Assembly: GCA_021740825.1 (NCBI GenBank)
Contig: JAIOZA010000001.1
Span: 1-64,000, forward strand
Source: Bacteroidia bacterium
GTDB lineage: Bacteria > Bacteroidota > Bacteroidia > B-17B0 > Aurantibacillaceae
Direction: 5' to 3'
Length of the DNA: 64,000 nucleotides
Shown here: positions 1-64,000 of the stretch, one piece after another
How the letters are laid out: every line of letters begins with the position of its first letter
Position numbering within the stretch: position 1 is the first letter of the stretch
Program-made: the position numbers and the translations under genes
Notes under the pieces: model-generated
Told to the model about the DNA's origin: nothing
Databases searched by the model: none
Seen by the model: the letters and a program-made list of their open reading frames with translations, nothing else

Positions 1-155
1 TGAATTATAATTTACAATACATAATTCAAAATATTCTTAGTACAACGTGTTATTATTTACAATAATGAATATTTTTTTATTTTAGTTTCTAGTTTATAAT
101 TGTTTATTATAAAAAAGGATAGTAATCTGTTTGAATTTTAAAAGTTTAATAACTC

Positions 156-530
156 ATGAACATCAATGATTTGACCTGCAGCTACAGTGATTTGCCATCA
201 CCTATGGCTTACTTAATTGAAGCAGAAAATGAAGATGTTGAATTGAAGTCGTTGGTTAAAATTACTTTTAGTGAGCGAGATATTAATCGTATTATTGAAA
301 TGGCATGGGAAGATCGTACACCATTTGAAGCAATCGAATTTCAGTTTGGATTAAAAGAAAAAGAAGTGATTGAATTTATGAGAAAAAATTCACTGCCTTC
401 TAGTTTTCGAATGTGGCGAAAAAGAATGAAATCAAGGAAAACGAAACACATTGCTTTAAGAGGCGAAAGTACTACCCGATTTAAATGCAATAGACAAAGA
501 GGAACAGGAAATAAAATTTCTAAACGTTAA
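156..530 (+). CDS. DUF2805 / TIGR03643 family protein
   Basis: Small basic protein of 124 residues. The central block around residues 49-90 (AWEDRTPFEAIEFQFGLKEK, followed by a segment ending RMWRKRM) is the hallmark of the DUF2805/TIGR03643 family. This family is common in Bacteroidota and Proteobacteria and often lies near cryptochrome/photolyase genes; its molecular role is not established. The predicted helix-turn-helix-like character (AFEAIEFQFG-LKEKEVIEFM) and the Arg/Lys-rich C-terminus fit a nucleic-acid-binding role, but that is inference. There is no photolyase gene in the visible neighbourhood. The ATG at 156 is the only good start, and the upstream 155 bases contain nothing else I can name. 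Family call is secure, function unknown. Confidence 0.85.
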   Translation: MNINDLTCSYSDLPSPMAYLIEAENEDVELKSLVKITFSERDINRIIEMAWEDRTPFEAIEFQFGLKEKEVIEFMRKNSLPSSFRMWRKRMKSRKTKHIALRGESTTRFKCNRQRGTGNKISKR

Positions 531-667
531 AACTCATAGAATATATTCGTTGACTAAAATACATATAGATATTTTCATTTAAACTTATTACATACCTTTG
601 TATTAAATTAAAAAGATTACTCGGATCTTTATTAAACTGAAAACACTTTGTTGTTAAAAATAAAACT

Positions 668-1375
668 ATGAATGTAGAAATTTGGAGTGATGTGATGTGT
701 CCGTTTTGTTATATAGGCAAACGTAAATTTGAAAAAGCCTTAGCACAATTTCCCAATAAAGATAAGGTTAACGTCATCTGGAAAAGCTTTCAATTAGACC
801 CAACAACCATTACTGATCCAACCCTTAATACAATTGATAATTTAGCGCAAAAAAAAGGTTGGAGCAAAGAACAAGCTGATCAAACAATTGCTCATGTAAC
901 AGGCATTGCTAAACAAGTTGGATTAGATTTTCATTTTGAAAAAGCTGTCGTTGCTAATTCACTTGACGCACATCGTTTATCGCACTTAGCAAAAAAATAC
1001 GGTAAGCAAAATGAATTAGAAGAAAAATTATTTTCAGCTTATTTTATTGAAGGTAAAAATACAGCAGATTTTAATACACTTTTACAAATTGCAACAGAAC
1101 TTGGTTTAGATAAAACAGAAGTAAGTGCCCTTTTAAAAAGTAATACTTATAATAACGAAGTTTATCATGACATAAAACAAGCGCAACAAATTGGCGTTAA
1201 TAGTGTTCCATTTTTTTTATTAGATAATAAATATGCCGTTTCAGGAGCGCAGGAATCTGACACTTTTTTAGGCGCTTTAACCAAAGCATATGAAGAGCAT
1301 TTATTAAAAAATAATTTTGAAACAGTTACTTCAATTAATAATGACTTTTACGGTAAGGATGGCTGCGAACTTTAA
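668..1375 (+). CDS. DsbA family oxidoreductase, FrnE-like
   Basis: Thioredoxin-fold protein of 235 residues. A CPFC redox motif sits at residues 11-14 (SDVMCPFCYIGKRKFEKAL), directly at the N-terminus with no signal peptide, so it should be cytoplasmic. The helical insertion and the cis-proline segment near residue 180 (NSVPFFLL) are as in the FrnE/2-hydroxychromene-2-carboxylate isomerase branch of the DsbA superfamily. Length matches the family (about 210-240). FrnE-type proteins act as disulfide isomerases or oxidoreductases; the substrate is unknown. The gene stands alone and is closed by a strong shared terminator with the convergent acyl-CoA dehydrogenase gene. A second, quite different DsbA-fold domain occurs in the fusion protein near 59 kb. 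Confidence 0.9.
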   Translation: MNVEIWSDVMCPFCYIGKRKFEKALAQFPNKDKVNVIWKSFQLDPTTITDPTLNTIDNLAQKKGWSKEQADQTIAHVTGIAKQVGLDFHFEKAVVANSLDAHRLSHLAKKYGKQNELEEKLFSAYFIEGKNTADFNTLLQIATELGLDKTEVSALLKSNTYNNEVYHDIKQAQQIGVNSVPFFLLDNKYAVSGAQESDTFLGALTKAYEEHLLKNNFETVTSINNDFYGKDGCEL

Positions 1376-1466
1376 TTAATTTTTCAATCAACCTCTGTTC
1401 GAGTTTTCACCTTGAGCAAAGTCTAAAGGAGATAACTGTAATATTTAAGAATTCACTTATTTTTCG

Positions 1467-1487
1467 CTTCTCGACTCCGCTCGAAGT
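1467..1487. repeat. Solo arm of a TCGAG-type dispersed repeat
   Basis: The stretch CTTCTCGACTCCGCTCGAAG resembles the arms of the inverted repeat near 29.85 kb and the solo arm at 48.74 kb. A second degenerate REP-like piece lies just upstream (about 1396-1430, with CACCTTGAGCAAAGTC). It lies in the convergent intergenic space between the DsbA gene and the acyl-CoA dehydrogenase gene, outside any coding sequence. Confidence 0.6.
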
Positions 1488-1509
1488 AATAATTAAATTA
1501 ACGAAATAA

Positions 1510-1545
1510 AAAAAGTCCTTCACGTTAATTCATGAAGGACTTTTT
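1510..1545. terminator. Bidirectional Rho-independent terminator
   Basis: A perfect 13-bp stem (AAAAAGTCCTTCA at 1510-1522 with TGAAGGACTTTTT at 1533-1545) and a 10-nt loop. The stem ends in A and T runs on both sides, so it can serve both the + strand DsbA gene and the - strand acyl-CoA dehydrogenase gene that converge here. Confidence 0.85.
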
Positions 1546-1563
1546 ATCTATATTGATTAAAAT

Positions 1564-2706
1564 CTAGTCTGCTAATAAAGCCCTCGAAATTACAATGCGT
1601 TGTACTTCGCTTGTTCCTTCATAAATTTGAGTAATTTTCGCATCACGCATTAAACGTTCAACATGGTATTCTTTTACGTAACCATAACCACCATGAACTT
1701 GAACAGCTTCAGTTGTAACCCACATAGCCACTTCTGATGCAAAAACTTTTGCTTGAGCGCCTTCTTTTTCGCAAGGTAAACCTTGATCTTTTAACCAAGC
1801 AGCGCGGTAAATTAAAAGTCGAGCAGCTTCAATACGAGTAGCCATATCGGCAAGTTTAAATTGAATAGCTTGATGCTGAGAAATTAATTTTCCAAATGCT
1901 TTACGTTCTTTTGAATAAGCTAATGCTAATTCATATGCACCCTGCGCAATTCCTAAAGCTTGTGATGCTATGCCAATACGTCCACCTCCTAAAGTTTTCA
2001 TTGCGAATTTAAAACCAAATCCATCTTCCCCTATTCTATTTTCTTTTGGAACTTTCACATCAGTAAACATCAATGAATGCGTGTCGCTTCCACGAATACC
2101 TAATTTATTTTCTTTTGGTCCAACTACAAAACCAGGCATTCCTCTTTCCAAAATTAAGCAGTTAATCCCTTTATGTCCTAATTCAACATTTGTTTGAACC
2201 ATTACCAAATAAATGGAAGCAGAACTTCCATTAGTAATCCAGTTTTTAGTACCATTAACTAAATAATGATCGCCTTTATCAAATGCCGTTGTTCTTTGAG
2301 AGGTGGCATCACTACCCGCTTCTGGCTCTGATAAACAAAATGCCCCAATTTTTTCTCCTTTTGCAATTGGAACTAAATATTTTTGTTTTTGTTCTTCTGT
2401 TCCAAAGTGTTCTAATCCCCAACATACTAATGAGTTATTTACACTCATTACCACACTAACCGAAGCATCAATTTTAGAAATTTCTTCCATTGCTAGCACA
2501 TATGAAATAGCATCCATTCCGCCACCGCCGTATTTAGGATCTACCATCATGCCTAAAAAACCTAATTCACCTAATTTTTTAACTTGTTCTGCCGGAAATT
2601 TTTGATGTTCATCTCTATCAATAACTCCTGGTTTACATTCGTTTTGAGCGAAATCGCGAGCTGCTGATTGAATCATCAATTGCTCTTCTGTTAGTTGAAA
2701 TTGCAT
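1564..2706 (-). CDS. Acyl-CoA dehydrogenase (short-chain/butyryl-CoA type)
   Basis: Flavoprotein of 380 residues, the standard length for acyl-CoA dehydrogenases that oxidise acyl-CoA to trans-2-enoyl-CoA with transfer of electrons to ETF. The N-terminal helical domain, the central beta domain with FCLSEPEAGSD and WITNG motifs (about residues 122-158) and the C-terminal helical domain with RKAFG and QVHGGYGY motifs are all present. The expected catalytic base is Glu363 in IYEGTSEVQR, the position used by short- and medium-chain enzymes rather than the isovaleryl-CoA type. It is cytosolic and belongs to fatty-acid or amino-acid breakdown. It is monocistronic here, with its own promoter-like sequence just upstream and a shared terminator. 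Exact chain-length preference cannot be read from the sequence. Confidence 0.95.
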   Translation of the reverse strand: MQFQLTEEQLMIQSAARDFAQNECKPGVIDRDEHQKFPAEQVKKLGELGFLGMMVDPKYGGGGMDAISYVLAMEEISKIDASVSVVMSVNNSLVCWGLEHFGTEEQKQKYLVPIAKGEKIGAFCLSEPEAGSDATSQRTTAFDKGDHYLVNGTKNWITNGSSASIYLVMVQTNVELGHKGINCLILERGMPGFVVGPKENKLGIRGSDTHSLMFTDVKVPKENRIGEDGFGFKFAMKTLGGGRIGIASQALGIAQGAYELALAYSKERKAFGKLISQHQAIQFKLADMATRIEAARLLIYRAAWLKDQGLPCEKEGAQAKVFASEVAMWVTTEAVQVHGGYGYVKEYHVERLMRDAKITQIYEGTSEVQRIVISRALLAD

Positions 2707-2743
2707 GGTATTTTATTTTTAATAGTTGAACGATTTATCCTTA

Positions 2744-2772
2744 CAAAAATAGAAGATTTTTTGAATTATCAA
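2744..2772 (-). promoter_or_regulatory. Candidate Bacteroidota-type promoter of the acyl-CoA dehydrogenase gene
   Basis: Read on the minus strand, TATTTTTG (2751-2744) fits the Bacteroidota -7 consensus TAnnTTTG, and CTTG (2773-2770) can be a -33 element, with an 18-nt spacer. It lies about 37 nt upstream of the start codon. This is a match to a short consensus in AT-rich DNA, so confidence is moderate. Confidence 0.4.
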
Positions 2773-2864
2773 GTCTAAATATTCTATTTGTTAAAATTAT
2801 TATGTTGAGAGTTTTTTATTTTAAACACACTAAGAGTAACAATTCTAAGTAATTTTAGTTTAAA

Positions 2865-3923
2865 TTGAAGAATAATTCTCTAAAAATAATTGGCATTATG
2901 AGCGGCACATCTTTAGATGGTTTGGATGTTGCTTTGTGCGAATTTAATACTGAAAATTCGATTACAGAATTTAAACTTATTGCCTCAGAAACCTTTTTAT
3001 ATGAGCCAATTTGGAAAGAGCGCTTACAAAATGCATTTGATGCCAGTGCAGAACACTATTTTAAATTACACAGTTTGTACGGCCAATTTATTTCAGAAAA
3101 GATAAATTTACTTCTAAAAAATAACCATGAAACGGCAGATTATATAGCATCTCATGGCCACACCATTTTTCACAGACCTCAATTAGGATTTACAACTCAA
3201 ATAGGCTGCGGGGCTACTATTGCGGCAAAAACTGGAATCAATACAATTTGTGACTTTAGGAGTTTAGATGTAGCTTTAAATGGACAAGGCGCACCTTTGG
3301 TTCCAATTGGTGACCGGGATTTATTTCATGAATTTCAATCTTGTTTAAATGTTGGGGGCATTGCAAATATTTCATTTACCAAAAACAGAAAAACAGAAGC
3401 TTTTGATGTTTGCATTGCTAATATGGCTTTAAATTATTTAACTGAAACTATTGGCAAATCATACGATGATGAAGGAAAATTGGCGTCAGCTGGTACTTGT
3501 AATCAAAATTTATTAGAGCAATTATTAAGTTTAGAATCAAACGCTCAATCATTAGGGCGTGAGTGGTTTGAAACTCAATTTTTGCCACTTTTAACTAATC
3601 CGGAAATTGAGCTCAATGATAAATTAGCAACTTGCGTTGAGTATTTAGCTTTAAAAATAAGTCAGGTTTTAAATGAAAATGATTTACAATCTGTTTTAAT
3701 TACTGGAGGTGGCGCTTATAATATTTTTTTTATTGAAAGATTAAAAGTGCATTTTAAGGGAAGGATTCATATTCCTAACGATGATATAATTCAATTTAAA
3801 GAGGCTATTATTTTTGCATACTTGGGGTATTTAAGAGCAAATGAAAATAGCAACACATTAAGTTCAATAACAAAAGCAAGCAGAGATAGTATCGGGGGTT
3901 GTATTTATTTGGGTCATAATTAG
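2865..3923 (+). CDS. anmK: Anhydro-N-acetylmuramic acid kinase
   Basis: Kinase of 352 residues of the ASKHA fold, which hydrolyses the 1,6-anhydro ring and phosphorylates anhydroMurNAc to MurNAc-6-phosphate during cell-wall recycling. The diagnostic N-terminal motif GIMSGTSLDGLD (residues 10-21), the GHTIFHRP segment near residue 96, the GGIANIS motif near residue 163 and the C-terminal ITGGGAYN motif (about residue 280) are all present. The start is TTG at 2865: the first in-frame ATG lies inside the conserved GIMSGT motif and would cut off the first beta-strand, so a non-ATG start is required. No partner recycling gene (MurQ, NagZ) is next to it. Well recognised. Confidence 0.95.
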   Translation: MKNNSLKIIGIMSGTSLDGLDVALCEFNTENSITEFKLIASETFLYEPIWKERLQNAFDASAEHYFKLHSLYGQFISEKINLLLKNNHETADYIASHGHTIFHRPQLGFTTQIGCGATIAAKTGINTICDFRSLDVALNGQGAPLVPIGDRDLFHEFQSCLNVGGIANISFTKNRKTEAFDVCIANMALNYLTETIGKSYDDEGKLASAGTCNQNLLEQLLSLESNAQSLGREWFETQFLPLLTNPEIELNDKLATCVEYLALKISQVLNENDLQSVLITGGGAYNIFFIERLKVHFKGRIHIPNDDIIQFKEAIIFAYLGYLRANENSNTLSSITKASRDSIGGCIYLGHN

Positions 3924-3928
3924 TAAAA

Positions 3929-3984
3929 GTCATGCTGAACTTGTTTCAGCATCTCAAAAGACCCTGAAACAAGTTCAGGGTGAC
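3929..3984. repeat. REP-like inverted repeat (GCTGAACTTGTTTCAGC type)
   Basis: A 56-bp inverted repeat made of two related arms: GTCATGCTGAACTTGTTTC... and its near reverse complement ending CCTGAAACAAGTTCAGG then GTGAC. Each arm is itself a palindrome (TGCTGAACTTGTTTCAGCA; CCTGAAACAAGTTCAGG). It lies between anmK and crcB, 5 bp after the anmK stop, and could fold on the transcript. This design is typical of REP-like intergenic elements. Confidence 0.75.
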
Positions 3985-4030
3985 AAAATAAATAAGCATA
4001 TCAATTGGATTTTAACAGAAAATAAGTAAA

Positions 4031-4384
4031 ATGAACTACATACTAGTATTTATAGGCGGAGGATTAGGAAGCGTATTACGTTTTATGATGGCTCTATTAT
4101 TTGGTAAAACAACTTTATCGCTTCCCATTGCCACCTTATCGTCAAATATAATCAGCTGTTTTATTTTCGGAACTCTTATTTATATTTATCAAGAAAAAAA
4201 CTTAATTCCTGATAACTACAGGCACCTTATTATAATAGGAATTTGCGGCGGGCTGAGCACATTCTCAACCTTTAGTTACGAAACCTTTGAACTACTTAAA
4301 CAGGGCATGACTGTTTGGGCAATAATAAATATTGTTGTAAGTTGTATTCTTTGCACAAGCATATTTTTTATGTTTGCTAAGTGA
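4031..4384 (+). CDS. crcB: Fluoride efflux transporter CrcB/Fluc
   Basis: Small membrane protein of 117 residues with four hydrophobic segments (about 1-20, 33-52, 65-85, 95-116). It shows the signature blocks of the CrcB/Fluc fluoride channel family: GGGLGSVLRFMM near the N-terminus and GICGGLSTFSTFSYET around residues 71-86, which holds the Phe-box phenylalanines. Such proteins form dual-topology dimers in the inner membrane and export fluoride. Length agrees with the family (about 110-130). I looked upstream for a fluoride riboswitch and found only a REP-like repeat. Single copy in this window. Confidence 0.95.
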   Translation: MNYILVFIGGGLGSVLRFMMALLFGKTTLSLPIATLSSNIISCFIFGTLIYIYQEKNLIPDNYRHLIIIGICGGLSTFSTFSYETFELLKQGMTVWAIINIVVSCILCTSIFFMFAK

Positions 4385-4393
4385 TTAAAAAAA

Positions 4394-4414
4394 AAGCCGC
4401 TCAACGAGCGGCTT
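4394..4414 (-). terminator. Rho-independent terminator of the DUF5106 gene
   Basis: Perfect 9-bp GC-rich stem (AAGCCGCTC / GAGCGGCTT) with a 3-nt loop. On the minus strand it is followed by a run of Ts (the A run at about 4387-4395 on the + strand), so it ends the transcript of the DUF5106/thioredoxin gene. It may also stop crcB transcription less efficiently. Confidence 0.8.
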
Positions 4415-4437
4415 GTAATATTAAAATATAACAAAGT

Positions 4438-5955
4438 TTATTTCTTCTCTGCTTTATATTCTTTTTCCATTTGCTTTACAATATCTTTTACTTGTTCAGT
4501 GCCAATACGTTTAGCTTTAATGCGCTTATTTTTATCCAATATATAAATAACAGGAGTTGAATAAATATCATATTTTTCTTTCAAATTATTAATGTGTACA
4601 CCGTCGTAGAGATTAATCCAATCTAATTTATTTTCGGCAACATATTTTCTCCATTTTTCATATTCATGCTGAGTGTACATTGCCACTACTTTAATGTCAT
4701 ACCCTTCTTTTTTCAAAGCATGATATTCTTCCAATAATTTTGGAATTTCCGTTTTACAGTGACCACAATCAACATCCCAAAAAACAAGCGCTAAATAATC
4801 TGTTTTTACACCATATAACGACACAAATAATTGAGCTAAATTTTGAGCATTATCATAATATAATTTAGTAGCACCTTGACTCGTTTTTACGGTATCAAAA
4901 CCCATTTTAGCGACTTGCTTATGACCAATGGTATCAATCATCAATAAATCTGGCGCCATACTTCCTAGCAATAAAGGTTTTAGTATATCTCCACGTTCTT
5001 TTATTTTTTCGATTGTTTTTTCATCATAAACTTCTTTTGCCATTCCTGTTCTAATATACTTATCAATTACATGAACAAATACTTTATCAAAACCCATCAA
5101 TTTAGATGATTCGTAGGTGAATAAAAAATGGGCAATTAATAACTTTTGCATCATTGTTCCAGTTTTTGTTTTTGTCATCAATCTATCAATCTCTACGCTT
5201 ACGCTATCCGGATTTTGAATAATAACGTTGTTAAAGTACTTTTTTAACTTATCAGCAAAAAACGGAGTACGCATAATACCATCATCCTGAAAATTAACAC
5301 CATCCCAAAAATGCGCTTTGTAATACATGTAACTATATAAACTATCTGGTCTGCCATTTGAAGCCTTGGGAATTTCTTTAGCTTCTTTTTCTGTTTTTAA
5401 ATTAATGACATCTCCAACAAAAGTACCTTTATGCTCCTCAAAAAATTTACTCTCGTAAGCCATTACGGTTTCATTTAATAGTTTTCCCTTTTCCAACATA
5501 AAAGCAGCAGAATCTTTTGAATTCATGCCCCTTGTTTTACTTTTTACCTCGCCATATTCCTTGTTTTTAGCTGTAATAAATTTGATGTATGTAAAGAAAT
5601 CATCGTTTTCTTTTGACGTAGTGCATTTTAAGTTTTTCACTAAATCAGCAGAATCAGTACTCATTACAATTTTTTGATTATTATCACTAATAAAAAAATC
5701 AAAGTAACGGGCCTTATCTTGGCTTACTAAATAATACACACCTTTATCTAAAGTCTTTGGGCCTTTAAAAACGATGTTACCTTTCACCACTTTTTTACAT
5801 GTATCTGCTAAATATGATTTATCAAATTGATAAAATGCCAAATACATAACCGTATCCTTACAATTTTTAAAATTAATCCGAATATCATGACCACCTTGGG
5901 CAGAGGTTCCATAAATAATTGCGAAGAAACTGAATGCAAATACTATTTTTTTCAT
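4438..5955 (-). CDS. Exported TlpA-like thiol-disulfide protein with DUF5106
   Basis: Protein of 505 residues with a signal peptide (MKKIVFAFSFFAIIYGTSAQ). The order is: N-terminal DUF4369-like beta domain (about 22-115), a helical DUF5106 domain (about 120-330), and a C-terminal TlpA/thioredoxin domain with the redox motif WDVDCGHCKTEIPK near residue 393 and a cis-proline segment IYSTPVIYILDK near residue 465. This architecture is typical of periplasmic thiol-disulfide oxidoreductases of Bacteroidota; the natural substrate is unknown. The CGHC motif is intact, so it should be redox-active. It is a single-gene unit with a terminator downstream and minus-strand TATTTTTG at 6032-6025 as a possible -7 element. 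Confidence 0.88.
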   Translation of the reverse strand: MKKIVFAFSFFAIIYGTSAQGGHDIRINFKNCKDTVMYLAFYQFDKSYLADTCKKVVKGNIVFKGPKTLDKGVYYLVSQDKARYFDFFISDNNQKIVMSTDSADLVKNLKCTTSKENDDFFTYIKFITAKNKEYGEVKSKTRGMNSKDSAAFMLEKGKLLNETVMAYESKFFEEHKGTFVGDVINLKTEKEAKEIPKASNGRPDSLYSYMYYKAHFWDGVNFQDDGIMRTPFFADKLKKYFNNVIIQNPDSVSVEIDRLMTKTKTGTMMQKLLIAHFLFTYESSKLMGFDKVFVHVIDKYIRTGMAKEVYDEKTIEKIKERGDILKPLLLGSMAPDLLMIDTIGHKQVAKMGFDTVKTSQGATKLYYDNAQNLAQLFVSLYGVKTDYLALVFWDVDCGHCKTEIPKLLEEYHALKKEGYDIKVVAMYTQHEYEKWRKYVAENKLDWINLYDGVHINNLKEKYDIYSTPVIYILDKNKRIKAKRIGTEQVKDIVKQMEKEYKAEKK

Positions 5956-6165
5956 AGTGATTTATGTTTTTAATTTTAATTAAAGCTAGTTAATATGGTT
6001 GATGTTTATAAACGTAATAATATTCAAAAATAATGATTTTACTAAATTATATGCGGCAAATTTATAACCAATAAAACCGATATAAATTTAAAATTTGTTA
6101 AATGAATGGGTAATGAGTAATTACTTAGACTGTGATGGCTAAAGTAGCACTTTAAAGAGCAAAAT

Positions 6166-8481
6166 TTAATCAATAGACTTTTTGTTATAAATCATATAAC
6201 CAAAATGAAAGAAAAACGAGAAACTATTTTCATTTTTATCATAATAGTTAACTCCAATACATAAAGGCCCAATAGGAGAATGATAAACTAATGCTCCCAT
6301 TCCTAAAATATGACGATATAAAAATGGAGTGCTATATTCAGCCTTATTTTGTGTAGTCTTTAAAATAGATAATACGGGTTGAAACAAATACCCCTCAAAC
6401 CGAATATCGAAGTTATTTAATGGAGTAACAATTGCCTTTAATCCTCCTGCTAAATATTGATGCGCTCTATAGTCATCAATAAATAATGTTTGACTCTCAG
6501 GTATTGGATTGAAAGAAGGTGCCGACAAAATAGTAGCGGCATAATTACTAAAAAAATCTTGCGAAGAATAAACTCCTTCTGCAAAAACGCCGATTTTAAA
6601 ATATTTAATTGGTTTAATATACTTATCAATTGTCAATTTAAAATTAAACCAATCGTGACCTACACCGCTATTAAGTATAGCAGTATCTAACGAAGTTGAT
6701 CCTGGACGGTAATACTCTAAACCGCTTAGTACTTTGGCCCTAACTAGTATATGAGTTCCCTCCGATGCATACTGCTTTCTATTTAAAGTATTAATTTGAT
6801 ATGACAATTGCCCATATCCAAAATCGAAAACACTCACGTCATTTGTATCTAATCTTGTAAATTGATCATCTTGATAGTATTTGTTTTTCCATTTACTCAT
6901 TCCACCAGTTAATACTATTTTACCAATATTTCCTGCTGGTGCTCCAATATTTATTTCTCCGAATAAATCCTCCTGCAATAGATAAGCCGGTTTTTCAAAA
7001 TCATAAAATAAGGCGCTACTTTTATAATAATCCCATCTAGAAATTGTAAATGATGGTTCAATGTAAAACGGTGTTTTAGTTGGAAATTCTAGTCTGATTT
7101 TAGTTAACGAACTCGAATTTAATTTTCCTAAATACCCATTAGCATAAGCTGTAAAACCTATTTTTCCGATATGATTATATTGCACTGCTAGAAAAAAATT
7201 ACTAATTGGCCGGTTTGATAAATTCCCACCAATATCAAAAAATAATTGCTTATCCCTTTTAGCATTTAGGGTTAAACTGTACTTTCCTGAAACAGTATCT
7301 AATTTTGTAATAGGATATGCTGATTTAATTTTTTCATCAGCCATTAATCTAAAATACTGTCGCTTTAATTGCTTTAATGTAAACGTGTCTCGCTTATGAG
7401 TAATACTCTTTGCAACAAATTTTTGCATATTTGCGGTAACACCATTGACTGCAACTTTATTATAAATAATATTTGAAGGCAATGATTTTGTCTTAAATGC
7501 TTTTCGTTTTTGATCTAAGCTAACTTTGTTTTCATATTTAATAATGTGCGCTTTTATTTCAGGCATCTTTCTAATTGCAGCAATATAGCCACTATCTATT
7601 AATTGCTGAACAATTGTAAAATTAAAAACATTAACATCTGCCCAAGGCCTAATTATAATGCCATTTTCGCAAACTGGACTAAAATTACTTTTACTCATTA
7701 ACATATTACGCAACTGCAAATACACGTTATCTTCATTTGGTAACTGAGAATTTTCGGTTACAGAACTTCCAATTATAAAATCAGGATACAATTCATCATA
7801 CATTACGTTTGAAGGAAAATTGTTATACAAACCTCCGTCAAATAGTAAAGCGCTATCAATTGTAATTGGTCTTAAATAAAAAGGATAACTCATTGAAGCT
7901 CTGATTGCTGAAGGTAAATCGCCATTTCTAAAAACAACACTTTGCCTTTTTTCTATATCTGATGCAACGCATCGATAGGGAATCATTAAACTATCAAAAT
8001 TATAATGAGAAGCAGCATTTGCAGCAGCAAAGGTTTCCATTAAATAAAAATCAATTGGAACAGAGTTTATTAAATTAGTAGCTAAATTGCTTAGTAACGA
8101 ATTTTTTAAATTTAACTTAAAAGTTCTCCATGAGGCGTAATCATCTCTTTTTCGAAGAAAATACCCAAATTTTGGAGACATTTCACCTTTTGTTAAATTT
8201 GAAAAAGCTTGATTTTTAACCATGAGCTCTATCTCTAGCGGTGAATAACCTGCAGCATACAATCCACCAATAACACTCCCTATAGATGTTCCCGTAATAC
8301 AATTTACAGGTATATTATTTTCTTCAAGTGCTTTTAAAACACCTATATGCGCTATTCCACTGGCCCCACCGCCACTCATTACTAAACCCACTTTTTGAGC
8401 TTTTGAAATAGCAGAGATTGACAACAGTATAACGCAAAAAATAATACCGTAACAAGCAGATATTTGTCTGTTTAACTTCAA
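6166..8481 (-). CDS. Patatin-like phospholipase with C-terminal outer-membrane beta-barrel
   Basis: Protein of 771 residues. A signal peptide is followed by a patatin domain (about residues 30-290) with the oxyanion loop SGGGASGIAHIGVLKAL, the nucleophile elbow GTSIGS (GxSxG) and the Asp of the catalytic dyad in FDGGLYNNFP. A POTRA-like linker (about 330-390) then leads into a 16-strand-like beta-barrel of the Omp85/surface-antigen family, with a C-terminal aromatic strand. This is the PlpD-type VD secretion arrangement, in which the lipase is linked to its own barrel. In Bacteroidota such proteins stay at the outer membrane. It is likely a phospholipase/lipid esterase; substrate unknown. All three catalytic features are intact. 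Confidence 0.9.
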   Translation of the reverse strand: MKLNRQISACYGIIFCVILLSISAISKAQKVGLVMSGGGASGIAHIGVLKALEENNIPVNCITGTSIGSVIGGLYAAGYSPLEIELMVKNQAFSNLTKGEMSPKFGYFLRKRDDYASWRTFKLNLKNSLLSNLATNLINSVPIDFYLMETFAAANAASHYNFDSLMIPYRCVASDIEKRQSVVFRNGDLPSAIRASMSYPFYLRPITIDSALLFDGGLYNNFPSNVMYDELYPDFIIGSSVTENSQLPNEDNVYLQLRNMLMSKSNFSPVCENGIIIRPWADVNVFNFTIVQQLIDSGYIAAIRKMPEIKAHIIKYENKVSLDQKRKAFKTKSLPSNIIYNKVAVNGVTANMQKFVAKSITHKRDTFTLKQLKRQYFRLMADEKIKSAYPITKLDTVSGKYSLTLNAKRDKQLFFDIGGNLSNRPISNFFLAVQYNHIGKIGFTAYANGYLGKLNSSSLTKIRLEFPTKTPFYIEPSFTISRWDYYKSSALFYDFEKPAYLLQEDLFGEINIGAPAGNIGKIVLTGGMSKWKNKYYQDDQFTRLDTNDVSVFDFGYGQLSYQINTLNRKQYASEGTHILVRAKVLSGLEYYRPGSTSLDTAILNSGVGHDWFNFKLTIDKYIKPIKYFKIGVFAEGVYSSQDFFSNYAATILSAPSFNPIPESQTLFIDDYRAHQYLAGGLKAIVTPLNNFDIRFEGYLFQPVLSILKTTQNKAEYSTPFLYRHILGMGALVYHSPIGPLCIGVNYYDKNENSFSFFFHFGYMIYNKKSID

Positions 8482-8601
8482 TTATCACAAATTTACCTTA
8501 AAATTTTTATGGTTGGCATATTCTTTTTTATTCGTTCAAAATATTTTATATACTAAATTTATTTATTTACTTAGCAGACTAAAGACAATTCCTTTTTATT
8601 T

Positions 8602-9675
8602 GTGATAAAGTATATAACTAAAAAAATATTATACAGCTTGCTTGTTTTATATGGAGTTATTACCGTCATATTTTTCTTATTTAATGTATTACCAGGAGAT
8701 CCAGCTACAATTATGCTTGGACAAAGAGCTAATAAAGATGCCATTGAAGCCATTCATAAGGATTTGGGAACAGATAGACCATTAATGGAACAATACGCCA
8801 TGTATTTAAATGATTTGTCTCCAATTTCTGTACATAATTATGTTAATAATGAAAGCCAATGGTTTTTAAATCCCGAAAAGTATAATTGGAAGCCAATTTT
8901 TGTTTTAGGAAATAAATCTGTGGTGATTAAATTACCCTATTTACGGCGCTCATACATAACTAAGCGACGTGTAGCCGATATTATTAAGGAAACCCTCCCT
9001 GAAACGGCTGTTTTAGCATTTACATCCATAGTAATTGCATCTATAATTGGTATTTTCTTGGGCATAATTAGCGCAGTCAAAAAAAACACCATTTATGACA
9101 GATTATCTCTTGTAATGGCAGTATTAGGAATGGCGGCTCCTTCCTTTTTTGTAGGGCTAATTATCGCATGGTTATTTGGATATGTACTAACGGATTATAC
9201 AGGCTTATCTCCCACTGGAAGTTTATATGATATAGATGTTTGGGAGGGCGAAAAAATGACCTTGAAAAATCTCATTTTGCCTGCCATAACTTTAGGCATT
9301 AGGCCGTTAGCAATTGTTGTTCAATTAATGAGAAGTTCATTATTGGACGTCATGAATCAAGATTACATAAGAACTGCTAAAGCAAAAGGACTTTCAATGT
9401 ATTCGGTAATAATTAAACACGCATTAAAAAACGCATTAAACCCTGTTGTAACTGCTATTTCGGGTTGGTTTGCAGGATTAATGGCAGGAGCAGTTTTTGT
9501 AGAATATATTTTTAGCTGGAAAGGTATTGGTTACGAAGTATTTGAAGCGTTAACTAAAAACGATTTACCGGTTGTAATGGGAGCAACCTTAATATTTGCT
9601 TCCATTTTTGTAGTTACTAATATATTTGTGGATATTGCCTATGGTATTTTAGATCCACGAGTTAGAGTTAAATAA
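8602..9675 (+). CDS. ABC transporter permease, DppB/OppB type
   Basis: Inner-membrane protein of 357 residues with six predicted membrane helices. The first is at residues 10-30; the next group begins near residue 135 after a periplasmic stretch with conserved-looking charged residues. The MetI-like permease core includes the EAA-loop region LRSSLLDVMNQDYIRTAKAK-G and the closing segment GILDPRVR, as in dipeptide/oligopeptide permeases DppB/OppB. The start is GTG at 8602 with no better ATG. No partner permease, ATPase or binding protein is adjacent, so in this genome the rest of the importer must lie elsewhere. It abuts tpiA with no spacer, so the two are probably cotranscribed although functionally unrelated. 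Confidence 0.88.
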   Translation: MIKYITKKILYSLLVLYGVITVIFFLFNVLPGDPATIMLGQRANKDAIEAIHKDLGTDRPLMEQYAMYLNDLSPISVHNYVNNESQWFLNPEKYNWKPIFVLGNKSVVIKLPYLRRSYITKRRVADIIKETLPETAVLAFTSIVIASIIGIFLGIISAVKKNTIYDRLSLVMAVLGMAAPSFFVGLIIAWLFGYVLTDYTGLSPTGSLYDIDVWEGEKMTLKNLILPAITLGIRPLAIVVQLMRSSLLDVMNQDYIRTAKAKGLSMYSVIIKHALKNALNPVVTAISGWFAGLMAGAVFVEYIFSWKGIGYEVFEALTKNDLPVVMGATLIFASIFVVTNIFVDIAYGILDPRVRVK

Positions 9676-10434
9676 ATGAGCAGACAAAAAATAGTTGCAG
9701 GAAATTGGAAAATGAATAAATCATTACAAGAAGGTAAAACTCTTGTACAAATGATTTTAAATCAGGTAAATGATTTTGATGAAGTTACTAAAATTATTAT
9801 TCCACCATTTACTTATTTAGATTCTATTAACTCCCAACTTTCAAAAAAAGAAAACTTTTTTTTAGGAGCGCAAAATTGCCATACAAATTCAGGTGGAGCT
9901 TTTACAGGAGAAATAAGTGCCAACATGCTTTCTTCCGTAGGTTGCAAATTTGTGCTTGTTGGTCATAGCGAAAGAAGACACTATTTTAATGAAAAGGATG
10001 GTGATTTTGTTTTAAAAATTAAAGAAGCTTTAAAAAATAACATACAACCTATTTTTTGCATTGGCGAAACCATTCATGAGCGAAAAACAGATAATCACTT
10101 TAAAGTAATTACTGAACAATTAACTAATGTAATAAAAGAATTTTCAATCGATGATTTTGCTAAATTTATTTTAGCTTACGAACCAGTTTGGGCTATTGGT
10201 ACCGGAGAAACAGCAACTGCCCAGCAAGCTCAAGAAATGCATGCTTTTATAAGAGGTGTTGTAGCTGATATTTATGATTCAAATAGTGCTAATAACGTCG
10301 CAATATTATACGGCGGAAGTTGCAATGCACAAAACGCTCAAGAATTATTTAAATGCAAAGATGTTGATGGAGGATTAATTGGAGGTGCTTCCTTAAATGC
10401 TGATGATTTTTGTAAAATTATTTTTTCTTTTTAG
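9676..10434 (+). CDS. tpiA: Triosephosphate isomerase
   Basis: TIM-barrel enzyme of 252 residues that interconverts dihydroxyacetone phosphate and glyceraldehyde-3-phosphate in glycolysis/gluconeogenesis. The catalytic residues are all visible: Lys12 in AGNWKMNKS, the electrophilic His in LVGHSERR (about residue 97), and the base Glu in AYEPVWAIGTGETA (about residue 170). The phosphate-binding YGGS and GGLIGGAS motifs lie near the C-terminus. The length is standard. The ATG directly follows the stop codon of the permease gene. Downstream lies a long hairpin-forming repeat before prmA. Confidence 0.98.
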   Translation: MSRQKIVAGNWKMNKSLQEGKTLVQMILNQVNDFDEVTKIIIPPFTYLDSINSQLSKKENFFLGAQNCHTNSGGAFTGEISANMLSSVGCKFVLVGHSERRHYFNEKDGDFVLKIKEALKNNIQPIFCIGETIHERKTDNHFKVITEQLTNVIKEFSIDDFAKFILAYEPVWAIGTGETATAQQAQEMHAFIRGVVADIYDSNSANNVAILYGGSCNAQNAQELFKCKDVDGGLIGGASLNADDFCKIIFSF

Positions 10435-10446
10435 ATACGAAAAATA

Positions 10447-10519
10447 ATTACGAATTTATACGAATATACGAATCTGTGTTTTGTAACTAGATTCGTATAT
10501 TCGTATTTTAATTCGTAAT
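10447..10519. repeat. Hairpin repeat related to the ends of the GxxExxY unit
   Basis: A long imperfect inverted repeat: left arm 10447-10475, right arm 10489-10519, and 13-nt loop. The left arm contains ACGAATATACGAATCTGTGT (10460-10479), identical base for base to 34772-34791 at the edge of the GxxExxY gene, and the right arm carries the complementary TTCGTATATTCGTAT. It looks like both ends of that unit joined without the gene. It lies between tpiA and prmA. Confidence 0.85.
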
Positions 10520-10547
10520 CAAAATATATCATTCGTAATTAAACAAA

Positions 10548-11372
10548 ATGGACTATATACAATATTCATTTACCGTTACTCCAGCTGAACCAGGATCCGA
10601 TATTTTAATTGCTTTATTAGCTGATTTAGGTTTTGAAAGTTTTACACAAAATGAGTCAGGACTAGAAGCCTATATTCAAGAAGAATTTGATAATGAATCT
10701 TCAGTGAAAGAACTCAGTTTTGAAGACTTTGGTTTTTTGTACACACGAACTGAAATTCCTAAAACAAATTGGAACGAAGAGTGGGAGAAAAATTTTAATC
10801 CTGTTTATGTAGATGATTTAGTTTGTATTAGAGCCCATTTTCATCCAGCCTCAAAAAATGTAAAACACGACATTGTCATTACTCCAAAAATGAGTTTTGG
10901 AACTGGTCATCATGATACAACATGGTTGGTTAGCAAAACAATGTTTAGCCTTGATTTTAAAAATGCTGCTGTTTTAGACATGGGTTGTGGCACTGGAATT
11001 TTGGCTATTTTGGCCAAACAACTTGGTGCTACTAAAATTTTAGGAATTGATATTGATGATTGGAGTATAGAAAATTCTAATGAAAATGCAGCCATCAATA
11101 ATGCCTCAAATATTGAATTTAAAAAAGGCGACGCATCAAGTTTACCAACAACCCAAACGTTTGAAATAATACTCGCCAACATCAATAAAAATGTATTAAA
11201 AAAAGATTTACCGGCTTACTTTACTTGTCTCAAAAAAGATGGATATTTATTATTAAGTGGTTTTTTTACAACTGATGTAGATGAGTTAAAGCAATTAGCA
11301 ATAACTACAGGATTTGAATTTATTGAAAGCTACCAAAAAAATGAATGGGCCGTTATTAAATTAAAAAAATAA
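10548..11372 (+). CDS. prmA: Ribosomal protein L11 methyltransferase
   Basis: SAM-dependent methyltransferase of 274 residues that trimethylates ribosomal protein L11. The N-terminal substrate-recognition domain (about 1-85) is followed by the PrmA signature ITPKMSFGTGHHDTT (about 108-122). The SAM-binding motif VLDMGCGTGILAILA is at about 143-157, and the catalytic-region motif ILANINKNVL follows near residue 207. The length is typical of the Bacteroidota form, which is slightly shorter than the E. coli enzyme (293). It lies in a + strand run but is separated from tpiA by the hairpin repeat. Confidence 0.97.
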   Translation: MDYIQYSFTVTPAEPGSDILIALLADLGFESFTQNESGLEAYIQEEFDNESSVKELSFEDFGFLYTRTEIPKTNWNEEWEKNFNPVYVDDLVCIRAHFHPASKNVKHDIVITPKMSFGTGHHDTTWLVSKTMFSLDFKNAAVLDMGCGTGILAILAKQLGATKILGIDIDDWSIENSNENAAINNASNIEFKKGDASSLPTTQTFEIILANINKNVLKKDLPAYFTCLKKDGYLLLSGFFTTDVDELKQLAITTGFEFIESYQKNEWAVIKLKK

Positions 11373-11378
11373 ATGTAA

Positions 11379-11873
11379 ATGAATCCAACTTTTACTGAGA
11401 TACAAAAATTTAATAAATGGTGGATGTATATTTTGTTTTCCTCTCCTTTTTTATTTGTTAGTTTTTCATTTCTCTTAGCGCAACTTAATGTAATTGTGCC
11501 GAAAGGTGAAGAAAAATCACCGATCGAAGTTATCATCATACTAATTTTTTGTCTTTTATTTTTAATTTGGGGAATAAGCACTTCTTTAATAACACAAATA
11601 AATGAAAAAGGCATCAGCGCTCAATTTAAAGGCATTCCATTTTGCAATAAAAATTTTACTTGGGATGAAATTCAATCTATTGATGTGATCGAATATTCTC
11701 CATTAATAGATTATGGAGGTTGGGGTGTGCGAATGGGTTTTAATGGCTGGTGCTATAATGTTTCAGGAAAAATTGGAATTAAATTTACTCGAACCAATGG
11801 TAAACCTTTTTTAATTGGAACTCAGCAAAAAGAAGAAGCTGAAAAAATAATCAAACACTATTTTAATAAATAA
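11379..11873 (+). CDS. Small membrane protein, PH-like/DUF6141-like
   Basis: Protein of 164 residues, 6 bp after prmA and 4 bp before the FAD-oxidase gene. Two hydrophobic segments form a hairpin (about 17-37 and 50-72). They are followed by a soluble C-terminal domain with the block EYSPLIDYGGWGVR, a Trp- and Gly-rich turn (GFNGWCYNVSG) and a final helix. This two-helix plus beta-domain layout resembles bacterial PH-like membrane proteins; the GGWGxR/AYNVSG-like block reminds me of DUF6141, but I cannot confirm that without a search. No enzymatic motif is seen and the function is unknown. Confidence 0.6.
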   Translation: MNPTFTEIQKFNKWWMYILFSSPFLFVSFSFLLAQLNVIVPKGEEKSPIEVIIILIFCLLFLIWGISTSLITQINEKGISAQFKGIPFCNKNFTWDEIQSIDVIEYSPLIDYGGWGVRMGFNGWCYNVSGKIGIKFTRTNGKPFLIGTQQKEEAEKIIKHYFNK

Positions 11874-11877
11874 AATA

Positions 11878-13281
11878 ATGACTTACACTAAAATAAATTC
11901 AATTCACATAAGCTTATTAAAGCAAATTGTAGATGCTGCAGATGTTTTAACTGATACTGATAATTTAGAAAAATATGGCAAAGACGAAACAGAGGATTTA
12001 TTATATAAGCCCGAAGTTGTTGTAAAGCCTAAAACCGTTAGTCAGATTTCGAAAATCATGAAACTGGCTAATGCAAACAATATAACTGTTACCGCGCGTG
12101 GTTCTGGCACAGGCTTAAGCGGTGGTGCATTACCAATTCATGGTGGGATTATAATTAGTATGGAACGTTTTAATAATATCCTGCAAATAGATGAACGCAA
12201 TTTACAAGCAACTGTTGAACCAGGGGTTATAAATTATATATTTCAAGAAGAAGTTAAAAAAGTGGGATTATTTTATCCTCCTGATCCAGCAAGCTGGGGA
12301 AGTTGTTCATTAGGTGGCAATGTTGCACACAGCAGCGGTGGACCAAAAGCAGTTAAATACGGAACTACCAGAGATTATGTTTTAAATATTGAAATGGTGC
12401 TACCTAATGGTGATATTATTTGGACAGGCGCTAATACTTTAAAATATTCAACAGGCTATAATTTAACACATTTAATGGTAGGTAGCGAAGGAACTTTAGG
12501 CATTATTACAAAAATTGTTTTTAAATTAATTCCTTTACCAAAATTCGATTTATTAATGTTGGTTCCATTTACCTCTGCTGAAAAAGCATGTGAAGCAGTT
12601 GGAGCAACTTTTAGAGCAGGTATTACGCCAAGCGCCATGGAATTTATGGAACGTGATGCCATTGATTGGAGTATTAAATATGCAGGCGAAGTAAATTTTA
12701 CAATTAAACCAGAGTGGCAAGCATTATTGTTAATTGAAGTTGATGGAAATAATATGGATGTATTATTTAATGATTGTGAAACCATTAGTAACATTATGAC
12801 CGAGCACGGTTGTGATGATATTTTAATGGCCGATAGTGCTGAGCAAAAAGCATCGCTTTGGAAAATAAGACGTAAAGTTGGAGAGGCTGTAAAAAGTAAT
12901 TCTGTTTATAAAGAAGAAGATACCGTGGTGCCGAGAGCAGAGCTTCCACTGCTTTTAAAAGGTGTAAAAGAAATAGGTGCTAAATATGGTTTTAAAAGTG
13001 TTTGCTACGGGCATGCAGGTGATGGAAATTTACACGTTAACATCATAAAAGGCGACTTATCAGATTCGGTTTGGGAAACGGAATTACCAAAAGGTATTAT
13101 AGAAATATTTGAACTATGTAAAAAATTAGGCGGTACAATCAGTGGTGAACATGGTATTGGTTTAGTTCAAAAAGATTATTTAGCTATTGTTTTTCCTGAA
13201 TATCAATTAGAATTAATGAGAAATATAAAAAAACTATTTGATCCAAATTTAATTTTAAACCCAGGTAAAATGGTTTTTTAA
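11878..13281 (+). CDS. FAD-linked oxidase, GlcD / D-lactate dehydrogenase type
   Basis: Flavoprotein of 467 residues of the FAD-binding-4 / FAD-oxidase-C family (glycolate oxidase subunit GlcD, D-lactate or D-2-hydroxyacid dehydrogenases). The PCMH FAD-binding motif VTARGSGTGLSGGALP is near residue 72 and DPASWGSCSLGGN near residue 140. The C-terminal substrate domain has the metal/substrate-site histidines in CYGHAGDGNLHVNI (about 380) and SGEHGIG (about 425). It oxidises a 2-hydroxyacid to a 2-ketoacid and passes electrons to a quinone or another acceptor. No GlcE/GlcF partner is adjacent, although a separate Fe-S module of related type exists near 43-45 kb. The exact substrate cannot be assigned. 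Confidence 0.9.
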   Translation: MTYTKINSIHISLLKQIVDAADVLTDTDNLEKYGKDETEDLLYKPEVVVKPKTVSQISKIMKLANANNITVTARGSGTGLSGGALPIHGGIIISMERFNNILQIDERNLQATVEPGVINYIFQEEVKKVGLFYPPDPASWGSCSLGGNVAHSSGGPKAVKYGTTRDYVLNIEMVLPNGDIIWTGANTLKYSTGYNLTHLMVGSEGTLGIITKIVFKLIPLPKFDLLMLVPFTSAEKACEAVGATFRAGITPSAMEFMERDAIDWSIKYAGEVNFTIKPEWQALLLIEVDGNNMDVLFNDCETISNIMTEHGCDDILMADSAEQKASLWKIRRKVGEAVKSNSVYKEEDTVVPRAELPLLLKGVKEIGAKYGFKSVCYGHAGDGNLHVNIIKGDLSDSVWETELPKGIIEIFELCKKLGGTISGEHGIGLVQKDYLAIVFPEYQLELMRNIKKLFDPNLILNPGKMVF

Positions 13282-13339
13282 AAATTTTGAAACCATAATT
13301 TTATTAAATATATTTGATAAACAATTAAAACACAAATAC

Positions 13340-14392
13340 ATGAAAAAAACTTTACTTTCACTATTTACTATTTTTGGGTTAGCAATGACTTCTCAAACAT
13401 TAACTCAAGCAAATCATGCACCAATGGATGGTTTTAAATATGAATTATTTCAATGTGATACTAATAGCATAACATCTGGAGCATCGGGGGCAGGAGCTAC
13501 TTGGAATTTCACTTCCTTAGCTACAACAACTGCAGCAATTGCAAATTATACTACCGCAGTAGCTTCAAATACTACTTATGCAGCTGCCGATATTTCCATC
13601 TCTGCTTCAGCTATGGATATTGCCTATTATAAATCATCTGCTGCTGATTTAAAATATTATGGTGGTGATGTTTCTTTTGGCTTTGTTTCAGGAAATGTAA
13701 TTTATAGCAATCCGGCAATTTATGCAACTTATCCTATGGGATTAAATGCAAGTGTAACATCAACGCCCTCAGGCTCTATAAGTGTATTTGGAAATAATGG
13801 TGTAATTGGTGGAACAGTGACAGCCTTGGCTGATGGAACTGGAACTTTGAATATTGATGCGCCAGGCGCAGCTGCTGGAACTACATTAAAATCATTCACA
13901 AATGTTACTCGTGTTAAAACAACAGAAAATTTATCCGGCAATATTAATGTTGGTCTCCCTATTACTTATACAATTTCTAGAGTAAATTATGACTATTATT
14001 CGCCGACAGCATCGAGAGCTGCTCTGCTTACAATATCAAATAGCACTATCATATTAAATGCACTCACAGGTCCTACTGTTAACGTTACAAAAGCTATTAC
14101 AGTACAAAACAATTACAATGTTGTTAGTATTAATGAAAATAAAATAAATAATATTCAATTATCAGTATTCCCCAATCCTGCAATAAATTCAATTAATTTT
14201 ACAACTACAAGCGCCGAAGCTACTAATGTAGTTGCTTACGATATATCAGGTAAGGCAGTTTGCTCTGAAGCTATCGAATCGGGTAAAGCTAAAATAAATA
14301 CAAGTAATTTTACTTCTGGAATTTACATGTACCGTGTTGTTGGAAAATATAATCAGGTACTAACTACCGGCAAATTTACGGTCAGTAAATAA
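13340..14392 (+). CDS. T9SS type A sorting-domain protein
   Basis: Exported protein of 350 residues. It has a signal peptide (MKKTLLSLFTIFGLAMTSQ), a middle region rich in Ala, Thr, Ser and Asn without a family I recognise, and a C-terminal T9SS type A domain. That domain begins at about residue 274 with LSVFPNPAINSINF and contains the usual VVAYDISGK and FTSGIYMYRV segments and a terminal KFTVSK. The domain directs the protein across the outer membrane through the type IX secretion system, after which it is usually cleaved and anchored or released. The cargo region resembles repetitive surface proteins of Bacteroidota; function unknown. The next gene begins 3 bp after its stop, overlapping its apparent terminator. 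Confidence 0.88.
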   Translation: MKKTLLSLFTIFGLAMTSQTLTQANHAPMDGFKYELFQCDTNSITSGASGAGATWNFTSLATTTAAIANYTTAVASNTTYAAADISISASAMDIAYYKSSAADLKYYGGDVSFGFVSGNVIYSNPAIYATYPMGLNASVTSTPSGSISVFGNNGVIGGTVTALADGTGTLNIDAPGAAAGTTLKSFTNVTRVKTTENLSGNINVGLPITYTISRVNYDYYSPTASRAALLTISNSTIILNALTGPTVNVTKAITVQNNYNVVSINENKINNIQLSVFPNPAINSINFTTTSAEATNVVAYDISGKAVCSEAIESGKAKINTSNFTSGIYMYRVVGKYNQVLTTGKFTVSK

Positions 14393-14395
14393 TTT

Positions 14396-16066
14396 ATGCA
14401 AAACAACATTTACAAAGCCTTATCCGCCAATTGGCGGATGGGCTTTTGTTTTTTTACATTGGTTAGCTTCTTTATTTTTTATTCCTGCTCAAATGAAATA
14501 AAAAAGGAAGATATTATTGTAAAAAAAAATGTGCCTCAAGATTTAGATAAAGAAATTAAAAACCTACTTTCCGATTACATCACAAATGATTCAACTATTA
14601 TCATTGATTCAGTTCCCTTATCATGCTATTACTACTTTAAACTATTGTATAATCAAAAATTAGTTTGGTTTAATCAATCTGCTTTAAGTCCAAAAGGCGA
14701 TAGCTTATTAAAATTAATTCGAAATAGTTTATACTATGGATTGATTCCTAGTCAATATCATTTTACAGAAATTAGTAGTCAACTTGATTCCATTCATTCA
14801 AATAAAGATTTAATTAACGTAACCTCATTAGTAAAGGTCGATTTATTAATGAGTGATGCCTATTATTTAATGGGAGCACATTTAAACAAAGGACGTTTTT
14901 ATTCTGATAGTTTACTATTACAAACTAATTTCAATAAGTTAGATAAAGGTTGGGATAGCGTTTTATTTAGTGGATATAATACAGGAAATTTAAAAGCAGC
15001 ATTAGATTCGTTAGAACCCAAATTTTACAATTACAAAATACTAAAAAAAGAATTAGCAAATATTTTGAATGATGAATCATTATTTCAAATAGATTCTATT
15101 CCATTTGTATCAGAAAAAGACTCGTTAAAAAAAGTACAATTAATAAAATCGAGTTTAATTAAGCAGGGCTTTTATGATACCTCTTCTGCGGCAAATGACA
15201 GTATTAAGTTGGCTAAAGCTATAAATAAACTACAAAAAAAATGGTTTATAGAACCTGATGGAAAAATTGGAAAATACACCAAGCAAGCTTTTTCATATAA
15301 CAGAGAAAAAATTATTAAACAAATCTGCATGTCGATGGAACGTTGGCGTTGGGAAAATAAATTTCCTGATAAATATGCGTTCATTAATATTCCGGCATTT
15401 TGGTTAACTGTTTTTGAAAAAGATACTGTAGTGATGCAATCTGCTATTGTTTGTGGTACAACAGAAAATCAAACTCCCATATTAAAAAGTAAAATTGATC
15501 ACATGCTAATTTATCCTTATTGGAATGTACCAGTAAGTATTGCCACAAAAGAAATTTTACCAGCAGTACAACGAGATACTTCCTACCTAAGAAGAAAAAA
15601 CTTTGAAGTATTAGGTGCAAAAGATGCTGTTTTAGATTATAAAAAAATACCATGGAAAAAATACTCAAAAGATTACTTACCAGTTCGCTTTAGACAGCGC
15701 ATTGGAGAAGAAAATAGCTTAGGCGTTGTTAAATTTAATTTCAATAATCCATTTGGAGTTTATTTGCATGATACTAATTCGAAACGCTATTTTAAAACAA
15801 GTAATCGTTCTCAAAGTCACGGCTGTATTCGTTTAGAAAACTTCATTGACTTTGCTGATTTTTTAATAAGAGACGATAGTGTGCATTATAAACATGATAG
15901 TTTACAGCTATATTTTACAAAACACGAACAACGAAAAATAAGATTAATAAAGCCATTGCCAATTTACACTCGCTACTATACAAGTCACGCTGATAGTACT
16001 GGACTAAAACTATATATTGATGTGTATAAAAAAGACGAGGAAATGATGAAGTTGATTTATAAATAG
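14396..16066 (+). CDS. L,D-transpeptidase (YcbB/LdtD-like), lipoprotein
   Basis: Protein of 556 residues. The N-terminus has a hydrophobic segment ending in a lipobox (IFYSCSN), so it is a likely lipoprotein. A scaffold domain (about 80-250) and a peptidoglycan-binding-like segment (about 255-310) are followed by a YkuD catalytic domain with the active-site Cys477 in the motif SHGCIRLEN. It cross-links peptidoglycan stem peptides (3-3 links) or links proteins to them in the periplasm. Two starts are possible: ATG 14396, giving an n-region with Lys and Arg, or ATG 14438, just before the hydrophobic core. A terminator-like palindrome overlaps both. I keep the upstream start because it supplies positive charge to the signal peptide. 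Confidence 0.88.
   Translation: MQNNIYKALSANWRMGFCFFTLVSFFIFYSCSNEIKKEDIIVKKNVPQDLDKEIKNLLSDYITNDSTIIIDSVPLSCYYYFKLLYNQKLVWFNQSALSPKGDSLLKLIRNSLYYGLIPSQYHFTEISSQLDSIHSNKDLINVTSLVKVDLLMSDAYYLMGAHLNKGRFYSDSLLLQTNFNKLDKGWDSVLFSGYNTGNLKAALDSLEPKFYNYKILKKELANILNDESLFQIDSIPFVSEKDSLKKVQLIKSSLIKQGFYDTSSAANDSIKLAKAINKLQKKWFIEPDGKIGKYTKQAFSYNREKIIKQICMSMERWRWENKFPDKYAFINIPAFWLTVFEKDTVVMQSAIVCGTTENQTPILKSKIDHMLIYPYWNVPVSIATKEILPAVQRDTSYLRRKNFEVLGAKDAVLDYKKIPWKKYSKDYLPVRFRQRIGEENSLGVVKFNFNNPFGVYLHDTNSKRYFKTSNRSQSHGCIRLENFIDFADFLIRDDSVHYKHDSLQLYFTKHEQRKIRLIKPLPIYTRYYTSHADSTGLKLYIDVYKKDEEMMKLIYK
14414..14455 (+). terminator. Terminator-like hairpin around an 18-bp palindrome inside the L,D-transpeptidase 5' end
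   Basis: The inner part ATCCGCCAATTGGCGGAT (14422-14439) is a perfect palindrome. It is flanked by AAAGCC (14414-14419) and GGCTTT (14441-14446), which pair, and is followed by a run of Ts (14449-14455). This has the form of a Rho-independent terminator for the T9SS gene, yet it lies within the reading frame that starts at 14396. Confidence 0.6.
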
Positions 16067-16135
16067 AAGCGATGAAAGATTTATGATATTCAATTAAAAT
16101 AATCTTATGTCTTTAATCTTAAATCCTTTAATCAA

Positions 16136-17011
16136 TTACTGCGCTACTCCTTCTTTAAATCCAACGGCGCTCATGCTAAACCATCCAACAACCTTCACTT
16201 TATCAGTAGTTGTATTGGTAATATTTGTTTTAATATTTTCGGGACTCGTAGCAAACAAACCGGAATTTGTAGTTTGCGCTTGAACTTGAGCTAAAAAATT
16301 ATAGGTTTCTATGTCAATGGAGTGAATTTCAACTCGACATACGTCAAATTTCTGAAATAATTCACCAAAGGGTGTAATACCTTCGGCAATAGGAGGAATA
16401 AATGGAAATCCATCTGCACCAGTACCATAAGTGCCGTCTATACAAATATTTATATCAGCACCTTTATTAAAAAATACACCATTTCTGAATGATTTTATCC
16501 AGTAATAATCGGTCGTATCACCAGGTACATCAAAACCTAAGAATGCAAACTTGTAACCTGACTTCGTGTTTCCGAATCCTCCTCCTTCATCAAACTTAGA
16601 TACTAAACTATCCACTTTAGAAGAACGCTTCATGCGCGAAGTAGCTGTAAATATATTATTTTGATGAATTACAGTTAACTGATAATTATGTCCAATTTTT
16701 CCTAATGTATCGTTGGGAGCTAAATTGTATAAATAATTTCCATCGCCATTACTATCAGTAAATGTATAGCTAACACCTGCGGTTAAATCTTTTATACTAA
16801 CACTTGCACCTGTTACGGGATAGTTTTGAGCTTGACTAAAATAATCATCTGCATAAGTCAATCTAATTTTTTGCACCGAACGCATGTTATTTATAAATGC
16901 GTCGACGGTTAAAATTGGCTCGCCTTTATCTAATTTGACTTGAACAACATCTTCGCAAGATGTTAATACAAAAGCAGCTAATAGAACAAAAAATAATTTA
17001 ATCGTTTTCAT
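16136..17011 (-). CDS. DUF4249 lipoprotein, partner of the TonB receptor
   Basis: Lipoprotein of 291 residues with signal peptide and lipobox (FVLTSCED) followed by a DUF4249 domain. The Ig/transthyretin-like N-terminal beta sandwich (VTGASVSIKDL, about 65-80) is characteristic. DUF4249 proteins are encoded next to TonB-dependent receptors in Bacteroidota and probably sit on the outer membrane as accessory surface lipoproteins, comparable in position to SusD. Here the gene starts 5 bp after the stop of the upstream TonB-receptor gene, so the pair is an operon. Substrate is unknown; the absence of a SusD homologue, sigma or anti-sigma gene argues against a polysaccharide-utilisation locus. Confidence 0.85.
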   Translation of the reverse strand: MKTIKLFFVLLAAFVLTSCEDVVQVKLDKGEPILTVDAFINNMRSVQKIRLTYADDYFSQAQNYPVTGASVSIKDLTAGVSYTFTDSNGDGNYLYNLAPNDTLGKIGHNYQLTVIHQNNIFTATSRMKRSSKVDSLVSKFDEGGGFGNTKSGYKFAFLGFDVPGDTTDYYWIKSFRNGVFFNKGADINICIDGTYGTGADGFPFIPPIAEGITPFGELFQKFDVCRVEIHSIDIETYNFLAQVQAQTTNSGLFATSPENIKTNITNTTTDKVKVVGWFSMSAVGFKEGVAQ

Positions 17012-17016
17012 AAATC

Positions 17017-19374
17017 TTAATATTTAAAGTTATAAGTAATAGCAGGAATAAAAGATCCAACAACAGAGTAGCGAACGGCCTCTGTATTTACTGGATAATC
17101 TGGATTATTTCTGAAGTAAGTAGAGAATGCATTTCGGCGATTGTAAACGTTATAAACGCTTAAAACAATAGTTTGTTTGTAACGGCGGCGATCGTTTTTC
17201 TTGAAATTATAAGTAATTCCAATATCAGCTCTATGATAAGCGGTGTTGCGATAATTATTACGTTTATTCTCTGTATTGTATGGAATTACATAGCCTTGAA
17301 CTTCAACTTTTGCAGTTGGGAAAGTTGCTGGCGTACCAGTTTGAAATACAAAATTAGCAGAGAAACTAAAACGTTTATTTAAATCATAAATCAACACTGT
17401 ATTTACATTATGCGTTCTATCGTATTTTGATAAAAACCATTCATCATTACTAATTCCTCTAACTTGACGTTCAGTTTTTGATAAAGTGTAACTTACCCAA
17501 CCATTTAATTTACCCTTTGATTTTTTTAAATATAATTCTGCACCATAGGCTCTTCCTTTACCTTGCACTAAATCTGCTTCCAAATATCTATTTAATAATA
17601 AATTAGCATTGTCCACATAATCTAATTGGTTTTGCAAATCTTTATAATAAATTTCCGCTGAGGATTCAAACATATTCTCCTTAAAATTACGGAAGTACCC
17701 TAAAGTAATTTGATCGGCAATTAAAGGCTTGATATTATTTGTAACAGGTGTATAAATATCTAAAGGCGTAGAGGCTGCTGTATTAGAAACAATGTGCAAG
17801 TATTGTGTCATTCTGTTATAACCTAATTTAATAGAGCTCTTGTCATTAATGGTGTAATTAACAGCTAATCGTGGCTCAGGAACATTGTACATTTTTATGG
17901 TTTCGCCGTTTGCAATTTTCTCTTCCTTATCTAATGGTTTACTTTCATTTGGAATTGTATCGCGATATGTATATTTGTTTCCTTTACCTATGTAATTATA
18001 AAAAGACCATCTTAAACCATATTGTAGGGTAAATCGGGTAGATAATTTTTGTTCATTGTCGAAATAGGCAGCATATTCAACACCGTATTGCTTATCTAAA
18101 CTAATATCAGACTTAGCACCATCCTGCGAGGTAATAATAGCATTTCCAGGTTTAAACGTGAACAAAATTGCCTGCGCACCAAAACGAATTGTGTTTTTAC
18201 TATTTAAATAGTATGTAAAATCAGGTTTAAAACTATAATTAATAATGTTTGATATCCATTCAAATTTTTGATTGCTACCTTCATCACCAAAACCAAGTTC
18301 ATATTTATAATTACTATAAAAGGAAGTTAAGTTCATAAATAATTTACTATTGTAAATATGATTCCAACGCAAAGTTGCTGTAGAATTACCCCAGTTAAAT
18401 TTAAATCCGGCACCAAAAACGTCACGTCCAAAATAACCGCTTGCAAAAACAGTATTTTTATCATTAATTCTCCAATTAAATTTTGCCGTTAAATCATAAA
18501 AATAAAACTTAGCATCTTTTAAATCGGGAGAACGCTTTGCTATAAATGGTTTTGCTAAAACATCAATATAACTTCTTCTACCAGCAATAATAAATGATGC
18601 TTTATCCTTTAAAATGGGAGCTTCCACCGAAACTCTCGTAAAAACGGTACCAATGCCCCCGTTTACTTCTAGTTTTTTACTGTTTCCTTCTTTCATTCTG
18701 ATATCTAAAACAGAAGAGGCTCTACCACCATATTGAGAAGGAATACCGCCTTTAATTAATTTTACGTCCTTCACTGCATCTGGATTAAAGATTGAAAAGA
18801 ATCCAAATAAATGAGAAGAATTATAAACAGGCGCTTCATCCATGAGCACTAAATTTTGATCAATGTTACCGCCACGCACATTAAAGCCGCTAGCTCCCTC
18901 TCCTACTGTTGTAACACCGGGTAATAGTTGAATGCTTTTAATAATATCAACTTCGCCCAATAAAGCAGGCATTTTCTGGATTTGTTGAATATCTAATTTT
19001 GCAACGCCCATTTCCATGCTTTTAATATTTGCATCGGCTTTTTCAGCTGAAATAACTACCTCTGCTAAATTTTTTCCTTCCTCAGGTAATTCTACGCTTA
19101 TTGTTTGGTTAGAAGTTAAATTAACAACCCTAAAAATTGATTGATAACCAATGAAAGAAAATACCACTGTATCTGTACCTTTTGGCAAGGTTAAAGAATA
19201 AAAACCGTACTCATTTGTGCTAGCTCCAATTTGAGAGTTTTTTTTATAAACCGTAACGCCAATTAAAGATTCACCATTTTTGGCATCCTTAACATACCCG
19301 CTGATGGTAAATTTTTCTTGAGAGAATGCGCTATAAAAAGTGCAAACAAAAAATAATAAAATAAGTTTCTTCAT
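17017..19374 (-). CDS. TonB-dependent receptor with carboxypeptidase-like N-terminal domain
   Basis: Outer-membrane receptor of 785 residues. After the signal peptide come a CarboxypepD_reg-like beta-sandwich (about 20-105, ISGYVKDAKNGESLIGVTVY), a TonB plug (about 125-230, with LPGVTTVGEGASGFNVRGG and the VKLIKGGIPSQYGGRASSVL strand) and a 22-strand-type barrel to the C-terminus, which ends in an aromatic residue. It lacks the long SusC-type signature and is paired with a DUF4249 lipoprotein, the usual arrangement for this receptor class. It should import a scarce ligand using the TonB-ExbBD system; the ligand is not predictable from the sequence. A minus-strand TAAGTTTG at 19402-19395 is a possible -7 promoter element. 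Confidence 0.92.
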   Translation of the reverse strand: MKKLILLFFVCTFYSAFSQEKFTISGYVKDAKNGESLIGVTVYKKNSQIGASTNEYGFYSLTLPKGTDTVVFSFIGYQSIFRVVNLTSNQTISVELPEEGKNLAEVVISAEKADANIKSMEMGVAKLDIQQIQKMPALLGEVDIIKSIQLLPGVTTVGEGASGFNVRGGNIDQNLVLMDEAPVYNSSHLFGFFSIFNPDAVKDVKLIKGGIPSQYGGRASSVLDIRMKEGNSKKLEVNGGIGTVFTRVSVEAPILKDKASFIIAGRRSYIDVLAKPFIAKRSPDLKDAKFYFYDLTAKFNWRINDKNTVFASGYFGRDVFGAGFKFNWGNSTATLRWNHIYNSKLFMNLTSFYSNYKYELGFGDEGSNQKFEWISNIINYSFKPDFTYYLNSKNTIRFGAQAILFTFKPGNAIITSQDGAKSDISLDKQYGVEYAAYFDNEQKLSTRFTLQYGLRWSFYNYIGKGNKYTYRDTIPNESKPLDKEEKIANGETIKMYNVPEPRLAVNYTINDKSSIKLGYNRMTQYLHIVSNTAASTPLDIYTPVTNNIKPLIADQITLGYFRNFKENMFESSAEIYYKDLQNQLDYVDNANLLLNRYLEADLVQGKGRAYGAELYLKKSKGKLNGWVSYTLSKTERQVRGISNDEWFLSKYDRTHNVNTVLIYDLNKRFSFSANFVFQTGTPATFPTAKVEVQGYVIPYNTENKRNNYRNTAYHRADIGITYNFKKNDRRRYKQTIVLSVYNVYNRRNAFSTYFRNNPDYPVNTEAVRYSVVGSFIPAITYNFKY

Positions 19375-19394
19375 GTTAATTAAATAGTCGGCTG

Positions 19395-19402
19395 CAAACT
19401 TA
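19395..19402 (-). promoter_or_regulatory. Candidate -7 element for the TonB receptor/DUF4249 operon
   Basis: On the minus strand this reads TAAGTTTG, fitting TAnnTTTG, about 20 nt before the receptor start codon. I see no convincing -33 element at the expected distance, so the call is weak. Confidence 0.3.
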
Positions 19403-19490
19403 GGAAACTTTTTTTAAAATTGTAGTTTCTTGAACGTTATTTCCACCACATAACTATGTAACGAATGAAACTAAAAATTGTTGTAGAAGG

Positions 19491-22400
19491 TTAATTTAAA
19501 ATCTCAACGTTTTGTTCTTGTATATAAAGCAATAGTTTTTTTACAGACGAATAACCTAAACTTAACAAAGCATGCTCATAGTCCCGCATTTGCGCATGAT
19601 ATTTTGAAGCATTTTTCTTTCCTGTTTTATAATCAATTACAATAGCATTGTTATTTTCAATTACTACCCTATCCGGTCGCAAAATCTCACCACTAGAAGT
19701 TAAAATCTCTAATTCATTTTTCACATCAACACCATTTTCAAAATAAGACGAAATAGAATTAATAGATAGCAAACTCTTAATTTCTAAAACCATTTTATCT
19801 GATTCTTCTTTAGTAATATCGCCTGCTAAAACCGCATTTAAAATAACAGATTCAATATCACCTTTTGTTTTTATTTTGGATAAAATATAATGTACTAAAA
19901 TTCCATATTCGCGCGCTTGGTTTACTTCTTCGTTTGCATTATAACTTGAGGCACCTTTTATTTTAATTACATCAGAATTTGCATTGAAACTTAATTGACT
20001 AATTTGCAATTGCTCTAATCCAATTTTACTATGTGTAGTTGTTTTTTTAGTAAGAGCGCCAAATTCTAAAATATGATTTACAGCGTCAAACTGAGATTGT
20101 TTTTCCGCAAAATCAACTAACCAAGTATGGCAATTTTTAGCACTATTCTTTTTAAGTTTTGGCGAAATAATATGTAACCGATCTACTGCTCTAGTAAAAT
20201 CAACATAAAGCATATTTAAGCTATCCAATGTTTGTTGCTGACGTTCATTTTCCGCCAATAATTTATAAACAGTAGCATCGGCTGCTTTGGTTGTATTAAT
20301 TAGCGCAACGGGTAAATCAATGCCTTCCTCATCAATATCAACCCAAATAGATTGAGCCTTCTCAATATCCCAAGCCAAAAAAGGTGTTATTACAATTGGA
20401 AACTCCAAACCTTTTGACGCATGAATGGTCATTATATTAACTGCATTAATTCCTTCAGGTATAATAACTGATGCTTTCTCGCCACGTCGTTTCCACCAAT
20501 CTAAAAATAAAGCAGTATTTGATGTATTACTTTGAAGAAATCCTAAAACTTCATCTAAGAAAAATCGCACATATTGAGGATTACTCTCATTCAATTTTAA
20601 GGTGTTGACTATTTCTAAACAGCAATCAAATAAATTAGATGCAGTTAATTTTAAAATATCGACTTTTAAATGACACTCATGCAAAATGTCAAATACCGTT
20701 TTACTTTTAAATGTATTTAACTCTCTTAAATACACAACGCACTGAGCTTCGTTACAATAATTTTTATGCCATAAATAATTTATAATAACAGAAGCTGATA
20801 CCAAATCTTTTTGATTGGAGATATATTTTAAGAACGATAAAACAACAGTTATTTCTTTTGCGTGATTTAATAATAAGGATTCTGCCGACACAACCGGAAT
20901 ATCGTTTTTAATTAAAAAATTAGCCACTGTATTTCCATTCTTGTTTTGACGAACAATTATACAGATATCACTATAGTTGTATCCATCAGCCAGGGCTTTT
21001 TGAATATAATTTAAAATTAAACGCGTGTTCACAGCCACCGTATCTTCCTCATTCAACGCAGGAAAATCGATGCTTACATAACCAAACTCATCTACCTTAT
21101 GTTCTTGTTTTTGATTTTGATATATTTTTTTTAAATCTTCATTTAAAACCGTATCGGATAAATATTCAAATAAGGCATTATTAAATTTCACAATAGTTGA
21201 TTCACTTCTGTAATTCGTATCTAAGATTCTTCCTTCAAAATTTCTAATTAACGATTCTTCTCGTTCAATTAATAAATCATTTTTATTGGCAACATTAATA
21301 TTAGGTAAATTCACAAACTGTTCCACATCTGCATTTCGCCAACGATAAATAGATTGCTTGCCATCTCCCACAATTAAATTTAAGTTTGCATTTCCTAAAG
21401 AGTTATCAATTAATGGCAACATATTTTGCCATTGCATAGAAGAAGTATCTTGAAACTCATCTAATAGAAAATGTTTGTATTTATCTCCTAAACGTTCAAA
21501 TATAAATGGTGTAGGTTCGTTATTTACGACCTCAGAAATGCACTCATTAAATTCAGAAATAAATAAAATATTTTCATCTTCTTTATATTGATTAGTGAGT
21601 TTAGCTAATTCATTTACTAAACCCATCGCATAAATATTTTTGTAAATTAAACTAAAGGCATTATAGCGTTGCTCATTTGCTTGTAAATAAATTAATACGT
21701 CTTTGGCAATTTTCTCTAACTCAAACTTTATACCATCAATAGCAGATTTTTCATCAACACTTGCTTTACTACTATACCATTTATCGCCATCTAATGTTTT
21801 AACTACGTTTGCTCCAAACAACTCACTTTCTGAAGTAGCTTTTAAAGTGGATAATTTTACAAAAAAATTATAAATACCAGCTCCGGCGCTAGCAAAAGCA
21901 TTAGCTGTCAATTGCTTTTCATTAATTAATTTTAACGCATTTTCTCCGTGAGATTTTAAAAAATCTTCATGTGCTTTAGTAGCTGATTTTAATTGTTTTT
22001 TAATCACCTCAAAATCAGAAATTGTAAATTTATTTAATTGATTAATTAAATCTCCAATTCCTTCTTTATTAATTTCCTTAATAAAATCAATTAACGTTTG
22101 CTCTGGATCCCAATTTTTATTATCTTCAACTTGAGCCAATGAAAACTGAACTAAATAATCAGTAATTAATTTATCCTTCCCTAAATTATTAATAAGTGAA
22201 GCAATTACTTTCCTAAATACAGCATCAGAGTCTGTTTCAATTTGAAAATTGATAGGCAGTTTTAAATCTAATGCAAAGGTTCTAATAATACGATGCGTAA
22301 AACTATCAATGGTTCCTATAGAAAAATCGGAATAATTATGTAAAACACGCGTCAATACAGTTTCCGCTCTTGATTTCAACTCTAATTGCGAAATTTTTAA

Positions 22401-22655
22401 CTCTTCTGAAATCAACGAACTAAGCATCTGATTAGATTCTAAACTTAGTTCTTTAAGTGCTTTTATAATGCGCCACTTCATTTCTGCAGCAGCTTTATTG
22501 GTAAATGTAATTGCTAAAATGCCTTTGTAAGCTTTTTCGAGAGCATGCTTATTGACTAACGCTAATTTTAAATACTCCTTAACCAAAGTAAAGGTTTTAC
22601 CGCTACCAGCAGAAGATTTATAGACAATAAAATTATTTGGGGAAACAGCTAACAT
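19491..22655 (-). CDS. UvrD-family helicase/nuclease, AddA/RecB-like
   Basis: Protein of 1054 residues with superfamily 1A helicase motifs: Walker A SSAGSGKTFTLV at about residues 15-26, motif Ia ITFTNKAAAEMK, motif II region LLDEFQDTSSMQW, motif III IVGDGKQSIYRWRNAD, motif V MTIHASKGLEFP and motif VI MLYVDFTRAVDRLH. The C-terminus carries a PD-(D/E)XK nuclease domain (RPDRVVIENN ... VIDYKTGKK). This is the layout of AddA/RecB subunits that process double-strand breaks for recombination. An AddB-type partner is normally next to it in Bacteroidota; the neighbours here are unrelated, so the partner must be elsewhere or absent. All helicase and nuclease motifs look intact. Confidence 0.9.
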   Translation of the reverse strand: MLAVSPNNFIVYKSSAGSGKTFTLVKEYLKLALVNKHALEKAYKGILAITFTNKAAAEMKWRIIKALKELSLESNQMLSSLISEELKISQLELKSRAETVLTRVLHNYSDFSIGTIDSFTHRIIRTFALDLKLPINFQIETDSDAVFRKVIASLINNLGKDKLITDYLVQFSLAQVEDNKNWDPEQTLIDFIKEINKEGIGDLINQLNKFTISDFEVIKKQLKSATKAHEDFLKSHGENALKLINEKQLTANAFASAGAGIYNFFVKLSTLKATSESELFGANVVKTLDGDKWYSSKASVDEKSAIDGIKFELEKIAKDVLIYLQANEQRYNAFSLIYKNIYAMGLVNELAKLTNQYKEDENILFISEFNECISEVVNNEPTPFIFERLGDKYKHFLLDEFQDTSSMQWQNMLPLIDNSLGNANLNLIVGDGKQSIYRWRNADVEQFVNLPNINVANKNDLLIEREESLIRNFEGRILDTNYRSESTIVKFNNALFEYLSDTVLNEDLKKIYQNQKQEHKVDEFGYVSIDFPALNEEDTVAVNTRLILNYIQKALADGYNYSDICIIVRQNKNGNTVANFLIKNDIPVVSAESLLLNHAKEITVVLSFLKYISNQKDLVSASVIINYLWHKNYCNEAQCVVYLRELNTFKSKTVFDILHECHLKVDILKLTASNLFDCCLEIVNTLKLNESNPQYVRFFLDEVLGFLQSNTSNTALFLDWWKRRGEKASVIIPEGINAVNIMTIHASKGLEFPIVITPFLAWDIEKAQSIWVDIDEEGIDLPVALINTTKAADATVYKLLAENERQQQTLDSLNMLYVDFTRAVDRLHIISPKLKKNSAKNCHTWLVDFAEKQSQFDAVNHILEFGALTKKTTTHSKIGLEQLQISQLSFNANSDVIKIKGASSYNANEEVNQAREYGILVHYILSKIKTKGDIESVILNAVLAGDITKEESDKMVLEIKSLLSINSISSYFENGVDVKNELEILTSSGEILRPDRVVIENNNAIVIDYKTGKKNASKYHAQMRDYEHALLSLGYSSVKKLLLYIQEQNVEILN

Positions 22656-22761
22656 ACAAATCGAAGGTAACTATATTAAAATAAAAAGCATAAAATAATC
22701 TAAAACTAAATCTATTTATAGACTATTTCCTTATTTTGTAACGTAATTAATAAATCAACTC

Positions 22762-23223
22762 ATGTCAATTAAAATGAAAATTATAGGCCTAATGATGGTG
22801 TTTTCTTTACTATTATTCTCTTGCAAACCATTTCAAGAAATTACAGTGACAGATGTGGAAGGATTTTATGTGAATAAATTGTCAACAAGCACACTCGATG
22901 CTGAAATTAAATTAAAGATTAACAATCCTAATAAAGCAGGATTTTCAATCTACCCTTCTGAATTTGAGATTGTTTTTAGTGGAATTCGCTTAGGAAAAGC
23001 AAAACTCAACAAGAGAGTGCATCTTGACGCAAATGCAGAAAAGGTATATTCATTTCAACTAAATAAAAATCTAGCAGATTTAAATCCATTTGATGCATTA
23101 AAACTTTTGAACTTAGATAATTTAGGTAAAATAGAAATAACCGGCGATTTAAAAGTTGGTAAATTTTACTTAAAGAAAAATTATCCTATTAACTACAACC
23201 AGAAAGTAAATTTATTCAGATAA
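22762..23223 (+). CDS. LEA type 2 family lipoprotein
   Basis: Small lipoprotein of 153 residues. A signal peptide ends in a lipobox (LLLFSCKP). A single LEA14-like / Water Stress and Hypersensitive-response (WHy) beta-sandwich follows, with the block LKINNPNKAGFSIYPSEFEI around residues 50-70. In bacteria these proteins are periplasm-facing lipoproteins of uncertain function, sometimes linked with envelope stress. The gene is divergent from the AddA-like gene and convergent with hemH, so it is probably its own transcription unit. Confidence 0.8.
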   Translation: MSIKMKIIGLMMVFSLLLFSCKPFQEITVTDVEGFYVNKLSTSTLDAEIKLKINNPNKAGFSIYPSEFEIVFSGIRLGKAKLNKRVHLDANAEKVYSFQLNKNLADLNPFDALKLLNLDNLGKIEITGDLKVGKFYLKKNYPINYNQKVNLFR

Positions 23224-23305
23224 CTATTTGTCGACTTTTTAATGTCGATATTTTCTAATTACCAATATTAAAAAGTAAATATTCGGAATTTTACTTAAAG
23301 AAAGA

Positions 23306-24319
23306 TTAATCTAAAGCTATCTTCTTAACTGTCTCTATCCAATCATCTCCGCTATTTAAACTCTCTACTAATTGTATTTTGTGGCCACCATGTTTTTCAA
23401 AAATTTCTTGATATTCAGTTCCAATTTCATAAATAGTCTCTAGGCAATCAGCTGTAAATGCAGGCGAGAATACCAATAAGTTTTTAGCACCTTTATTTGC
23501 CAATTCTTCAACTACTTTGTCACTAAAAGGCGTTAACCATTTATTATCTAATCTACTTTGAAAACTCAAGGTGTATTTCCCTTCCGGAATATTTAATTTT
23601 TCTACCACCGCTTTTGTAGTTTGGTAACAAGCGGCCTTGTAGCAGTAGTAATTAGTTTCAGTGAATTCTTCTTCGCAGTGATGATCCTTACATAAATAAC
23701 CATCCTCATAAACTTTATCTACTTGTCTTTCTGGCAAACCATGGTAACTAAAAATAACATGGTCATACTTGGTAATGTCATGCTCTTTGCCTCTATTTAC
23801 AATACAGTTAAGGTAATCAGTATTATCAAAATATTGACTAATAATTTTTAATTCGGGTATAACCCACCATTTGCTTACAATACGCATAAACTCTTGTAAA
23901 GCACTGCCCGTGCTACTTGATGCGTATTGAGGGAATAAAGGAAATACAATAATTTTATGATAGCCTTCTTTTTTCATTCGTTCCAAAACGCTTTCCATAC
24001 TTGGACTTTGATAACGCATGGCCATTTCTACTTTTATATCTTCACCAACAGATGCCTGTAATTTTTTTTGTAAATCTAGTGTGTGTCTTAATAAAGGTGA
24101 ACCCGTTTTTTCGTCCCAAATAGCCTTGTATAATTTAGATGAATTACCTGATCTAAAAGGAACAATAATGCCGTTTACTAATATTTTTCTCAATAACCAT
24201 GGAATATCAATCACACGAGCGTCATTTAAAAATTGAGTTAAGTATTTTCGTACATCCGATTTTTTAGGGCTGTCGGGGGTCCCTAAATTTAATAGCAATA
24301 TGGCTGTTTTATGTTTCAT
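23306..24319 (-). CDS. hemH: Ferrochelatase
   Basis: Protein of 337 residues that inserts Fe(II) into protoporphyrin IX (or coproporphyrin III in some lineages) in heme synthesis. Motifs include LLLNLGTPDSP near the N-terminus, the catalytic histidine in FSYHGLPERQ (about residue 192), SFQSRLDNKWLTP (about 253) and the downstream FSPAFTADCLETIYEIG with the conserved His-to-Glu pocket region. The Phe/Leu-rich N-terminal part is typical of Bacteroidota enzymes. It is monocistronic on the minus strand. Minus-strand TAAATTTG at 24377-24370 may be a -7 element, and a degenerate repeat lies further upstream. Confidence 0.97.
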   Translation of the reverse strand: MKHKTAILLLNLGTPDSPKKSDVRKYLTQFLNDARVIDIPWLLRKILVNGIIVPFRSGNSSKLYKAIWDEKTGSPLLRHTLDLQKKLQASVGEDIKVEMAMRYQSPSMESVLERMKKEGYHKIIVFPLFPQYASSSTGSALQEFMRIVSKWWVIPELKIISQYFDNTDYLNCIVNRGKEHDITKYDHVIFSYHGLPERQVDKVYEDGYLCKDHHCEEEFTETNYYCYKAACYQTTKAVVEKLNIPEGKYTLSFQSRLDNKWLTPFSDKVVEELANKGAKNLLVFSPAFTADCLETIYEIGTEYQEIFEKHGGHKIQLVESLNSGDDWIETVKKIALD

Positions 24320-24419
24320 AAGTAGATATTATTGTTTTTTAAGGTCATATGGTATAGCCATGTTATCTTCAAATTTACATGGGCTTTAGGCAACATGACT
24401 ATTTCATAGTATTTGGCAA

Positions 24420-24562
24420 TTAACCGCAAAGACCGCAAAGTTATTTTTTTTAGGAGAGTTCGCAAATAAGTAACAAAGATTATTTACTATTGTTTGTTTT
24501 ATGCCCTACGTGGATTAAACTCTCCGTTCTTTGCGACTTTTCTCTGCTTCTTTGTAGTTAAA
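24420..24562. repeat. Degenerate inverted repeat of the TTAACCGCAAAG type
   Basis: Left arm TTAACCGCAAAGACCGCAAA (24420 onward) and an imperfect reverse-complement right arm around 24530-24562 (CTTTGCGAC ... CTTTGTAGTTAA). A nested pair, GGAGAGTT (24453-24460) and AACTCTCC (24518-24525), reinforces the symmetry. The interior of about 90 bp has no reading frame of note. This accounts for most of the hemH-dxr divergent intergenic region. Confidence 0.55.
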
Positions 24563-24608
24563 AGAATATTTCCATAATCCTAAAATTTTCCCCACTTTTA
24601 CAAGCTAA

Positions 24609-25790
24609 ATGAATCAACCACAAAATACAGAAAATGCTCCAAAACGTATTGCTATAATGGGCAGCACCGGAAGCATTGGTACCCAAGCTTTAGAAGTTAT
24701 TAAGGAGAATCCTAAACATTTTGAAGTGGAAGTTTTAGTTGCAAACGGAAATGCAGATTTACTAATCAAGCAAGCGATTGAATTTAAACCCAATGCAGTT
24801 GTTATTGGTGATGAAACTAAATACCAAGCTGTAAAAGACGCTTTATTTTCTCATGATATTAAGGTTTTTGCTGGTGCAAAATCTATTGAGCAAATTGTAG
24901 AAATGGAAACTATTGATACAGTTTTAGCAGCTATTGTAGGTTATGCTGGATTAGCTTCAACTATTAATGCCATTAAACATAAAAAAACAATCGCACTTGC
25001 CAATAAAGAAACTTTAGTAGTGGCAGGTGATATTGTTACAAAGCTAGCGTATGAAAATGCTGTAAATTTATATCCGGTAGATTCGGAACATTCGGCTATT
25101 TTTCAGTGCTTAGTGGGCGAATTTGATAATGAAATTGAAAAAATATATTTAACGGCGTCAGGCGGACCATTTAGAGGAAAAGACAGGGCATTTTTAGCAA
25201 ATGTAACAAAAGCACAAGCTTTAAAACACCCAAATTGGGTTATGGGCGCAAAAATCACGATTGATTCTGCAAGTTTAATGAATAAAGGTTTAGAAGTTAT
25301 TGAAGCTAAATGGTTATTTAATTTAAAGTCAGAGCAAATTGACGTGATTGTTCATCCTCAAAGTATTGTGCACAGTATTGCGCAGTTTACAGATGGTAGC
25401 ATGAAAGCTCAATTAGGTTTACCTGATATGAAATTACCTATACATTATGCGTTTTCATATCCTCAGCGTATAAAAACAAATTTTCCTCGTTTTGATTTTT
25501 TTAACTATCCACAACTCACTTTTGAGAAGCCTGATTTAGAAACCTTTACTAACTTAGCGCTAGCTTTTAAAGCAATGGAAAAAGGTGGTAATATGCCTTG
25601 TGTTTTAAACGCAGCTAACGAAATTGTGGTTCAAGCTTTTTTAGAAGATAAGATTGGCTTTTTACAAATGAGTGATGTGATAGCTAAGGCACTAGATAAA
25701 ATGCCACTCATTAAAACGCCTACTATAGATGATTATATGCAATGTGACAAAGAAACACGATTACTAACAACCGAATTAATTAAAAAATAA
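24609..25790 (+). CDS. dxr: 1-deoxy-D-xylulose-5-phosphate reductoisomerase
   Basis: Enzyme of 393 residues that converts DXP to MEP with NADPH, the committed step of the non-mevalonate isoprenoid pathway. The NADPH-binding motif IMGSTGSIGTQALEVI starts at about residue 16, followed by ALANKETLVVAG (about 129) and the metal/substrate motif PVDSEHSAIFQCL (about 158). The flexible loop with the catalytic Trp/His region lies at KHPNWVMGAKITIDSASLMNKGLE (about 209). It is encoded 2 bp upstream of rseP, the same order seen in many Bacteroidota and other bacteria, so the two are cotranscribed. Confidence 0.98.
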   Translation: MNQPQNTENAPKRIAIMGSTGSIGTQALEVIKENPKHFEVEVLVANGNADLLIKQAIEFKPNAVVIGDETKYQAVKDALFSHDIKVFAGAKSIEQIVEMETIDTVLAAIVGYAGLASTINAIKHKKTIALANKETLVVAGDIVTKLAYENAVNLYPVDSEHSAIFQCLVGEFDNEIEKIYLTASGGPFRGKDRAFLANVTKAQALKHPNWVMGAKITIDSASLMNKGLEVIEAKWLFNLKSEQIDVIVHPQSIVHSIAQFTDGSMKAQLGLPDMKLPIHYAFSYPQRIKTNFPRFDFFNYPQLTFEKPDLETFTNLALAFKAMEKGGNMPCVLNAANEIVVQAFLEDKIGFLQMSDVIAKALDKMPLIKTPTIDDYMQCDKETRLLTTELIKK

Positions 25791-25792
25791 CT

Positions 25793-27157
25793 ATGGGTAC
25801 TTTTATTAATATAGCACAATTTATTACCAGTTTAGGCTTACTTATTTTGTTGCACGAATTTGGACATTTTATTACAGCGCGCATGTTTAAAATACGAGTG
25901 GATAAATTTTATATGTTCTTCGATTTTTTATTTCCATTACCAGGAGTTTTAAATTTTTCTTTATTTAAAAAGAAAATTGGCGATACTGAATATGGCATTG
26001 GTTGGTTTCCGATGGGTGGTTATGTGCAAATTGCAGGTATGATTGACGAAAGTTTAGATACGGAACAAATGAATAAACCAGCTGAGCCATGGGAGTTTAG
26101 AGCCCATCCAGCTTGGCAACGCTTAATAGTAATGCTTGGTGGTATTATTGTAAATGTGTTATTAGCGTTTTTAATTTATGCGATGATTTTATTTACATGG
26201 GGCGAGAAAAAAATACCGATGACTCAATTAAAAGACGGAATTGCTTGCACCGATTCATTAGGAACTTCGGTTGGTTTTAAAACGGGAGATAAAATTCTTT
26301 CGGTTGATAATAAACCTATTGTTTATTTTGATGATTTAAGAATTGAAATTTTATTAGGACACACCGTTCAAATAGACAGAGCAGGAGAGAAAATTGAATT
26401 AAACTTACCTAAAGATTTTGTTGATCAAATTGCCAAGACTGAAAACTTCGGATTTATTACAAGTCGTGTACCGACCTATTTTATTGGCTATGCAGATTCT
26501 TCCCTTAATAAAAATGCTGGATTGCTTATGGGAGATAAAGTTATTGGGTTAAATGACAGCATAAAAATTACTTATTTTGATGAATTAACTAATGTGCTTC
26601 AGCTTCACAAAAATGAAAATGCTTCCTTAAATATTTTGAGAAAAGGTGAAGCAGTAAATATTCCTGTTAAAATTAGTTCAATAGGAAAACTAGAAATTCA
26701 TTTTGCAAATAAGTATGATGATATTGAAGCTTTTGGTGGAATATCTTACGAAAGAAAAAAATACGGCTTCTTTGAATCTTTCCCTGCGGGCGTTGCTATG
26801 ACATTTGATAAATTAGATTTTTATGTTCGTCAGTTTAAAATGATTTTTACCCCAAGTACGGGTGGCTACAAACACATTGGTGGTTTTAAATCAATGGCTA
26901 AAATGTTTGGTGAAGAATGGATTTGGGAAGACTTTTGGACTCGTACAGCTTTCTTGTCAGTAGTATTAGCATTTATGAATTTATTACCAATACCAGCTTT
27001 AGATGGTGGACACGTAGTGTTTACATTATATGAAATGATAACTCGCAGAGCACCAAGCGTAAAAGTATTAACCTATGCTCAATATGTTGGAATGGGAATG
27101 TTGTTATTTTTAATGTTGTACGCCAACTTAAACGATTTTTTGCATTTTTTTAAGTAA
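25793..27157 (+). CDS. rseP: RIP metalloprotease RseP (site-2 protease)
   Basis: Intramembrane zinc protease of 454 residues. The zinc motif HEFGH is at residues 21-25 in the first membrane helix. A membrane helix near 115-135, two PDZ-like segments (about 140-330) and a C-terminal helix pair with the second metal-site motif NLLPIPALDGGH (about 400) complete the M50B layout. In bacteria it cleaves anti-sigma factors and leftover signal peptides in the inner membrane. It follows dxr by 2 bp and is followed by an exported protein of unknown function at about 30 bp, probably in the same transcript. Confidence 0.96.
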   Translation: MGTFINIAQFITSLGLLILLHEFGHFITARMFKIRVDKFYMFFDFLFPLPGVLNFSLFKKKIGDTEYGIGWFPMGGYVQIAGMIDESLDTEQMNKPAEPWEFRAHPAWQRLIVMLGGIIVNVLLAFLIYAMILFTWGEKKIPMTQLKDGIACTDSLGTSVGFKTGDKILSVDNKPIVYFDDLRIEILLGHTVQIDRAGEKIELNLPKDFVDQIAKTENFGFITSRVPTYFIGYADSSLNKNAGLLMGDKVIGLNDSIKITYFDELTNVLQLHKNENASLNILRKGEAVNIPVKISSIGKLEIHFANKYDDIEAFGGISYERKKYGFFESFPAGVAMTFDKLDFYVRQFKMIFTPSTGGYKHIGGFKSMAKMFGEEWIWEDFWTRTAFLSVVLAFMNLLPIPALDGGHVVFTLYEMITRRAPSVKVLTYAQYVGMGMLLFLMLYANLNDFLHFFK

Positions 27158-27186
27158 CTTACAGTAATAACTACATTATAGTTTAG

Positions 27187-27990
27187 ATGAGAGAACTAAA
27201 TTTCAAATATAAAATGAGATCCATCTTTTATCTTGTGTCTTTTATCTTGTGCATCTTTAATCTTAAGGGGCAAGATCAAACTATTAGTTCTGGAAATAAA
27301 CCAGTAGCTAAAGAAACAAATACAAAGCATAAAATAATGCTTGTTCCGTTTGAAAACAGAATGTACTTAAGCGAAATTGATTTTTTGATTAATAAAGAAT
27401 CTAAACTTAATGCCAAACAAATAAAAGAGACCATGCGAGATGGTTTAAACGAACAATTTTATAAAAAGTTAAAATCAAAAATAGCTGTCGTTGATTTATT
27501 ATTAGATACTGCCAAAACAAAAGAAGATTTATCGAACATATATCAATACCTCACTTACCAGTATTTAAAAGTTCCAAATCAGGATAACTACAAAGCACCT
27601 GTAAAAGAAAAAGAAGAAAAAAAAATTAATAAAGGACAGTTGGCTGTTGAGAGTAATAGTGACGCTCGTTTTATGAATGCCAAACTTAAAAATGCAACCT
27701 TAGTTCCATATTTGAGCGGAAAATATAAAACCAATTTGTTTTTGTTTTTTAATGAATTAGATATTAAATCATTTAATGGAATACCGGGCGATTTAAGTTC
27801 AACAACCTCTCGAAAAATTATTTTACACTATACTTTATACACTGTTGATGCTAAAGAAATTAATTCGGGTATAGCAGAAGTTAATTTACCTAATAATGTA
27901 AATAGCCCTACAAAAATTATCAATACGTACTTTGCTCAATTAGCCAACATTGTGGCTTTGCGTATAGATAAAGCCTTATCAATAAAATAG
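27187..27990 (+). CDS. Exported protein of unknown function
   Basis: Protein of 267 residues. A second in-frame ATG at 27214 gives a cleaner signal peptide (MRSIFYLVSFILCIFNLKGQ) and may be the true start. The mature part has no family I can name. It contains MLVPFENRMYLSEIDFLI, a helical stretch with KQIKETMRDGLNEQF, a Lys/Glu-rich linker around residues 140-155 and a beta-rich C-terminal half. A fold binding at the cell envelope is plausible from the signal peptide only. It follows rseP by 29 bp. Function not assigned. Confidence 0.55.
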   Translation: MRELNFKYKMRSIFYLVSFILCIFNLKGQDQTISSGNKPVAKETNTKHKIMLVPFENRMYLSEIDFLINKESKLNAKQIKETMRDGLNEQFYKKLKSKIAVVDLLLDTAKTKEDLSNIYQYLTYQYLKVPNQDNYKAPVKEKEEKKINKGQLAVESNSDARFMNAKLKNATLVPYLSGKYKTNLFLFFNELDIKSFNGIPGDLSSTTSRKIILHYTLYTVDAKEINSGIAEVNLPNNVNSPTKIINTYFAQLANIVALRIDKALSIK

Positions 27991-28059
27991 AACTTTTTTA
28001 GTAAACTTTTATTGTTAATAAATAGAATTCCTAAATTTCAATTCGATACGTAATACTTT

Positions 28060-28067
28060 TATTTTTG
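28060..28067 (+). promoter_or_regulatory. Candidate Bacteroidota-type promoter of the OmpA-like gene
   Basis: TATTTTTG fits the -7 consensus TAnnTTTG, with TTTC at 28036-28039 (one mismatch from TTTG) 20 nt further upstream. The -7 element ends 19 nt before the ATG at 28087, giving a short leader. Confidence 0.4.
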
Positions 28068-28086
28068 TTAGATAAAAAATACGAAA

Positions 28087-29088
28087 ATGAAAATAAATTA
28101 TTTCACAATTTGCCTTGCTCTATTGATATTAGCATCCTGTGTTCCTCAACGATTAATGGAGGAAACAAAATCAAAATTGACAACCTGCGAAACAGAATCA
28201 GCAGCGGCAAAAAAGCAAGCAACTGAGTTAGAATCTAAAAATGCTGAAATGAAAGAAACGATTGCAAAAGAGCAAAAAGAACTTTATGGATTACAGCGAG
28301 ATTCAGCTATTTTGGGAACCAATTTAAGATTGTTATCGAATAAGTATGATAAATTAAATATGGTAAACGATCAGTTATTAGATAAATATAATAAACTACT
28401 GTTAGGTTCCGAAAAAGATAATGCTTCATTGAGTGGAAAATTACAATTAACTCAAGAACAATTACTAAAAAAGGAAGATGAATTAAAGGCATTGGAAATA
28501 AGATTAAATAAACAACAACAAGATTTAGATGCTTTAGCCGCGGAATTAAAAAAACGTGAAGCAAGAGTAAATGAATTGGAGGCTATACTTAAAAGTAAAG
28601 ATCAAGCAACGGCTGATTTGAAAAAGAAATTACAAGATGCTTTAATGGGCTTTGAGGGTAAAGGTTTAACCATTACTCAAAAAAACGGAAAAGTTTATGT
28701 GAGTATGGATGAATCATTATTATTTGCAAGCGGAAAAACAGCCGTTGAACCAAAAGGTATTGAAGCATTAAAAAATGTGGCAAAAGTATTAGAACAAAAT
28801 GCAGATATTAATATTTTAGTAGAAGGACATACAGATGATGTGCCAATGGCTGGAAAAGGAGAAATTAAAGATAATTGGGATTTAAGTGTGATTAGAGCAA
28901 CTTCTGTAACAAAAATAATATTGCAAAATTCTAAAACCGATCCAACAAGAATCACTTCAGCAGGAAGAGGGGAATTTTTTCCGTTAGATCCCGCTAAAAC
29001 GCCTGAAGCAAGAAAGAAAAATAGAAGAACTGAACTTATCTTAACTCCAAAATTAGATGAGTTGTTAAAAGTTTTAGAGAGTAATTAA
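28087..29088 (+). CDS. OmpA/MotB C-terminal domain lipoprotein with coiled coil
   Basis: Lipoprotein of 333 residues. The lipobox is at ILASCVPQR (Cys about 18). A long coiled coil spans about residues 30-180, rich in Lys, Glu, Leu and Ala (KAEELESKN-type heptads). The C-terminal OmpA-like peptidoglycan-binding domain (about 200-325) includes NILVEGHTDDVPM, the Asp/Arg pair region NWDLSVIRATSV, and NRRTELIL. It should be anchored in the outer membrane and bind meso-DAP peptidoglycan, tethering the envelope. Such Bacteroidota proteins are often annotated as 'OmpA family' or 'flagellar motor protein', but no motility gene is present. It is followed by mscL after 56 bp. Confidence 0.9.
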   Translation: MKINYFTICLALLILASCVPQRLMEETKSKLTTCETESAAAKKQATELESKNAEMKETIAKEQKELYGLQRDSAILGTNLRLLSNKYDKLNMVNDQLLDKYNKLLLGSEKDNASLSGKLQLTQEQLLKKEDELKALEIRLNKQQQDLDALAAELKKREARVNELEAILKSKDQATADLKKKLQDALMGFEGKGLTITQKNGKVYVSMDESLLFASGKTAVEPKGIEALKNVAKVLEQNADINILVEGHTDDVPMAGKGEIKDNWDLSVIRATSVTKIILQNSKTDPTRITSAGRGEFFPLDPAKTPEARKKNRRTELILTPKLDELLKVLESN

Positions 29089-29144
29089 ACGCTAGAAAAT
29101 CTGTGGCAACTTATAAACTATCAATAATTTAAAACATCTTAACT

Positions 29145-29522
29145 ATGGGAATGATTAAAGAATTTAAGGAATTTGTAATGCAGGGCAATGCTGTTGATTT
29201 GGCAATTGGCGTTGTAATTGGAGCTGCTTTTGGAAAAATAGTTTCTTCATTAATTGATGATGTCATTACGCCATTATTACTAAAGCCAGCATTAGACGAA
29301 GCCAATTTAAGTAATATTGCAGATTTAAAATGGGGAGCGGTAAAGTACGGTAGTTTTTTATCTAATATCATTTCTTTTGTAATTGTTGCATTTGTTTTAT
29401 TTTTAATAATTAAAGGAATGAATGCTGCAAAGAAAAAAGAAACGGAAACTCCTACTGCTCCGGCAGAACCTTCTACTCAAGAAAAATTATTAATGGAAAT
29501 AAGAGATTCATTAAAAAAATAA
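29145..29522 (+). CDS. mscL: Large-conductance mechanosensitive channel
   Basis: Membrane channel subunit of 125 residues. The N-terminal amphipathic helix and the pore-lining TM1 (KEFVMQGNAVDLAIGVVIGAAFG..., about residues 9-40) carry the signature of MscL, and TM2 lies at about 69-92. The C-terminal cytoplasmic helix is preceded by a Pro/Ala-rich linker (ETPTAPAEPSTQE). It forms a homopentamer that opens under membrane tension to protect against hypo-osmotic shock. The gene is closed by a terminator just after the stop codon. Confidence 0.97.
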   Translation: MGMIKEFKEFVMQGNAVDLAIGVVIGAAFGKIVSSLIDDVITPLLLKPALDEANLSNIADLKWGAVKYGSFLSNIISFVIVAFVLFLIIKGMNAAKKKETETPTAPAEPSTQEKLLMEIRDSLKK

Positions 29523-29537
29523 AGCATAAATTATTAC

Positions 29538-29569
29538 AAAAAAACCCTTCAATAATTGAGGGGTTTTTT
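29538..29569 (+). terminator. Rho-independent terminator of mscL
   Basis: Stem AAAACCCTTC / GAGGGGTTTT around the loop AATAATT, flanked by an A run and a run of 6 Ts. It overlaps an apparent TTG start for the next reading frame, so that frame must start further downstream. Confidence 0.8.
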
Positions 29570-29582
29570 ATTGACTAAAAAA

Positions 29583-29870
29583 ATGATTATGATTAAAAAT
29601 GCATTGATTATTTATATTATTTTAATAAATCTAATCGCTTATATAATGATGTGCTTTGATAAATATCAATCAAAGAAAAAAGGAAATCGTATCTCTGAAA
29701 ATAAATTATTTTTTATAGCAGTTTTATTAGGAGCTGTTGGTATTTATTTAGGAATGAAAGCGCCTATTTATCATAAAGCAGCTAAGACTACTTTTAAAAT
29801 TGGAATTCCTTTATTGATTATTTTAAATGTGGTTTGTATTTATATTTGTTCTCGACTACGCTCGAACTGA
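29583..29870 (+). CDS. DUF1294 membrane protein
   Basis: Protein of 95 residues from ATG 29583 (ATG 29589 is also possible). A longer frame from TTG 29556 would start inside the mscL terminator and is rejected. Three hydrophobic segments are seen (about 5-22, 40-60, 75-92), with the DUF1294 signature FDKYQSKKKGNRISE and the GAVGIYLGMKAPIYHKA block (Gly-rich turn followed by a membrane helix). It is an inner-membrane protein of unknown function. The last codons (CSRLRSN) and stop are supplied by the left arm of an inverted repeat, so the C-terminus has probably been replaced by repeat insertion. Confidence 0.85.
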   Translation: MIMIKNALIIYIILINLIAYIMMCFDKYQSKKKGNRISENKLFFIAVLLGAVGIYLGMKAPIYHKAAKTTFKIGIPLLIILNVVCIYICSRLRSN

Positions 29871-29907
29871 CAATAGTATTTCTGTCACTTCGAGCGTAGT
29901 CGAGAAG
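29849..29907. repeat. Inverted repeat of the TCTCGACTACGCTCGAA type
   Basis: Left arm 29849-29872 and right arm 29883-29907 are reverse complements over 24 bases with a single mismatch, separated by about 10 nt. The left arm codes for the final residues and stop of the DUF1294 gene. Single-arm relatives are at 1467-1487 and 48741-48764. Confidence 0.8.
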
Positions 29908-29920
29908 CTTAAACTCATAA

Positions 29921-29947
29921 AAAAAGCCGCTCAATTTGAACAGCTTT
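29921..29947 (-). terminator. Rho-independent terminator of slyD
   Basis: AAAAGC...GCTTTT hairpin with an 11-bp stem containing two mismatches, followed on the minus strand by a T run, immediately downstream of the slyD stop codon. Confidence 0.65.
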
Positions 29948-29954
29948 TAATTTA

Positions 29955-30512
29955 TTAATGGTGGTGATGACCACCTGGACCATGCACATGTCCGTGGTCT
30001 AATTCTTCTGCTGTTGCATCTCTAATTTCTAAAACTTCACCTACAAAATGTAAATGATGGTCGGCTAAAGGATGATTGAAATCCATGATCACAAAATCTT
30101 CACCAATTTCCTGAACAAAGCCCATTAATTGATTGCCATCGGCATCATTCATCATTAATTCTTCGCCTTCCTTTACACGTTCCGAATCAAAAACGCCATC
30201 CACATGAAATGCTTCCTTTGGTATTTTTGCAATCATTTCTTGATCTGTAATTCCATATCCATTTGCAGGAGTTACTTTAAAGTCAAATTTATCGCCAACT
30301 TTTTTGTTTACTAAATTCTTTTCGAAGTCAGGAATTAATTGTCCTACTCCAAAAATAAATGTAAATGGTTTTTCTTTGCTTGTTTGCTCTACTAATTCAG
30401 GAGCTTCGTTTTCTAAGTAGGACGATAAATGATAATTTACCGATACGACTTTGTTTTGGTTAATAGTCATTGATAGTGTTTGTTTTTTGCCCGCAAATTT
30501 CGCTGATTCCAC
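29955..30512 (-). CDS. slyD: FKBP-type peptidyl-prolyl isomerase, SlyD-like
   Basis: Protein of 185 residues. An FKBP core (about 10-75, with GVGQLIPDFEKNLVNKKVGD) is interrupted by an IF (insert-in-flap) chaperone domain (about 80-135). The protein ends in a metal-binding His-rich tail, GHVHGPGGHHHH. This is the SlyD arrangement: prolyl isomerase, chaperone and nickel/zinc storage, including supply of Ni to hydrogenases in some bacteria. No hydrogenase genes are visible here. It lies 74 bp downstream of the ALDH7 gene in the minus-strand run. Confidence 0.93.
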   Translation of the reverse strand: MESAKFAGKKQTLSMTINQNKVVSVNYHLSSYLENEAPELVEQTSKEKPFTFIFGVGQLIPDFEKNLVNKKVGDKFDFKVTPANGYGITDQEMIAKIPKEAFHVDGVFDSERVKEGEELMMNDADGNQLMGFVQEIGEDFVIMDFNHPLADHHLHFVGEVLEIRDATAEELDHGHVHGPGGHHHH

Positions 30513-30586
30513 GGATTGTTATTTATTGTTTAGAAATAGCTATTACAAATTTCTATCCGCAAGATTAGCGAGATCTGCGAAAAAAA

Positions 30587-32110
30587 TTAAAAATCAAATT
30601 TAATACCTTGCGATAAAGTTAATTTAGTTCCGTAATTAATTGTATTGGTTTGACGGCGCATATATGCTTTCCAGCTATCCGAACCGCTTTCACGTCCACC
30701 ACCAGTTTCTTTTTCGCCACCAAAGGCACCACCAATTTCAGCACCACTTGTTCCTATATTTACATTTGCAATACCACAATCGCTGCCATTTGCAGATAAG
30801 AACTGCTCTGCTTCGCGCATATTCAATGTCATGATAGAAGAAGATAAACCTTGAGGAACACCGTTTTGTAATGCAATCGCTTCTTCAATAGTTTTGTATT
30901 TCATAATATATAAAATAGGAGCAAACGTTTCGTGTTGTACAATTAAAAACTCATTACTTGCTTCAGCAATACAAGGTTTTACATAACAACCACTTTCATA
31001 TCCTTTACCTTCTAATACACCACCTGGTACAATTATTTTTCCACCTTCGGAAATTACTCTTTCAATTGAAACCAAATAATCTTTCACTGCAGCTTTATCA
31101 ATTAATGGACCAACATGATTGTTTTCATCTAAAGGATCGCCTATACGCAATTGCTTGTATGCACTAACTAATTTTTGTTTTACATCTTCATAAATATCTT
31201 CATGTATAATTAAACGACGTGTTGAGGTACAACGCTGACCTGCAGTACCAACTGCTCCAAATACTAATCCGGGTAAAACAGTTGGCAAATCAGCATGCTG
31301 CGAAATAATAACAGCATTGTTTCCTCCTAATTCTAATATTGAACGGCCAAAGCGTTGCGCTACTTTAGCGCCAACAATGCGACCAACTCTTGTAGAGCCC
31401 GTTGCAGATACTAGAGGAACACGTCCATCGTCACACATTTTTTCTCCAATGGACCCAGGACTTACTAATAAGCAAGAAACGCCTTCTGGTAAATTATTAG
31501 CAGAAGCTACTTCATTCCAAATATTATGACAAGCCACGGCGCATAAAGGTACTTTACTTGATGGTTTCCAAATACAAACATCTCCACAAATCCAAGCTAA
31601 TGCCGTATTCCAATTCCAAACAGCCACCGGAAAATTAAAAGCGGATATCACTCCCACAATTCCTAATGGATGCCATTGCTCATACATACGGTGATTCTCT
31701 CTCTCAGAATGCATCGTTAAGCCGTATAACTGACGAGAAACTCCAACAGCAAAATCGCAAATATCAATCATCTCCTGAACTTCACCTAAACCTTCTTGGA
31801 AAGATTTACCCATTTCATAAGAAACTAATTTCCCTAAATCATTTTTCTTAGCACGTAATTTCTCGCCATACTGACGAACAATTTCACCTCGCTTAGGTGC
31901 TGGAATATTGCGCCATACTTTAAACGCTTCTGATGCAACCTGCACTACTTTTTCGTAATCCGCTTCGTTTGCTACTTGTACTTTAGCAATTAATTTTCCG
32001 TCAACCGGACTATAAGATTCTATAACATCTCCGCTTGCAAAGTAATTTTTACCAGTGGCGCATCCATTGTTTAAGTCTTTAATACCTAATGATTTTAGTA
32101 CTTTTTCCAT
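30587..32110 (-). CDS. Aldehyde dehydrogenase, ALDH7 / L-aminoadipate-semialdehyde type
   Basis: NAD-dependent aldehyde dehydrogenase of 507 residues. The N-terminal region closely follows the ALDH7/AmaB family that oxidises alpha-aminoadipic semialdehyde (piperideine-6-carboxylate) in lysine breakdown, with [20 protein letters not shown] (about 128-147) and [16 protein letters not shown]. The catalytic Glu is in LELGGNNAV (about 265) and the nucleophile Cys in [13 protein letters not shown] (about 299). Cytosolic. It is the third gene from the end of a minus-strand run, next to a VOC protein. Substrate is inferred from family resemblance, not proven. Confidence 0.88.
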
Positions 32111-32260
32111 ATAATTTTAATCAGATTATTTTTAATTTTTGAACGCTAAATATAAAGAATATATAAGGTTTTATATAGGATTTTAGATAAATTGTGCAAA
32201 AATGTTGAGGCGATTCAATTTGAAAGCAAAATTGCAAACTAATTTCTTTTTTTAAGGAAG

Positions 32261-32686
32261 TTATTGTGTTGGAAATTTACTCATATCCAAATATCCCAAT
32301 TCCCATTGATGTCCATCAGGATCGGCAAAACTATGCTGATACATCCACCCATGATCAGCAGCATCCATATATATTTCTCCACCTGATTCGTTGGCAATAT
32401 TTACTAGTTCTTTTACTTTTTCAACGCTTTCAACCTCTATAGCTAATAACACTTGTGTTGTTTTTTGTGCATTTGCAATTTCTTTTTTTGTAAAATTTTT
32501 AAAATGCTCATAGGTTAATAGCATTACGAACATAGTTTCGTTTAAAACCATGCAAGCTGCAAATTCATTAGTAAATTGCGGATTATTGCTAAACCCAAGT
32601 TTAGTATAAAAGTCCATAGACTTTTGTAAATCTTTTACTGGAAGATTGATGAAAATTTTTGATGTTATAAATTCCTTGCGTTCCAT
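32261..32686 (-). CDS. VOC family protein
   Basis: Small protein of 141 residues of the vicinal-oxygen-chelate superfamily, with the paired beta-alpha-beta-beta-beta units: KIFINLPVKDLQKSMDFYTKLGF at the N-terminus and the second unit ending SFADPDGHQWELGYLDMSKF. The pattern KxFINLPVxDLxxSxxFYxxLGF and the C-terminal GHQWE are shared with the PhnB/glyoxalase-like branch that is frequent in Bacteroidota; metal ligands and substrate are not known. It lies between the ALDH7 gene and the second VOC gene, but is separated from the latter by an inverted repeat. Confidence 0.85.
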   Translation of the reverse strand: MERKEFITSKIFINLPVKDLQKSMDFYTKLGFSNNPQFTNEFAACMVLNETMFVMLLTYEHFKNFTKKEIANAQKTTQVLLAIEVESVEKVKELVNIANESGGEIYMDAADHGWMYQHSFADPDGHQWELGYLDMSKFPTQ

Positions 32687-32757
32687 GGTATGAATTTACT
32701 ATGTAAAGTTCGTCAATATTTATATATGTGTTCTTTACGTATGATAAGATTTTTTTT

Positions 32758-32800
32758 AACACATAGTCACATAGTTATAGATACTATGTGACTATGTGTT
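32758..32800. repeat. Perfect inverted repeat of the CACATAG type
   Basis: AACACATAGTCACATAGT (32758-32775) and its exact reverse complement (32783-32800) around a 7-nt loop, ending at the base before the stop codon of the adjacent VOC gene. There is no T run in the correct direction, so it is not a standard terminator. A related repeat occurs at 55904-55951. Confidence 0.8.
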
Positions 32801-33196
32801 TTAAATTACTCGAGGCTCAATCAAATCCCACAAATTGCCATACAAATCAGCAAAAACCAAAACAGTTCCATGTGGTTTGCTAGTTAGTTCTTCAACAATA
32901 GTAACTTTTTTTTCTAATAAATTTTGGTAATCTCTTGCGATATCATCCGTGTATAAAAACAAAAATACGCGTCCACCTGTTTGATTACCTACTCTATTTT
33001 GTTGTTCCTCATTACTTGCTTTTGCTAGTAAAATAGTTGTTCCCACACTCCCTTGAGGAGCTATAAGTACCCAACGTTTAGTTGGACTCATTACTTTATC
33101 TTCTAATAAAATAAAATGTAATGTTTGAGTATAAAATTTGATGGCTTCATCGTAGTCGTTTACTACTAAAGCTATATGGGCGAGGGATTGGATCAT
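32801..33196 (-). CDS. VOC family protein coupled to RidA
   Basis: Glyoxalase/bleomycin-resistance-type protein of 131 residues, with the N-terminal unit SLAHIALVVNDYDEAIKFYT and a second unit ending VLVFADLYGNLWDLIEPRVI. The start codon shares a base with the stop codon of the RidA-like gene (TAATG overlap at 33194-33198), indicating translational coupling. It may therefore act in the same pathway as the aminomuconate enzymes, but the VOC superfamily is too broad to name a reaction. It ends next to a perfect inverted repeat. Confidence 0.85.
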   Translation of the reverse strand: MIQSLAHIALVVNDYDEAIKFYTQTLHFILLEDKVMSPTKRWVLIAPQGSVGTTILLAKASNEEQQNRVGNQTGGRVFLFLYTDDIARDYQNLLEKKVTIVEELTSKPHGTVLVFADLYGNLWDLIEPRVI

Positions 33197-33612
33197 TAAT
33201 CAATCGTAGCAATAACTTTCAATTCAATTCCAATAGGAGTTGGCAAGCAATTAATTTCGATAGTGGTGCGGCAAGGAGGATTTTCTTTAAAGTACTCGGC
33301 CCAAAGCGCATTATAAATTTTAAAATCATCTTTCATGTTGGTTAAAAAAACTTGCACGTCTACAATTTTATCCCAGCTACTGCCAGAGTCTTCTAAAATA
33401 TATTTTATGTTACGAAATACGCTATGGCATTGCGCAGCAATATCATAAGAGAGAATGTTTCCGTTTTCATCTAATTCTACACCTGGTATTTTTTTAGTAC
33501 CACGTTCACGCGGACCAACACCGCTTAAAAATAATAAATTACCAACACGGCGTGCGTGAGGATATAAACCAACAGGTTCAGGGGCTTTTGATGATTCGAT
33601 AGAGTTACTCAT
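33196..33612 (-). CDS. RidA family protein, 2-aminomuconate deaminase-like
   Basis: Protein of 138 residues of the RidA/YjgF/UK114 fold. The sequence follows the 2-aminomuconate deaminase branch rather than housekeeping RidA: VGLYPHARRVGNLLFLSGVG at the N-terminus, the GVELDENGNILSYDIAAQCH region, and the Arg-containing active-site motif PCRTTIEI (about residue 115) followed by LPTPIGIELKVIA. In the kynurenine and aminophenol pathways this enzyme hydrolyses 2-aminomuconate to 4-oxalocrotonate and ammonia. An ALDH8-type aminomuconate-semialdehyde dehydrogenase gene lies 1.7 kb upstream on the same strand, which supports the assignment. The gene is coupled to the downstream VOC gene by a 1-base overlap. 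Confidence 0.85.
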   Translation of the reverse strand: MSNSIESSKAPEPVGLYPHARRVGNLLFLSGVGPRERGTKKIPGVELDENGNILSYDIAAQCHSVFRNIKYILEDSGSSWDKIVDVQVFLTNMKDDFKIYNALWAEYFKENPPCRTTIEINCLPTPIGIELKVIATID

Positions 33613-33652
33613 TTTGTAAATTTTAAATATGGATTATAGTTTTACGAATTAC

Positions 33653-33700
33653 GATTACGAATTTTAATACAAATCAGTGTATGCTGTGTTTGTTAAGTGT
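33653..33700. repeat. Degenerate single end of the GxxExxY unit repeat
   Basis: GATTACGAATTTT (33653-33665) is identical to 34757-34769, and the downstream part (CTGTGTTTGTTAAGTG) recalls CTGTGTTGGTTAGTG at 34785-34799, with changes in between. It lies between thiL and the RidA-like gene, in the same orientation as the left end upstream of thiL, so thiL is bracketed by two direct copies. Confidence 0.55.
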
Positions 33701-33708
33701 TTTGTTTA

Positions 33709-34749
33709 TTATTTAAAAGCATTCCAACCTTGCGCTTGAATTGGGTGCGAGGTCCCAGCTTTAGCAATTAAATTAATACCGCTTGCTTTTGGGGTCATGT
33801 GTCCAATAATGGTAAAATCAGGTAAATGTTTTATTTTATCATAATCTGCCATTGGTATGGTAAATAATAATTCATAATCTTCACCACCACTCAGGGCGCA
33901 AACCGTTGGGTCTAAATTAAACTCACGGGCAGTATCAAATGTCTGTGGATCTAACGGAATTTTTTCTTCATATAATTCGCAACCTAAATTTGATTGTGTG
34001 CAAAGGTGCATTAATTCAGACGCTAAGCCATCGCTCACATCAATCATACTAGTTGGCTTTACATTTAAACCTTTTAGTAATTCAATAATATCAACACGTG
34101 CCTCAGGTTTTAACTGACGTTCTAAAATATAGTCGCTACCAACTAAATCAGGTTGTACATTAGGGTTATCTTTAAATACAAATTTCTCTCTTTCTAAAAT
34201 TTGCAAACCCATGTAAGCTCCACCTAAATCGCCGCTTACACATAACAAATCTTTTTCCTGAGCACCATTTCTGTAAACAATATCTTCTTTATTTGCTTCA
34301 CCAATTACAGTAACGCTAATCACTAAACCACTGGCAGTTGAGGTTGTATCTCCACCAATTAAATCAACATTGTATTTATTGCAGGCAAAAATCATCCCTG
34401 CATACAATTCTTCTAAAGCCTCTACTGAAAAACGGTTAGATGCTGCAATACTTATTGTGACTTGTTTTGGCGTACCATTCATGGCACAAATATCCGATAA
34501 GTTAACAATGATGGCTTTGTATCCTAAATGTTTTAAAGGCACGTAGGTTAAATCAAAGTGCACGCCTTCTACTAACATATCAGTTGATACCAATGTATGT
34601 TTTTCGTTATCATATTTTATAACGGCAGCATCATCACCAATTCCTTTGATGGATGAATCGTTATGTATTTCAACATGTTCGGTTAAGTGTTTAATTAACC
34701 CAAACTCACCTAATGTTGTTAATTCTGTTCTTTCTGTATTTTCTAGCAT
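33709..34749 (-). CDS. thiL: Thiamine-monophosphate kinase
   Basis: ATP-dependent kinase of 346 residues that makes thiamine diphosphate from thiamine monophosphate. AIR-synthase/PurM-like fold. Motifs: GIGDDAAVIKY (about 36-46), LVSTDMLVEGVHF (about 53-66), the Asp-rich metal site GGDTTSTASGLVISVT (about 136-151) and SGDLGGAYMGLQIL. The C-terminal SGGEDYELLFT is at about 288-299. The length is normal. No other thiamine gene is near, and it is out of context between the two aminomuconate-type genes and next to the GxxExxY unit. Confidence 0.95.
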   Translation of the reverse strand: MLENTERTELTTLGEFGLIKHLTEHVEIHNDSSIKGIGDDAAVIKYDNEKHTLVSTDMLVEGVHFDLTYVPLKHLGYKAIIVNLSDICAMNGTPKQVTISIAASNRFSVEALEELYAGMIFACNKYNVDLIGGDTTSTASGLVISVTVIGEANKEDIVYRNGAQEKDLLCVSGDLGGAYMGLQILEREKFVFKDNPNVQPDLVGSDYILERQLKPEARVDIIELLKGLNVKPTSMIDVSDGLASELMHLCTQSNLGCELYEEKIPLDPQTFDTAREFNLDPTVCALSGGEDYELLFTIPMADYDKIKHLPDFTIIGHMTPKASGINLIAKAGTSHPIQAQGWNAFK

Positions 34750-34757
34750 TTTATCTG

Positions 34758-35246
34758 ATTACGAATTTTGTACGAATATACGAATCTGTGTTGGTTAGTG
34801 TATTTATTGGTTTGTTTCATTTACAACGCGTTTAATTCTTACGCCGTTACTCGTGAAGTTTATTAATATAGCTAATTTTAAATTTGAAACTTTAATATAG
34901 TTAGATACTTGATCAATATATTTTTTCGAATAAAAATCACTTCTTTTTAATTCAATAATTACTTTTTCTTCAATTAAAAAATCTAAATAATTATTTCCAA
35001 TAACTTCCTCTTTGTAAATTACTTGATATGGTGCTTGCTCTTTAAATACAATACCCGCCTCTTTTAATTCTTTTGCGTATGCTTTTTGGTATATTTTCTC
35101 TAAATGTCCGTGACCTAATTCATTAAAGACATTATAAGCTAAACCAACTAATTGATAGCTCAATTCAGGATATATTAAATCTTGTTTTTGAATCATTTTA
35201 TTCATCTCTCATACACAGATTCGTATATTCGTATACGATTTGTAAT
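34758..35246. mobile_element. Candidate mobile unit: GxxExxY gene between inverted repeats
   Basis: A 489-bp segment. Left end 34758-34791 and right end 35213-35246 are inverted repeats of about 34 bp: the inner 21 bp match perfectly (core ACGAATATACGAATCTGTGT at 34772-34791 and its reverse complement at 35213-35232) and the outer 13 bp with 4 mismatches. They enclose one gene only, and its start codon is 7 bp from the right-hand repeat. I see no clear target-site duplication and no transposase. A near-complete copy without the gene is at 10447-10519. Confidence 0.65.
34804..35205 (-). CDS. GxxExxY protein, PD-(D/E)XK nuclease-like
   Basis: Protein of 133 residues of the GxxExxY family (TIGR04256; PF13366). 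It has the motif GHLEKIYQKAYAKEL near residue 32, containing the GxxExxY pattern, and the nuclease-like signature LDFLIEEKVIIELKRSD (Asp ... Glu-Leu-Lys) near residue 75. The C-terminal part (YIKVSNLKLAILINF, then VRIKRVV) completes the family pattern. No enzymatic activity is established for this family; the PD-(D/E)XK-type residues are intact. The gene is tightly enclosed by inverted repeats, and it interrupts an otherwise metabolic minus-strand gene series between an aminomuconate-semialdehyde dehydrogenase and thiL. Confidence 0.92.
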   Translation of the reverse strand: MNKMIQKQDLIYPELSYQLVGLAYNVFNELGHGHLEKIYQKAYAKELKEAGIVFKEQAPYQVIYKEEVIGNNYLDFLIEEKVIIELKRSDFYSKKYIDQVSNYIKVSNLKLAILINFTSNGVRIKRVVNETNQ

Positions 35247-35268
35247 TATAAATTCGTATTCTATTCTT

Positions 35269-36720
35269 TTATTTAAGTTTCACACAAACATTCTTAGGCT
35301 CGGTAAAAAAGTCTAATGCTTCAAAACCACCTTCTCTTCCAACTCCTGACGATTTAACTCCACCAAATGGGGTACGTAAATCTCGTAATAACCAACAGTT
35401 AATCCAAACAATCCCTGTATGTAAATCCATTGCCATGCGGTTGGCACGTGTAATGTCTTGTGTCCATAATACCGATGCTAAACCATATTGAGTTGAGTTA
35501 GCAAATTTCAGAACTTCTTCTTCTGTATCAAAAGGCATGATGGTAACAACTGGTCCAAAAATTTCTTCCTGGTTAGTACGGCAATCGTAAGATAAATTTT
35601 CAATGATGGTTGGTTCTAAATAATAACCGTTTTCAAATTCACCACCTACAATGGCTTGTTTCCCACCACATAATACTTTACCACCTTCTTGCTGAGCTAA
35701 CTCTACATAAGATAAAATCTTTTCCATGTGTGGTTTAGAAACAACCGCGCCAATTTTTGTTTTTTCATCTAACGGTGCGCCCACTACTAGTTTTTGTGTT
35801 TTAGCTACAAAATCTATTTTAAATTTTTCGTAGATAGAACGCTCCACAAATATTCTTGAACCACATAAACATATTTGCCCTTGATTGGCAAACGACGATA
35901 GCATGGTAGTAGACAACATTTTATCGTAATCGCAATCTGCAAAAATGATATTTGGATTTTTACCACCTAATTCCAATGATAGTTTTTTAAACATGGGCGC
36001 AGCAATACTGGCGATGCTTGCGCCTGTTTTGGTTCCGCCTGTAAATGAAATTAAAGGCACATCTGTACTGCTCACAATAGCGTTACCAACTTTATGTCCG
36101 TAACCATGCACAATATTTAAAACGCCTTTTGGTAAACCTGCTTTGATGCATATTTCAGAAAGTAGGTAAGCCGTCATTGGAGTAATTTCAGATGGCTTGG
36201 CAACTACTGTGCAACCAGCAGCTAAAGCTGGAGCAATTTTCCAAGAGAATAAATACAATGGTAAATTCCAAGGAGAAATACAGCCCGCCACACCAACAGG
36301 TTGACGCAAGGTATAATTAATAGCTGTATCTTCCATGCTATGCGCATGAGCAGCATAGTGCAAAATGCCCGTTCCATAGAAATGAAAGTTAGCAGCCGCT
36401 CTTGGTATATCCACCGATTTAGCTAAGTGTAAAGGTTTTCCGTTATCCAAGCTTTCTGCTTTTGCTAATTCATCTAACTGCTCTTCAATTAATGACGCAA
36501 TTTTTAAAAGATACTTTGAACGAGTTTCTTTAGGAGTAACACTCCAAGTTTTAAATGCTTCTTTAGCAGCAGCAATAGCCTTTTCAGCATCGCGCTCATC
36601 GCTATCTGGAATTAAGGAATAAACAATCCCACGAGATGGGTCGTAGTTCTCGATATGTTGGTTTGAGTTAGGATCAACTAACTCACCATTGATGTAATTT
36701 TTAAGTTTAAACATGGTCAT
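35269..36720 (-). CDS. Aldehyde dehydrogenase, ALDH8 / 2-aminomuconate-semialdehyde type
   Basis: NAD-dependent aldehyde dehydrogenase of 483 residues. It follows the ALDH8 branch closely, including SPWNLPLYLFSWKIAPALAA (about 148-167), KKLSLELGGKNPNIIF with the general-base Glu (about 248), the nucleophile in SSFANQGQICLCGSRI (about 276-291) and the final VGREGGFEALDFFTEPKNV. ALDH8 members oxidise 2-aminomuconate-6-semialdehyde (or 2-hydroxymuconate semialdehyde) in tryptophan/kynurenine or aromatic meta-cleavage catabolism. The RidA-like 2-aminomuconate deaminase in the same gene run would use its product. The intervening thiL and GxxExxY genes are not pathway enzymes. Minus-strand TAATTTTG at 36771-36764 is a possible -7 element. 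Confidence 0.9.
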   Translation of the reverse strand: MTMFKLKNYINGELVDPNSNQHIENYDPSRGIVYSLIPDSDERDAEKAIAAAKEAFKTWSVTPKETRSKYLLKIASLIEEQLDELAKAESLDNGKPLHLAKSVDIPRAAANFHFYGTGILHYAAHAHSMEDTAINYTLRQPVGVAGCISPWNLPLYLFSWKIAPALAAGCTVVAKPSEITPMTAYLLSEICIKAGLPKGVLNIVHGYGHKVGNAIVSSTDVPLISFTGGTKTGASIASIAAPMFKKLSLELGGKNPNIIFADCDYDKMLSTTMLSSFANQGQICLCGSRIFVERSIYEKFKIDFVAKTQKLVVGAPLDEKTKIGAVVSKPHMEKILSYVELAQQEGGKVLCGGKQAIVGGEFENGYYLEPTIIENLSYDCRTNQEEIFGPVVTIMPFDTEEEVLKFANSTQYGLASVLWTQDITRANRMAMDLHTGIVWINCWLLRDLRTPFGGVKSSGVGREGGFEALDFFTEPKNVCVKLK

Positions 36721-36925
36721 AAATAGGACACTAATTTAAGTAAATAGCTCCAATTTTTTTAACCAAAATTAGATTAAACTTAGTTTCTATTCATCTACAG
36801 TTCTAAAAGAGCCTTTTTGTCTGTTTTATAGTTTGAATTTTGTTGGTATTTCCGCTAACAAAGAGATTTAATTATTATAGTAAAATTACTATCAATAATT
36901 TATGATTTAAGACAGATTATTCAAG

Positions 36926-36933
36926 AAGGAGGT
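36926..36933 (+). promoter_or_regulatory. Strong Shine-Dalgarno-like sequence before a TTG start
   Basis: AAGGAGGT, a full anti-16S match that is unusual in this window (and in Bacteroidota), ends 6 nt before TTG 36940. The spacing suits the TTG, but it would be 21 nt from the next ATG at 36955. It therefore favours the TTG start for the exported protein that follows. Confidence 0.5.
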
Positions 36934-36939
36934 TACTTT

Positions 36940-37842
36940 TTGTTATTATATATTATGACTACCTTAGCTTATAATTATTTTATGAGTCGTAATATCTTTA
37001 TAATTTATATTTGCTTGATAGGCTGTAATATCCTTCACTGCCAAGATATAATATATATGGTCAGTGGTCAAAAAATTGAAGCAAACATAAAAGAGATTTC
37101 TAAGGACGGTATTAGCTATAAAAATTACAATGACATCGATACAAATAGCTCTTCATTTTTTATAAATAGAATTAGTGTTGTGGTCATTAAATATAATAAC
37201 GGCGTTACAGAAATATTTAATGCAAATCCTAATGAGTTACAAGATCAAGTAAGTAATTTATTGGGTAGCAGTGCAAAAAGTAAAAAAGTAGATGACCTGT
37301 ATTCCCTAAACAAAAACTTACTTTCAATTAATTCTCTTGCATTAGCAAATGGAGATTTTACGTTAATGTATGATCGTGATGTATTAAATAATAAGATTCA
37401 ATTATCTTTTTTAGGAGGTTATAACTTTAACTCAAGAATGGGCGCCTTAAACTTATACATAACCGATTCAAAAGATAAAGCAAAAAAATTATTTGATGCG
37501 GGTATTGGAATTAATTACCTTTTCGATAATACTATCAGTAATAGAATAAATTATTTTGTAGGATTTTTAGGTAAGTATATGGTCTACAATTACCAGCAAT
37601 TAGTGGACACTACTAATAATCAAAAAAAATATCAACCCGCAACAGGAAACCAAATTTCATTAATGCTTACTAATGGCTGTTTATTTCGTATTTCGCCAAA
37701 TTTTAACGTCAAAATAATATGTTCCATCGGAAAGTCAATCAATTCGGTTTCGTTAGATAAAATAAATGATAAAGGAGAAAAAATAGATTATTCTAACTTT
37801 CCTAAAATGTATTTAGGATATTGTTTTGGATATCGATTTTAA
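36940..37842 (+). CDS. Exported beta-barrel-like protein, unknown function (first of a pair)
   Basis: Protein of 300 residues from TTG 36940, supported by the Shine-Dalgarno match. ATG 36982 would give the shorter signal peptide MSRNIFIIYICLIGCNILHC. After the signal, residues 35-100 form a small beta domain with the pattern DIIYMVSGQKIEANIKEIS ... YKNY ... VVVIKYNNGVTEIFN, common in Bacteroidota hypothetical outer-membrane proteins. The rest (about 115-300) is beta-rich with alternating hydrophobics and ends GYCFGYRF, as expected for an outer-membrane barrel. The next gene follows after 4 bp and has the same two-part plan, so they form an operon. No function can be given. Confidence 0.6.
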   Translation: MLLYIMTTLAYNYFMSRNIFIIYICLIGCNILHCQDIIYMVSGQKIEANIKEISKDGISYKNYNDIDTNSSSFFINRISVVVIKYNNGVTEIFNANPNELQDQVSNLLGSSAKSKKVDDLYSLNKNLLSINSLALANGDFTLMYDRDVLNNKIQLSFLGGYNFNSRMGALNLYITDSKDKAKKLFDAGIGINYLFDNTISNRINYFVGFLGKYMVYNYQQLVDTTNNQKKYQPATGNQISLMLTNGCLFRISPNFNVKIICSIGKSINSVSLDKINDKGEKIDYSNFPKMYLGYCFGYRF

Positions 37843-37846
37843 AATC

Positions 37847-38725
37847 ATGAGGTCGATCATTACCATTATAATAGTTGTCGTAAGTTATAAGTTTTCTTAT
37901 GCTCAGGATAAACTATTTTTAAGAAATGATAGTATTATTCAATGCAATGTAGTTTCCATATTTGGTTCAACAATCAACTATAAACTTCTTAATCAAAAAG
38001 AATTACAAAAGATTCCCAAATCACAAGCCATTCTCATTGAATATAAAAGTGGCAAAATATGTTTTTTTAATTCAGGAATAGTTGCGGATGTTGCAGATTC
38101 ACTTCCTCATATTGAAACGAAAGCTGAAAAGAACACGCGCGAGTTGGAAGAATTCAAAAAAAAGGAGTTAACCTACCCAAATAATTTCGTTGGATTTTAC
38201 CCAACGCAATTGCTACTTGGTCGTTTTACATTATCATATGAAAGATTATTTGCCAATAAGTCAATTGGAATAAATATCCCGCTAAGCATCACCTATAATC
38301 CGGGAAATGCGATACGTTATTTAGCTACAGGCTCTACTTCCGTTTCAACTAATACAACAAGCACAAATACTACAAATAATAACAATAGTAATAATAGAAA
38401 TAATAATGAACCGCCACCTTCTGGTATCGGATTTATTGGTGGATTCGATATCAATTATTATTATGATATTGAACCAGAAACAAAATACTATTTTGGACCA
38501 CGAATTCGTTATGGTACAGACATCTTGTTGGGTTCTATTGAAGGATTAACTTTTCAAATTCAAAATGGAATAATGCTCACAAGCGGGAAAAATTTTGCGA
38601 CCAACGTTGGATTTGGAGTAGGATTTTTTAAACTTTCAGCAAAATATGCCAATTTTCCCGGTTATAGCTCAAAGCAAGTCTATCCTTGGATGTCCATTAC
38701 TTGGAGAACTTGTTATAGATTTTAA
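37847..38725 (+). CDS. Exported beta-barrel-like protein, unknown function (second of a pair)
   Basis: Protein of 292 residues from ATG 37847, 4 bp after the stop of the preceding gene. The upstream in-frame TTG at 37826 would overlap that gene and is less likely. The signal peptide MRSIITIIIVVVSYKFSYAQ is followed by the same small beta domain as in its neighbour (DKLFLRNDSIIQCNVVSIFG ... IEYKSGKICFFN). A Ser/Thr/Asn-rich loop (about 175-205) follows, then a beta-rich part ending in WRTCYRF, a likely outer-membrane barrel. The two proteins have similar architecture but low identity, so they are distant paralogues. It converges with the deaminase gene (4-bp overlap of stops). Confidence 0.6.
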   Translation: MRSIITIIIVVVSYKFSYAQDKLFLRNDSIIQCNVVSIFGSTINYKLLNQKELQKIPKSQAILIEYKSGKICFFNSGIVADVADSLPHIETKAEKNTRELEEFKKKELTYPNNFVGFYPTQLLLGRFTLSYERLFANKSIGINIPLSITYNPGNAIRYLATGSTSVSTNTTSTNTTNNNNSNNRNNNEPPPSGIGFIGGFDINYYYDIEPETKYYFGPRIRYGTDILLGSIEGLTFQIQNGIMLTSGKNFATNVGFGVGFFKLSAKYANFPGYSSKQVYPWMSITWRTCYRF

Positions 38726-39567
38726 AGCTTAAAACGATTTTTATATCCTTTATTACCTTGCAAACCACCACTATGTATGATTAGTATTTCTTGCTCTTTA
38801 TCTAATGTATTTTGTTTCATCAAATCAAAAGCAGCAAAAAATAGTTTGGTTGTATAAACGTAATCTAAAGGAATTTCATAGGTTTCTTCAAACCATAATT
38901 TAAATTCTAATAATTCAGAAGTGTGTTTTGCGTATCCCCCAAAATGATAATTGTTTAAAATAGTAGTATGAGATTCATGAGATTTCGCATCAAATTTTAA
39001 TACATTTATTACAATTAAGTTTTGGTTTGGAAGTAATGATTTAGAAATGCCTTTATATGTAGTTCCTGTTCCGGAGGCACAAAAAATATTTTTGTAGTTA
39101 GACGTTTCTGAAGTTAAAATTTCTTCGCAGCCTTTTTGTCCTAATCGATTATCACCGCCTTCCGGAATAACATAAGCATCAGGGTACATGTATCGTAATC
39201 TTTGCAAGTAGTCACTATCATTTTTTTGAGCGTATTCATTTCTACTTACAAACAATAACTCCATGCCGTTTTGCTGAGCAACATAAAGAGTAGAATTGAT
39301 AGCTGAATTTATTTCTCCTCTAATAATTCCTATACTTTTTAAACCATTAAATTTGCAAGCAGCTGCTGTAGCAGCAATGTGGTTTGAAAAAGCACCACCA
39401 AAAGTGATGATGGCGTTTTTGTTTTCTTTTTGAGCTTGTTCTAAATTATATTTAAGTTTAAACCATTTATTTCCGGATATTTCTGGATGAATTAAATCTA
39501 AACGAAGGATACCAATACGATAACCATTATAGTTTATTTGATTAATAATAGGAGAATAATTAATCAT
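38722..39567 (-). CDS. PLP-dependent deaminase, ACC deaminase / D-cysteine desulfhydrase family
   Basis: PLP enzyme of 281 residues from ATG 39567, 2 bp after the stop of the upstream porin gene; an in-frame start at 39591 would overlap that gene and is less likely. Fold-type II signatures are present: the Schiff-base Lys in SGNKWFKLKYNL (about residue 34), GGAFSNHIAA and SGTGTTYKGI, the phosphate-binding loop. Family members deaminate 1-aminocyclopropane-1-carboxylate or D-cysteine to alpha-keto acids. The protein is shorter than typical DcyD (about 330), as is usual for Bacteroidota. The exact substrate cannot be resolved; the pairing with a porin suggests uptake of an amino-acid-like compound, which is inference. 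Confidence 0.82.
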   Translation of the reverse strand: MINYSPIINQINYNGYRIGILRLDLIHPEISGNKWFKLKYNLEQAQKENKNAIITFGGAFSNHIAATAAACKFNGLKSIGIIRGEINSAINSTLYVAQQNGMELLFVSRNEYAQKNDSDYLQRLRYMYPDAYVIPEGGDNRLGQKGCEEILTSETSNYKNIFCASGTGTTYKGISKSLLPNQNLIVINVLKFDAKSHESHTTILNNYHFGGYAKHTSELLEFKLWFEETYEIPLDYVYTTKLFFAAFDLMKQNTLDKEQEILIIHSGGLQGNKGYKNRFKL

Positions 39568-39569
39568 TT

Positions 39570-40730
39570 TTAAAACCAAACATCCAAACAAAAAATAAAT
39601 TCGCTTCTTTCTTTTTGATATTTTCCGTTGTACAAAAAGTTCTCTTTTTCTGAATTTAATTGCCTGCCTTCAATACTTAAAGCCAAATTCTTTAACGGTT
39701 TATATTCAATCCCAAAAGTAGCTCCCCACGTATATTTTCCCATATTTGATCCTGAACTCAATATTTCATCTTCATCACTAAACCATTCGCCTCTTGTATA
39801 AAACCCAATTTTTTTAAAAGTTTGGTGCTTAAAAATAATTAGCGAACTATTCATAAATGCGGAACTAACATCGGCTTGGTTAATTCTCTTACGATATTCT
39901 TCAATTCCATAATTAAACTCTGCACCCATACTTATTTTATTTTTTTGATAAGTCAGATAAAAATTATGGTAAAATCGCTGATGTTTTAAATTAATAGAAT
40001 CAGCCGTGTCATCTCCTGTAATAAAATTGTAGGTCATTGATAAATTATCATTTGGCGCAAATACGATTGAACTGCCTATCAGCTTGTTTTTATTGGTTTC
40101 TATAATCGAACTAAAACTATTAAAGGAATTTAATTGAACACTTAGTTTTGGCGTAAGTAAGTAAGTAAGTTTTGCTCCCGAAAAAAAATAGGGTTCGTAC
40201 ACGTTAGCTAAGGTCATGCTTGAAGTAATGTTTTCTCTTGGTTGAGTGCTTTCTAATCCAATATGTGATCTAAAAACACCTGCATCTAGCCACAAATTCT
40301 TAATCAACTCAACTCCAGCATTAGCTTCCTGGATCATATTAAATTTTGATGGCCAGGTACTTTCAGCAATATCGCCGTAATGAAGAGCAACATTACTTCT
40401 TATTTTTTTTGATTTATAACTTAACGAAATCATAACCATATTCAATCCAAATTGGTTATTTCGTGCCGCCATTGTTGCATGTTTCACATAGCCTACAAGT
40501 TTGTCTTCTTTATAATAAGCATAATAGGTACTTAAGTAAGCGCCAATTTCTAATTTAGGTTCACTTAATTTTTCGTCAAGAGCTAATTTTTTATTTTGAA
40601 ATAAAACATTAGAATCATTTTTTAATTGAATACTAATAAGTTTCTTTTTTATTGAATCTTGCTGCGCTATTGAAGTTGAAGCGAAAAAGACAAAAAGAAT
40701 TAAAGTAGTATATTTGCATACTGAAATCAT
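39570..40730 (-). CDS. Outer-membrane porin, BBP2/OmpL-like
   Basis: Protein of 386 residues with a signal peptide (about 1-22, ending IAQQ). The remainder is rich in alternating hydrophobic/polar beta-strands: GAYLSTYYAYYKEDKL (about 60), LWLDAGVFRSHIGLESTQ (about 150), and the closing strands RSEFIFCLDVWF with a terminal Phe. This fits the putative beta-barrel porin-2 family (PF07642). The segment GVFRSHIGLEST ... TLANVYEPYFFSGAKLTY is characteristic of that family. It is an outer-membrane pore of unknown specificity. It is cotranscribed with the PLP deaminase gene. Confidence 0.75.
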   Translation of the reverse strand: MISVCKYTTLILFVFFASTSIAQQDSIKKKLISIQLKNDSNVLFQNKKLALDEKLSEPKLEIGAYLSTYYAYYKEDKLVGYVKHATMAARNNQFGLNMVMISLSYKSKKIRSNVALHYGDIAESTWPSKFNMIQEANAGVELIKNLWLDAGVFRSHIGLESTQPRENITSSMTLANVYEPYFFSGAKLTYLLTPKLSVQLNSFNSFSSIIETNKNKLIGSSIVFAPNDNLSMTYNFITGDDTADSINLKHQRFYHNFYLTYQKNKISMGAEFNYGIEEYRKRINQADVSSAFMNSSLIIFKHQTFKKIGFYTRGEWFSDEDEILSSGSNMGKYTWGATFGIEYKPLKNLALSIEGRQLNSEKENFLYNGKYQKERSEFIFCLDVWF

Positions 40731-40754
40731 GCCGTAAAATTAATCATTAATTTA

Positions 40755-40928
40755 ATGTTTAATAAAGAATTAGACCCAGAAGACTTTTATTATAGCCCTG
40801 AGGGTTATATTATATTTACTGAAAAATATCATTTAAAAAGAGGGTATTGTTGCAAAAATGGTTGCAAACATTGCCCGTATGGATATAATAAAAAAACTGG
40901 TAAGTTTGAAAATGATAAGAAATCTTAA
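40755..40928 (+). CDS. DUF5522 small Cys-rich protein
   Basis: Very short gene of 57 codons. The product matches the DUF5522 family: DFYYSPEGYIIFTEKYHLKR at residues 10-29, followed by CCKNGCKHCPYG at 32-43. The four closely spaced cysteines and a histidine could bind a metal; the function is unknown. It starts 24 bp from the divergent porin gene and lies 41 bp before a polytopic membrane protein gene. The family is widespread in Bacteroidota, often in precisely such small gaps. Confidence 0.88.
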   Translation: MFNKELDPEDFYYSPEGYIIFTEKYHLKRGYCCKNGCKHCPYGYNKKTGKFENDKKS

Positions 40929-40969
40929 GTAGTTTCAAAGGTTTCTTAATTCATTTTATTTTTAGATAT

Positions 40970-41974
40970 TTGACAATTACATTTTATAATTTGTTTAATT
41001 TAACTGCACTTAATAATAATCAAATTCATTACCTTAATATTGGTTTAATGATTTTATCGGCAATACTTGCCTTTATTCTTCCATTCGAATTATTTTTGTT
41101 TTCCTATGCTGTTTTAGGTCCGCTTCATTATTTAACAGAAATTGGTTGGCTGCACAAAAAAAATTATTTTACAAAAGGTAAATACGATTTTTTATTCTTG
41201 AGTATTTTGTGCGCCTTAGTTTTTTACTTTTCTTTTATCAAACCTGCAAAAACAGATTCTCAAATTCCTAATATTATTTTTTTTGCAGTTTTACTATCGC
41301 TCATTTTTGTATTCATAAAAGATAATTTATACAGAGTTGTATTAGCTTTATTGGCTATCATTGGATTAACAATGGCTAAAACAGGTAGTACCTATTTTAT
41401 TTGGGTAGGTGTATTTTTACCAACCATCATTCATGTGTTTATTTTTACCTGGGCTTTTATGTTTTATGGAGTTTTAAAAAACAAATCGTTAGCAGGTTAT
41501 TTATCAGTTATAGCACTAAGCATAATAGCATTATCCTTTTTTATTATTAAGGCGCCTGGGCTTCAATATGAGGTATCTGCTTATGTTGGGAAAAGCTATG
41601 ATTTATTTTATCTATTAAATAAATTTTTAATTGAATTTTTTGGGTTAACCTCAAATACAACTGATGATGGCACTTTAGTTTATAAAACTAATGCGGGATT
41701 CATCGTGATGCGATTTATCGCATTTGCCTACACCTATCATTATTTAAATTGGTTTTCTAAAACTTCAATTATACAATGGCATAAAGTGCCGAAAAAAACG
41801 CTGTTTACTACTATTTCATTATGGATATTTTCAGTTGCATTGTATGTTGTTGATTATAATATTGGCTTAAAAGCATTGTATTTTTTAAGTTTTTTGCATG
41901 TTTTTCTAGAATTTCCTTTAAACATTACCTCATTTCAAGGTATTATTAATTCAGTTTTTTCTGTTAAGAAATAA
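40970..41974 (+). CDS. Polytopic membrane protein of unknown function
   Basis: Protein of 334 residues with about nine hydrophobic segments covering most of the length. The start is TTG 40970; no ATG comes before the first helix (next Met is at residue 27 in that helix). Conserved-looking polar positions within membrane segments include GPLHYLTEIGWLHKKNYF (about 50-67), TIIHVFIFTWAFMFYG (about 153) and FLSFLHVFLEFPLN (about 312), each with His residues. This could reflect metal or cofactor binding. I looked for Brp/Blh carotenoid-dioxygenase similarity but cannot confirm it. Function not assigned. Confidence 0.6.
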   Translation: MTITFYNLFNLTALNNNQIHYLNIGLMILSAILAFILPFELFLFSYAVLGPLHYLTEIGWLHKKNYFTKGKYDFLFLSILCALVFYFSFIKPAKTDSQIPNIIFFAVLLSLIFVFIKDNLYRVVLALLAIIGLTMAKTGSTYFIWVGVFLPTIIHVFIFTWAFMFYGVLKNKSLAGYLSVIALSIIALSFFIIKAPGLQYEVSAYVGKSYDLFYLLNKFLIEFFGLTSNTTDDGTLVYKTNAGFIVMRFIAFAYTYHYLNWFSKTSIIQWHKVPKKTLFTTISLWIFSVALYVVDYNIGLKALYFLSFLHVFLEFPLNITSFQGIINSVFSVKK

Positions 41975-42044
41975 GCATTTTAAGTCTATTTTCAGTAGTT
42001 TTGGTTAAAAATTAATCATTATATTAGGGCTTGAAAAAAATGTT

Positions 42045-43028
42045 GTGAAAATTTCTAAAGAGTTTAAAATAGGTATTATTGTAACAGCTGCTATTGGCTT
42101 ATTTATATGGGGATTTAATTTCCTTAAAGGATTTGATATATTTAGTCATAAGTACGAATTATATGCTGTTTATCCTAAAATTGACGGGTTAATTGAAGCA
42201 AATCCGCTATTAATTAATGGTTTTAAAGTAGGCCAGATAAATAAAATTTCTTTGATTAAAGACAACAATGGGCAGTACGGCGTACTTGTAAAATTTTTAT
42301 TGACAGAGGATGTTCAAATTCCTAAATACTCAATAGCAAGAGCTGTGAGTTCTGATTTATTGGGATCAAAAGCGGTTGAAATTATTTATAGTAATGAATC
42401 TGAATTTGTAAAATCAGGTGATACCTTAGTAGCAGAAACTGAGGAAGGATTAAAAACTGCCGTTAGTAAGCAATTAGCTCCTTTGCAGAAAAAAATTGAA
42501 GGTTTGGTTTCTTCCGTGGATTCTGTTATGACTATTGTAGAAGTAGTGCTGAATGACAAAACTCGCGAAAATTTAAGTAAGTCTTTTGAAAGTATAAAGA
42601 AAGCCATTCAAAGTTTAGAACAAACTGCTTATAAATTAGATGACTTAGTAGCTTCCGAAAAATCTAAAATATCTTCTATCTTAACTAAGTTAAATAGTTT
42701 AGCAGCTATGCTTGAAAAGAATACAGGTAAAATTGATAATGTCATAGGTAATTTTAGCAGTCTGTCAGATAGTTTAGCTAAATCAAATTTAAAAAGTGCT
42801 ATTGAAGAAGCAGATAAAACATTGGCTGAACTTAATAAATTAGTTGCTCAAATTAATGCGGGCCAAGGCACACTTGGTAAATTAGCTAAAAACGATTCTT
42901 TGTATAATAACTTAAATAAAGCTAGTGATGATTTAGATAAGTTAATGAAGGATTTACGAATTAATCCGGAACGCTATATTCACTTCTCTGTTTTTGGAAG
43001 AAAAGATAAAAACAAACCTAAACTCTAA
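42045..43028 (+). CDS. MCE family protein, MlaD-like
   Basis: Protein of 327 residues from GTG 42045. It has a single N-terminal membrane helix (IGIIVTAAIGLFIWGFNFLK, about 7-26), an MCE domain (about 35-115, with YAVYPKIDGLIEANPLLING and GSKAVEI) and a long helical tail up to about residue 300. This is the architecture of periplasm-facing MlaD/PqiB proteins that bind lipids for transport between membranes. No MlaE permease is next to it, but the partial ATPase gene at the end of the window looks like MlaF. It lies 9 bp before the Fe-S protein gene, so the two may share a transcript. Confidence 0.9.
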   Translation: MKISKEFKIGIIVTAAIGLFIWGFNFLKGFDIFSHKYELYAVYPKIDGLIEANPLLINGFKVGQINKISLIKDNNGQYGVLVKFLLTEDVQIPKYSIARAVSSDLLGSKAVEIIYSNESEFVKSGDTLVAETEEGLKTAVSKQLAPLQKKIEGLVSSVDSVMTIVEVVLNDKTRENLSKSFESIKKAIQSLEQTAYKLDDLVASEKSKISSILTKLNSLAAMLEKNTGKIDNVIGNFSSLSDSLAKSNLKSAIEEADKTLAELNKLVAQINAGQGTLGKLAKNDSLYNNLNKASDDLDKLMKDLRINPERYIHFSVFGRKDKNKPKL

Positions 43029-43037
43029 TTTCGCTCT

Positions 43038-44363
43038 ATGATTTCATCAATCATTTTTGTCGCCTTTTTTATTGCCGGAACAACATTTTTTTTCATCAAT
43101 GCAAAAAAAATTCGTCGCAACATTTTATTAGGTAAAAATATTTCAATTACTGATAATAAAGCTGAACGTTTAAAAACAATGATTTTGGTTGCGTTAGGCC
43201 AAAAAAAAATGTTCACGCGCCCTATTCCTGCATTATTACATTTATGCTTGTACGCAGCTTTTGTAATTACGCAAATCGAATTAATTGAAATTATTTTTGA
43301 TGGTATAACTGGTCACCATAGAGCTTTTAGAGCTTCGTTGGGCGGGTTTTACACATTTATGGTCAGTTTCATTGAGATATTATCAGTTTTAGCGTTTGTT
43401 GGAACTGTAGCATTTTTAGCACGAAGAAATTCATTAAAAATACCTCGCTTAGTAAAAAGCGAATTAAATGGCTGGCCAAAATTAGACGCGAATATTATTT
43501 TAATTATGGAAATCATTTTGATCTGTTTTATCTTTATGATGAATGGAGCAGATGAAGTATTGTATTCGAGAGGCCAATCTCACGCTGAAAACTTAGGTGA
43601 TGCTTCATTAGGTTTATCAATCAGCAGTTATTTAGGGCCGTTAATTTATGGTTCAATGCCAACTCCTGGACTTCATGTTATTGAGCGCATCGGTTGGTGG
43701 GGACATATCATTATGGTATTTGGATTTTTAAATTATTTACCATTTTCAAAGCATCTACATATTTTATTAGCTTTCCCTAACACCTATTTTTCTAACTTAA
43801 AAGTTAAAGGACAATTCGCTAATTTATTTGAAGTTACTGATGTTGTGAAACCTAATTTTGATACTGCTTATCAACCTGTATTAGATCCTAACGCCGTAAT
43901 TAAATTTGGTGTAAAGGATGTAACAGATTTAACTTGGAAAAATTTATTGGATGCCTATTCATGCACAGAGTGCGGCCGTTGCACCTCTGCTTGTCCGCAA
44001 AATATAACTGGTAAGGCCTTATCTCCGCGTAAAATTATGATGGATACCAGAGATAGATTAGAAGAAGTTGGAAAGAATATTGATGCAAATGGTGGAACTT
44101 TTATAGATGACGGAAAAACATTGCTAGGAGATTACATTAAACACGAAGAAATTTGGGCGTGCAATACTTGTAACGCTTGCGTTCAGGAATGCCCCGTTAA
44201 TATTGATCCTTTAGCTATTATTGTTGGCTTACGTCAGCAATTAGTATTAGAGCAAAGTTCAGCTCCAAACGAATTAAATGGCATGTTTTCAAATTTAGAA
44301 AACAACGGTGCACCATGGCAATTTAGTCCGGCAGACAGAGCAAATTGGATCACCGAAAATTAA
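43038..44363 (+). CDS. Membrane-bound 4Fe-4S dicluster protein, HdrC/HmcF-like
   Basis: Protein of 441 residues. The N-terminal half has five to six membrane helices (about 5-25, 65-85, 100-125, 150-170, 225-245). The C-terminal half has two ferredoxin-type Cys motifs, CTECGRCTSACPQN (about residue 315) and CNTCNACVQECPVN (about 378), each binding a [4Fe-4S] cluster. Proteins of this type accept electrons from the quinone pool and pass them to a CCG-domain subunit. That subunit is encoded 49 bp downstream. The donor/acceptor pair is unknown; a link to menaquinone oxidoreductase activity is the usual inference for Bacteroidota copies of this two-gene module. Confidence 0.88.
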   Translation: MISSIIFVAFFIAGTTFFFINAKKIRRNILLGKNISITDNKAERLKTMILVALGQKKMFTRPIPALLHLCLYAAFVITQIELIEIIFDGITGHHRAFRASLGGFYTFMVSFIEILSVLAFVGTVAFLARRNSLKIPRLVKSELNGWPKLDANIILIMEIILICFIFMMNGADEVLYSRGQSHAENLGDASLGLSISSYLGPLIYGSMPTPGLHVIERIGWWGHIIMVFGFLNYLPFSKHLHILLAFPNTYFSNLKVKGQFANLFEVTDVVKPNFDTAYQPVLDPNAVIKFGVKDVTDLTWKNLLDAYSCTECGRCTSACPQNITGKALSPRKIMMDTRDRLEEVGKNIDANGGTFIDDGKTLLGDYIKHEEIWACNTCNACVQECPVNIDPLAIIVGLRQQLVLEQSSAPNELNGMFSNLENNGAPWQFSPADRANWITEN

Positions 44364-44412
44364 TTGAATTATACATGTTTTATTATAAGCAAACTTATTA
44401 AAGTATAAAATT

Positions 44413-45201
44413 ATGGAAGGCATTTACATTCCAACAATGCAAGAAAAAATAGCCAAAGGCGAAACACCCGATATTTTATTTTGGGTTGGTTGTTCAGGTA
44501 GTTTTGATGACAGAGCAAAAAAAATCACGAAAGCTATTGTTCGTATTTTAAATCATGTAGGTGCAAATTTTGCAGTACTTGGTGTTGAAGAATCTTGCAC
44601 TGGCGATCCTGCAAAACGCGCCGGAAACGAATTCTTATTTCAAATGCAAGCCATGCAAAATATTACTATTTTAAATGGATATGATGTTAAGAAAATTGTA
44701 ACAGGTTGTCCGCATTGCTTCAACACAATTAAAAATGAGTATCCCGAATTAGGTGGAAAATACGAAGTGATTCATCATACCGAATTGGTTCAACAATTAA
44801 TTAACGAAGGAAAATTAAAAGTTCAAGGTGGAGAATTTAAAGGAAAAAAAATTGTATTTCACGACCCTTGTTATTTAGGAAGAGCAAATAATGTATACGA
44901 AGCACCTCGCGATGTGATTTCGAAATTAGATGCTGAGTTAGTTGAAATGAAACGCAGTAAAGCAAATGGATTATGCTGCGGAGCAGGTGGAGCACAAATG
45001 TTTAAGGAAGCAGAAAAAGGAACGAAAGAGGTAAATGTTGAGCGTGCAGAAGAAGCATTGTCACATAATCCCGATATTATTGCTGTTGGCTGCCCTTTTT
45101 GTAATACCATGATGACGGATGGCGTAAAACATTTTAATAAAGAAGATAAAACCAAAGTATTAGATGTTGCGGAATTAATTGCAACGGCTAATGATTTATA
45201 A
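44413..45201 (+). CDS. Fe-S binding CCG-domain protein, HdrB/LutA-like
   Basis: Protein of 262 residues with two copies of the Cys-rich CCG domain. Motifs are DILFWVGCSGSFDDRAKK (first Cys at about 30), VTGCPHCFNTIKNEYP (about 99) and NGLCCGAGGAQMF (about 193), followed by VGCPFCNTMMTDG. Such domains bind a non-cubane or [4Fe-4S] cluster and occur in heterodisulfide-reductase subunit B, LutA and GlpC. The gene directly follows the membrane Fe-S protein and is the expected soluble partner. The natural disulfide or other substrate is unknown; there is no methanogen-type HdrA nearby. Confidence 0.9.
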   Translation: MEGIYIPTMQEKIAKGETPDILFWVGCSGSFDDRAKKITKAIVRILNHVGANFAVLGVEESCTGDPAKRAGNEFLFQMQAMQNITILNGYDVKKIVTGCPHCFNTIKNEYPELGGKYEVIHHTELVQQLINEGKLKVQGGEFKGKKIVFHDPCYLGRANNVYEAPRDVISKLDAELVEMKRSKANGLCCGAGGAQMFKEAEKGTKEVNVERAEEALSHNPDIIAVGCPFCNTMMTDGVKHFNKEDKTKVLDVAELIATANDL

Positions 45202-45210
45202 TTAAAGTTA

Positions 45211-46233
45211 ATGAAAAATATACTTTTTGTAGTTCTTATTTCAGCATCCTTATTTTCCTGTAATTCTAAAGAAGCTGGCGCGGATGAGAATACACATAAA
45301 ACCGATTCTCTATTAAAAATAATTAATTCACCTGAGTTAGCGGCTTTAAATAAAAAAATTCTTGATAATCCAGAAGAAGCAAACCTTTATAACGAGCGAG
45401 CAAAAATATATTTACAATTTAAACAATTTGATGAGGCTATTAATGATTCAAAAAGATCATTAAGAATGGATTCATCAAATGCTAGTTATTATTTAACGGA
45501 AGCGGATATTTTTTTCGCATCAAATGAAACCAGAAATGCTAAAGATGTTTTAGAAAAAGTTGTGAAAAAATTTCCTGAAAACACGGAAGGTTTGCTAAAA
45601 CTAGGCGAGCTGTATTATTTTGTGAAACAATATGAAAACGCCTTTGCTAAAATAAATCAAGCTTTAAAGGTTAACGAAAACTTAGCGAAAGCATATTATT
45701 TAAAAGGTAGTATTTATAGGGAAATTGGGGATACAGGAAAAGCTATTTCGAGTTTAGAAACAACCATAGAACAGGATAATAAAAATTATGGGGCTTTTTT
45801 AGATTTAGGAATAATTTATGGTGCTAAAAAAAATCCTCTCGCTTTTCAATATTATGATAATGCGCTTTCAATTAATCCTTCAAGTAATGATGCGTTATAT
45901 GCAAAAGCAAAATTATTTCAAGATTTAGAAAAAATAAACGATGCCGTTTTAATTTATAATAAAATTTTAAAAAACAATCCTGCTCATTTATTTTCTTTAT
46001 ATAATTTAGGAGCAATTGAATATAGCATCAATAAAAATCCAAAAAAAGCCATCGACTATTTTTCAACTGCAATCAATGCTGATGCTAAATACACAGAAGC
46101 CTACTTTGCACGTGCTGTATGTTATCAGGAATTAAATGAAAACGAAAATTCTTCGGCAGATTATAAGATGTGTTTACAATTAAAACCAAATTACGCTCCA
46201 GCAATAGATGGATTAAATTCCTTAGGCAAATAA
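45211..46233 (+). CDS. TPR-repeat lipoprotein
   Basis: Protein of 340 residues. The lipobox is at ASLFSCNSK (Cys about 17). From residue 45 on, the protein is built from about eight tetratricopeptide repeats, with recognisable A-helix/B-helix patterns such as YNERAKIYLQFKQFDEAIND, LLKLGELYYFVKQYENAFAK and YFARAVCYQELNENENSSAD. TPR lipoproteins act as protein-binding scaffolds in the envelope. It starts 9 bp after the CCG-domain gene, so it is likely in the same operon as the MCE/Fe-S genes, but a functional link is not evident. Confidence 0.88.
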   Translation: MKNILFVVLISASLFSCNSKEAGADENTHKTDSLLKIINSPELAALNKKILDNPEEANLYNERAKIYLQFKQFDEAINDSKRSLRMDSSNASYYLTEADIFFASNETRNAKDVLEKVVKKFPENTEGLLKLGELYYFVKQYENAFAKINQALKVNENLAKAYYLKGSIYREIGDTGKAISSLETTIEQDNKNYGAFLDLGIIYGAKKNPLAFQYYDNALSINPSSNDALYAKAKLFQDLEKINDAVLIYNKILKNNPAHLFSLYNLGAIEYSINKNPKKAIDYFSTAINADAKYTEAYFARAVCYQELNENENSSADYKMCLQLKPNYAPAIDGLNSLGK

Positions 46234-46249
46234 TAGATCGCTCTACTTA

Positions 46250-48664
46250 CTATTCCAAAACAAATTGTTTAGCTGCTATTTTTTTACCATTATCTAATAC
46301 ATTCAAAATATATTGGCCCTTAGCTAAATCAGAGACAGAAATAACATTTTCATTACTAATATTGCTAATTTGTTTTACCATTTTACCTTGAAGATTATAA
46401 ATTTCGATGTTGGCCTTGCCAAATGAACTAAACTTTAAAATAGTTACATTTAATGCAGTAGAAGCAGGATTTGGAAATAAATTCAATTCAATTTTATGAT
46501 GTTGTTTTTCAGTATTACTAACTAAAATATTACTATGTCCGTTTGCAAAAGCATATTCGCCAAGTTTAAAAGTATCTACTGTTATTAATCCTGTTTTTGA
46601 TGATAATTTTAATTTCGAGTAACTAGACACTTCTCGCCAATCATCTCCCGCATTCTTCCTATACAATAAAATAATGCTATCACCATTTACTATGGTTAAA
46701 CAAGTATCTAAATAACTATTATTAGAAGTTACTTTATTACCATCATAATTAAATCTAATTTTACTTGCAAAGCCAGGAGATAACAACCCATCTACTTTCC
46801 AATAATGTTGCGAATTTAATCTAAAATTATACTGATTATTTTTAAAAGAATCTGGCGCAGCAAAGTTATGTTCAATTCTAATATAAGAAGAATCTAATCC
46901 TTTATTTGAAACAACAAGATTTGCTCTTCCTAGTGAATAAGAAATAGTACCAGTTGACTTAATAGTTTTATATTCAGATGAAATAGCATCACTAATTTTA
47001 GAGTCAACATTAATTCCTACAAACTTAGGAAATACATTTGTTTGTAAAGTAAATGAACTAGAAACACCAGTCATAGTAATGATTTTTACTTCTTTATTCC
47101 ATGCGCTATTCATAAAGGTTAATTCCAATGGTACATTCGAATATAAGTTGGGTGCTCCAAATAATTTTTGCTTAACAAATACAACTGTTGAATAAGGAGA
47201 TGCAGTGCCTGTTGTTTTTACAGAGTCTATTGAAAAATGAGGCCATCCACCATTTAACACCCAGTTGTCAAAAAAATCAGTTAAATTTTGTCCGGAAGAT
47301 AGTTGTAGCAAATCTCTAAACTCAATACTATTCATATTCTTGTAAGCTTTTTGCTGCAACACATATTTTAATGCTGCAAAAAATGGAATATCTCCCATGT
47401 AACTTCTTAAGGTATGCGCAACATCAGAACCTTTTTTATAAACATGATCGCCGTAGGTGTATTCATGCGGAACACCGGATATGGCTCTAAATCCTTTTTC
47501 TCTTAAATGAATAAATTTAACAATATCATCGTGCACCAATTTTACTTCGGTTAAATATTTACCGTAGTTATAGGTCCACTCTAAAAATAATCGTTCGCTA
47601 TAACTAGCCATTCCTTCATTTAACCACATATCTTCTTGTGTTTCACAAGTCATTAAATCTCCCCACCAATGATGCGACAATTCATGCGCCATTAATTGAG
47701 ATTCATACGCAATTGATGTGGCAGCTTGAGGATAAGCAATGTTAGTAGTATGTTCCATTGCACCACTATTAAAAGGAACTAGGCAATACCCTACTCTGTT
47801 CCAAACATACGGACCATAATAATTTTCGTAACCTAAAATGGCATTAGGTAAATGAACAAAACCATTTTTTAAACCTATGGTATCAACAGCTCGAGCCGCT
47901 AATGTAATTGGTAAATTTCCATTAGCTGCATTAACAACCCAATTAACTTGAGTATAATCAGCAACAGCTACCGAGGCTAAATAAGATGGAATCTCTTTAT
48001 TTAAAACCCAATTTCGTGTTCTAAAACTTCCATTTACAACATCAGATATTAATTGGCCATTACAAAAAGAAGTTTTTGATGTACTTGTTATTATATTAAA
48101 CTCATACAACGATTTTTCTACAAAATTATCAAAGCAAGGAAACCAAACTCTGCCATAATTATGTGGTTTAGCTCCAAAGCCTACGCCTAAATTATAGGCA
48201 TAATTTCCGCTAAACGAAAAACCTCCCCAACCTGCTGGATCGCCCTGCGGAACGCCATGATAGTAAACAATTATATTACTTGTATCAATGGTATTTAATG
48301 TGGTTTGAAAATTTACTCGTAATAATGTATCGTTATAATTATATGTTAGTAAAACTGAATTTTGAGTTATACTATCTATTGCCATTTTTAATAAATCAAA
48401 CGAAATAGAATTTTGTGAATTTAATTTAGGTGCAAACTTAATAACGGTGTTTCCTTTTATTTTTTGATTACTAAAATCAGTAATATCTAAATTAATAGTG
48501 TATTTAATAATATCAAATGTATCACTTCTTAAATTTTCAGGAGAAAAGTAAATAGATGCGACTTTAGCTGGTTGATTTTTAGATTGACAAGTAGCAACTT
48601 GAGCTAGAAACAAATTTACTTTCAACAAGAATACAATAGGAAGTATGCAATAAATGAATTTCAT
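46250..48664 (-). CDS. T9SS-exported M1 family aminopeptidase
   Basis: Protein of 804 residues. The signal peptide is followed by an M1 N-terminal domain (about 45-240) and a catalytic domain with the zinc motif His327-Glu328-x-x-His331 (HELSHH) and the third ligand Glu350 in WLNEGMASYSE. The upstream M1 exopeptidase motif appears here as GAMEH rather than GAMEN (NSGAMEHTTNIAYP): the last residue differs. After a C-terminal beta-sandwich region comes a T9SS type A sorting domain (about 725-804, LNLFPNPASTALNVTILKF onward). It is a secreted peptidase that removes amino acids from N-termini. Divergent from the dinB-dnaE pair. Confidence 0.9.
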   Translation of the reverse strand: MKFIYCILPIVFLLKVNLFLAQVATCQSKNQPAKVASIYFSPENLRSDTFDIIKYTINLDITDFSNQKIKGNTVIKFAPKLNSQNSISFDLLKMAIDSITQNSVLLTYNYNDTLLRVNFQTTLNTIDTSNIIVYYHGVPQGDPAGWGGFSFSGNYAYNLGVGFGAKPHNYGRVWFPCFDNFVEKSLYEFNIITSTSKTSFCNGQLISDVVNGSFRTRNWVLNKEIPSYLASVAVADYTQVNWVVNAANGNLPITLAARAVDTIGLKNGFVHLPNAILGYENYYGPYVWNRVGYCLVPFNSGAMEHTTNIAYPQAATSIAYESQLMAHELSHHWWGDLMTCETQEDMWLNEGMASYSERLFLEWTYNYGKYLTEVKLVHDDIVKFIHLREKGFRAISGVPHEYTYGDHVYKKGSDVAHTLRSYMGDIPFFAALKYVLQQKAYKNMNSIEFRDLLQLSSGQNLTDFFDNWVLNGGWPHFSIDSVKTTGTASPYSTVVFVKQKLFGAPNLYSNVPLELTFMNSAWNKEVKIITMTGVSSSFTLQTNVFPKFVGINVDSKISDAISSEYKTIKSTGTISYSLGRANLVVSNKGLDSSYIRIEHNFAAPDSFKNNQYNFRLNSQHYWKVDGLLSPGFASKIRFNYDGNKVTSNNSYLDTCLTIVNGDSIILLYRKNAGDDWREVSSYSKLKLSSKTGLITVDTFKLGEYAFANGHSNILVSNTEKQHHKIELNLFPNPASTALNVTILKFSSFGKANIEIYNLQGKMVKQISNISNENVISVSDLAKGQYILNVLDNGKKIAAKQFVLE

Positions 48665-48740
48665 TTTTATAATTTTAATTAAAGTTAATTATTTTTAATT
48701 GATTAATAAAACCATTAGCTTTTATAGTTTAGTTTTTTTG

Positions 48741-48764
48741 TTCTGGACTGCGCTCGAACTGACA
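48741..48764. repeat. Solo arm of a TCGAG-type dispersed repeat
   Basis: TTCTGGACTGCGCTCGAACT followed by GACA, closely matching the left arm at 29849-29872 with a few changes and in the same orientation. No partner arm is visible nearby. Confidence 0.65.
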
Positions 48765-48957
48765 AACAAGCCTTAATGTTTTTTTAGTCTATTTTATATG
48801 AGCTAATGGTACAAAACCAAATAAAAGAAGATGTCATTAAGAAATTACTTTTATAAATACTGAATTAAATTCTATTCAGAGATTTATAAAAAAGCACATC
48901 TTAACAAAATTGATTAAATAAATTATTGTAGTTTAATGACCTTCAGCTAATTAAATA

Positions 48958-48980
48958 TTTTGCTATAAAACGTAGCAAAA
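48958..48980. promoter_or_regulatory. Candidate operator dyad upstream of dinB-dnaE
   Basis: TTTTGCTA (48958-48965) and its exact reverse complement TAGCAAAA (48973-48980) separated by 7 nt, centred about 54 bp before the dinB start codon. It overlaps a near-consensus -7-like TATTTTG (48956-48962). An 8+8 perfect dyad at this position is what a dimeric repressor of a damage-inducible gene would use. No protein is known to bind it; the assignment is inference. Confidence 0.5.
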
Positions 48981-49022
48981 CAAATCTCTATTTCGTAGTA
49001 AATTCAATCTCCCAAATTAATT

Positions 49023-50207
49023 ATGATGGAGAGAAAGATAGTACATATGGATTTAGATACATTTTTTGTGTCCTGCGAAAGATTAACCAATTCGCAATTA
49101 AATGCAATTCCGTTAATTATTGGAGGAACTTCCGGGCGTGGCGTTGTATCATCTTGCTCATACGAAGCACGTAAATTTGGTGTACGTTCTGCTATGCCTA
49201 TGGTAATGGCTATGCGCCTTTGTCCTCAAGCTAAAGTTATTAAAGGTGATATGGAGTTATATTCCAAACTATCGCATCAAGTAACAGAAGTTATTCAAAG
49301 TAAAGCACCAATTGTAGAAAAAGCTAGTATTGATGAATTTTATTTAGATGTAAGTGGCATGGATAAATTTTTTGGTTGCTACAAATTTACTAAAGAACTA
49401 GTAGAATTAATTACCAAAGAAACCGGACTGCCAATAAGTTTTGCTTTATCAGTTAATAAAACTGTTTCAAAAATTGGCACAGGAGAATCAAAACCTATTG
49501 GCCGTTTAGAAATTAAAGAAGATAATGTACGTCCTTTTTTAAATCCTCTCTCTATACAAAAAATTCCAATGTTAGGCGATGTCACTTTTCAACTACTCTC
49601 AAGAATTGGCATTAGAACTATAGAAACACTATCCGAAATGCCTGTTCAGGTTTTGCAACAAATGATTGGTAAAAACGGTATTGATATTTGGAAAAAAGCA
49701 AATGGCATTGATAATAATCCGGTAGAGCCATATTCAGAAAGAAAATCTATTTCAACCGAACACACTTTTGAGCAAGATACCATTGATATTCCAAAACTTA
49801 AATTATTAATTGTTGGTATGATAGAAAAACTCGCTTTTCAATTACGATCGGAAGAATGGCTTACTTCAACCATTTCTGTAAAAATACGATACAGTAATTT
49901 TGATACTGAACAAAAGCAAAGTAAAATAGCTTACACATCTTGTGATCATGTATTGATTCCAAAAGTTACGGAACTATTTGACAAACTTTATAATCGCCGT
50001 ATGCGCTTACGTTTAATTGGTGTTCGTTTTTCTGGCTTAGTACGTGGTACTTATCAGATAGATTTATTTGACGATACTACTGAAATGATGTCTTTATATC
50101 AAGCTATTGATAAAATGAAAAACAAATTTGGTTTTGATTCAGTTATGCGTTGTGCTGGCGCATCTATCAAACCAAAAATTGATAAAAAAAATAATTATAA
50201 AAAATAA
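49023..50207 (+). CDS. dinB: DNA polymerase IV (Y family)
   Basis: Translesion polymerase of 394 residues. Catalytic motifs are intact: Asp10 in VHMDLDTFFVSCERL and Asp104-Glu105 in KASIDEFYLDVSG. The palm/thumb region with SRIGIRTIETLSEMP (helix-hairpin-helix) and a little-finger domain (about 240-350, STEHTFEQDT and RLIGVRFSGLV) follow. The C-terminus is short and basic. The intact carboxylates make it a true Pol IV rather than the inactive ImuB type. It is directly joined to the dnaE gene (TAA then ATG, no gap), so the two are cotranscribed, and a dyad upstream is a candidate damage-response operator. The second ATG (codon 2) could also be the start. Confidence 0.95.
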   Translation: MMERKIVHMDLDTFFVSCERLTNSQLNAIPLIIGGTSGRGVVSSCSYEARKFGVRSAMPMVMAMRLCPQAKVIKGDMELYSKLSHQVTEVIQSKAPIVEKASIDEFYLDVSGMDKFFGCYKFTKELVELITKETGLPISFALSVNKTVSKIGTGESKPIGRLEIKEDNVRPFLNPLSIQKIPMLGDVTFQLLSRIGIRTIETLSEMPVQVLQQMIGKNGIDIWKKANGIDNNPVEPYSERKSISTEHTFEQDTIDIPKLKLLIVGMIEKLAFQLRSEEWLTSTISVKIRYSNFDTEQKQSKIAYTSCDHVLIPKVTELFDKLYNRRMRLRLIGVRFSGLVRGTYQIDLFDDTTEMMSLYQAIDKMKNKFGFDSVMRCAGASIKPKIDKKNNYKK

Positions 50208-53200
50208 ATGTACCTCAATTGTCACTCCTACCATAGTTTACGATACGGAACAATTCCATTAAACGAATTGGTGGAACAAGCTATAGGTTATGGATTAAAA
50301 GCTATGGCATTAACTGATGTAAATACAGTAACTGGTATTTACGATTTTGTAAAAGCATGTAAAACTGCTAATATCAAACCACTTGTAGGAATAGAATTTA
50401 GAAGTGTAAACAAATTACATTTTATTACCCTTGCCAAACATAAAGATGGTATTGGAGAAATATGTCGTTTGCTAACCAAACATAATATTGATGGCACAGC
50501 AATACCTTTATTTGCTCCCGACTTTAATCACGTTATTGTTATTTATCCTATTGATAACGTGCCTTTAATTTTAAAAGACTACGAATACATTGGAATACGA
50601 CCAGAAGAATTAGCTAAACTATACTTATCTGAATGGAAAAGGATGTTAAAAAAAATGCTAATACTACAACCTGTAACCTTTAGAATAAAAAAAGAATTTA
50701 ATCTTCATAAAATTTTAAGAGCAATAGACACAAATATTATTTTATCAAAATTAACACCCGAAGATTATTGCAAAACTACAGAGGTAATGATACCCTTAGA
50801 TGAGTTAATATTGAAGTATAAAGATTTTCCTGATATTATAAAAAATACAGAACGTGTCATTGAAGATTGTAATTTCGAATTTGAATTTAATATTTCTCGT
50901 AATAAAAAATATTATACTGAAAGTAAATATGGCGATAAATTATTGCTCGAAAGCTTAGCACAGCGTGGATTAGAAAAACGATATGGTAAAAAAAATAAAG
51001 AAGCGCAGGCTAGAGTTTTAAAAGAACTTAAAGTAATTGATGACTTAAATTTTAATGGTTATTTTTTAATTACGTGGGATATTATTCGTTTTAGTAACAG
51101 TGCGGGGTTTATGCATGTTGGGCGTGGTAGTGGTGCAAATAGTATTGTAAGTTATTGCCTTGGAATTACTAATATTTGCCCTATTGAATTAGATTTATAT
51201 TTTGAACGCTTTTTAAATTCGAATCGTAAAAGTCCACCCGATTTTGATATTGATTGGTCATGGAAAGAAAGAGATCATATTTTAAACTATATTTTTAAAC
51301 GATTCGACCCTGAACATGTTGCATTTTGTGGCACCAATGTAGAGTTTAAATACCGAAGTATTTTTAGAGAAGTTGGAAAAGTATTTGGTTTACCAAAAGA
51401 AGATTTGGACGCCTTAGCTAAAAATCCGATAGCAAAACACCATCAAAATCAATTAGTACAATTAATACAACACTATGGTTTAATGCTTGAGAAATATCCT
51501 AATCAAAGAAGTATGCACTCGTGTGGTATTATTATTTCAGAAGAACCAATAACAAATTTCACAGCTTTAGAAATGCCCCCAAAAGGCTTTCCAATTGTAC
51601 AATTTGATATGCATGTAGCCGAAGATATTGGCTTTGACAAATTTGATATTTTAAGTCAGCGAGGATTAGGAACCATTGATGACACGATAAAATTAATACA
51701 AAAAAATAGAGGGATAAAAGTTGATATTACAGATGTCAACCTTTCTAAAGATGAAGTTAATTGTAATGCGTATTTAAGTAAAGGAAAAACCATTGGCTGC
51801 TTTTATATAGAAAGTCCTGCTATGAGAGGTTTGTTGAGAAGATTGAAATGTGATAATTATAAAGTATTAGTAGCTGCATCAAGTATTATTAGACCAGGAG
51901 TAGCTCAAAGTGGCATGATGAAAGAATATATTTTTCGTCATAACTCGCCTGATAAATTCGAATATTTTCACGAAGTATTTAAAGAACAACTCGGCGAAAC
52001 TTATGGAGTAATGGTTTACCAAGAAGATGTAATAAAAATAGCATTACACTATGCCGGATTAGAACCATCTTATGGAGATATTTTACGCAGAGCCATTAGT
52101 GGCAAAAGTCGATCCTTAAAAGAATTACAATTAGTAAAAGAACAGTTTTTTTTATCCTGCCAAAAATTAGGACGAGATTTAAAATTAAGTGAAGAAGTTT
52201 ACAGGCAAATAGAAAGTTTTGCAGGCTATAGTTTTTGCAAAGCACATTCAGCTTCGTATGCTGTAGAAAGTTACCAAAGTTTATATCTTAAAGTGTATTA
52301 TGAAATTGAGTTTATGGTATCCGCTATTAATAATGGTGGCGGATTTTACAGAATGGAAATTTATTTACACGAGGCCCGCATGGCAGGTGCAATTATTCAT
52401 AACCCTTGCGTAAACAAAAGCACCTATCACACCAACGTTTATAATAAAGACTTATATATTGGATTAATGCATATTGAAAAAGTAGAAAGTGATTTAATAC
52501 TTAAAATTATAGAAGAACGAGAACAATACGGCAACTATCAATCTTTAGAAGATTTTGTAAATCGCATAACTATAGCTATTGAAAGTTTACAACGATTAAT
52601 ATTTATTGGAGCATTTCGATTTACTGGAAAAACTAAAAATGAATTGGCGTTATCTGCCCGATTACTGCTAGTAAATTTTAAATCTCAAAATAAAAACCTC
52701 ACTCTTTTACAAGAACCTGTTGTAGAATATAAATTACCTAAACTGAATCGTTCGTTTTTTGAAGATGCTTTTGATGAAATAGAAATATTAAGTTTTCCTG
52801 TTTCATATTCACCATTTGATTTATTGAAAACAACATATAGAGGCGATGTATTAGTGAAAGATTTATTAAACCATCATCAACAATATGTAAAAATGTTGGC
52901 ATACTTAGTATCTATTAAAAAAAATCCTACCAAACAAGGTATGATGGCATTTGGCACTTGGATTGATGTAGAAGGAAACTTTTTTGACACAGCACACTTT
53001 GCCAAAAATTTAGAAACATATCCTTTTGAAGGTGCTGGATGTTATTTATTATATGGCAGAGTAGAAGTAGATTATCATTTTCCTACCATTACTATTTACA
53101 AAATGGCTAAAATGCCTTTCATAGCAGATCCACGCTATGAAAACTCAAAATCAAGACAATTTACAGCACAACAAAATATGAAACCAGATGTAAGCAACAC

Positions 53201-53261
53201 ACATCGAGCGCCCTACCCTAGTCAAGATGAAATAGGATTACCAAGACATAAAATGAAATGA
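50208..53261 (+). CDS. dnaE: Error-prone-type DNA polymerase III alpha subunit
   Basis: C-family polymerase of 1017 residues, shorter than replicative DnaE1 (about 1160) and close to DnaE2. The N-terminal PHP domain starts with LNCHSYHSLRYGTIPLNELV, where the usual first metal-binding His of HxH is Asn, so the PHP metal site looks incomplete. The catalytic palm is intact: GRGSGANSIVSYCLG (about 302), PPDFDIDWSWKERD with both Asp (about 344) and the third Asp in FDKFDILSQRG (about 482). The tandem helix-hairpin-helix and OB regions follow. It abuts dinB, giving a compact mutagenesis unit analogous to imuB-dnaE2. It is not the main replicase, which must lie elsewhere. Confidence 0.9.
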   Translation: MYLNCHSYHSLRYGTIPLNELVEQAIGYGLKAMALTDVNTVTGIYDFVKACKTANIKPLVGIEFRSVNKLHFITLAKHKDGIGEICRLLTKHNIDGTAIPLFAPDFNHVIVIYPIDNVPLILKDYEYIGIRPEELAKLYLSEWKRMLKKMLILQPVTFRIKKEFNLHKILRAIDTNIILSKLTPEDYCKTTEVMIPLDELILKYKDFPDIIKNTERVIEDCNFEFEFNISRNKKYYTESKYGDKLLLESLAQRGLEKRYGKKNKEAQARVLKELKVIDDLNFNGYFLITWDIIRFSNSAGFMHVGRGSGANSIVSYCLGITNICPIELDLYFERFLNSNRKSPPDFDIDWSWKERDHILNYIFKRFDPEHVAFCGTNVEFKYRSIFREVGKVFGLPKEDLDALAKNPIAKHHQNQLVQLIQHYGLMLEKYPNQRSMHSCGIIISEEPITNFTALEMPPKGFPIVQFDMHVAEDIGFDKFDILSQRGLGTIDDTIKLIQKNRGIKVDITDVNLSKDEVNCNAYLSKGKTIGCFYIESPAMRGLLRRLKCDNYKVLVAASSIIRPGVAQSGMMKEYIFRHNSPDKFEYFHEVFKEQLGETYGVMVYQEDVIKIALHYAGLEPSYGDILRRAISGKSRSLKELQLVKEQFFLSCQKLGRDLKLSEEVYRQIESFAGYSFCKAHSASYAVESYQSLYLKVYYEIEFMVSAINNGGGFYRMEIYLHEARMAGAIIHNPCVNKSTYHTNVYNKDLYIGLMHIEKVESDLILKIIEEREQYGNYQSLEDFVNRITIAIESLQRLIFIGAFRFTGKTKNELALSARLLLVNFKSQNKNLTLLQEPVVEYKLPKLNRSFFEDAFDEIEILSFPVSYSPFDLLKTTYRGDVLVKDLLNHHQQYVKMLAYLVSIKKNPTKQGMMAFGTWIDVEGNFFDTAHFAKNLETYPFEGAGCYLLYGRVEVDYHFPTITIYKMAKMPFIADPRYENSKSRQFTAQQNMKPDVSNTHRAPYPSQDEIGLPRHKMK

Positions 53262-53534
53262 TTAAATAATAAATAACATTACTATTTTTTTATTATCATC
53301 AGGTAAACCTAAGCGCCAATAAGTTCTCTATTATGCAGAAATACAAATATAAAATAGGAAACGAAAAAATACTTGTCACTTTTAAAATCAAATTAATTAT
53401 ACTCATAAAGTTGATGTAATTAACCTTAAAAAATTAAAATTATGGAAATTGTAAAATCAAAAAAAACAGAAGTTATAGTTGTTATACTATCATTAGCATT
53501 TATACTTATTGCAACTGCTTATACTAGTTAAATT

Positions 53535-55373
53535 TTAAGTAGCAAGATTATATAAACTTCCCCCTTTTTCAAATAACTTATCTACTCTTTTTTCAATTTC
53601 TGGATTTTTTTCTAACACAGGAGCATGATGTGGTTTTATTCGCGCATCAATAATTATATTATCGCAGCCAAAATGCTTGTATTCTGTAAACGAATTAATG
53701 CCATATATATCATGACTTGGATTAGAACGTGTAAATGTTACCCATAACCAATTCTTTAAATTCGCTGCTGTAAATTCAGAATCATCCACTATTACTATCA
53801 TTGGAAATCCAACGAGATTAATATTTTTTTGTTTTACTTCTTCATTAAAATTTCCAAACTCTTGTTTTGCTTTTTCGTATGTCTCAAATTTATTTCCCTG
53901 CAAAACCAATACGCCCGGTATTGCTACTTGAGGGTTTTGAAAAGTATTTAGTTCTTTTAATGAAGTATTTATTGTAGTTGATAATTTTCGTAACACCTCA
54001 CCGTATGCAGCTACTACTAATTTACTACCACTATTTAAACTAGTTCCACTATAGTCTAAAGTATCAATACTGGTGTTTGTATAGAAATGCAAATCGCGCT
54101 TTAAATTAATGCGCTCTAAAATAAATTGATAAAATTCAGATTCCTGATGGGTTGATATTTTATTAGTTTCATCAGCAGTGATGAATAAATATTTTGCTAA
54201 ACTTAATTGCCCTTTTCCTAAAATATGATTAGCAATGGTTAATAGTTCAGCAGGTTGTTTAGTTTGATTATACGGCGTATAACGTTCACTGCCTATAGCT
54301 AGTAATAAAGGATGAACGCCAGCGGCATCAACTGCATGAACTTCTTTTACTCCGGGCAATTCAAATTTAATGGCATCACCTGTTAACTCATGTATAATTT
54401 GTCCAAAGCTAGTATCTTCTTGGGGTGGACGACCAACAACTGTGAAAGGCCAAATAGCATCTTCCCTGTGATATACTTTATGAACACGCATTAAAGGAAA
54501 ATTATGCTTTAAACTATAGTATCCTAAATGGTCACCAAAAGGACCTTCCATCTTATTTTCATTCGGAAAAACCTCGCCAGTAATCACAAAATCTGCATCT
54601 GTGCTTACGCAAAATCCATCTTGATAGTTATATCTAAATCTTCTATTTCCTAAGGCGCCGGCAAATGTCATTTCACTTAATCCTTCCGGTAATGGCATTA
54701 CTGCTGCAACTGAATGACTTGGTGGACCACCAATAAAAATAGATACTTTTAAAGGCTTTCCTAATTTATTAGCTTTGCTTTGATGCACTCCAATACCACG
54801 ATGTAACTGATAGTGTAAACCAATTTCTTTATTTAAAATATAATCGTTGCCATTTAATTGTATACGATACATGCCCAAATTCGCATTCATAATTCCTTGC
54901 TTATCAATATCCTCACTATAAACTTGTGGTAAGGTAACAAATGCGCCGCCATCCATTGGCCAATGTTTAATTAAGGGTATTTTATCAATCGTGGTTTCTT
55001 TAAATAAAACAGGTTTTGAAAGTGGATTTTTTAAAGGCAAGGCTGATAAAGCGGTTAATGATATATTGGCGTATTTAAAAGGATTTTTAAGTGCTTTAAC
55101 TGGGTTGTTTTTTATTTCAATGAGCGTTTGAATTTTTTCAAGCGTATCTCTGAAAATAAATTTACTTCTATCTAAAGTTCCAAAAATATTGGATGCGCAT
55201 TTAAATTCAGTTCCTTTTACATTTTCAAATAATATTGCCGGGCCTCCCATTTCGAATATACGTAAATGAATGGCTGCCATTTCCAAATTTGGGTCAACTT
55301 CTTCTTTTATTCTTACAAGATGATTGTTTTTTTCTAAATCATCTAAACAAGCTCTTAAACTTTTATATCCCAT
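53535..55373 (-). CDS. UbiD family decarboxylase (menaquinone pathway type)
   Basis: Protein of 612 residues of the UbiD family, which uses prenylated FMN to decarboxylate aromatic or unsaturated acids. Motifs: VKGTEFKCASNIFGT, the GGPPSHSVAAVMPLPEG region (about 220-236), the prFMN-site block ENKMEGPFGDHLGYYS (about 278) and RPPQEDTSFGQIIHEL. The long form with an extra C-terminal region is the one annotated as menaquinone biosynthesis decarboxylase in Bacteroidota (the futalosine-type pathway or an analogous step). The UbiX prenyltransferase partner is not adjacent. The substrate is inferred from family and taxon. Confidence 0.85.
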   Translation of the reverse strand: MGYKSLRACLDDLEKNNHLVRIKEEVDPNLEMAAIHLRIFEMGGPAILFENVKGTEFKCASNIFGTLDRSKFIFRDTLEKIQTLIEIKNNPVKALKNPFKYANISLTALSALPLKNPLSKPVLFKETTIDKIPLIKHWPMDGGAFVTLPQVYSEDIDKQGIMNANLGMYRIQLNGNDYILNKEIGLHYQLHRGIGVHQSKANKLGKPLKVSIFIGGPPSHSVAAVMPLPEGLSEMTFAGALGNRRFRYNYQDGFCVSTDADFVITGEVFPNENKMEGPFGDHLGYYSLKHNFPLMRVHKVYHREDAIWPFTVVGRPPQEDTSFGQIIHELTGDAIKFELPGVKEVHAVDAAGVHPLLLAIGSERYTPYNQTKQPAELLTIANHILGKGQLSLAKYLFITADETNKISTHQESEFYQFILERINLKRDLHFYTNTSIDTLDYSGTSLNSGSKLVVAAYGEVLRKLSTTINTSLKELNTFQNPQVAIPGVLVLQGNKFETYEKAKQEFGNFNEEVKQKNINLVGFPMIVIVDDSEFTAANLKNWLWVTFTRSNPSHDIYGINSFTEYKHFGCDNIIIDARIKPHHAPVLEKNPEIEKRVDKLFEKGGSLYNLAT

Positions 55374-55446
55374 AGTATTTATTAAACACTCTAAAGATAA
55401 AGAGGTTTAAATTAATAATTACATTTGAGCTATTAATATTTATAGT

Positions 55447-55809
55447 ATGTCTGCACAAACAAATAAACACATTGCCATAAAATGGTTCGAAGCATTTAAT
55501 GAACATGATTTAGAAAAATTATTATCGCTTTATGATGATTCGGCGCAACATTACAGTCCGAAATTAAAAACACGAATGCCTGAAACCGCTGGTTTAATTA
55601 AAGGAAAATTGGCTTTAAGAGCTTGGTGGCAGGATGCTTTTGATAGATTACCGAGCTTAAAATATGAAGTAATTAAGTTAACGGCAGATGAAGATCAGGT
55701 ATTCATGGAATATATTAGGCGCGTTGATGGTGAAGATGATTTATCAGTAGGCGAAGTTTTACAAATTGAAAATGAATTAATTATATTTTCAAGAGTATAT
55801 CATGGTTAG
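55447..55809 (+). CDS. NTF2-like / SnoaL-like protein
   Basis: Small protein of 120 residues with the nuclear-transport-factor-2 fold of SnoaL-type proteins: KHIAIKWFEAFNEHDLEKLL (helix and first strand), LYDDSAQHYSPKLKTRMPET, and KGKLALRAWWQDAFDRLPSL (the conical pocket helix), then beta-strands to the C-terminus. These domains act as enzymes, binding modules or immunity factors; nothing in the sequence chooses. It is divergent from the UbiD gene with a 73-bp gap and has no other partner. Confidence 0.8.
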   Translation: MSAQTNKHIAIKWFEAFNEHDLEKLLSLYDDSAQHYSPKLKTRMPETAGLIKGKLALRAWWQDAFDRLPSLKYEVIKLTADEDQVFMEYIRRVDGEDDLSVGEVLQIENELIIFSRVYHG

Positions 55810-56157
55810 TCATATTTAATAAATAACTACAAAGGCACAATAGTTCTATGTTTAAAACCTCGTTTCAATCACTTACTTTAAAATGATTTTATTTTCTATG
55901 TTTCTATGTTTCTATGTGGTTAAAAATAAAAATAACCACATAGAAACATAGCAAAAGTAAGGTTACTAAAGTCTAAAGATAGAAAACTTGTTTTTACACA
56001 TAGCTAACTACGCAAGGTGTAGCTCCTTTATTTTCGGTTTCATTTATTATAAAAATCTATGTCTCTATGTGTTTAAAAAAATAAATGATGAATATTAAAA
56101 AAATTAACAGCAATTAACTAGTTATAAATTCAATATTTATATACCTTAGACTTCATA
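55810..56157. other. Repeat-filled intergenic region
   Basis: 348 bp without a gene. It contains a perfect 19-bp inverted repeat (55904-55951) and several degenerate copies of the same CTATGT/ACATAG words (about 55838-55851, 55997-56004, 56057-56073). A 22-codon frame across the repeat is an artefact of its low complexity. No RNA gene or terminator recognised. Confidence 0.7.
55904..55951. repeat. Perfect inverted repeat of the CACATAG type
   Basis: CTATGTTTCTATGTGGTTA (55904-55922) and its exact reverse complement (55933-55951), with an A-rich 10-nt loop. The left arm is preceded by two further CTATGTTT units (from 55896), and more degenerate copies occur downstream at 56057-56073. Related to the 32758-32800 repeat by the shared ACACATAG/CTATGTG words. 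Confidence 0.8.
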
Positions 56158-57423
56158 ATGAAAAAGTTATTTCTACTTCCCGTATTATTACTGATAACAT
56201 TTAAATGTTTTAGTAGTTATATTTTAATTCCGATGGATGATACTCAAAAAAATCATTTAAAGGCTTATGGTATTGCCTATTGGAGTTTAAAAGGTGAATT
56301 GGAAATTCAATGGTTAGTAAATTATAGAGGTGGAAGTTTTTTAGTTCCAAATTCAAAGCCGGTTACTACTGAATGTACAATTAGAGGAATTAGTTACGAA
56401 ATTATTTCAGACGCTCAAGCTAACGGTATCTTAGCGGATATTGCAAATCCGGAAGTAAATCAGGATGCCGTTAAATTAGAGAAAGCTCCAAAAATTGCGG
56501 TATATTCTCCAAAAATAAAGCAACCATGGGACGATGCTGTAACGTTAGTTTTAAAGTATGCTGAAATACCTTACGAAGTAGTTTATGATGAAGAAATTTT
56601 ATCTGATAAATTAGCAGATTACGATTGGTTACACTTGCATCATGAAGATTTCACAGGACAATATGGTCGTTTTTATGCAGGGTTCCATCAAACAGCTTGG
56701 TATCAAAACGAAGTAAGAGATAATGAGGCCACTGCAAAAAAACTAGGATTTACAAAAGTATCCCAACTAAAATTAGCTGTTGCAAAAAAAATTAATAATT
56801 ATGTTTTTACCGGCGGATTTTTATTTGCTATGTGCAGTGCAACAGATAGTTATGATATCGCCTTAGCATCTGAAGGAATTGACATTTGCGAATCGATGTT
56901 TGATCATGATCCAGCAGATGCCGGAATGAATAAAAAAATAGATTACACGAAAGGGTATGCTTTTGAAAAATATCAGTTGAGCGCAAATCCAATGGAATAT
57001 GAATTTTCAACGATTGACGCCACAACGCCAAGACGTCAATATGGTATCAATAAAGATAATGATGTATTTACACTATTTGATTTTTCAGCTAAGTGGGATC
57101 CGGTTCCAACCATGCTTTGCCAAAATCATCAACAAACTATCAAAGGTTTTTACGGACAAACAACTGCCTTTACTAAAACATACATCAAGAAAAATATTTT
57201 AATTTTAGGAGAAGCAAAAGCTTATAACGAAGCGCGCTATATTCATGGAGATTTTGGTAAAGGAACTTGGACATTTTATGGCGGTCACGACCCAGAAGAT
57301 TATGAGCATAGAGTTGAAGATCCACCAACAGATTTAAGTTTACATCCAAATTCGCCAGGATACAGATTGATTTTAAATAATATTTTGTTTCCGGCAGCAA
57401 AAAAGAAAAAGCAAAAGACTTAA
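56158..57423 (+). CDS. Exported conserved protein often labelled 'asparagine synthetase B'
   Basis: Protein of 421 residues with a signal peptide (MKKLFLLPVLLLITFKCFSS). It belongs to a conserved Bacteroidota family that databases often call asparagine synthetase B. It shows neither the N-terminal Cys of a glutaminase domain nor the PP-loop SGGxDS of an AsnB synthetase domain. Visible motifs are YILIPMDDTQKNHLKAYGIAYW (near residue 21), VYSPKIKQPWDDAVTLVLKY (near 122), LHLHHEDFTGQYG (near 161) and GGFLFAMCSATDS (near 222). The last resembles the nucleophile elbow of class I glutamine-amidotransferase-like folds. As it is exported, a cytosolic amide transfer is improbable. Function unknown. 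Confidence 0.75.
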   Translation: MKKLFLLPVLLLITFKCFSSYILIPMDDTQKNHLKAYGIAYWSLKGELEIQWLVNYRGGSFLVPNSKPVTTECTIRGISYEIISDAQANGILADIANPEVNQDAVKLEKAPKIAVYSPKIKQPWDDAVTLVLKYAEIPYEVVYDEEILSDKLADYDWLHLHHEDFTGQYGRFYAGFHQTAWYQNEVRDNEATAKKLGFTKVSQLKLAVAKKINNYVFTGGFLFAMCSATDSYDIALASEGIDICESMFDHDPADAGMNKKIDYTKGYAFEKYQLSANPMEYEFSTIDATTPRRQYGINKDNDVFTLFDFSAKWDPVPTMLCQNHQQTIKGFYGQTTAFTKTYIKKNILILGEAKAYNEARYIHGDFGKGTWTFYGGHDPEDYEHRVEDPPTDLSLHPNSPGYRLILNNILFPAAKKKKQKT

Positions 57424-57507
57424 TATTTTATACTGAATACCAACTCAAGAATAGTAATTGCTTTTTAAATTCCCGAAAGTTTATTTTTCTAAAAAAATTG
57501 ATACTCA

Positions 57508-58494
57508 ATGAATATTCAAAAATTATATAAATATATATTTCTACTCCTAATAAGTAACAGTTTATTATTTGCTCAGCAAACTGCAAAACCTAAAATAAAA
57601 CACCTAGAAATACCTGCGCATAAAGCTAATGAGGCCATTATAGAACATTTTGCCTACACGCTTTCCTACAATGAAAAATATGAACAAGCAAATTGGGTTG
57701 CCTATGAATTGACAGATGCAGAAACAAATAGTATTATTAAAAGAGGAAATAATTTTATTACTGACCCACTTGTTTCAACCCAATCAGCAAACAATAATGA
57801 TTATTCAGAAAGCGGTTTCGATAGAGGACATTTAGCTCCTGCCGGCGATATGGGATGGTCAATTAAGGCGATGGAAGAATCGTTTTATTATAGTAATATG
57901 TCGCCACAAGTTCCAAGTTTTAACAGAGGAATTTGGAAACGATTGGAAGATTTAGGTAGAAATTGGGCAAAATTATATTCATCAGTTTACATCGTAACAG
58001 GACCCATCTTTGAAGATAGTCTTCCAACCATAGGTCCAAACAAAGTAGCAGTGCCAAAGTATTACTATAAAGTAATTCTTGATTATCACAGCGAATATGC
58101 TAAAGGTATTGGATTTATTATGTCAAACAGGGGTGCAAAAGGTGACTTAGAAAATTATGCCATCAGTATTGATAGTGTTGAAAAAGTAACTGGAATTGAT
58201 TTTTTTCATAATTTACCTGACGATGATGAACGCTTAATTGAAGGACATATAAAAATAGATGCTTGGAGTTGGACACATACAAAAAAAAGTACTACATATG
58301 ATGATAAATTGGATCACACTAAACTAGATGGAGACCAACAAACACAAGAACATAAATCCAATGATAATGTAAATAAGGACTTACATGACTCTCCAAAAAA
58401 TGCAACCTCGGTGCAGTGTTCTGGGAAAACAAAAAAAGGAATTCGTTGCAAGAATGTTACAAAAAATGTAAATGGACGATGTCGCCTGCATTAA
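57508..58494 (+). CDS. Secreted DNA/RNA non-specific endonuclease (NUC1) with Cys/His tail
   Basis: Protein of 328 residues with a signal peptide (ending LLFAQQ). The beta-beta-alpha metal nuclease core carries the family motif D105-R106-G107-H108 (GFDRGHLAPAGDMGW), with His108 as general base. SNMSPQVPSFNRGIWKRLE supplies the metal-binding Asn. These enzymes cut DNA and RNA, often as extracellular nutrient-scavenging nucleases. After a polar linker (about 265-300, charged and Asn/Gln-rich) the last 26 residues form a separate small module, QCSGKTKKGIRCKNV ... GRCRLH. It has the Cys-x(10)-Cys ... Cys-x-x-His spacing of a zinc-binding DUF5763-like tail. Confidence 0.88.
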   Translation: MNIQKLYKYIFLLLISNSLLFAQQTAKPKIKHLEIPAHKANEAIIEHFAYTLSYNEKYEQANWVAYELTDAETNSIIKRGNNFITDPLVSTQSANNNDYSESGFDRGHLAPAGDMGWSIKAMEESFYYSNMSPQVPSFNRGIWKRLEDLGRNWAKLYSSVYIVTGPIFEDSLPTIGPNKVAVPKYYYKVILDYHSEYAKGIGFIMSNRGAKGDLENYAISIDSVEKVTGIDFFHNLPDDDERLIEGHIKIDAWSWTHTKKSTTYDDKLDHTKLDGDQQTQEHKSNDNVNKDLHDSPKNATSVQCSGKTKKGIRCKNVTKNVNGRCRLH

Positions 58495-58601
58495 TTTTTT
58501 TAAAAAAACAGTGTCAAAACACCTGCACAATACAAATAATTTTTGCTTTAAAATTAATAGCTCCTACTTATTATTAAATTATTTGAATCTGTTAAAATCT
58601 A

Positions 58602-60533
58602 TTAGACAATTTTATTCATCCAAATTACTCCATTTTTATTTTCAAATTTTTCAATTTTACCACTTTCATAAAGCTGAATTAAAATAGCCTTGCCCTCTTC
58701 ATTTTTTAAATCGGTCAAAAACATAAACTCTGTTTCCGTCAAATTATTGAATTCAGCAAATAATTCTTCAGGCGTAAGTTTATTTGTTTTCTTTTTAATT
58801 TCCGGAAATAACTGTTTAATTATTTCCTCAAATTTGTCATAAGTATGATATCCTTTTAACGCTAATTTTTCACCATTATCATTTGAAAAGAAAAGTGTAG
58901 GAAATACTTTTACCTCTAATTTTTCAGACAATTTTAAATCTTCTAAAAATAAGTTTCTACCTTTGCCGCGCATATCTTTTAACAGCACCGCAGAATCTAA
59001 TCCACTTTTTAAAGCAGCCCTTTCAATTAGCTCCCACCTTGCAATATTTTGTTTTTCAATAAAAACCATTTCTTTTAATCGTCTTAAAAACAAAGTAGCT
59101 TTATCATTATTTTGTAGTTGCGCAGCTTTAAAGGCAATAGATGGCGGAAAAGACGAGTATAATGGATCTTCTATCCAAACATCTCCAACTACAGGTGTTT
59201 TATGAGCTAAACTAACCTCTTCCCAATGTTTTGCAGCATCAGCTGGCTCCTTAATAATTCCTTTGTTATAATCTTTCCACGACGGAAGTAATCCGCCCAT
59301 TTTATATTCAATATCAATATAATCATCATATTCTAATTTCAACTTACGCAAAATTGGTTGAATAATCCAACAAGTAGAACATACAGGATCCGTAAAATAT
59401 AAAATCTTAATTGGTTTAGATTCTTTTGAATTTAGAGGATTTTCTTGATCGGAAACTAACGGTAAAATAAATCCTCGCTCACTATAACTTGCAGGATTCA
59501 AAAACAACTTCTTTAATTCTCGGCCTTGCTCAATATGACTTTTTAAACTTGGAGACCGCATTTTATAAAAATAATCAAACGCATTTTGAAAATCTGGATA
59601 TAAATCAAAACTCTCGGATAACGCTTTAGCATCTATAACAGCATTGGTTGTTCCTGCACTTGTAAATGGCAAAGCTAGGTGAGCAGCATCTCCTATAATT
59701 GCAATATTATTTTTATGAAACCTTGGCAGAACATCAAAGTCGCGCGTGTTCCAAAAATATGTTTCCGAAAAATCATTTGCTTCTAAAATTTCTTTCACTT
59801 CAATTGGAAAATCTTTTAACATATCGAGACAAAATGTTTTGACACTTTCAGGATTTTTTTCATCTATTCCAACTTCAAATTTCACATCAAACTGCATAAA
59901 CCAAACCACCTCATTTTTTGCGACAGGAATATACCCAAAAGCTAAACCCTTTTGCGTACTTTGAATTTTTTGAAATAAAACATCTTTATTGTCATTTTTC
60001 CATGCCTTATGAGAAACGCCAACAATTTCTTTTACCTCAATTGGAGTAAAATTAACCTTTCCAAAAAGTAGCTCCCTAACTTTTGAATTACTGCCATCTG
60101 CGCCAATAAATAAATCACCATATTCAATTTCACCATTTTCAAAAACAGCAGCTACAGCATTATTATTTTCATATATAAAATGTGAAAAGCTACGACCTTC
60201 CTTCAAGGTATCTTTAGTGAAAAATGAATATAAAAAAGTAATAAGATCGATGCGTTTCATACAAGACCATCCATCTAATTGAATTTTTATGACCTCTTCA
60301 TTATTTGGCCTTTTTAAACTGAATAAATTTACATTTTGCCTATTTAATTGAATATCGGCAGAAGCCATAAATTCATTTAAAATAGAAAGTCCATCTGAAC
60401 TCATTAAAAAAGCAAAGCCACGATTTGCTATACTTGTCGATTTCTCGTTAACAACAACCGTCCAATTTTTTCTTTGAAACAGAATAGCAGCTGTAAGACC
60501 AGCTATTCCTCCGCCTATAATAACAACTTTCAT
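58602..60533 (-). CDS. FAD-dependent monooxygenase fused to a DsbA/FrnE-like thiol domain
   Basis: Protein of 643 residues from ATG 60533, which overlaps the stop of the upstream gene by 4 bases (ATGA). A longer frame from 60632 would lie inside that gene and is rejected. Residues 1-360 form a PF01494-type flavin monooxygenase: GGGIAGLTAA (7-16) with the FAD Glu at the end of strand 2 (VVVNEKS), the GADGSNSKVREL motif and the NIAIIGDAAHLALPFTSAGT motif. Residues 375-640 form a DsbA-superfamily domain with C385-S-T-C388 (DPVCSTCWIIQP) and a cis-Pro region (KVFPTLFF). I know of no named protein with this fusion. It should hydroxylate or oxidise a substrate while handling thiols; which one is unknown. 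Confidence 0.8.
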   Translation of the reverse strand: MKVVIIGGGIAGLTAAILFQRKNWTVVVNEKSTSIANRGFAFLMSSDGLSILNEFMASADIQLNRQNVNLFSLKRPNNEEVIKIQLDGWSCMKRIDLITFLYSFFTKDTLKEGRSFSHFIYENNNAVAAVFENGEIEYGDLFIGADGSNSKVRELLFGKVNFTPIEVKEIVGVSHKAWKNDNKDVLFQKIQSTQKGLAFGYIPVAKNEVVWFMQFDVKFEVGIDEKNPESVKTFCLDMLKDFPIEVKEILEANDFSETYFWNTRDFDVLPRFHKNNIAIIGDAAHLALPFTSAGTTNAVIDAKALSESFDLYPDFQNAFDYFYKMRSPSLKSHIEQGRELKKLFLNPASYSERGFILPLVSDQENPLNSKESKPIKILYFTDPVCSTCWIIQPILRKLKLEYDDYIDIEYKMGGLLPSWKDYNKGIIKEPADAAKHWEEVSLAHKTPVVGDVWIEDPLYSSFPPSIAFKAAQLQNNDKATLFLRRLKEMVFIEKQNIARWELIERAALKSGLDSAVLLKDMRGKGRNLFLEDLKLSEKLEVKVFPTLFFSNDNGEKLALKGYHTYDKFEEIIKQLFPEIKKKTNKLTPEELFAEFNNLTETEFMFLTDLKNEEGKAILIQLYESGKIEKFENKNGVIWMNKIV

Positions 60534-61693
60534 TTCAAAGCAAATTTTATTCTTTGTAGCGCTTCTAACAAAATCTCTTCGGATGTGGCAAAACTCATTC
60601 TTATGTACCCTTCTGCACCATCGCCAAACCATTGCTTTAATCCAGGAACCACAGCAACCTTAGCTCGGTTTAAAAGAAACTCTTGCATTTCTTGACTTGA
60701 TTTATTGGTATCTGAAATATTTGTAAAAGCTACATAACAACCTTGTGGCGCAATACATCTAAAATTTGGAATTGAATTAAGTTCATTAACCACCAATTCC
60801 TTCATTACTGTTAGATGTTTTAAAAAATCGTTAAGCCAATACTCACATTTATTTAATGCTGTCGTTGCAGCGATTTGGGATAAGACATTTGCACCATGAA
60901 CTGTAGAATAATGAAGTGATACTTCCATCAATTTTAAGAAATGTTCTTGGTTGTGAGCAATAACGGCGCCAATGCGCAATCCTGCTAAACCATAAGATTT
61001 GCTAAAACCTGTAATTGTAATTGTTCTGTTTCTAATTTCCTCATCTAAGGATGCAATACTTGTAAATATTGCAGGATGAAATATAATATCACTCCAAATT
61101 TCATCAGATAAAATGATGAGATTATGCTTACATGCAATAGTTCCTAATTGAGTTAATTCTTCTTTTGTAAAAACCTTTCCCGTGGGGTTTAAAGGGTTAC
61201 AAAGACAAATCATTTTTGTTTTTGGAGTAATTAGCTTTTCTAAATTTTCAAAATCAACTTTTACTGCGTTGGGCGGAATGGCAAAAGGAATAGCAGTTGC
61301 CCCCACTGCTTCAACTGAATAGCGAAATAAAAAATCTACAGGATCAAAAATAATAGCTTCGTCGCCTGAAGATAAAAATGTTTGGCAAGTGACAAAAATA
61401 CCAAATGCGGCGCTATCAACAGGAAACGTAAATGCAGGGGAAACTGGAACGTTTCGTTTTACTTGAAAATAATTTGCAACACTTTCTTTAAAATCAGTAA
61501 GTCCTTCCGCTGGTCCGTAACAATAATACCTATCTTTTGCAAATGAACAAATAGCTTCAGAAATTTCTGGAGCACTCGGGAAGTCTGGATCTGCGGCAGT
61601 TAATGGGATAACACCATCTGCAACAGTAGCCCATCTTAAATTATGAGCACGCCTTTTTAAAAGCTCCAAATTCACATTGTTATTTTCAAACAT
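60530..61693 (-). CDS. Class I/II PLP-dependent aminotransferase
   Basis: Fold-type I PLP enzyme of 387 residues. The N-terminal VIPLTAADPDFPSAPEI (about 28-44), YYCYGPAEGL, CLCNPLNPTGKVFTKEEL (about 165) and the Schiff-base Lys in TGFSKSYGLAGLRIGAV (about 230) identify the AspC/MalY superfamily. It could be an aspartate/aromatic aminotransferase or a C-S beta-lyase of the PatB type; the sequence motifs alone do not separate these. The gene is translationally coupled (ATGA overlap) to the monooxygenase-DsbA fusion, so the two enzymes probably act on the same metabolite, perhaps a sulfur-bearing amino acid. Function is therefore partly inferred from context. Confidence 0.85.
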   Translation of the reverse strand: MFENNNVNLELLKRRAHNLRWATVADGVIPLTAADPDFPSAPEISEAICSFAKDRYYCYGPAEGLTDFKESVANYFQVKRNVPVSPAFTFPVDSAAFGIFVTCQTFLSSGDEAIIFDPVDFLFRYSVEAVGATAIPFAIPPNAVKVDFENLEKLITPKTKMICLCNPLNPTGKVFTKEELTQLGTIACKHNLIILSDEIWSDIIFHPAIFTSIASLDEEIRNRTITITGFSKSYGLAGLRIGAVIAHNQEHFLKLMEVSLHYSTVHGANVLSQIAATTALNKCEYWLNDFLKHLTVMKELVVNELNSIPNFRCIAPQGCYVAFTNISDTNKSSQEMQEFLLNRAKVAVVPGLKQWFGDGAEGYIRMSFATSEEILLEALQRIKFALK

Positions 61694-61937
61694 AAACCTT
61701 ACAATTAGAATTTAAAAAAATAGTTTACCATAAATATATGTAAATAAAGAATAAAAATGATTTTAATGAAATACGAAATATTAAAATTGATAAACCAACT
61801 TTCATGCCATAATTAGTAATGATTCCTATTTAAAAAAAATAGCTATTGCCTTATTGCCAATAAAAAAATGGGTAATTATACTATATTTTAAATGCAATTA
61901 ATTTCTATTTATTAACTTTATGTCTATTAAAAAAATC

Positions 61938-62513
61938 ATGCAGCTCATATTTGCAACACATAACAAAAATAAATTAAAAGAAGTAAAAGATTTAATGCCT
62001 AGCACAATTAAATTGCTAAGTCTTGATGATATTAATTTTCAAAATGAAATTGAAGAAACCTCAGCAACAATTGAAGGTAATGCATTATTAAAAGCGAATA
62101 CAATATACAAAGAGACTGGAATAAATTGTTTTGCAGATGATAGTGGCTTATTAGTTGATGCAATGAATGGGGCGCCAGGTGTTTATTCGGCAAGATATGC
62201 AGGTCCGCAAAAAAATAATGAGAATAACTTGCAAAAACTATTGTTTGACTTAAGAAATACAGAAAACCGCGATGCACATTTTAAAACAGTAATGGCGCTT
62301 ATTATTGATGGAAAAGAATATTTATTTGAAGGCATTATAAACGGAAAAATAATTTCAGAAAAAATAGGAACGCATGGTTTTGGCTATGACCCCATTTTTG
62401 TTCCAAACGGTTATACTGAAACATTTGCACAATTAAATTCTGAAATTAAAAATACTATATCGCACAGGGCAAGGGCTTTACAAAAAATGCTTGCTTTTAT
62501 TAATACAATTTAG
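61938..62513 (+). CDS. rdgB: XTP/dITP diphosphatase
   Basis: Protein of 191 residues from ATG 61938 (MQLIFATHNKNKLKEVKDLM), which is the usual family N-terminus. ATG 61920 would add six residues. HAM1/RdgB signature motifs: FATHNKNKLKEV, EEEE-type region IEETSATIEGNALLKA, CFADDSGLLVDAMNGAPGVYSARYAG and FGYDPIFVPNG, all complete. It hydrolyses non-canonical purine nucleotides (dITP, XTP) to prevent their incorporation into DNA. It converges with the RlmL-type methyltransferase gene, their stop codons overlapping by 4 bases. Confidence 0.97.
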   Translation: MQLIFATHNKNKLKEVKDLMPSTIKLLSLDDINFQNEIEETSATIEGNALLKANTIYKETGINCFADDSGLLVDAMNGAPGVYSARYAGPQKNNENNLQKLLFDLRNTENRDAHFKTVMALIIDGKEYLFEGIINGKIISEKIGTHGFGYDPIFVPNGYTETFAQLNSEIKNTISHRARALQKMLAFINTI

Positions 62514-63703
62514 TTCGTTACAATTTCATTTGTATTTTTTGAAGCCTTTTTAGAACCACTATACATTTCGTATTTCAACAATTTACATTCTAAAGACGCA
62601 TTGAATAATGTCATTTTTTTACTTGGGTGTAAACCAATAGATTTAATCGCTTCCATATTGGATGAAATAATCCAACAGGTCCAACCTCCAAAATCCTTTT
62701 TCAATTTATCGCCAATTTGCTTATAAAATGCATTCGTATCTTCCATTTTAATGCGCTCATCATAAGGGGGATTTAATAAAATAGTGCCGTGTGGTTTGGT
62801 TGGCATTATATCAAAAAATGAAATATGTTCATACTGAATCACATCATCTACTTTTGCAACTCCACCATTACGCTTAGCCATTTCGAGAGGAATAATTTCA
62901 ATATCACTCGAAATAATAGTTGGCATATCGTCTTTTATGCGATTAATACAACTATCATAGATTGTATCCCACAATTCTTTATCAAAATCATGCCATTTCA
63001 TAAAACCAAACTCTTCTCTGAATACACCAGGCGGAATATTATTAGCATATAAAGCTGCTTCAATACCCAAAGTTCCGCTACCGCACATGCCATCAATTAA
63101 TGGTAAATGTGGCTGCCAATTAGATAATAATACTATACCTGCAGCCAAAACTTCTTTCATTGGGGCAGTATCAATATCAACTCTATAGCCACGTTTAAAT
63201 AAAGAATCACCACTACTATCTAAACTAACATTAACCTGATTTCTAAAGATATGAACATAAATTCTTAAAGTTGGCCTTTCTAAATCTACATTAGGTCTCA
63301 CATTAAATTTTTCTACAAAACGATCACAAATAGCATCTTTTGTTTTTTGAGAGATATATAAACTATGGTCAAACTCATCCGAATTAACAGTAGCATTAAT
63401 TGCTAATGTATCATCGGTATTTAATAATTCTTCCCATTCATATTCCTTCATTTTATCGTAAAGCTCATGTTCATTTTCTGCTGTAAAAGAATAAATAGGA
63501 ACTAATACCTTAAGAGCGGTGCGCAAACATAAATTTGCTTTATACATAAAACCTTTGTCTCCAGTAAATGAAACGCCACGTTTAAATGAAACAATATCTC
63601 GGGCACCCAACTTCATTAACTCATTTACTAATACATCTTCTAAACCATGAAAAGTAGTAGCTTTCATTTCAAAATCATGGTCGGTGTTTTTTTTATCTTT
63701 CAA
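62510..63703 (-). CDS. THUMP-domain 23S rRNA methyltransferase (RlmL-type)
   Basis: Protein of 397 residues. An N-terminal ferredoxin-like/THUMP region (about 15-160) is followed by a class I SAM-dependent methyltransferase with DGMCGSGTLGIEAAL (motif I, about 200) and the amino-methyltransferase motif NPPYDERI (about 312). This is the layout of the N2-guanine methyltransferase domain of RlmL, acting on 23S rRNA. Only this half of the bifunctional E. coli protein is present, as is normal in Bacteroidota. ATG 63667 (MKATTFHGLED) is an alternative start that fits the family N-terminus better. Its stop overlaps the rdgB stop by 4 bases. Confidence 0.88.
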   Translation of the reverse strand: MKDKKNTDHDFEMKATTFHGLEDVLVNELMKLGARDIVSFKRGVSFTGDKGFMYKANLCLRTALKVLVPIYSFTAENEHELYDKMKEYEWEELLNTDDTLAINATVNSDEFDHSLYISQKTKDAICDRFVEKFNVRPNVDLERPTLRIYVHIFRNQVNVSLDSSGDSLFKRGYRVDIDTAPMKEVLAAGIVLLSNWQPHLPLIDGMCGSGTLGIEAALYANNIPPGVFREEFGFMKWHDFDKELWDTIYDSCINRIKDDMPTIISSDIEIIPLEMAKRNGGVAKVDDVIQYEHISFFDIMPTKPHGTILLNPPYDERIKMEDTNAFYKQIGDKLKKDFGGWTCWIISSNMEAIKSIGLHPSKKMTLFNASLECKLLKYEMYSGSKKASKNTNEIVTN

Positions 63704-63759
63704 GGGATTTATATTTTTATTACCACGATAAATTTATTTACAGTGATCTTGTTTTTGAA

Positions 63760-64000
63760 TTATCTATTCTTGACGGCATTAAACACTTCTTTCATAAAAC
63801 CAGAAGCAAATACAAAATCTACTAGCTCAGGATTTGTTGTTTTTAAAATATCTTGACTGTTACCTGTCCACCAATGTTTGCCTTTATAAATATATAGTAT
63901 CTTTTGGCCTATCTCCACAACCGAATTCATGTCGTGAGTAATAACAATTGTTGTGATATTAAATTCGTGTGTTAAGCTTTGAATTAAGTTATCAATCACA
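63760..64000 (-). CDS. ABC transporter ATP-binding protein, C-terminal part (MlaF-like; cut by window edge)
   Basis: Partial: the gene runs off the end of the window and the visible 79 residues are the C-terminus. The switch histidine lies in TIVITHDMNSVVEIGQKILY, followed by the phrase YIYKGKHWWTGNSQDIL. The THDMNSVxxIG pattern is that of the ATPase of MCE/Mla lipid-transport systems in Bacteroidota (MlaF). An MlaD-like gene lies at 42 kb, so the two may belong to one transport system even though they are far apart. No signal for its partner permease is visible. Confidence 0.8.
   Translation of the reverse strand, partial: VIDNLIQSLTHEFNITTIVITHDMNSVVEIGQKILYIYKGKHWWTGNSQDILKTTNPELVDFVFASGFMKEVFNAVKNR

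Follow-up and report, generated by a model that had tools for sequence, protein, structure and literature searches.

GxxExxY nuclease-like genes between inward-facing arrays of short repeats: a two-part arrangement that resembles REPtrons in outline

The RAYT/REP systems are the closest known kind of arrangement to the one described here (PMC2817692 and PMC8266576, as far as the accessible portions of these articles go). According to the available text of PMC2817692, the RAYT gene lies between two inverted cognate repeats, the repeats are also dispersed without a gene, and both co-evolution with the protein and a correlation in copy number are described. The GxxExxY proteins are named in PMC8934634, PMC12085832, and PMC9756366; no description of an association between GxxExxY genes and repeats was found in the open-access literature and, in the portions of it that were available, none of a function for these proteins or their repeats.

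The window studied here is a stretch of 64,000 nucleotides from a Bacteroidia bacterium of the Aurantibacillaceae, whose genome comprises 2.95 Mb in 58 contigs. An earlier note on this DNA had described a 489-bp unit with a nuclease-like gene between inverted repeats, and this unit is real (Table 1). Its arms of 34 nt show 88% complementarity, share a perfect 21-bp core (34771–34791 and 35213–35233), and stand first among the 25 pairs listed of the 31 inverted-repeat pairs found in the window. The neighbouring genes are thiL-like and aldehyde-dehydrogenase-like, as read from their translations. The arms leave scant space for a promoter, so transcription of the GxxExxY gene probably comes by read-through from the operon around it, which would also account for the mostly sense orientation of such genes: both neighbours lie on the same strand in 141 of 171 cases and both on the opposite strand in 6, compared with 161 and 22 of 326 in the own-genome baseline.

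Table 1. Coordinates of the GxxExxY unit and of gene-less repeat arrays in the window
Feature	Position	Strand	Basis or remark
GxxExxY / PDDEXK_3 gene, 133 aa	34804–35205	minus	profile matches and translation
Arm upstream of the GxxExxY gene; ACGAAT-type units pointing at the gene	35213–35246	minus	
Arm downstream of the GxxExxY gene; ACGAAT-type units pointing at the gene	34758–34791	plus	
Additional solo ACGAAT unit, immediately outside the arm	35252–35257	minus	sequence
Gene-less array of the window type, three units opposite three others, flanked by tpiA-like and prmA-like genes	about 10447–10519		one more unit at about 10531–10539
Gene-less tandem pair of type A units (AACCGCAAAGACCGCAAAG)	24422–24440	plus	
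Gene-less facing array, type E (ACATAG)	32753–32805		
Gene-less facing arrays, type E (ACATAG)	55875–56070		

The assignment of the protein to the PD-(D/E)XK-type nucleases, already suspected from its residues, is borne out by profile scores well above their cut-offs (105.7 bits against 22 for PDDEXK_3, PF13366; 110.1 against 35 for GxxExxY, TIGR04256) and by agreement with the predicted fold, which is that of PD-(D/E)XK enzymes with Cas4 nearest. The residues E36, D75, E85-x-K87, and Q99 are all present in the window protein and invariant across 44 sequences. A sequence search of the PDB gave no match at E up to 1, and searches of PADLOC and PHROGs gave weak matches only. Cas4 proteins carry four cysteines that hold an iron-sulphur cluster, whereas the window protein has no cysteine at all; unlike Cas4 and the RecB-type nucleases, GxxExxY is encoded by a stand-alone gene of about 132 aa, and no cas genes are seen among the neighbours of the window gene. 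With dN/dS values of 0.02–0.17 across four congeners, the protein is under strong purifying selection. Three proteins of the window's branch (L145, L148, and L149) carry in-frame stops, and their genomes keep the ACGAAT pattern.

The window's genome holds five PF13366 genes, and inverted repeats lie beside each of them, a point about which the earlier note had asked; they do not all share the end sequence of the window unit, but are formed by four types of unit, namely AACCGCAAAG-like (L009), CCGCAGATTTCGCAGAT (L010), ACATAG (L011 and L012), and ACGAAT (window). The inverted match at L009 spans 12 nt only and scores 24 against 23 at its own control placement, with further units visible around the gene. 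In every type, the arm is a series of short units, mostly 8–9 bp apart, that point at the gene.

This layout is not confined to one genome. PF13366 was found in 75 of 148 sampled Bacteroidota genomes. One scan of named genomes gave 580 loci, of which the best 80 came mainly from Bacteroidota, but also from Ignavibacteria, Neomarinimicrobiota, Anaerolineae, cyanobacteria, and Opitutaceae, with one locus on a contig binned as archaeal. Among the 76 of these 80 loci with enough flank, 45 had an inverted-repeat score of at least 24, compared with 2.1% of 380 placements within the same loci. A larger set pooled what protein and family searches had yielded with a further 60 loci fetched by place, all of them top-scoring or hand-picked and hence non-random; its 216 loci with a gene were reduced to 202 by the removal of duplicates, to 197 by the demand for enough flank, and to 194 when three loci found by DNA alone were dropped, including L001, which represented the window copy. 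At 133 of these 194 loci, the gene is flanked by three or more units of a single type, with both sides carrying one or more of them; 0 of 184 control placements show this. Of the other 61, 30 have an inverted repeat exceeding the 99th percentile of 417 controls, several of these 30 with still other units, so that 163 loci show unit arrays or a repeat beyond that percentile and 31 show neither.

These controls bear on the view that the arms are unremarkable intergenic repeats or terminators placed beside these genes by chance. The repeats inspected are indeed mostly intergenic, but the empty control placements were judged to have refuted this view already; reversed patterns were absent from one search and gave 2 single matches in another, and the unit type matches the protein branch, so chance proximity is scarcely credible.

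That match was examined on a tree of 131 labelled proteins (133 minus two that were too short) bearing five types. Eight changes of type are needed on the tree, against an average of 35.4 in 200 shuffles, none of which was as low; the repeat type thus co-evolves with the protein, as in RAYT/REP systems, with the reservation that the protein is short, many forks are unresolved, and kinship among loci inflates such scores. Type B (ACGAAT, that of the window) requires a single change, on a weakly supported branch (55). A single genome can hold different types, each matched by a separate protein branch. Each protein branch has its own DNA word, and type follows protein, a match that could also be produced by joint inheritance as a single unit without recognition.

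A further likeness to RAYT/REP systems is that the GxxExxY repeats are dispersed without the gene and that their abundance correlates with its presence. The 20-base core previously noticed at 10460–10479 is an identical copy and lies within a gene-less array. The idea of a recognisable unit that exists with or without the gene is supported; directed ACGAAT units facing inverted ones describe the arms better than a hairpin does. The 34-nt end of the window unit matches at least nine other places in the genome (BLAST, E 4e-7 to 7e-4; a lower bound, 40 of 186 candidates having been scored), one at 10447 on the same contig and the rest spread over seven further contigs; for the ACGAAT type, gene-less copies thus outnumber the one gene-bearing copy, as had been asked.

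Across genomes, the pattern TACGAATNTACGAAT was searched in the same 120 relatives as the window protein, a genome being counted as a carrier of the window branch if its best protein match reached about 1e-29 or lower. The pattern is present in 17 of 19 carriers and in 28 of the 101 other genomes, with means of 8.2 and 1.3 matches, respectively, and the difference in copy number persists when stratified by genus (p 5e-5, the smallest value that the test allows). In genus g1, the counts are 15, 16, 16, and 16 in the four gene-bearing genomes and 0–13 (median 0) in the 16 that lack the gene; in genus g84, they are 5, 6, and 7 in three gene-bearing genomes and 0–2, mostly 0, in the 23 that lack it. 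For type A, the counterpart of this comparison gives 33 of 35 against 42 of 113 (family-stratified p 0.002). The figure of 15–16 per gene-bearing genome of the window's genus refers to a strict ACGAAT pattern, to which degenerate copies would add more; likewise, degenerate copies would add to the 9 tandem pairs counted in a 464-kb sample. Against the correlation, several genomes have many matches and no gene of the window branch (G233 18, G193 15, G156 13, G198 13, G192 11, and G239 10; some assemblies are incomplete). Among genomes lacking that branch, the pattern occurs in 25 of 70 with other GxxExxY genes and in 3 of 31 with none, and the link between gene and pattern is therefore not wholly specific.

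Presence and absence can also be followed at orthologous sites. At the aldehyde dehydrogenase/thiL site, 20 congeners include four with gene and arms, one with a gene-less array, one with a solo arm, and 14 with no array, so that relatives without the insertion, which the earlier note had proposed to look for, do exist. Upstream of prmA, 18 congeners could be read: four have an array (one with a different upstream gene, one degenerate), two have remnants, and 12 have none, one of these 12 retaining a single unit; no tpiA-like gene was seen upstream in five of the 18. At six more sites of the window's genome, compared in eight congeners wherever both flanks were readable (one site, L342, in one congener only), the array was absent from at least one congener at every site. 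Filled and empty sites are thus found, but divergence is too high for exact junctions or a target duplication to be read.

At the L343 site, type B units are found in two species, type A units in another two, and an unrelated hairpin in a single one; two further species lack all three. With its orthologues L435, L438, L452, and L454, the site carries different repeat families in different species, like a safe landing place. Other arrangements were met along the way. At L344 (G000:C22), in the window's genome, ACGAAT units occur in runs of three and five, all in one direction and with no facing arm; at L182 (G004:C13:34307-34568), a pair of type A units is repeated four times exactly 81 bp apart, a tandem amplification; and at L134 (G150), a complete gene-less array is followed by the gene and then by one arm, a mosaic resembling composite REP structures. 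The window also contains two gene-less hairpins of other families, one at 29849–29906 (TTCTCGACTACGCTCGAACTGACA), whose repeat occurs at dozens of places in congeners, and one at 3929–3984 (GTCATGCTGAACTTGTTTCAGCATCT), whose motif matches three times in 464 kb, twice in its own arms. No gene-bearing unit of these families was seen in 464 kb, the only copies neighbouring within 1.5 kb being the hairpins' own arms. GIY-YIG genes, considered as partners of other repeats, gave three genome matches, two of them within long reading frames and one a fragment.

Regarding age and mobility, the window copy occupies the same site in another genus (L213) and is thus an old copy. In other genera and families, its protein branch is found at different sites, and the surroundings of type A genes about 75–81% alike in DNA are unrelated. 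Recent hopping within one genome was rejected: among the sampled loci, no near-identical genes lie at distant sites, and the one close pair is side by side (L046, G092:C4:68680-69767), two GxxExxY genes 99.7% alike and about 740 bp apart that represent a recent tandem duplication of the unit. Given strong purifying selection and a shared site, the window copy is unlike a freely hopping element.

These features would also suit a cargo or domesticated protein that binds or trims the arrays for its host (in chromosome upkeep, defence, or regulation), the arrays themselves being spread by other machinery or arising by slippage and recombination. Low dN/dS, one site for the window copy across genera, the lack of near-identical gene-bearing copies at distant sites among the sampled loci, and genomes rich in arrays without a gene of the branch all favour such a protein. 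However, within genera a repeat type is more numerous where its own protein branch is present, and the coexistence of four types in one genome, each paired with a separate branch, is not what general machinery predicts; a host-serving protein is, on balance, unlikely.

An element acting at the level of RNA, with arms that pair in the transcript and a protein that acts on RNA, like an intervening sequence, is a still less probable account. The sense embedding described above speaks for it, as does the frequent symmetry, in gene-less type B arrays, of the bases flanking the loop as well (CTGTGT / ACACAG). It is further favoured by PF05635 (23S_rRNA_IVP, four-helix), a family that takes its name from 23S rRNA intervening sequences and has similar tandem-unit arms in Bacteroidota. 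The window's genome holds five PF05635 genes, and of 34 loci (L014–L018 and L381–L409, two of them without a callable frame), 16 of 32 have inverted arms scoring at least 24, against 1.25% of 160 controls, with 22 of 26 genes in sense orientation. Like GxxExxY, these are small single genes with tandem-unit inverted arms; they differ in belonging to an unrelated protein family and in having another unit sequence, mostly of 7–8 bp. Known 23S rRNA intervening sequences, in turn, lie inside the 23S rRNA gene, whereas the window unit lies between protein genes, and the window has no match to an Rfam family at gathering scores.

The spacers between units also argue against pairing in RNA. Matches between the arms amount to 0.32 against 0.29 expected in gene-bearing type A units (n=30), 0.23 against 0.30 in gene-less type A (n=13), and 0.55 against 0.49 in type B (n=22), all small samples, and wobble-type mismatches on the sense strand are not in excess (196 vs 249). 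A selected hairpin or RNA stem was set aside as the main feature on this ground, and because the spacers pair no more than expected by chance (n 13–30), the arms look like directed arrays of short units, whose symmetry alone permits partial pairing of the arms.

The comparison with the systems introduced at the outset can now be completed. In both cases, the gene is flanked by two inverted cognate repeats. RAYT, however, is an HUH (Y1) tyrosine transposase and GxxExxY a PD-(D/E)XK protein according to profiles, with support from the predicted fold; GxxExxY arms look more like directed arrays than like the conserved stem-loops of REPs, their spacers pairing no more than by chance in samples of 13–30; REP repeats usually exceed 100 copies per genome, against about 15 strict-pattern matches here; and the RAYT protein is fast-evolving, whereas GxxExxY is strongly conserved. 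The GxxExxY system resembles a REPtron in outline and is not a member of that class. With insertion sequences and MITEs it shares terminal inverted repeats and forms with and without a gene, but the unit has no DDE or HUH transposase and its gene is strongly conserved.

We therefore lean, with some confidence, towards a two-part system that is REPtron-like in layout, a protein with its cognate dispersed repeats, in which an unrelated nuclease takes the place of the HUH transposase. GxxExxY proteins would be stand-alone RecB/Cas4-like PD-(D/E)XK nucleases, each branch recognising its own short DNA word, whose directed units form two arrays that face inwards. Gene and arrays together would be inherited as one unit, and the intergenic gene-less arrays would be its derivatives. 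The protein would presumably bind the units as double-stranded DNA and cut at or near the array ends, and subsequent repair or copying may gain and lose arrays. Against this account count the shared site and low dN/dS of the window copy, the lack of near-identical genes at distant sites among the sampled loci, the array-rich genomes that have no gene of the branch, and the 31 loci with neither unit arrays nor a high-scoring inverted repeat. The association itself, the orientation of the units, the match between type and protein, the correlation in copy number, the presence and absence of arrays at orthologous sites, and the predicted fold suggest that the protein recognises and may spread its repeats; spreading by the nuclease itself is what we infer.

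A bolder reading, which we put forward tentatively and hold to be somewhat doubtful, is that these are previously undescribed minimal mobile systems, in which a lone RecB/Cas4-like nuclease alone spreads inward-facing arrays of its own 8–9 bp word, five or more such words being matched to protein branches across several bacterial phyla and one archaeal-binned contig, and in which the unrelated four-helix PF05635 family built the same architecture independently.

The link between word and branch gives the GxxExxY family a testable substrate and the intergenic repeats of these genomes a likely origin. If the nuclease does spread its repeats, it would represent an independent route to a REP-like system, with no transposase of a known type.
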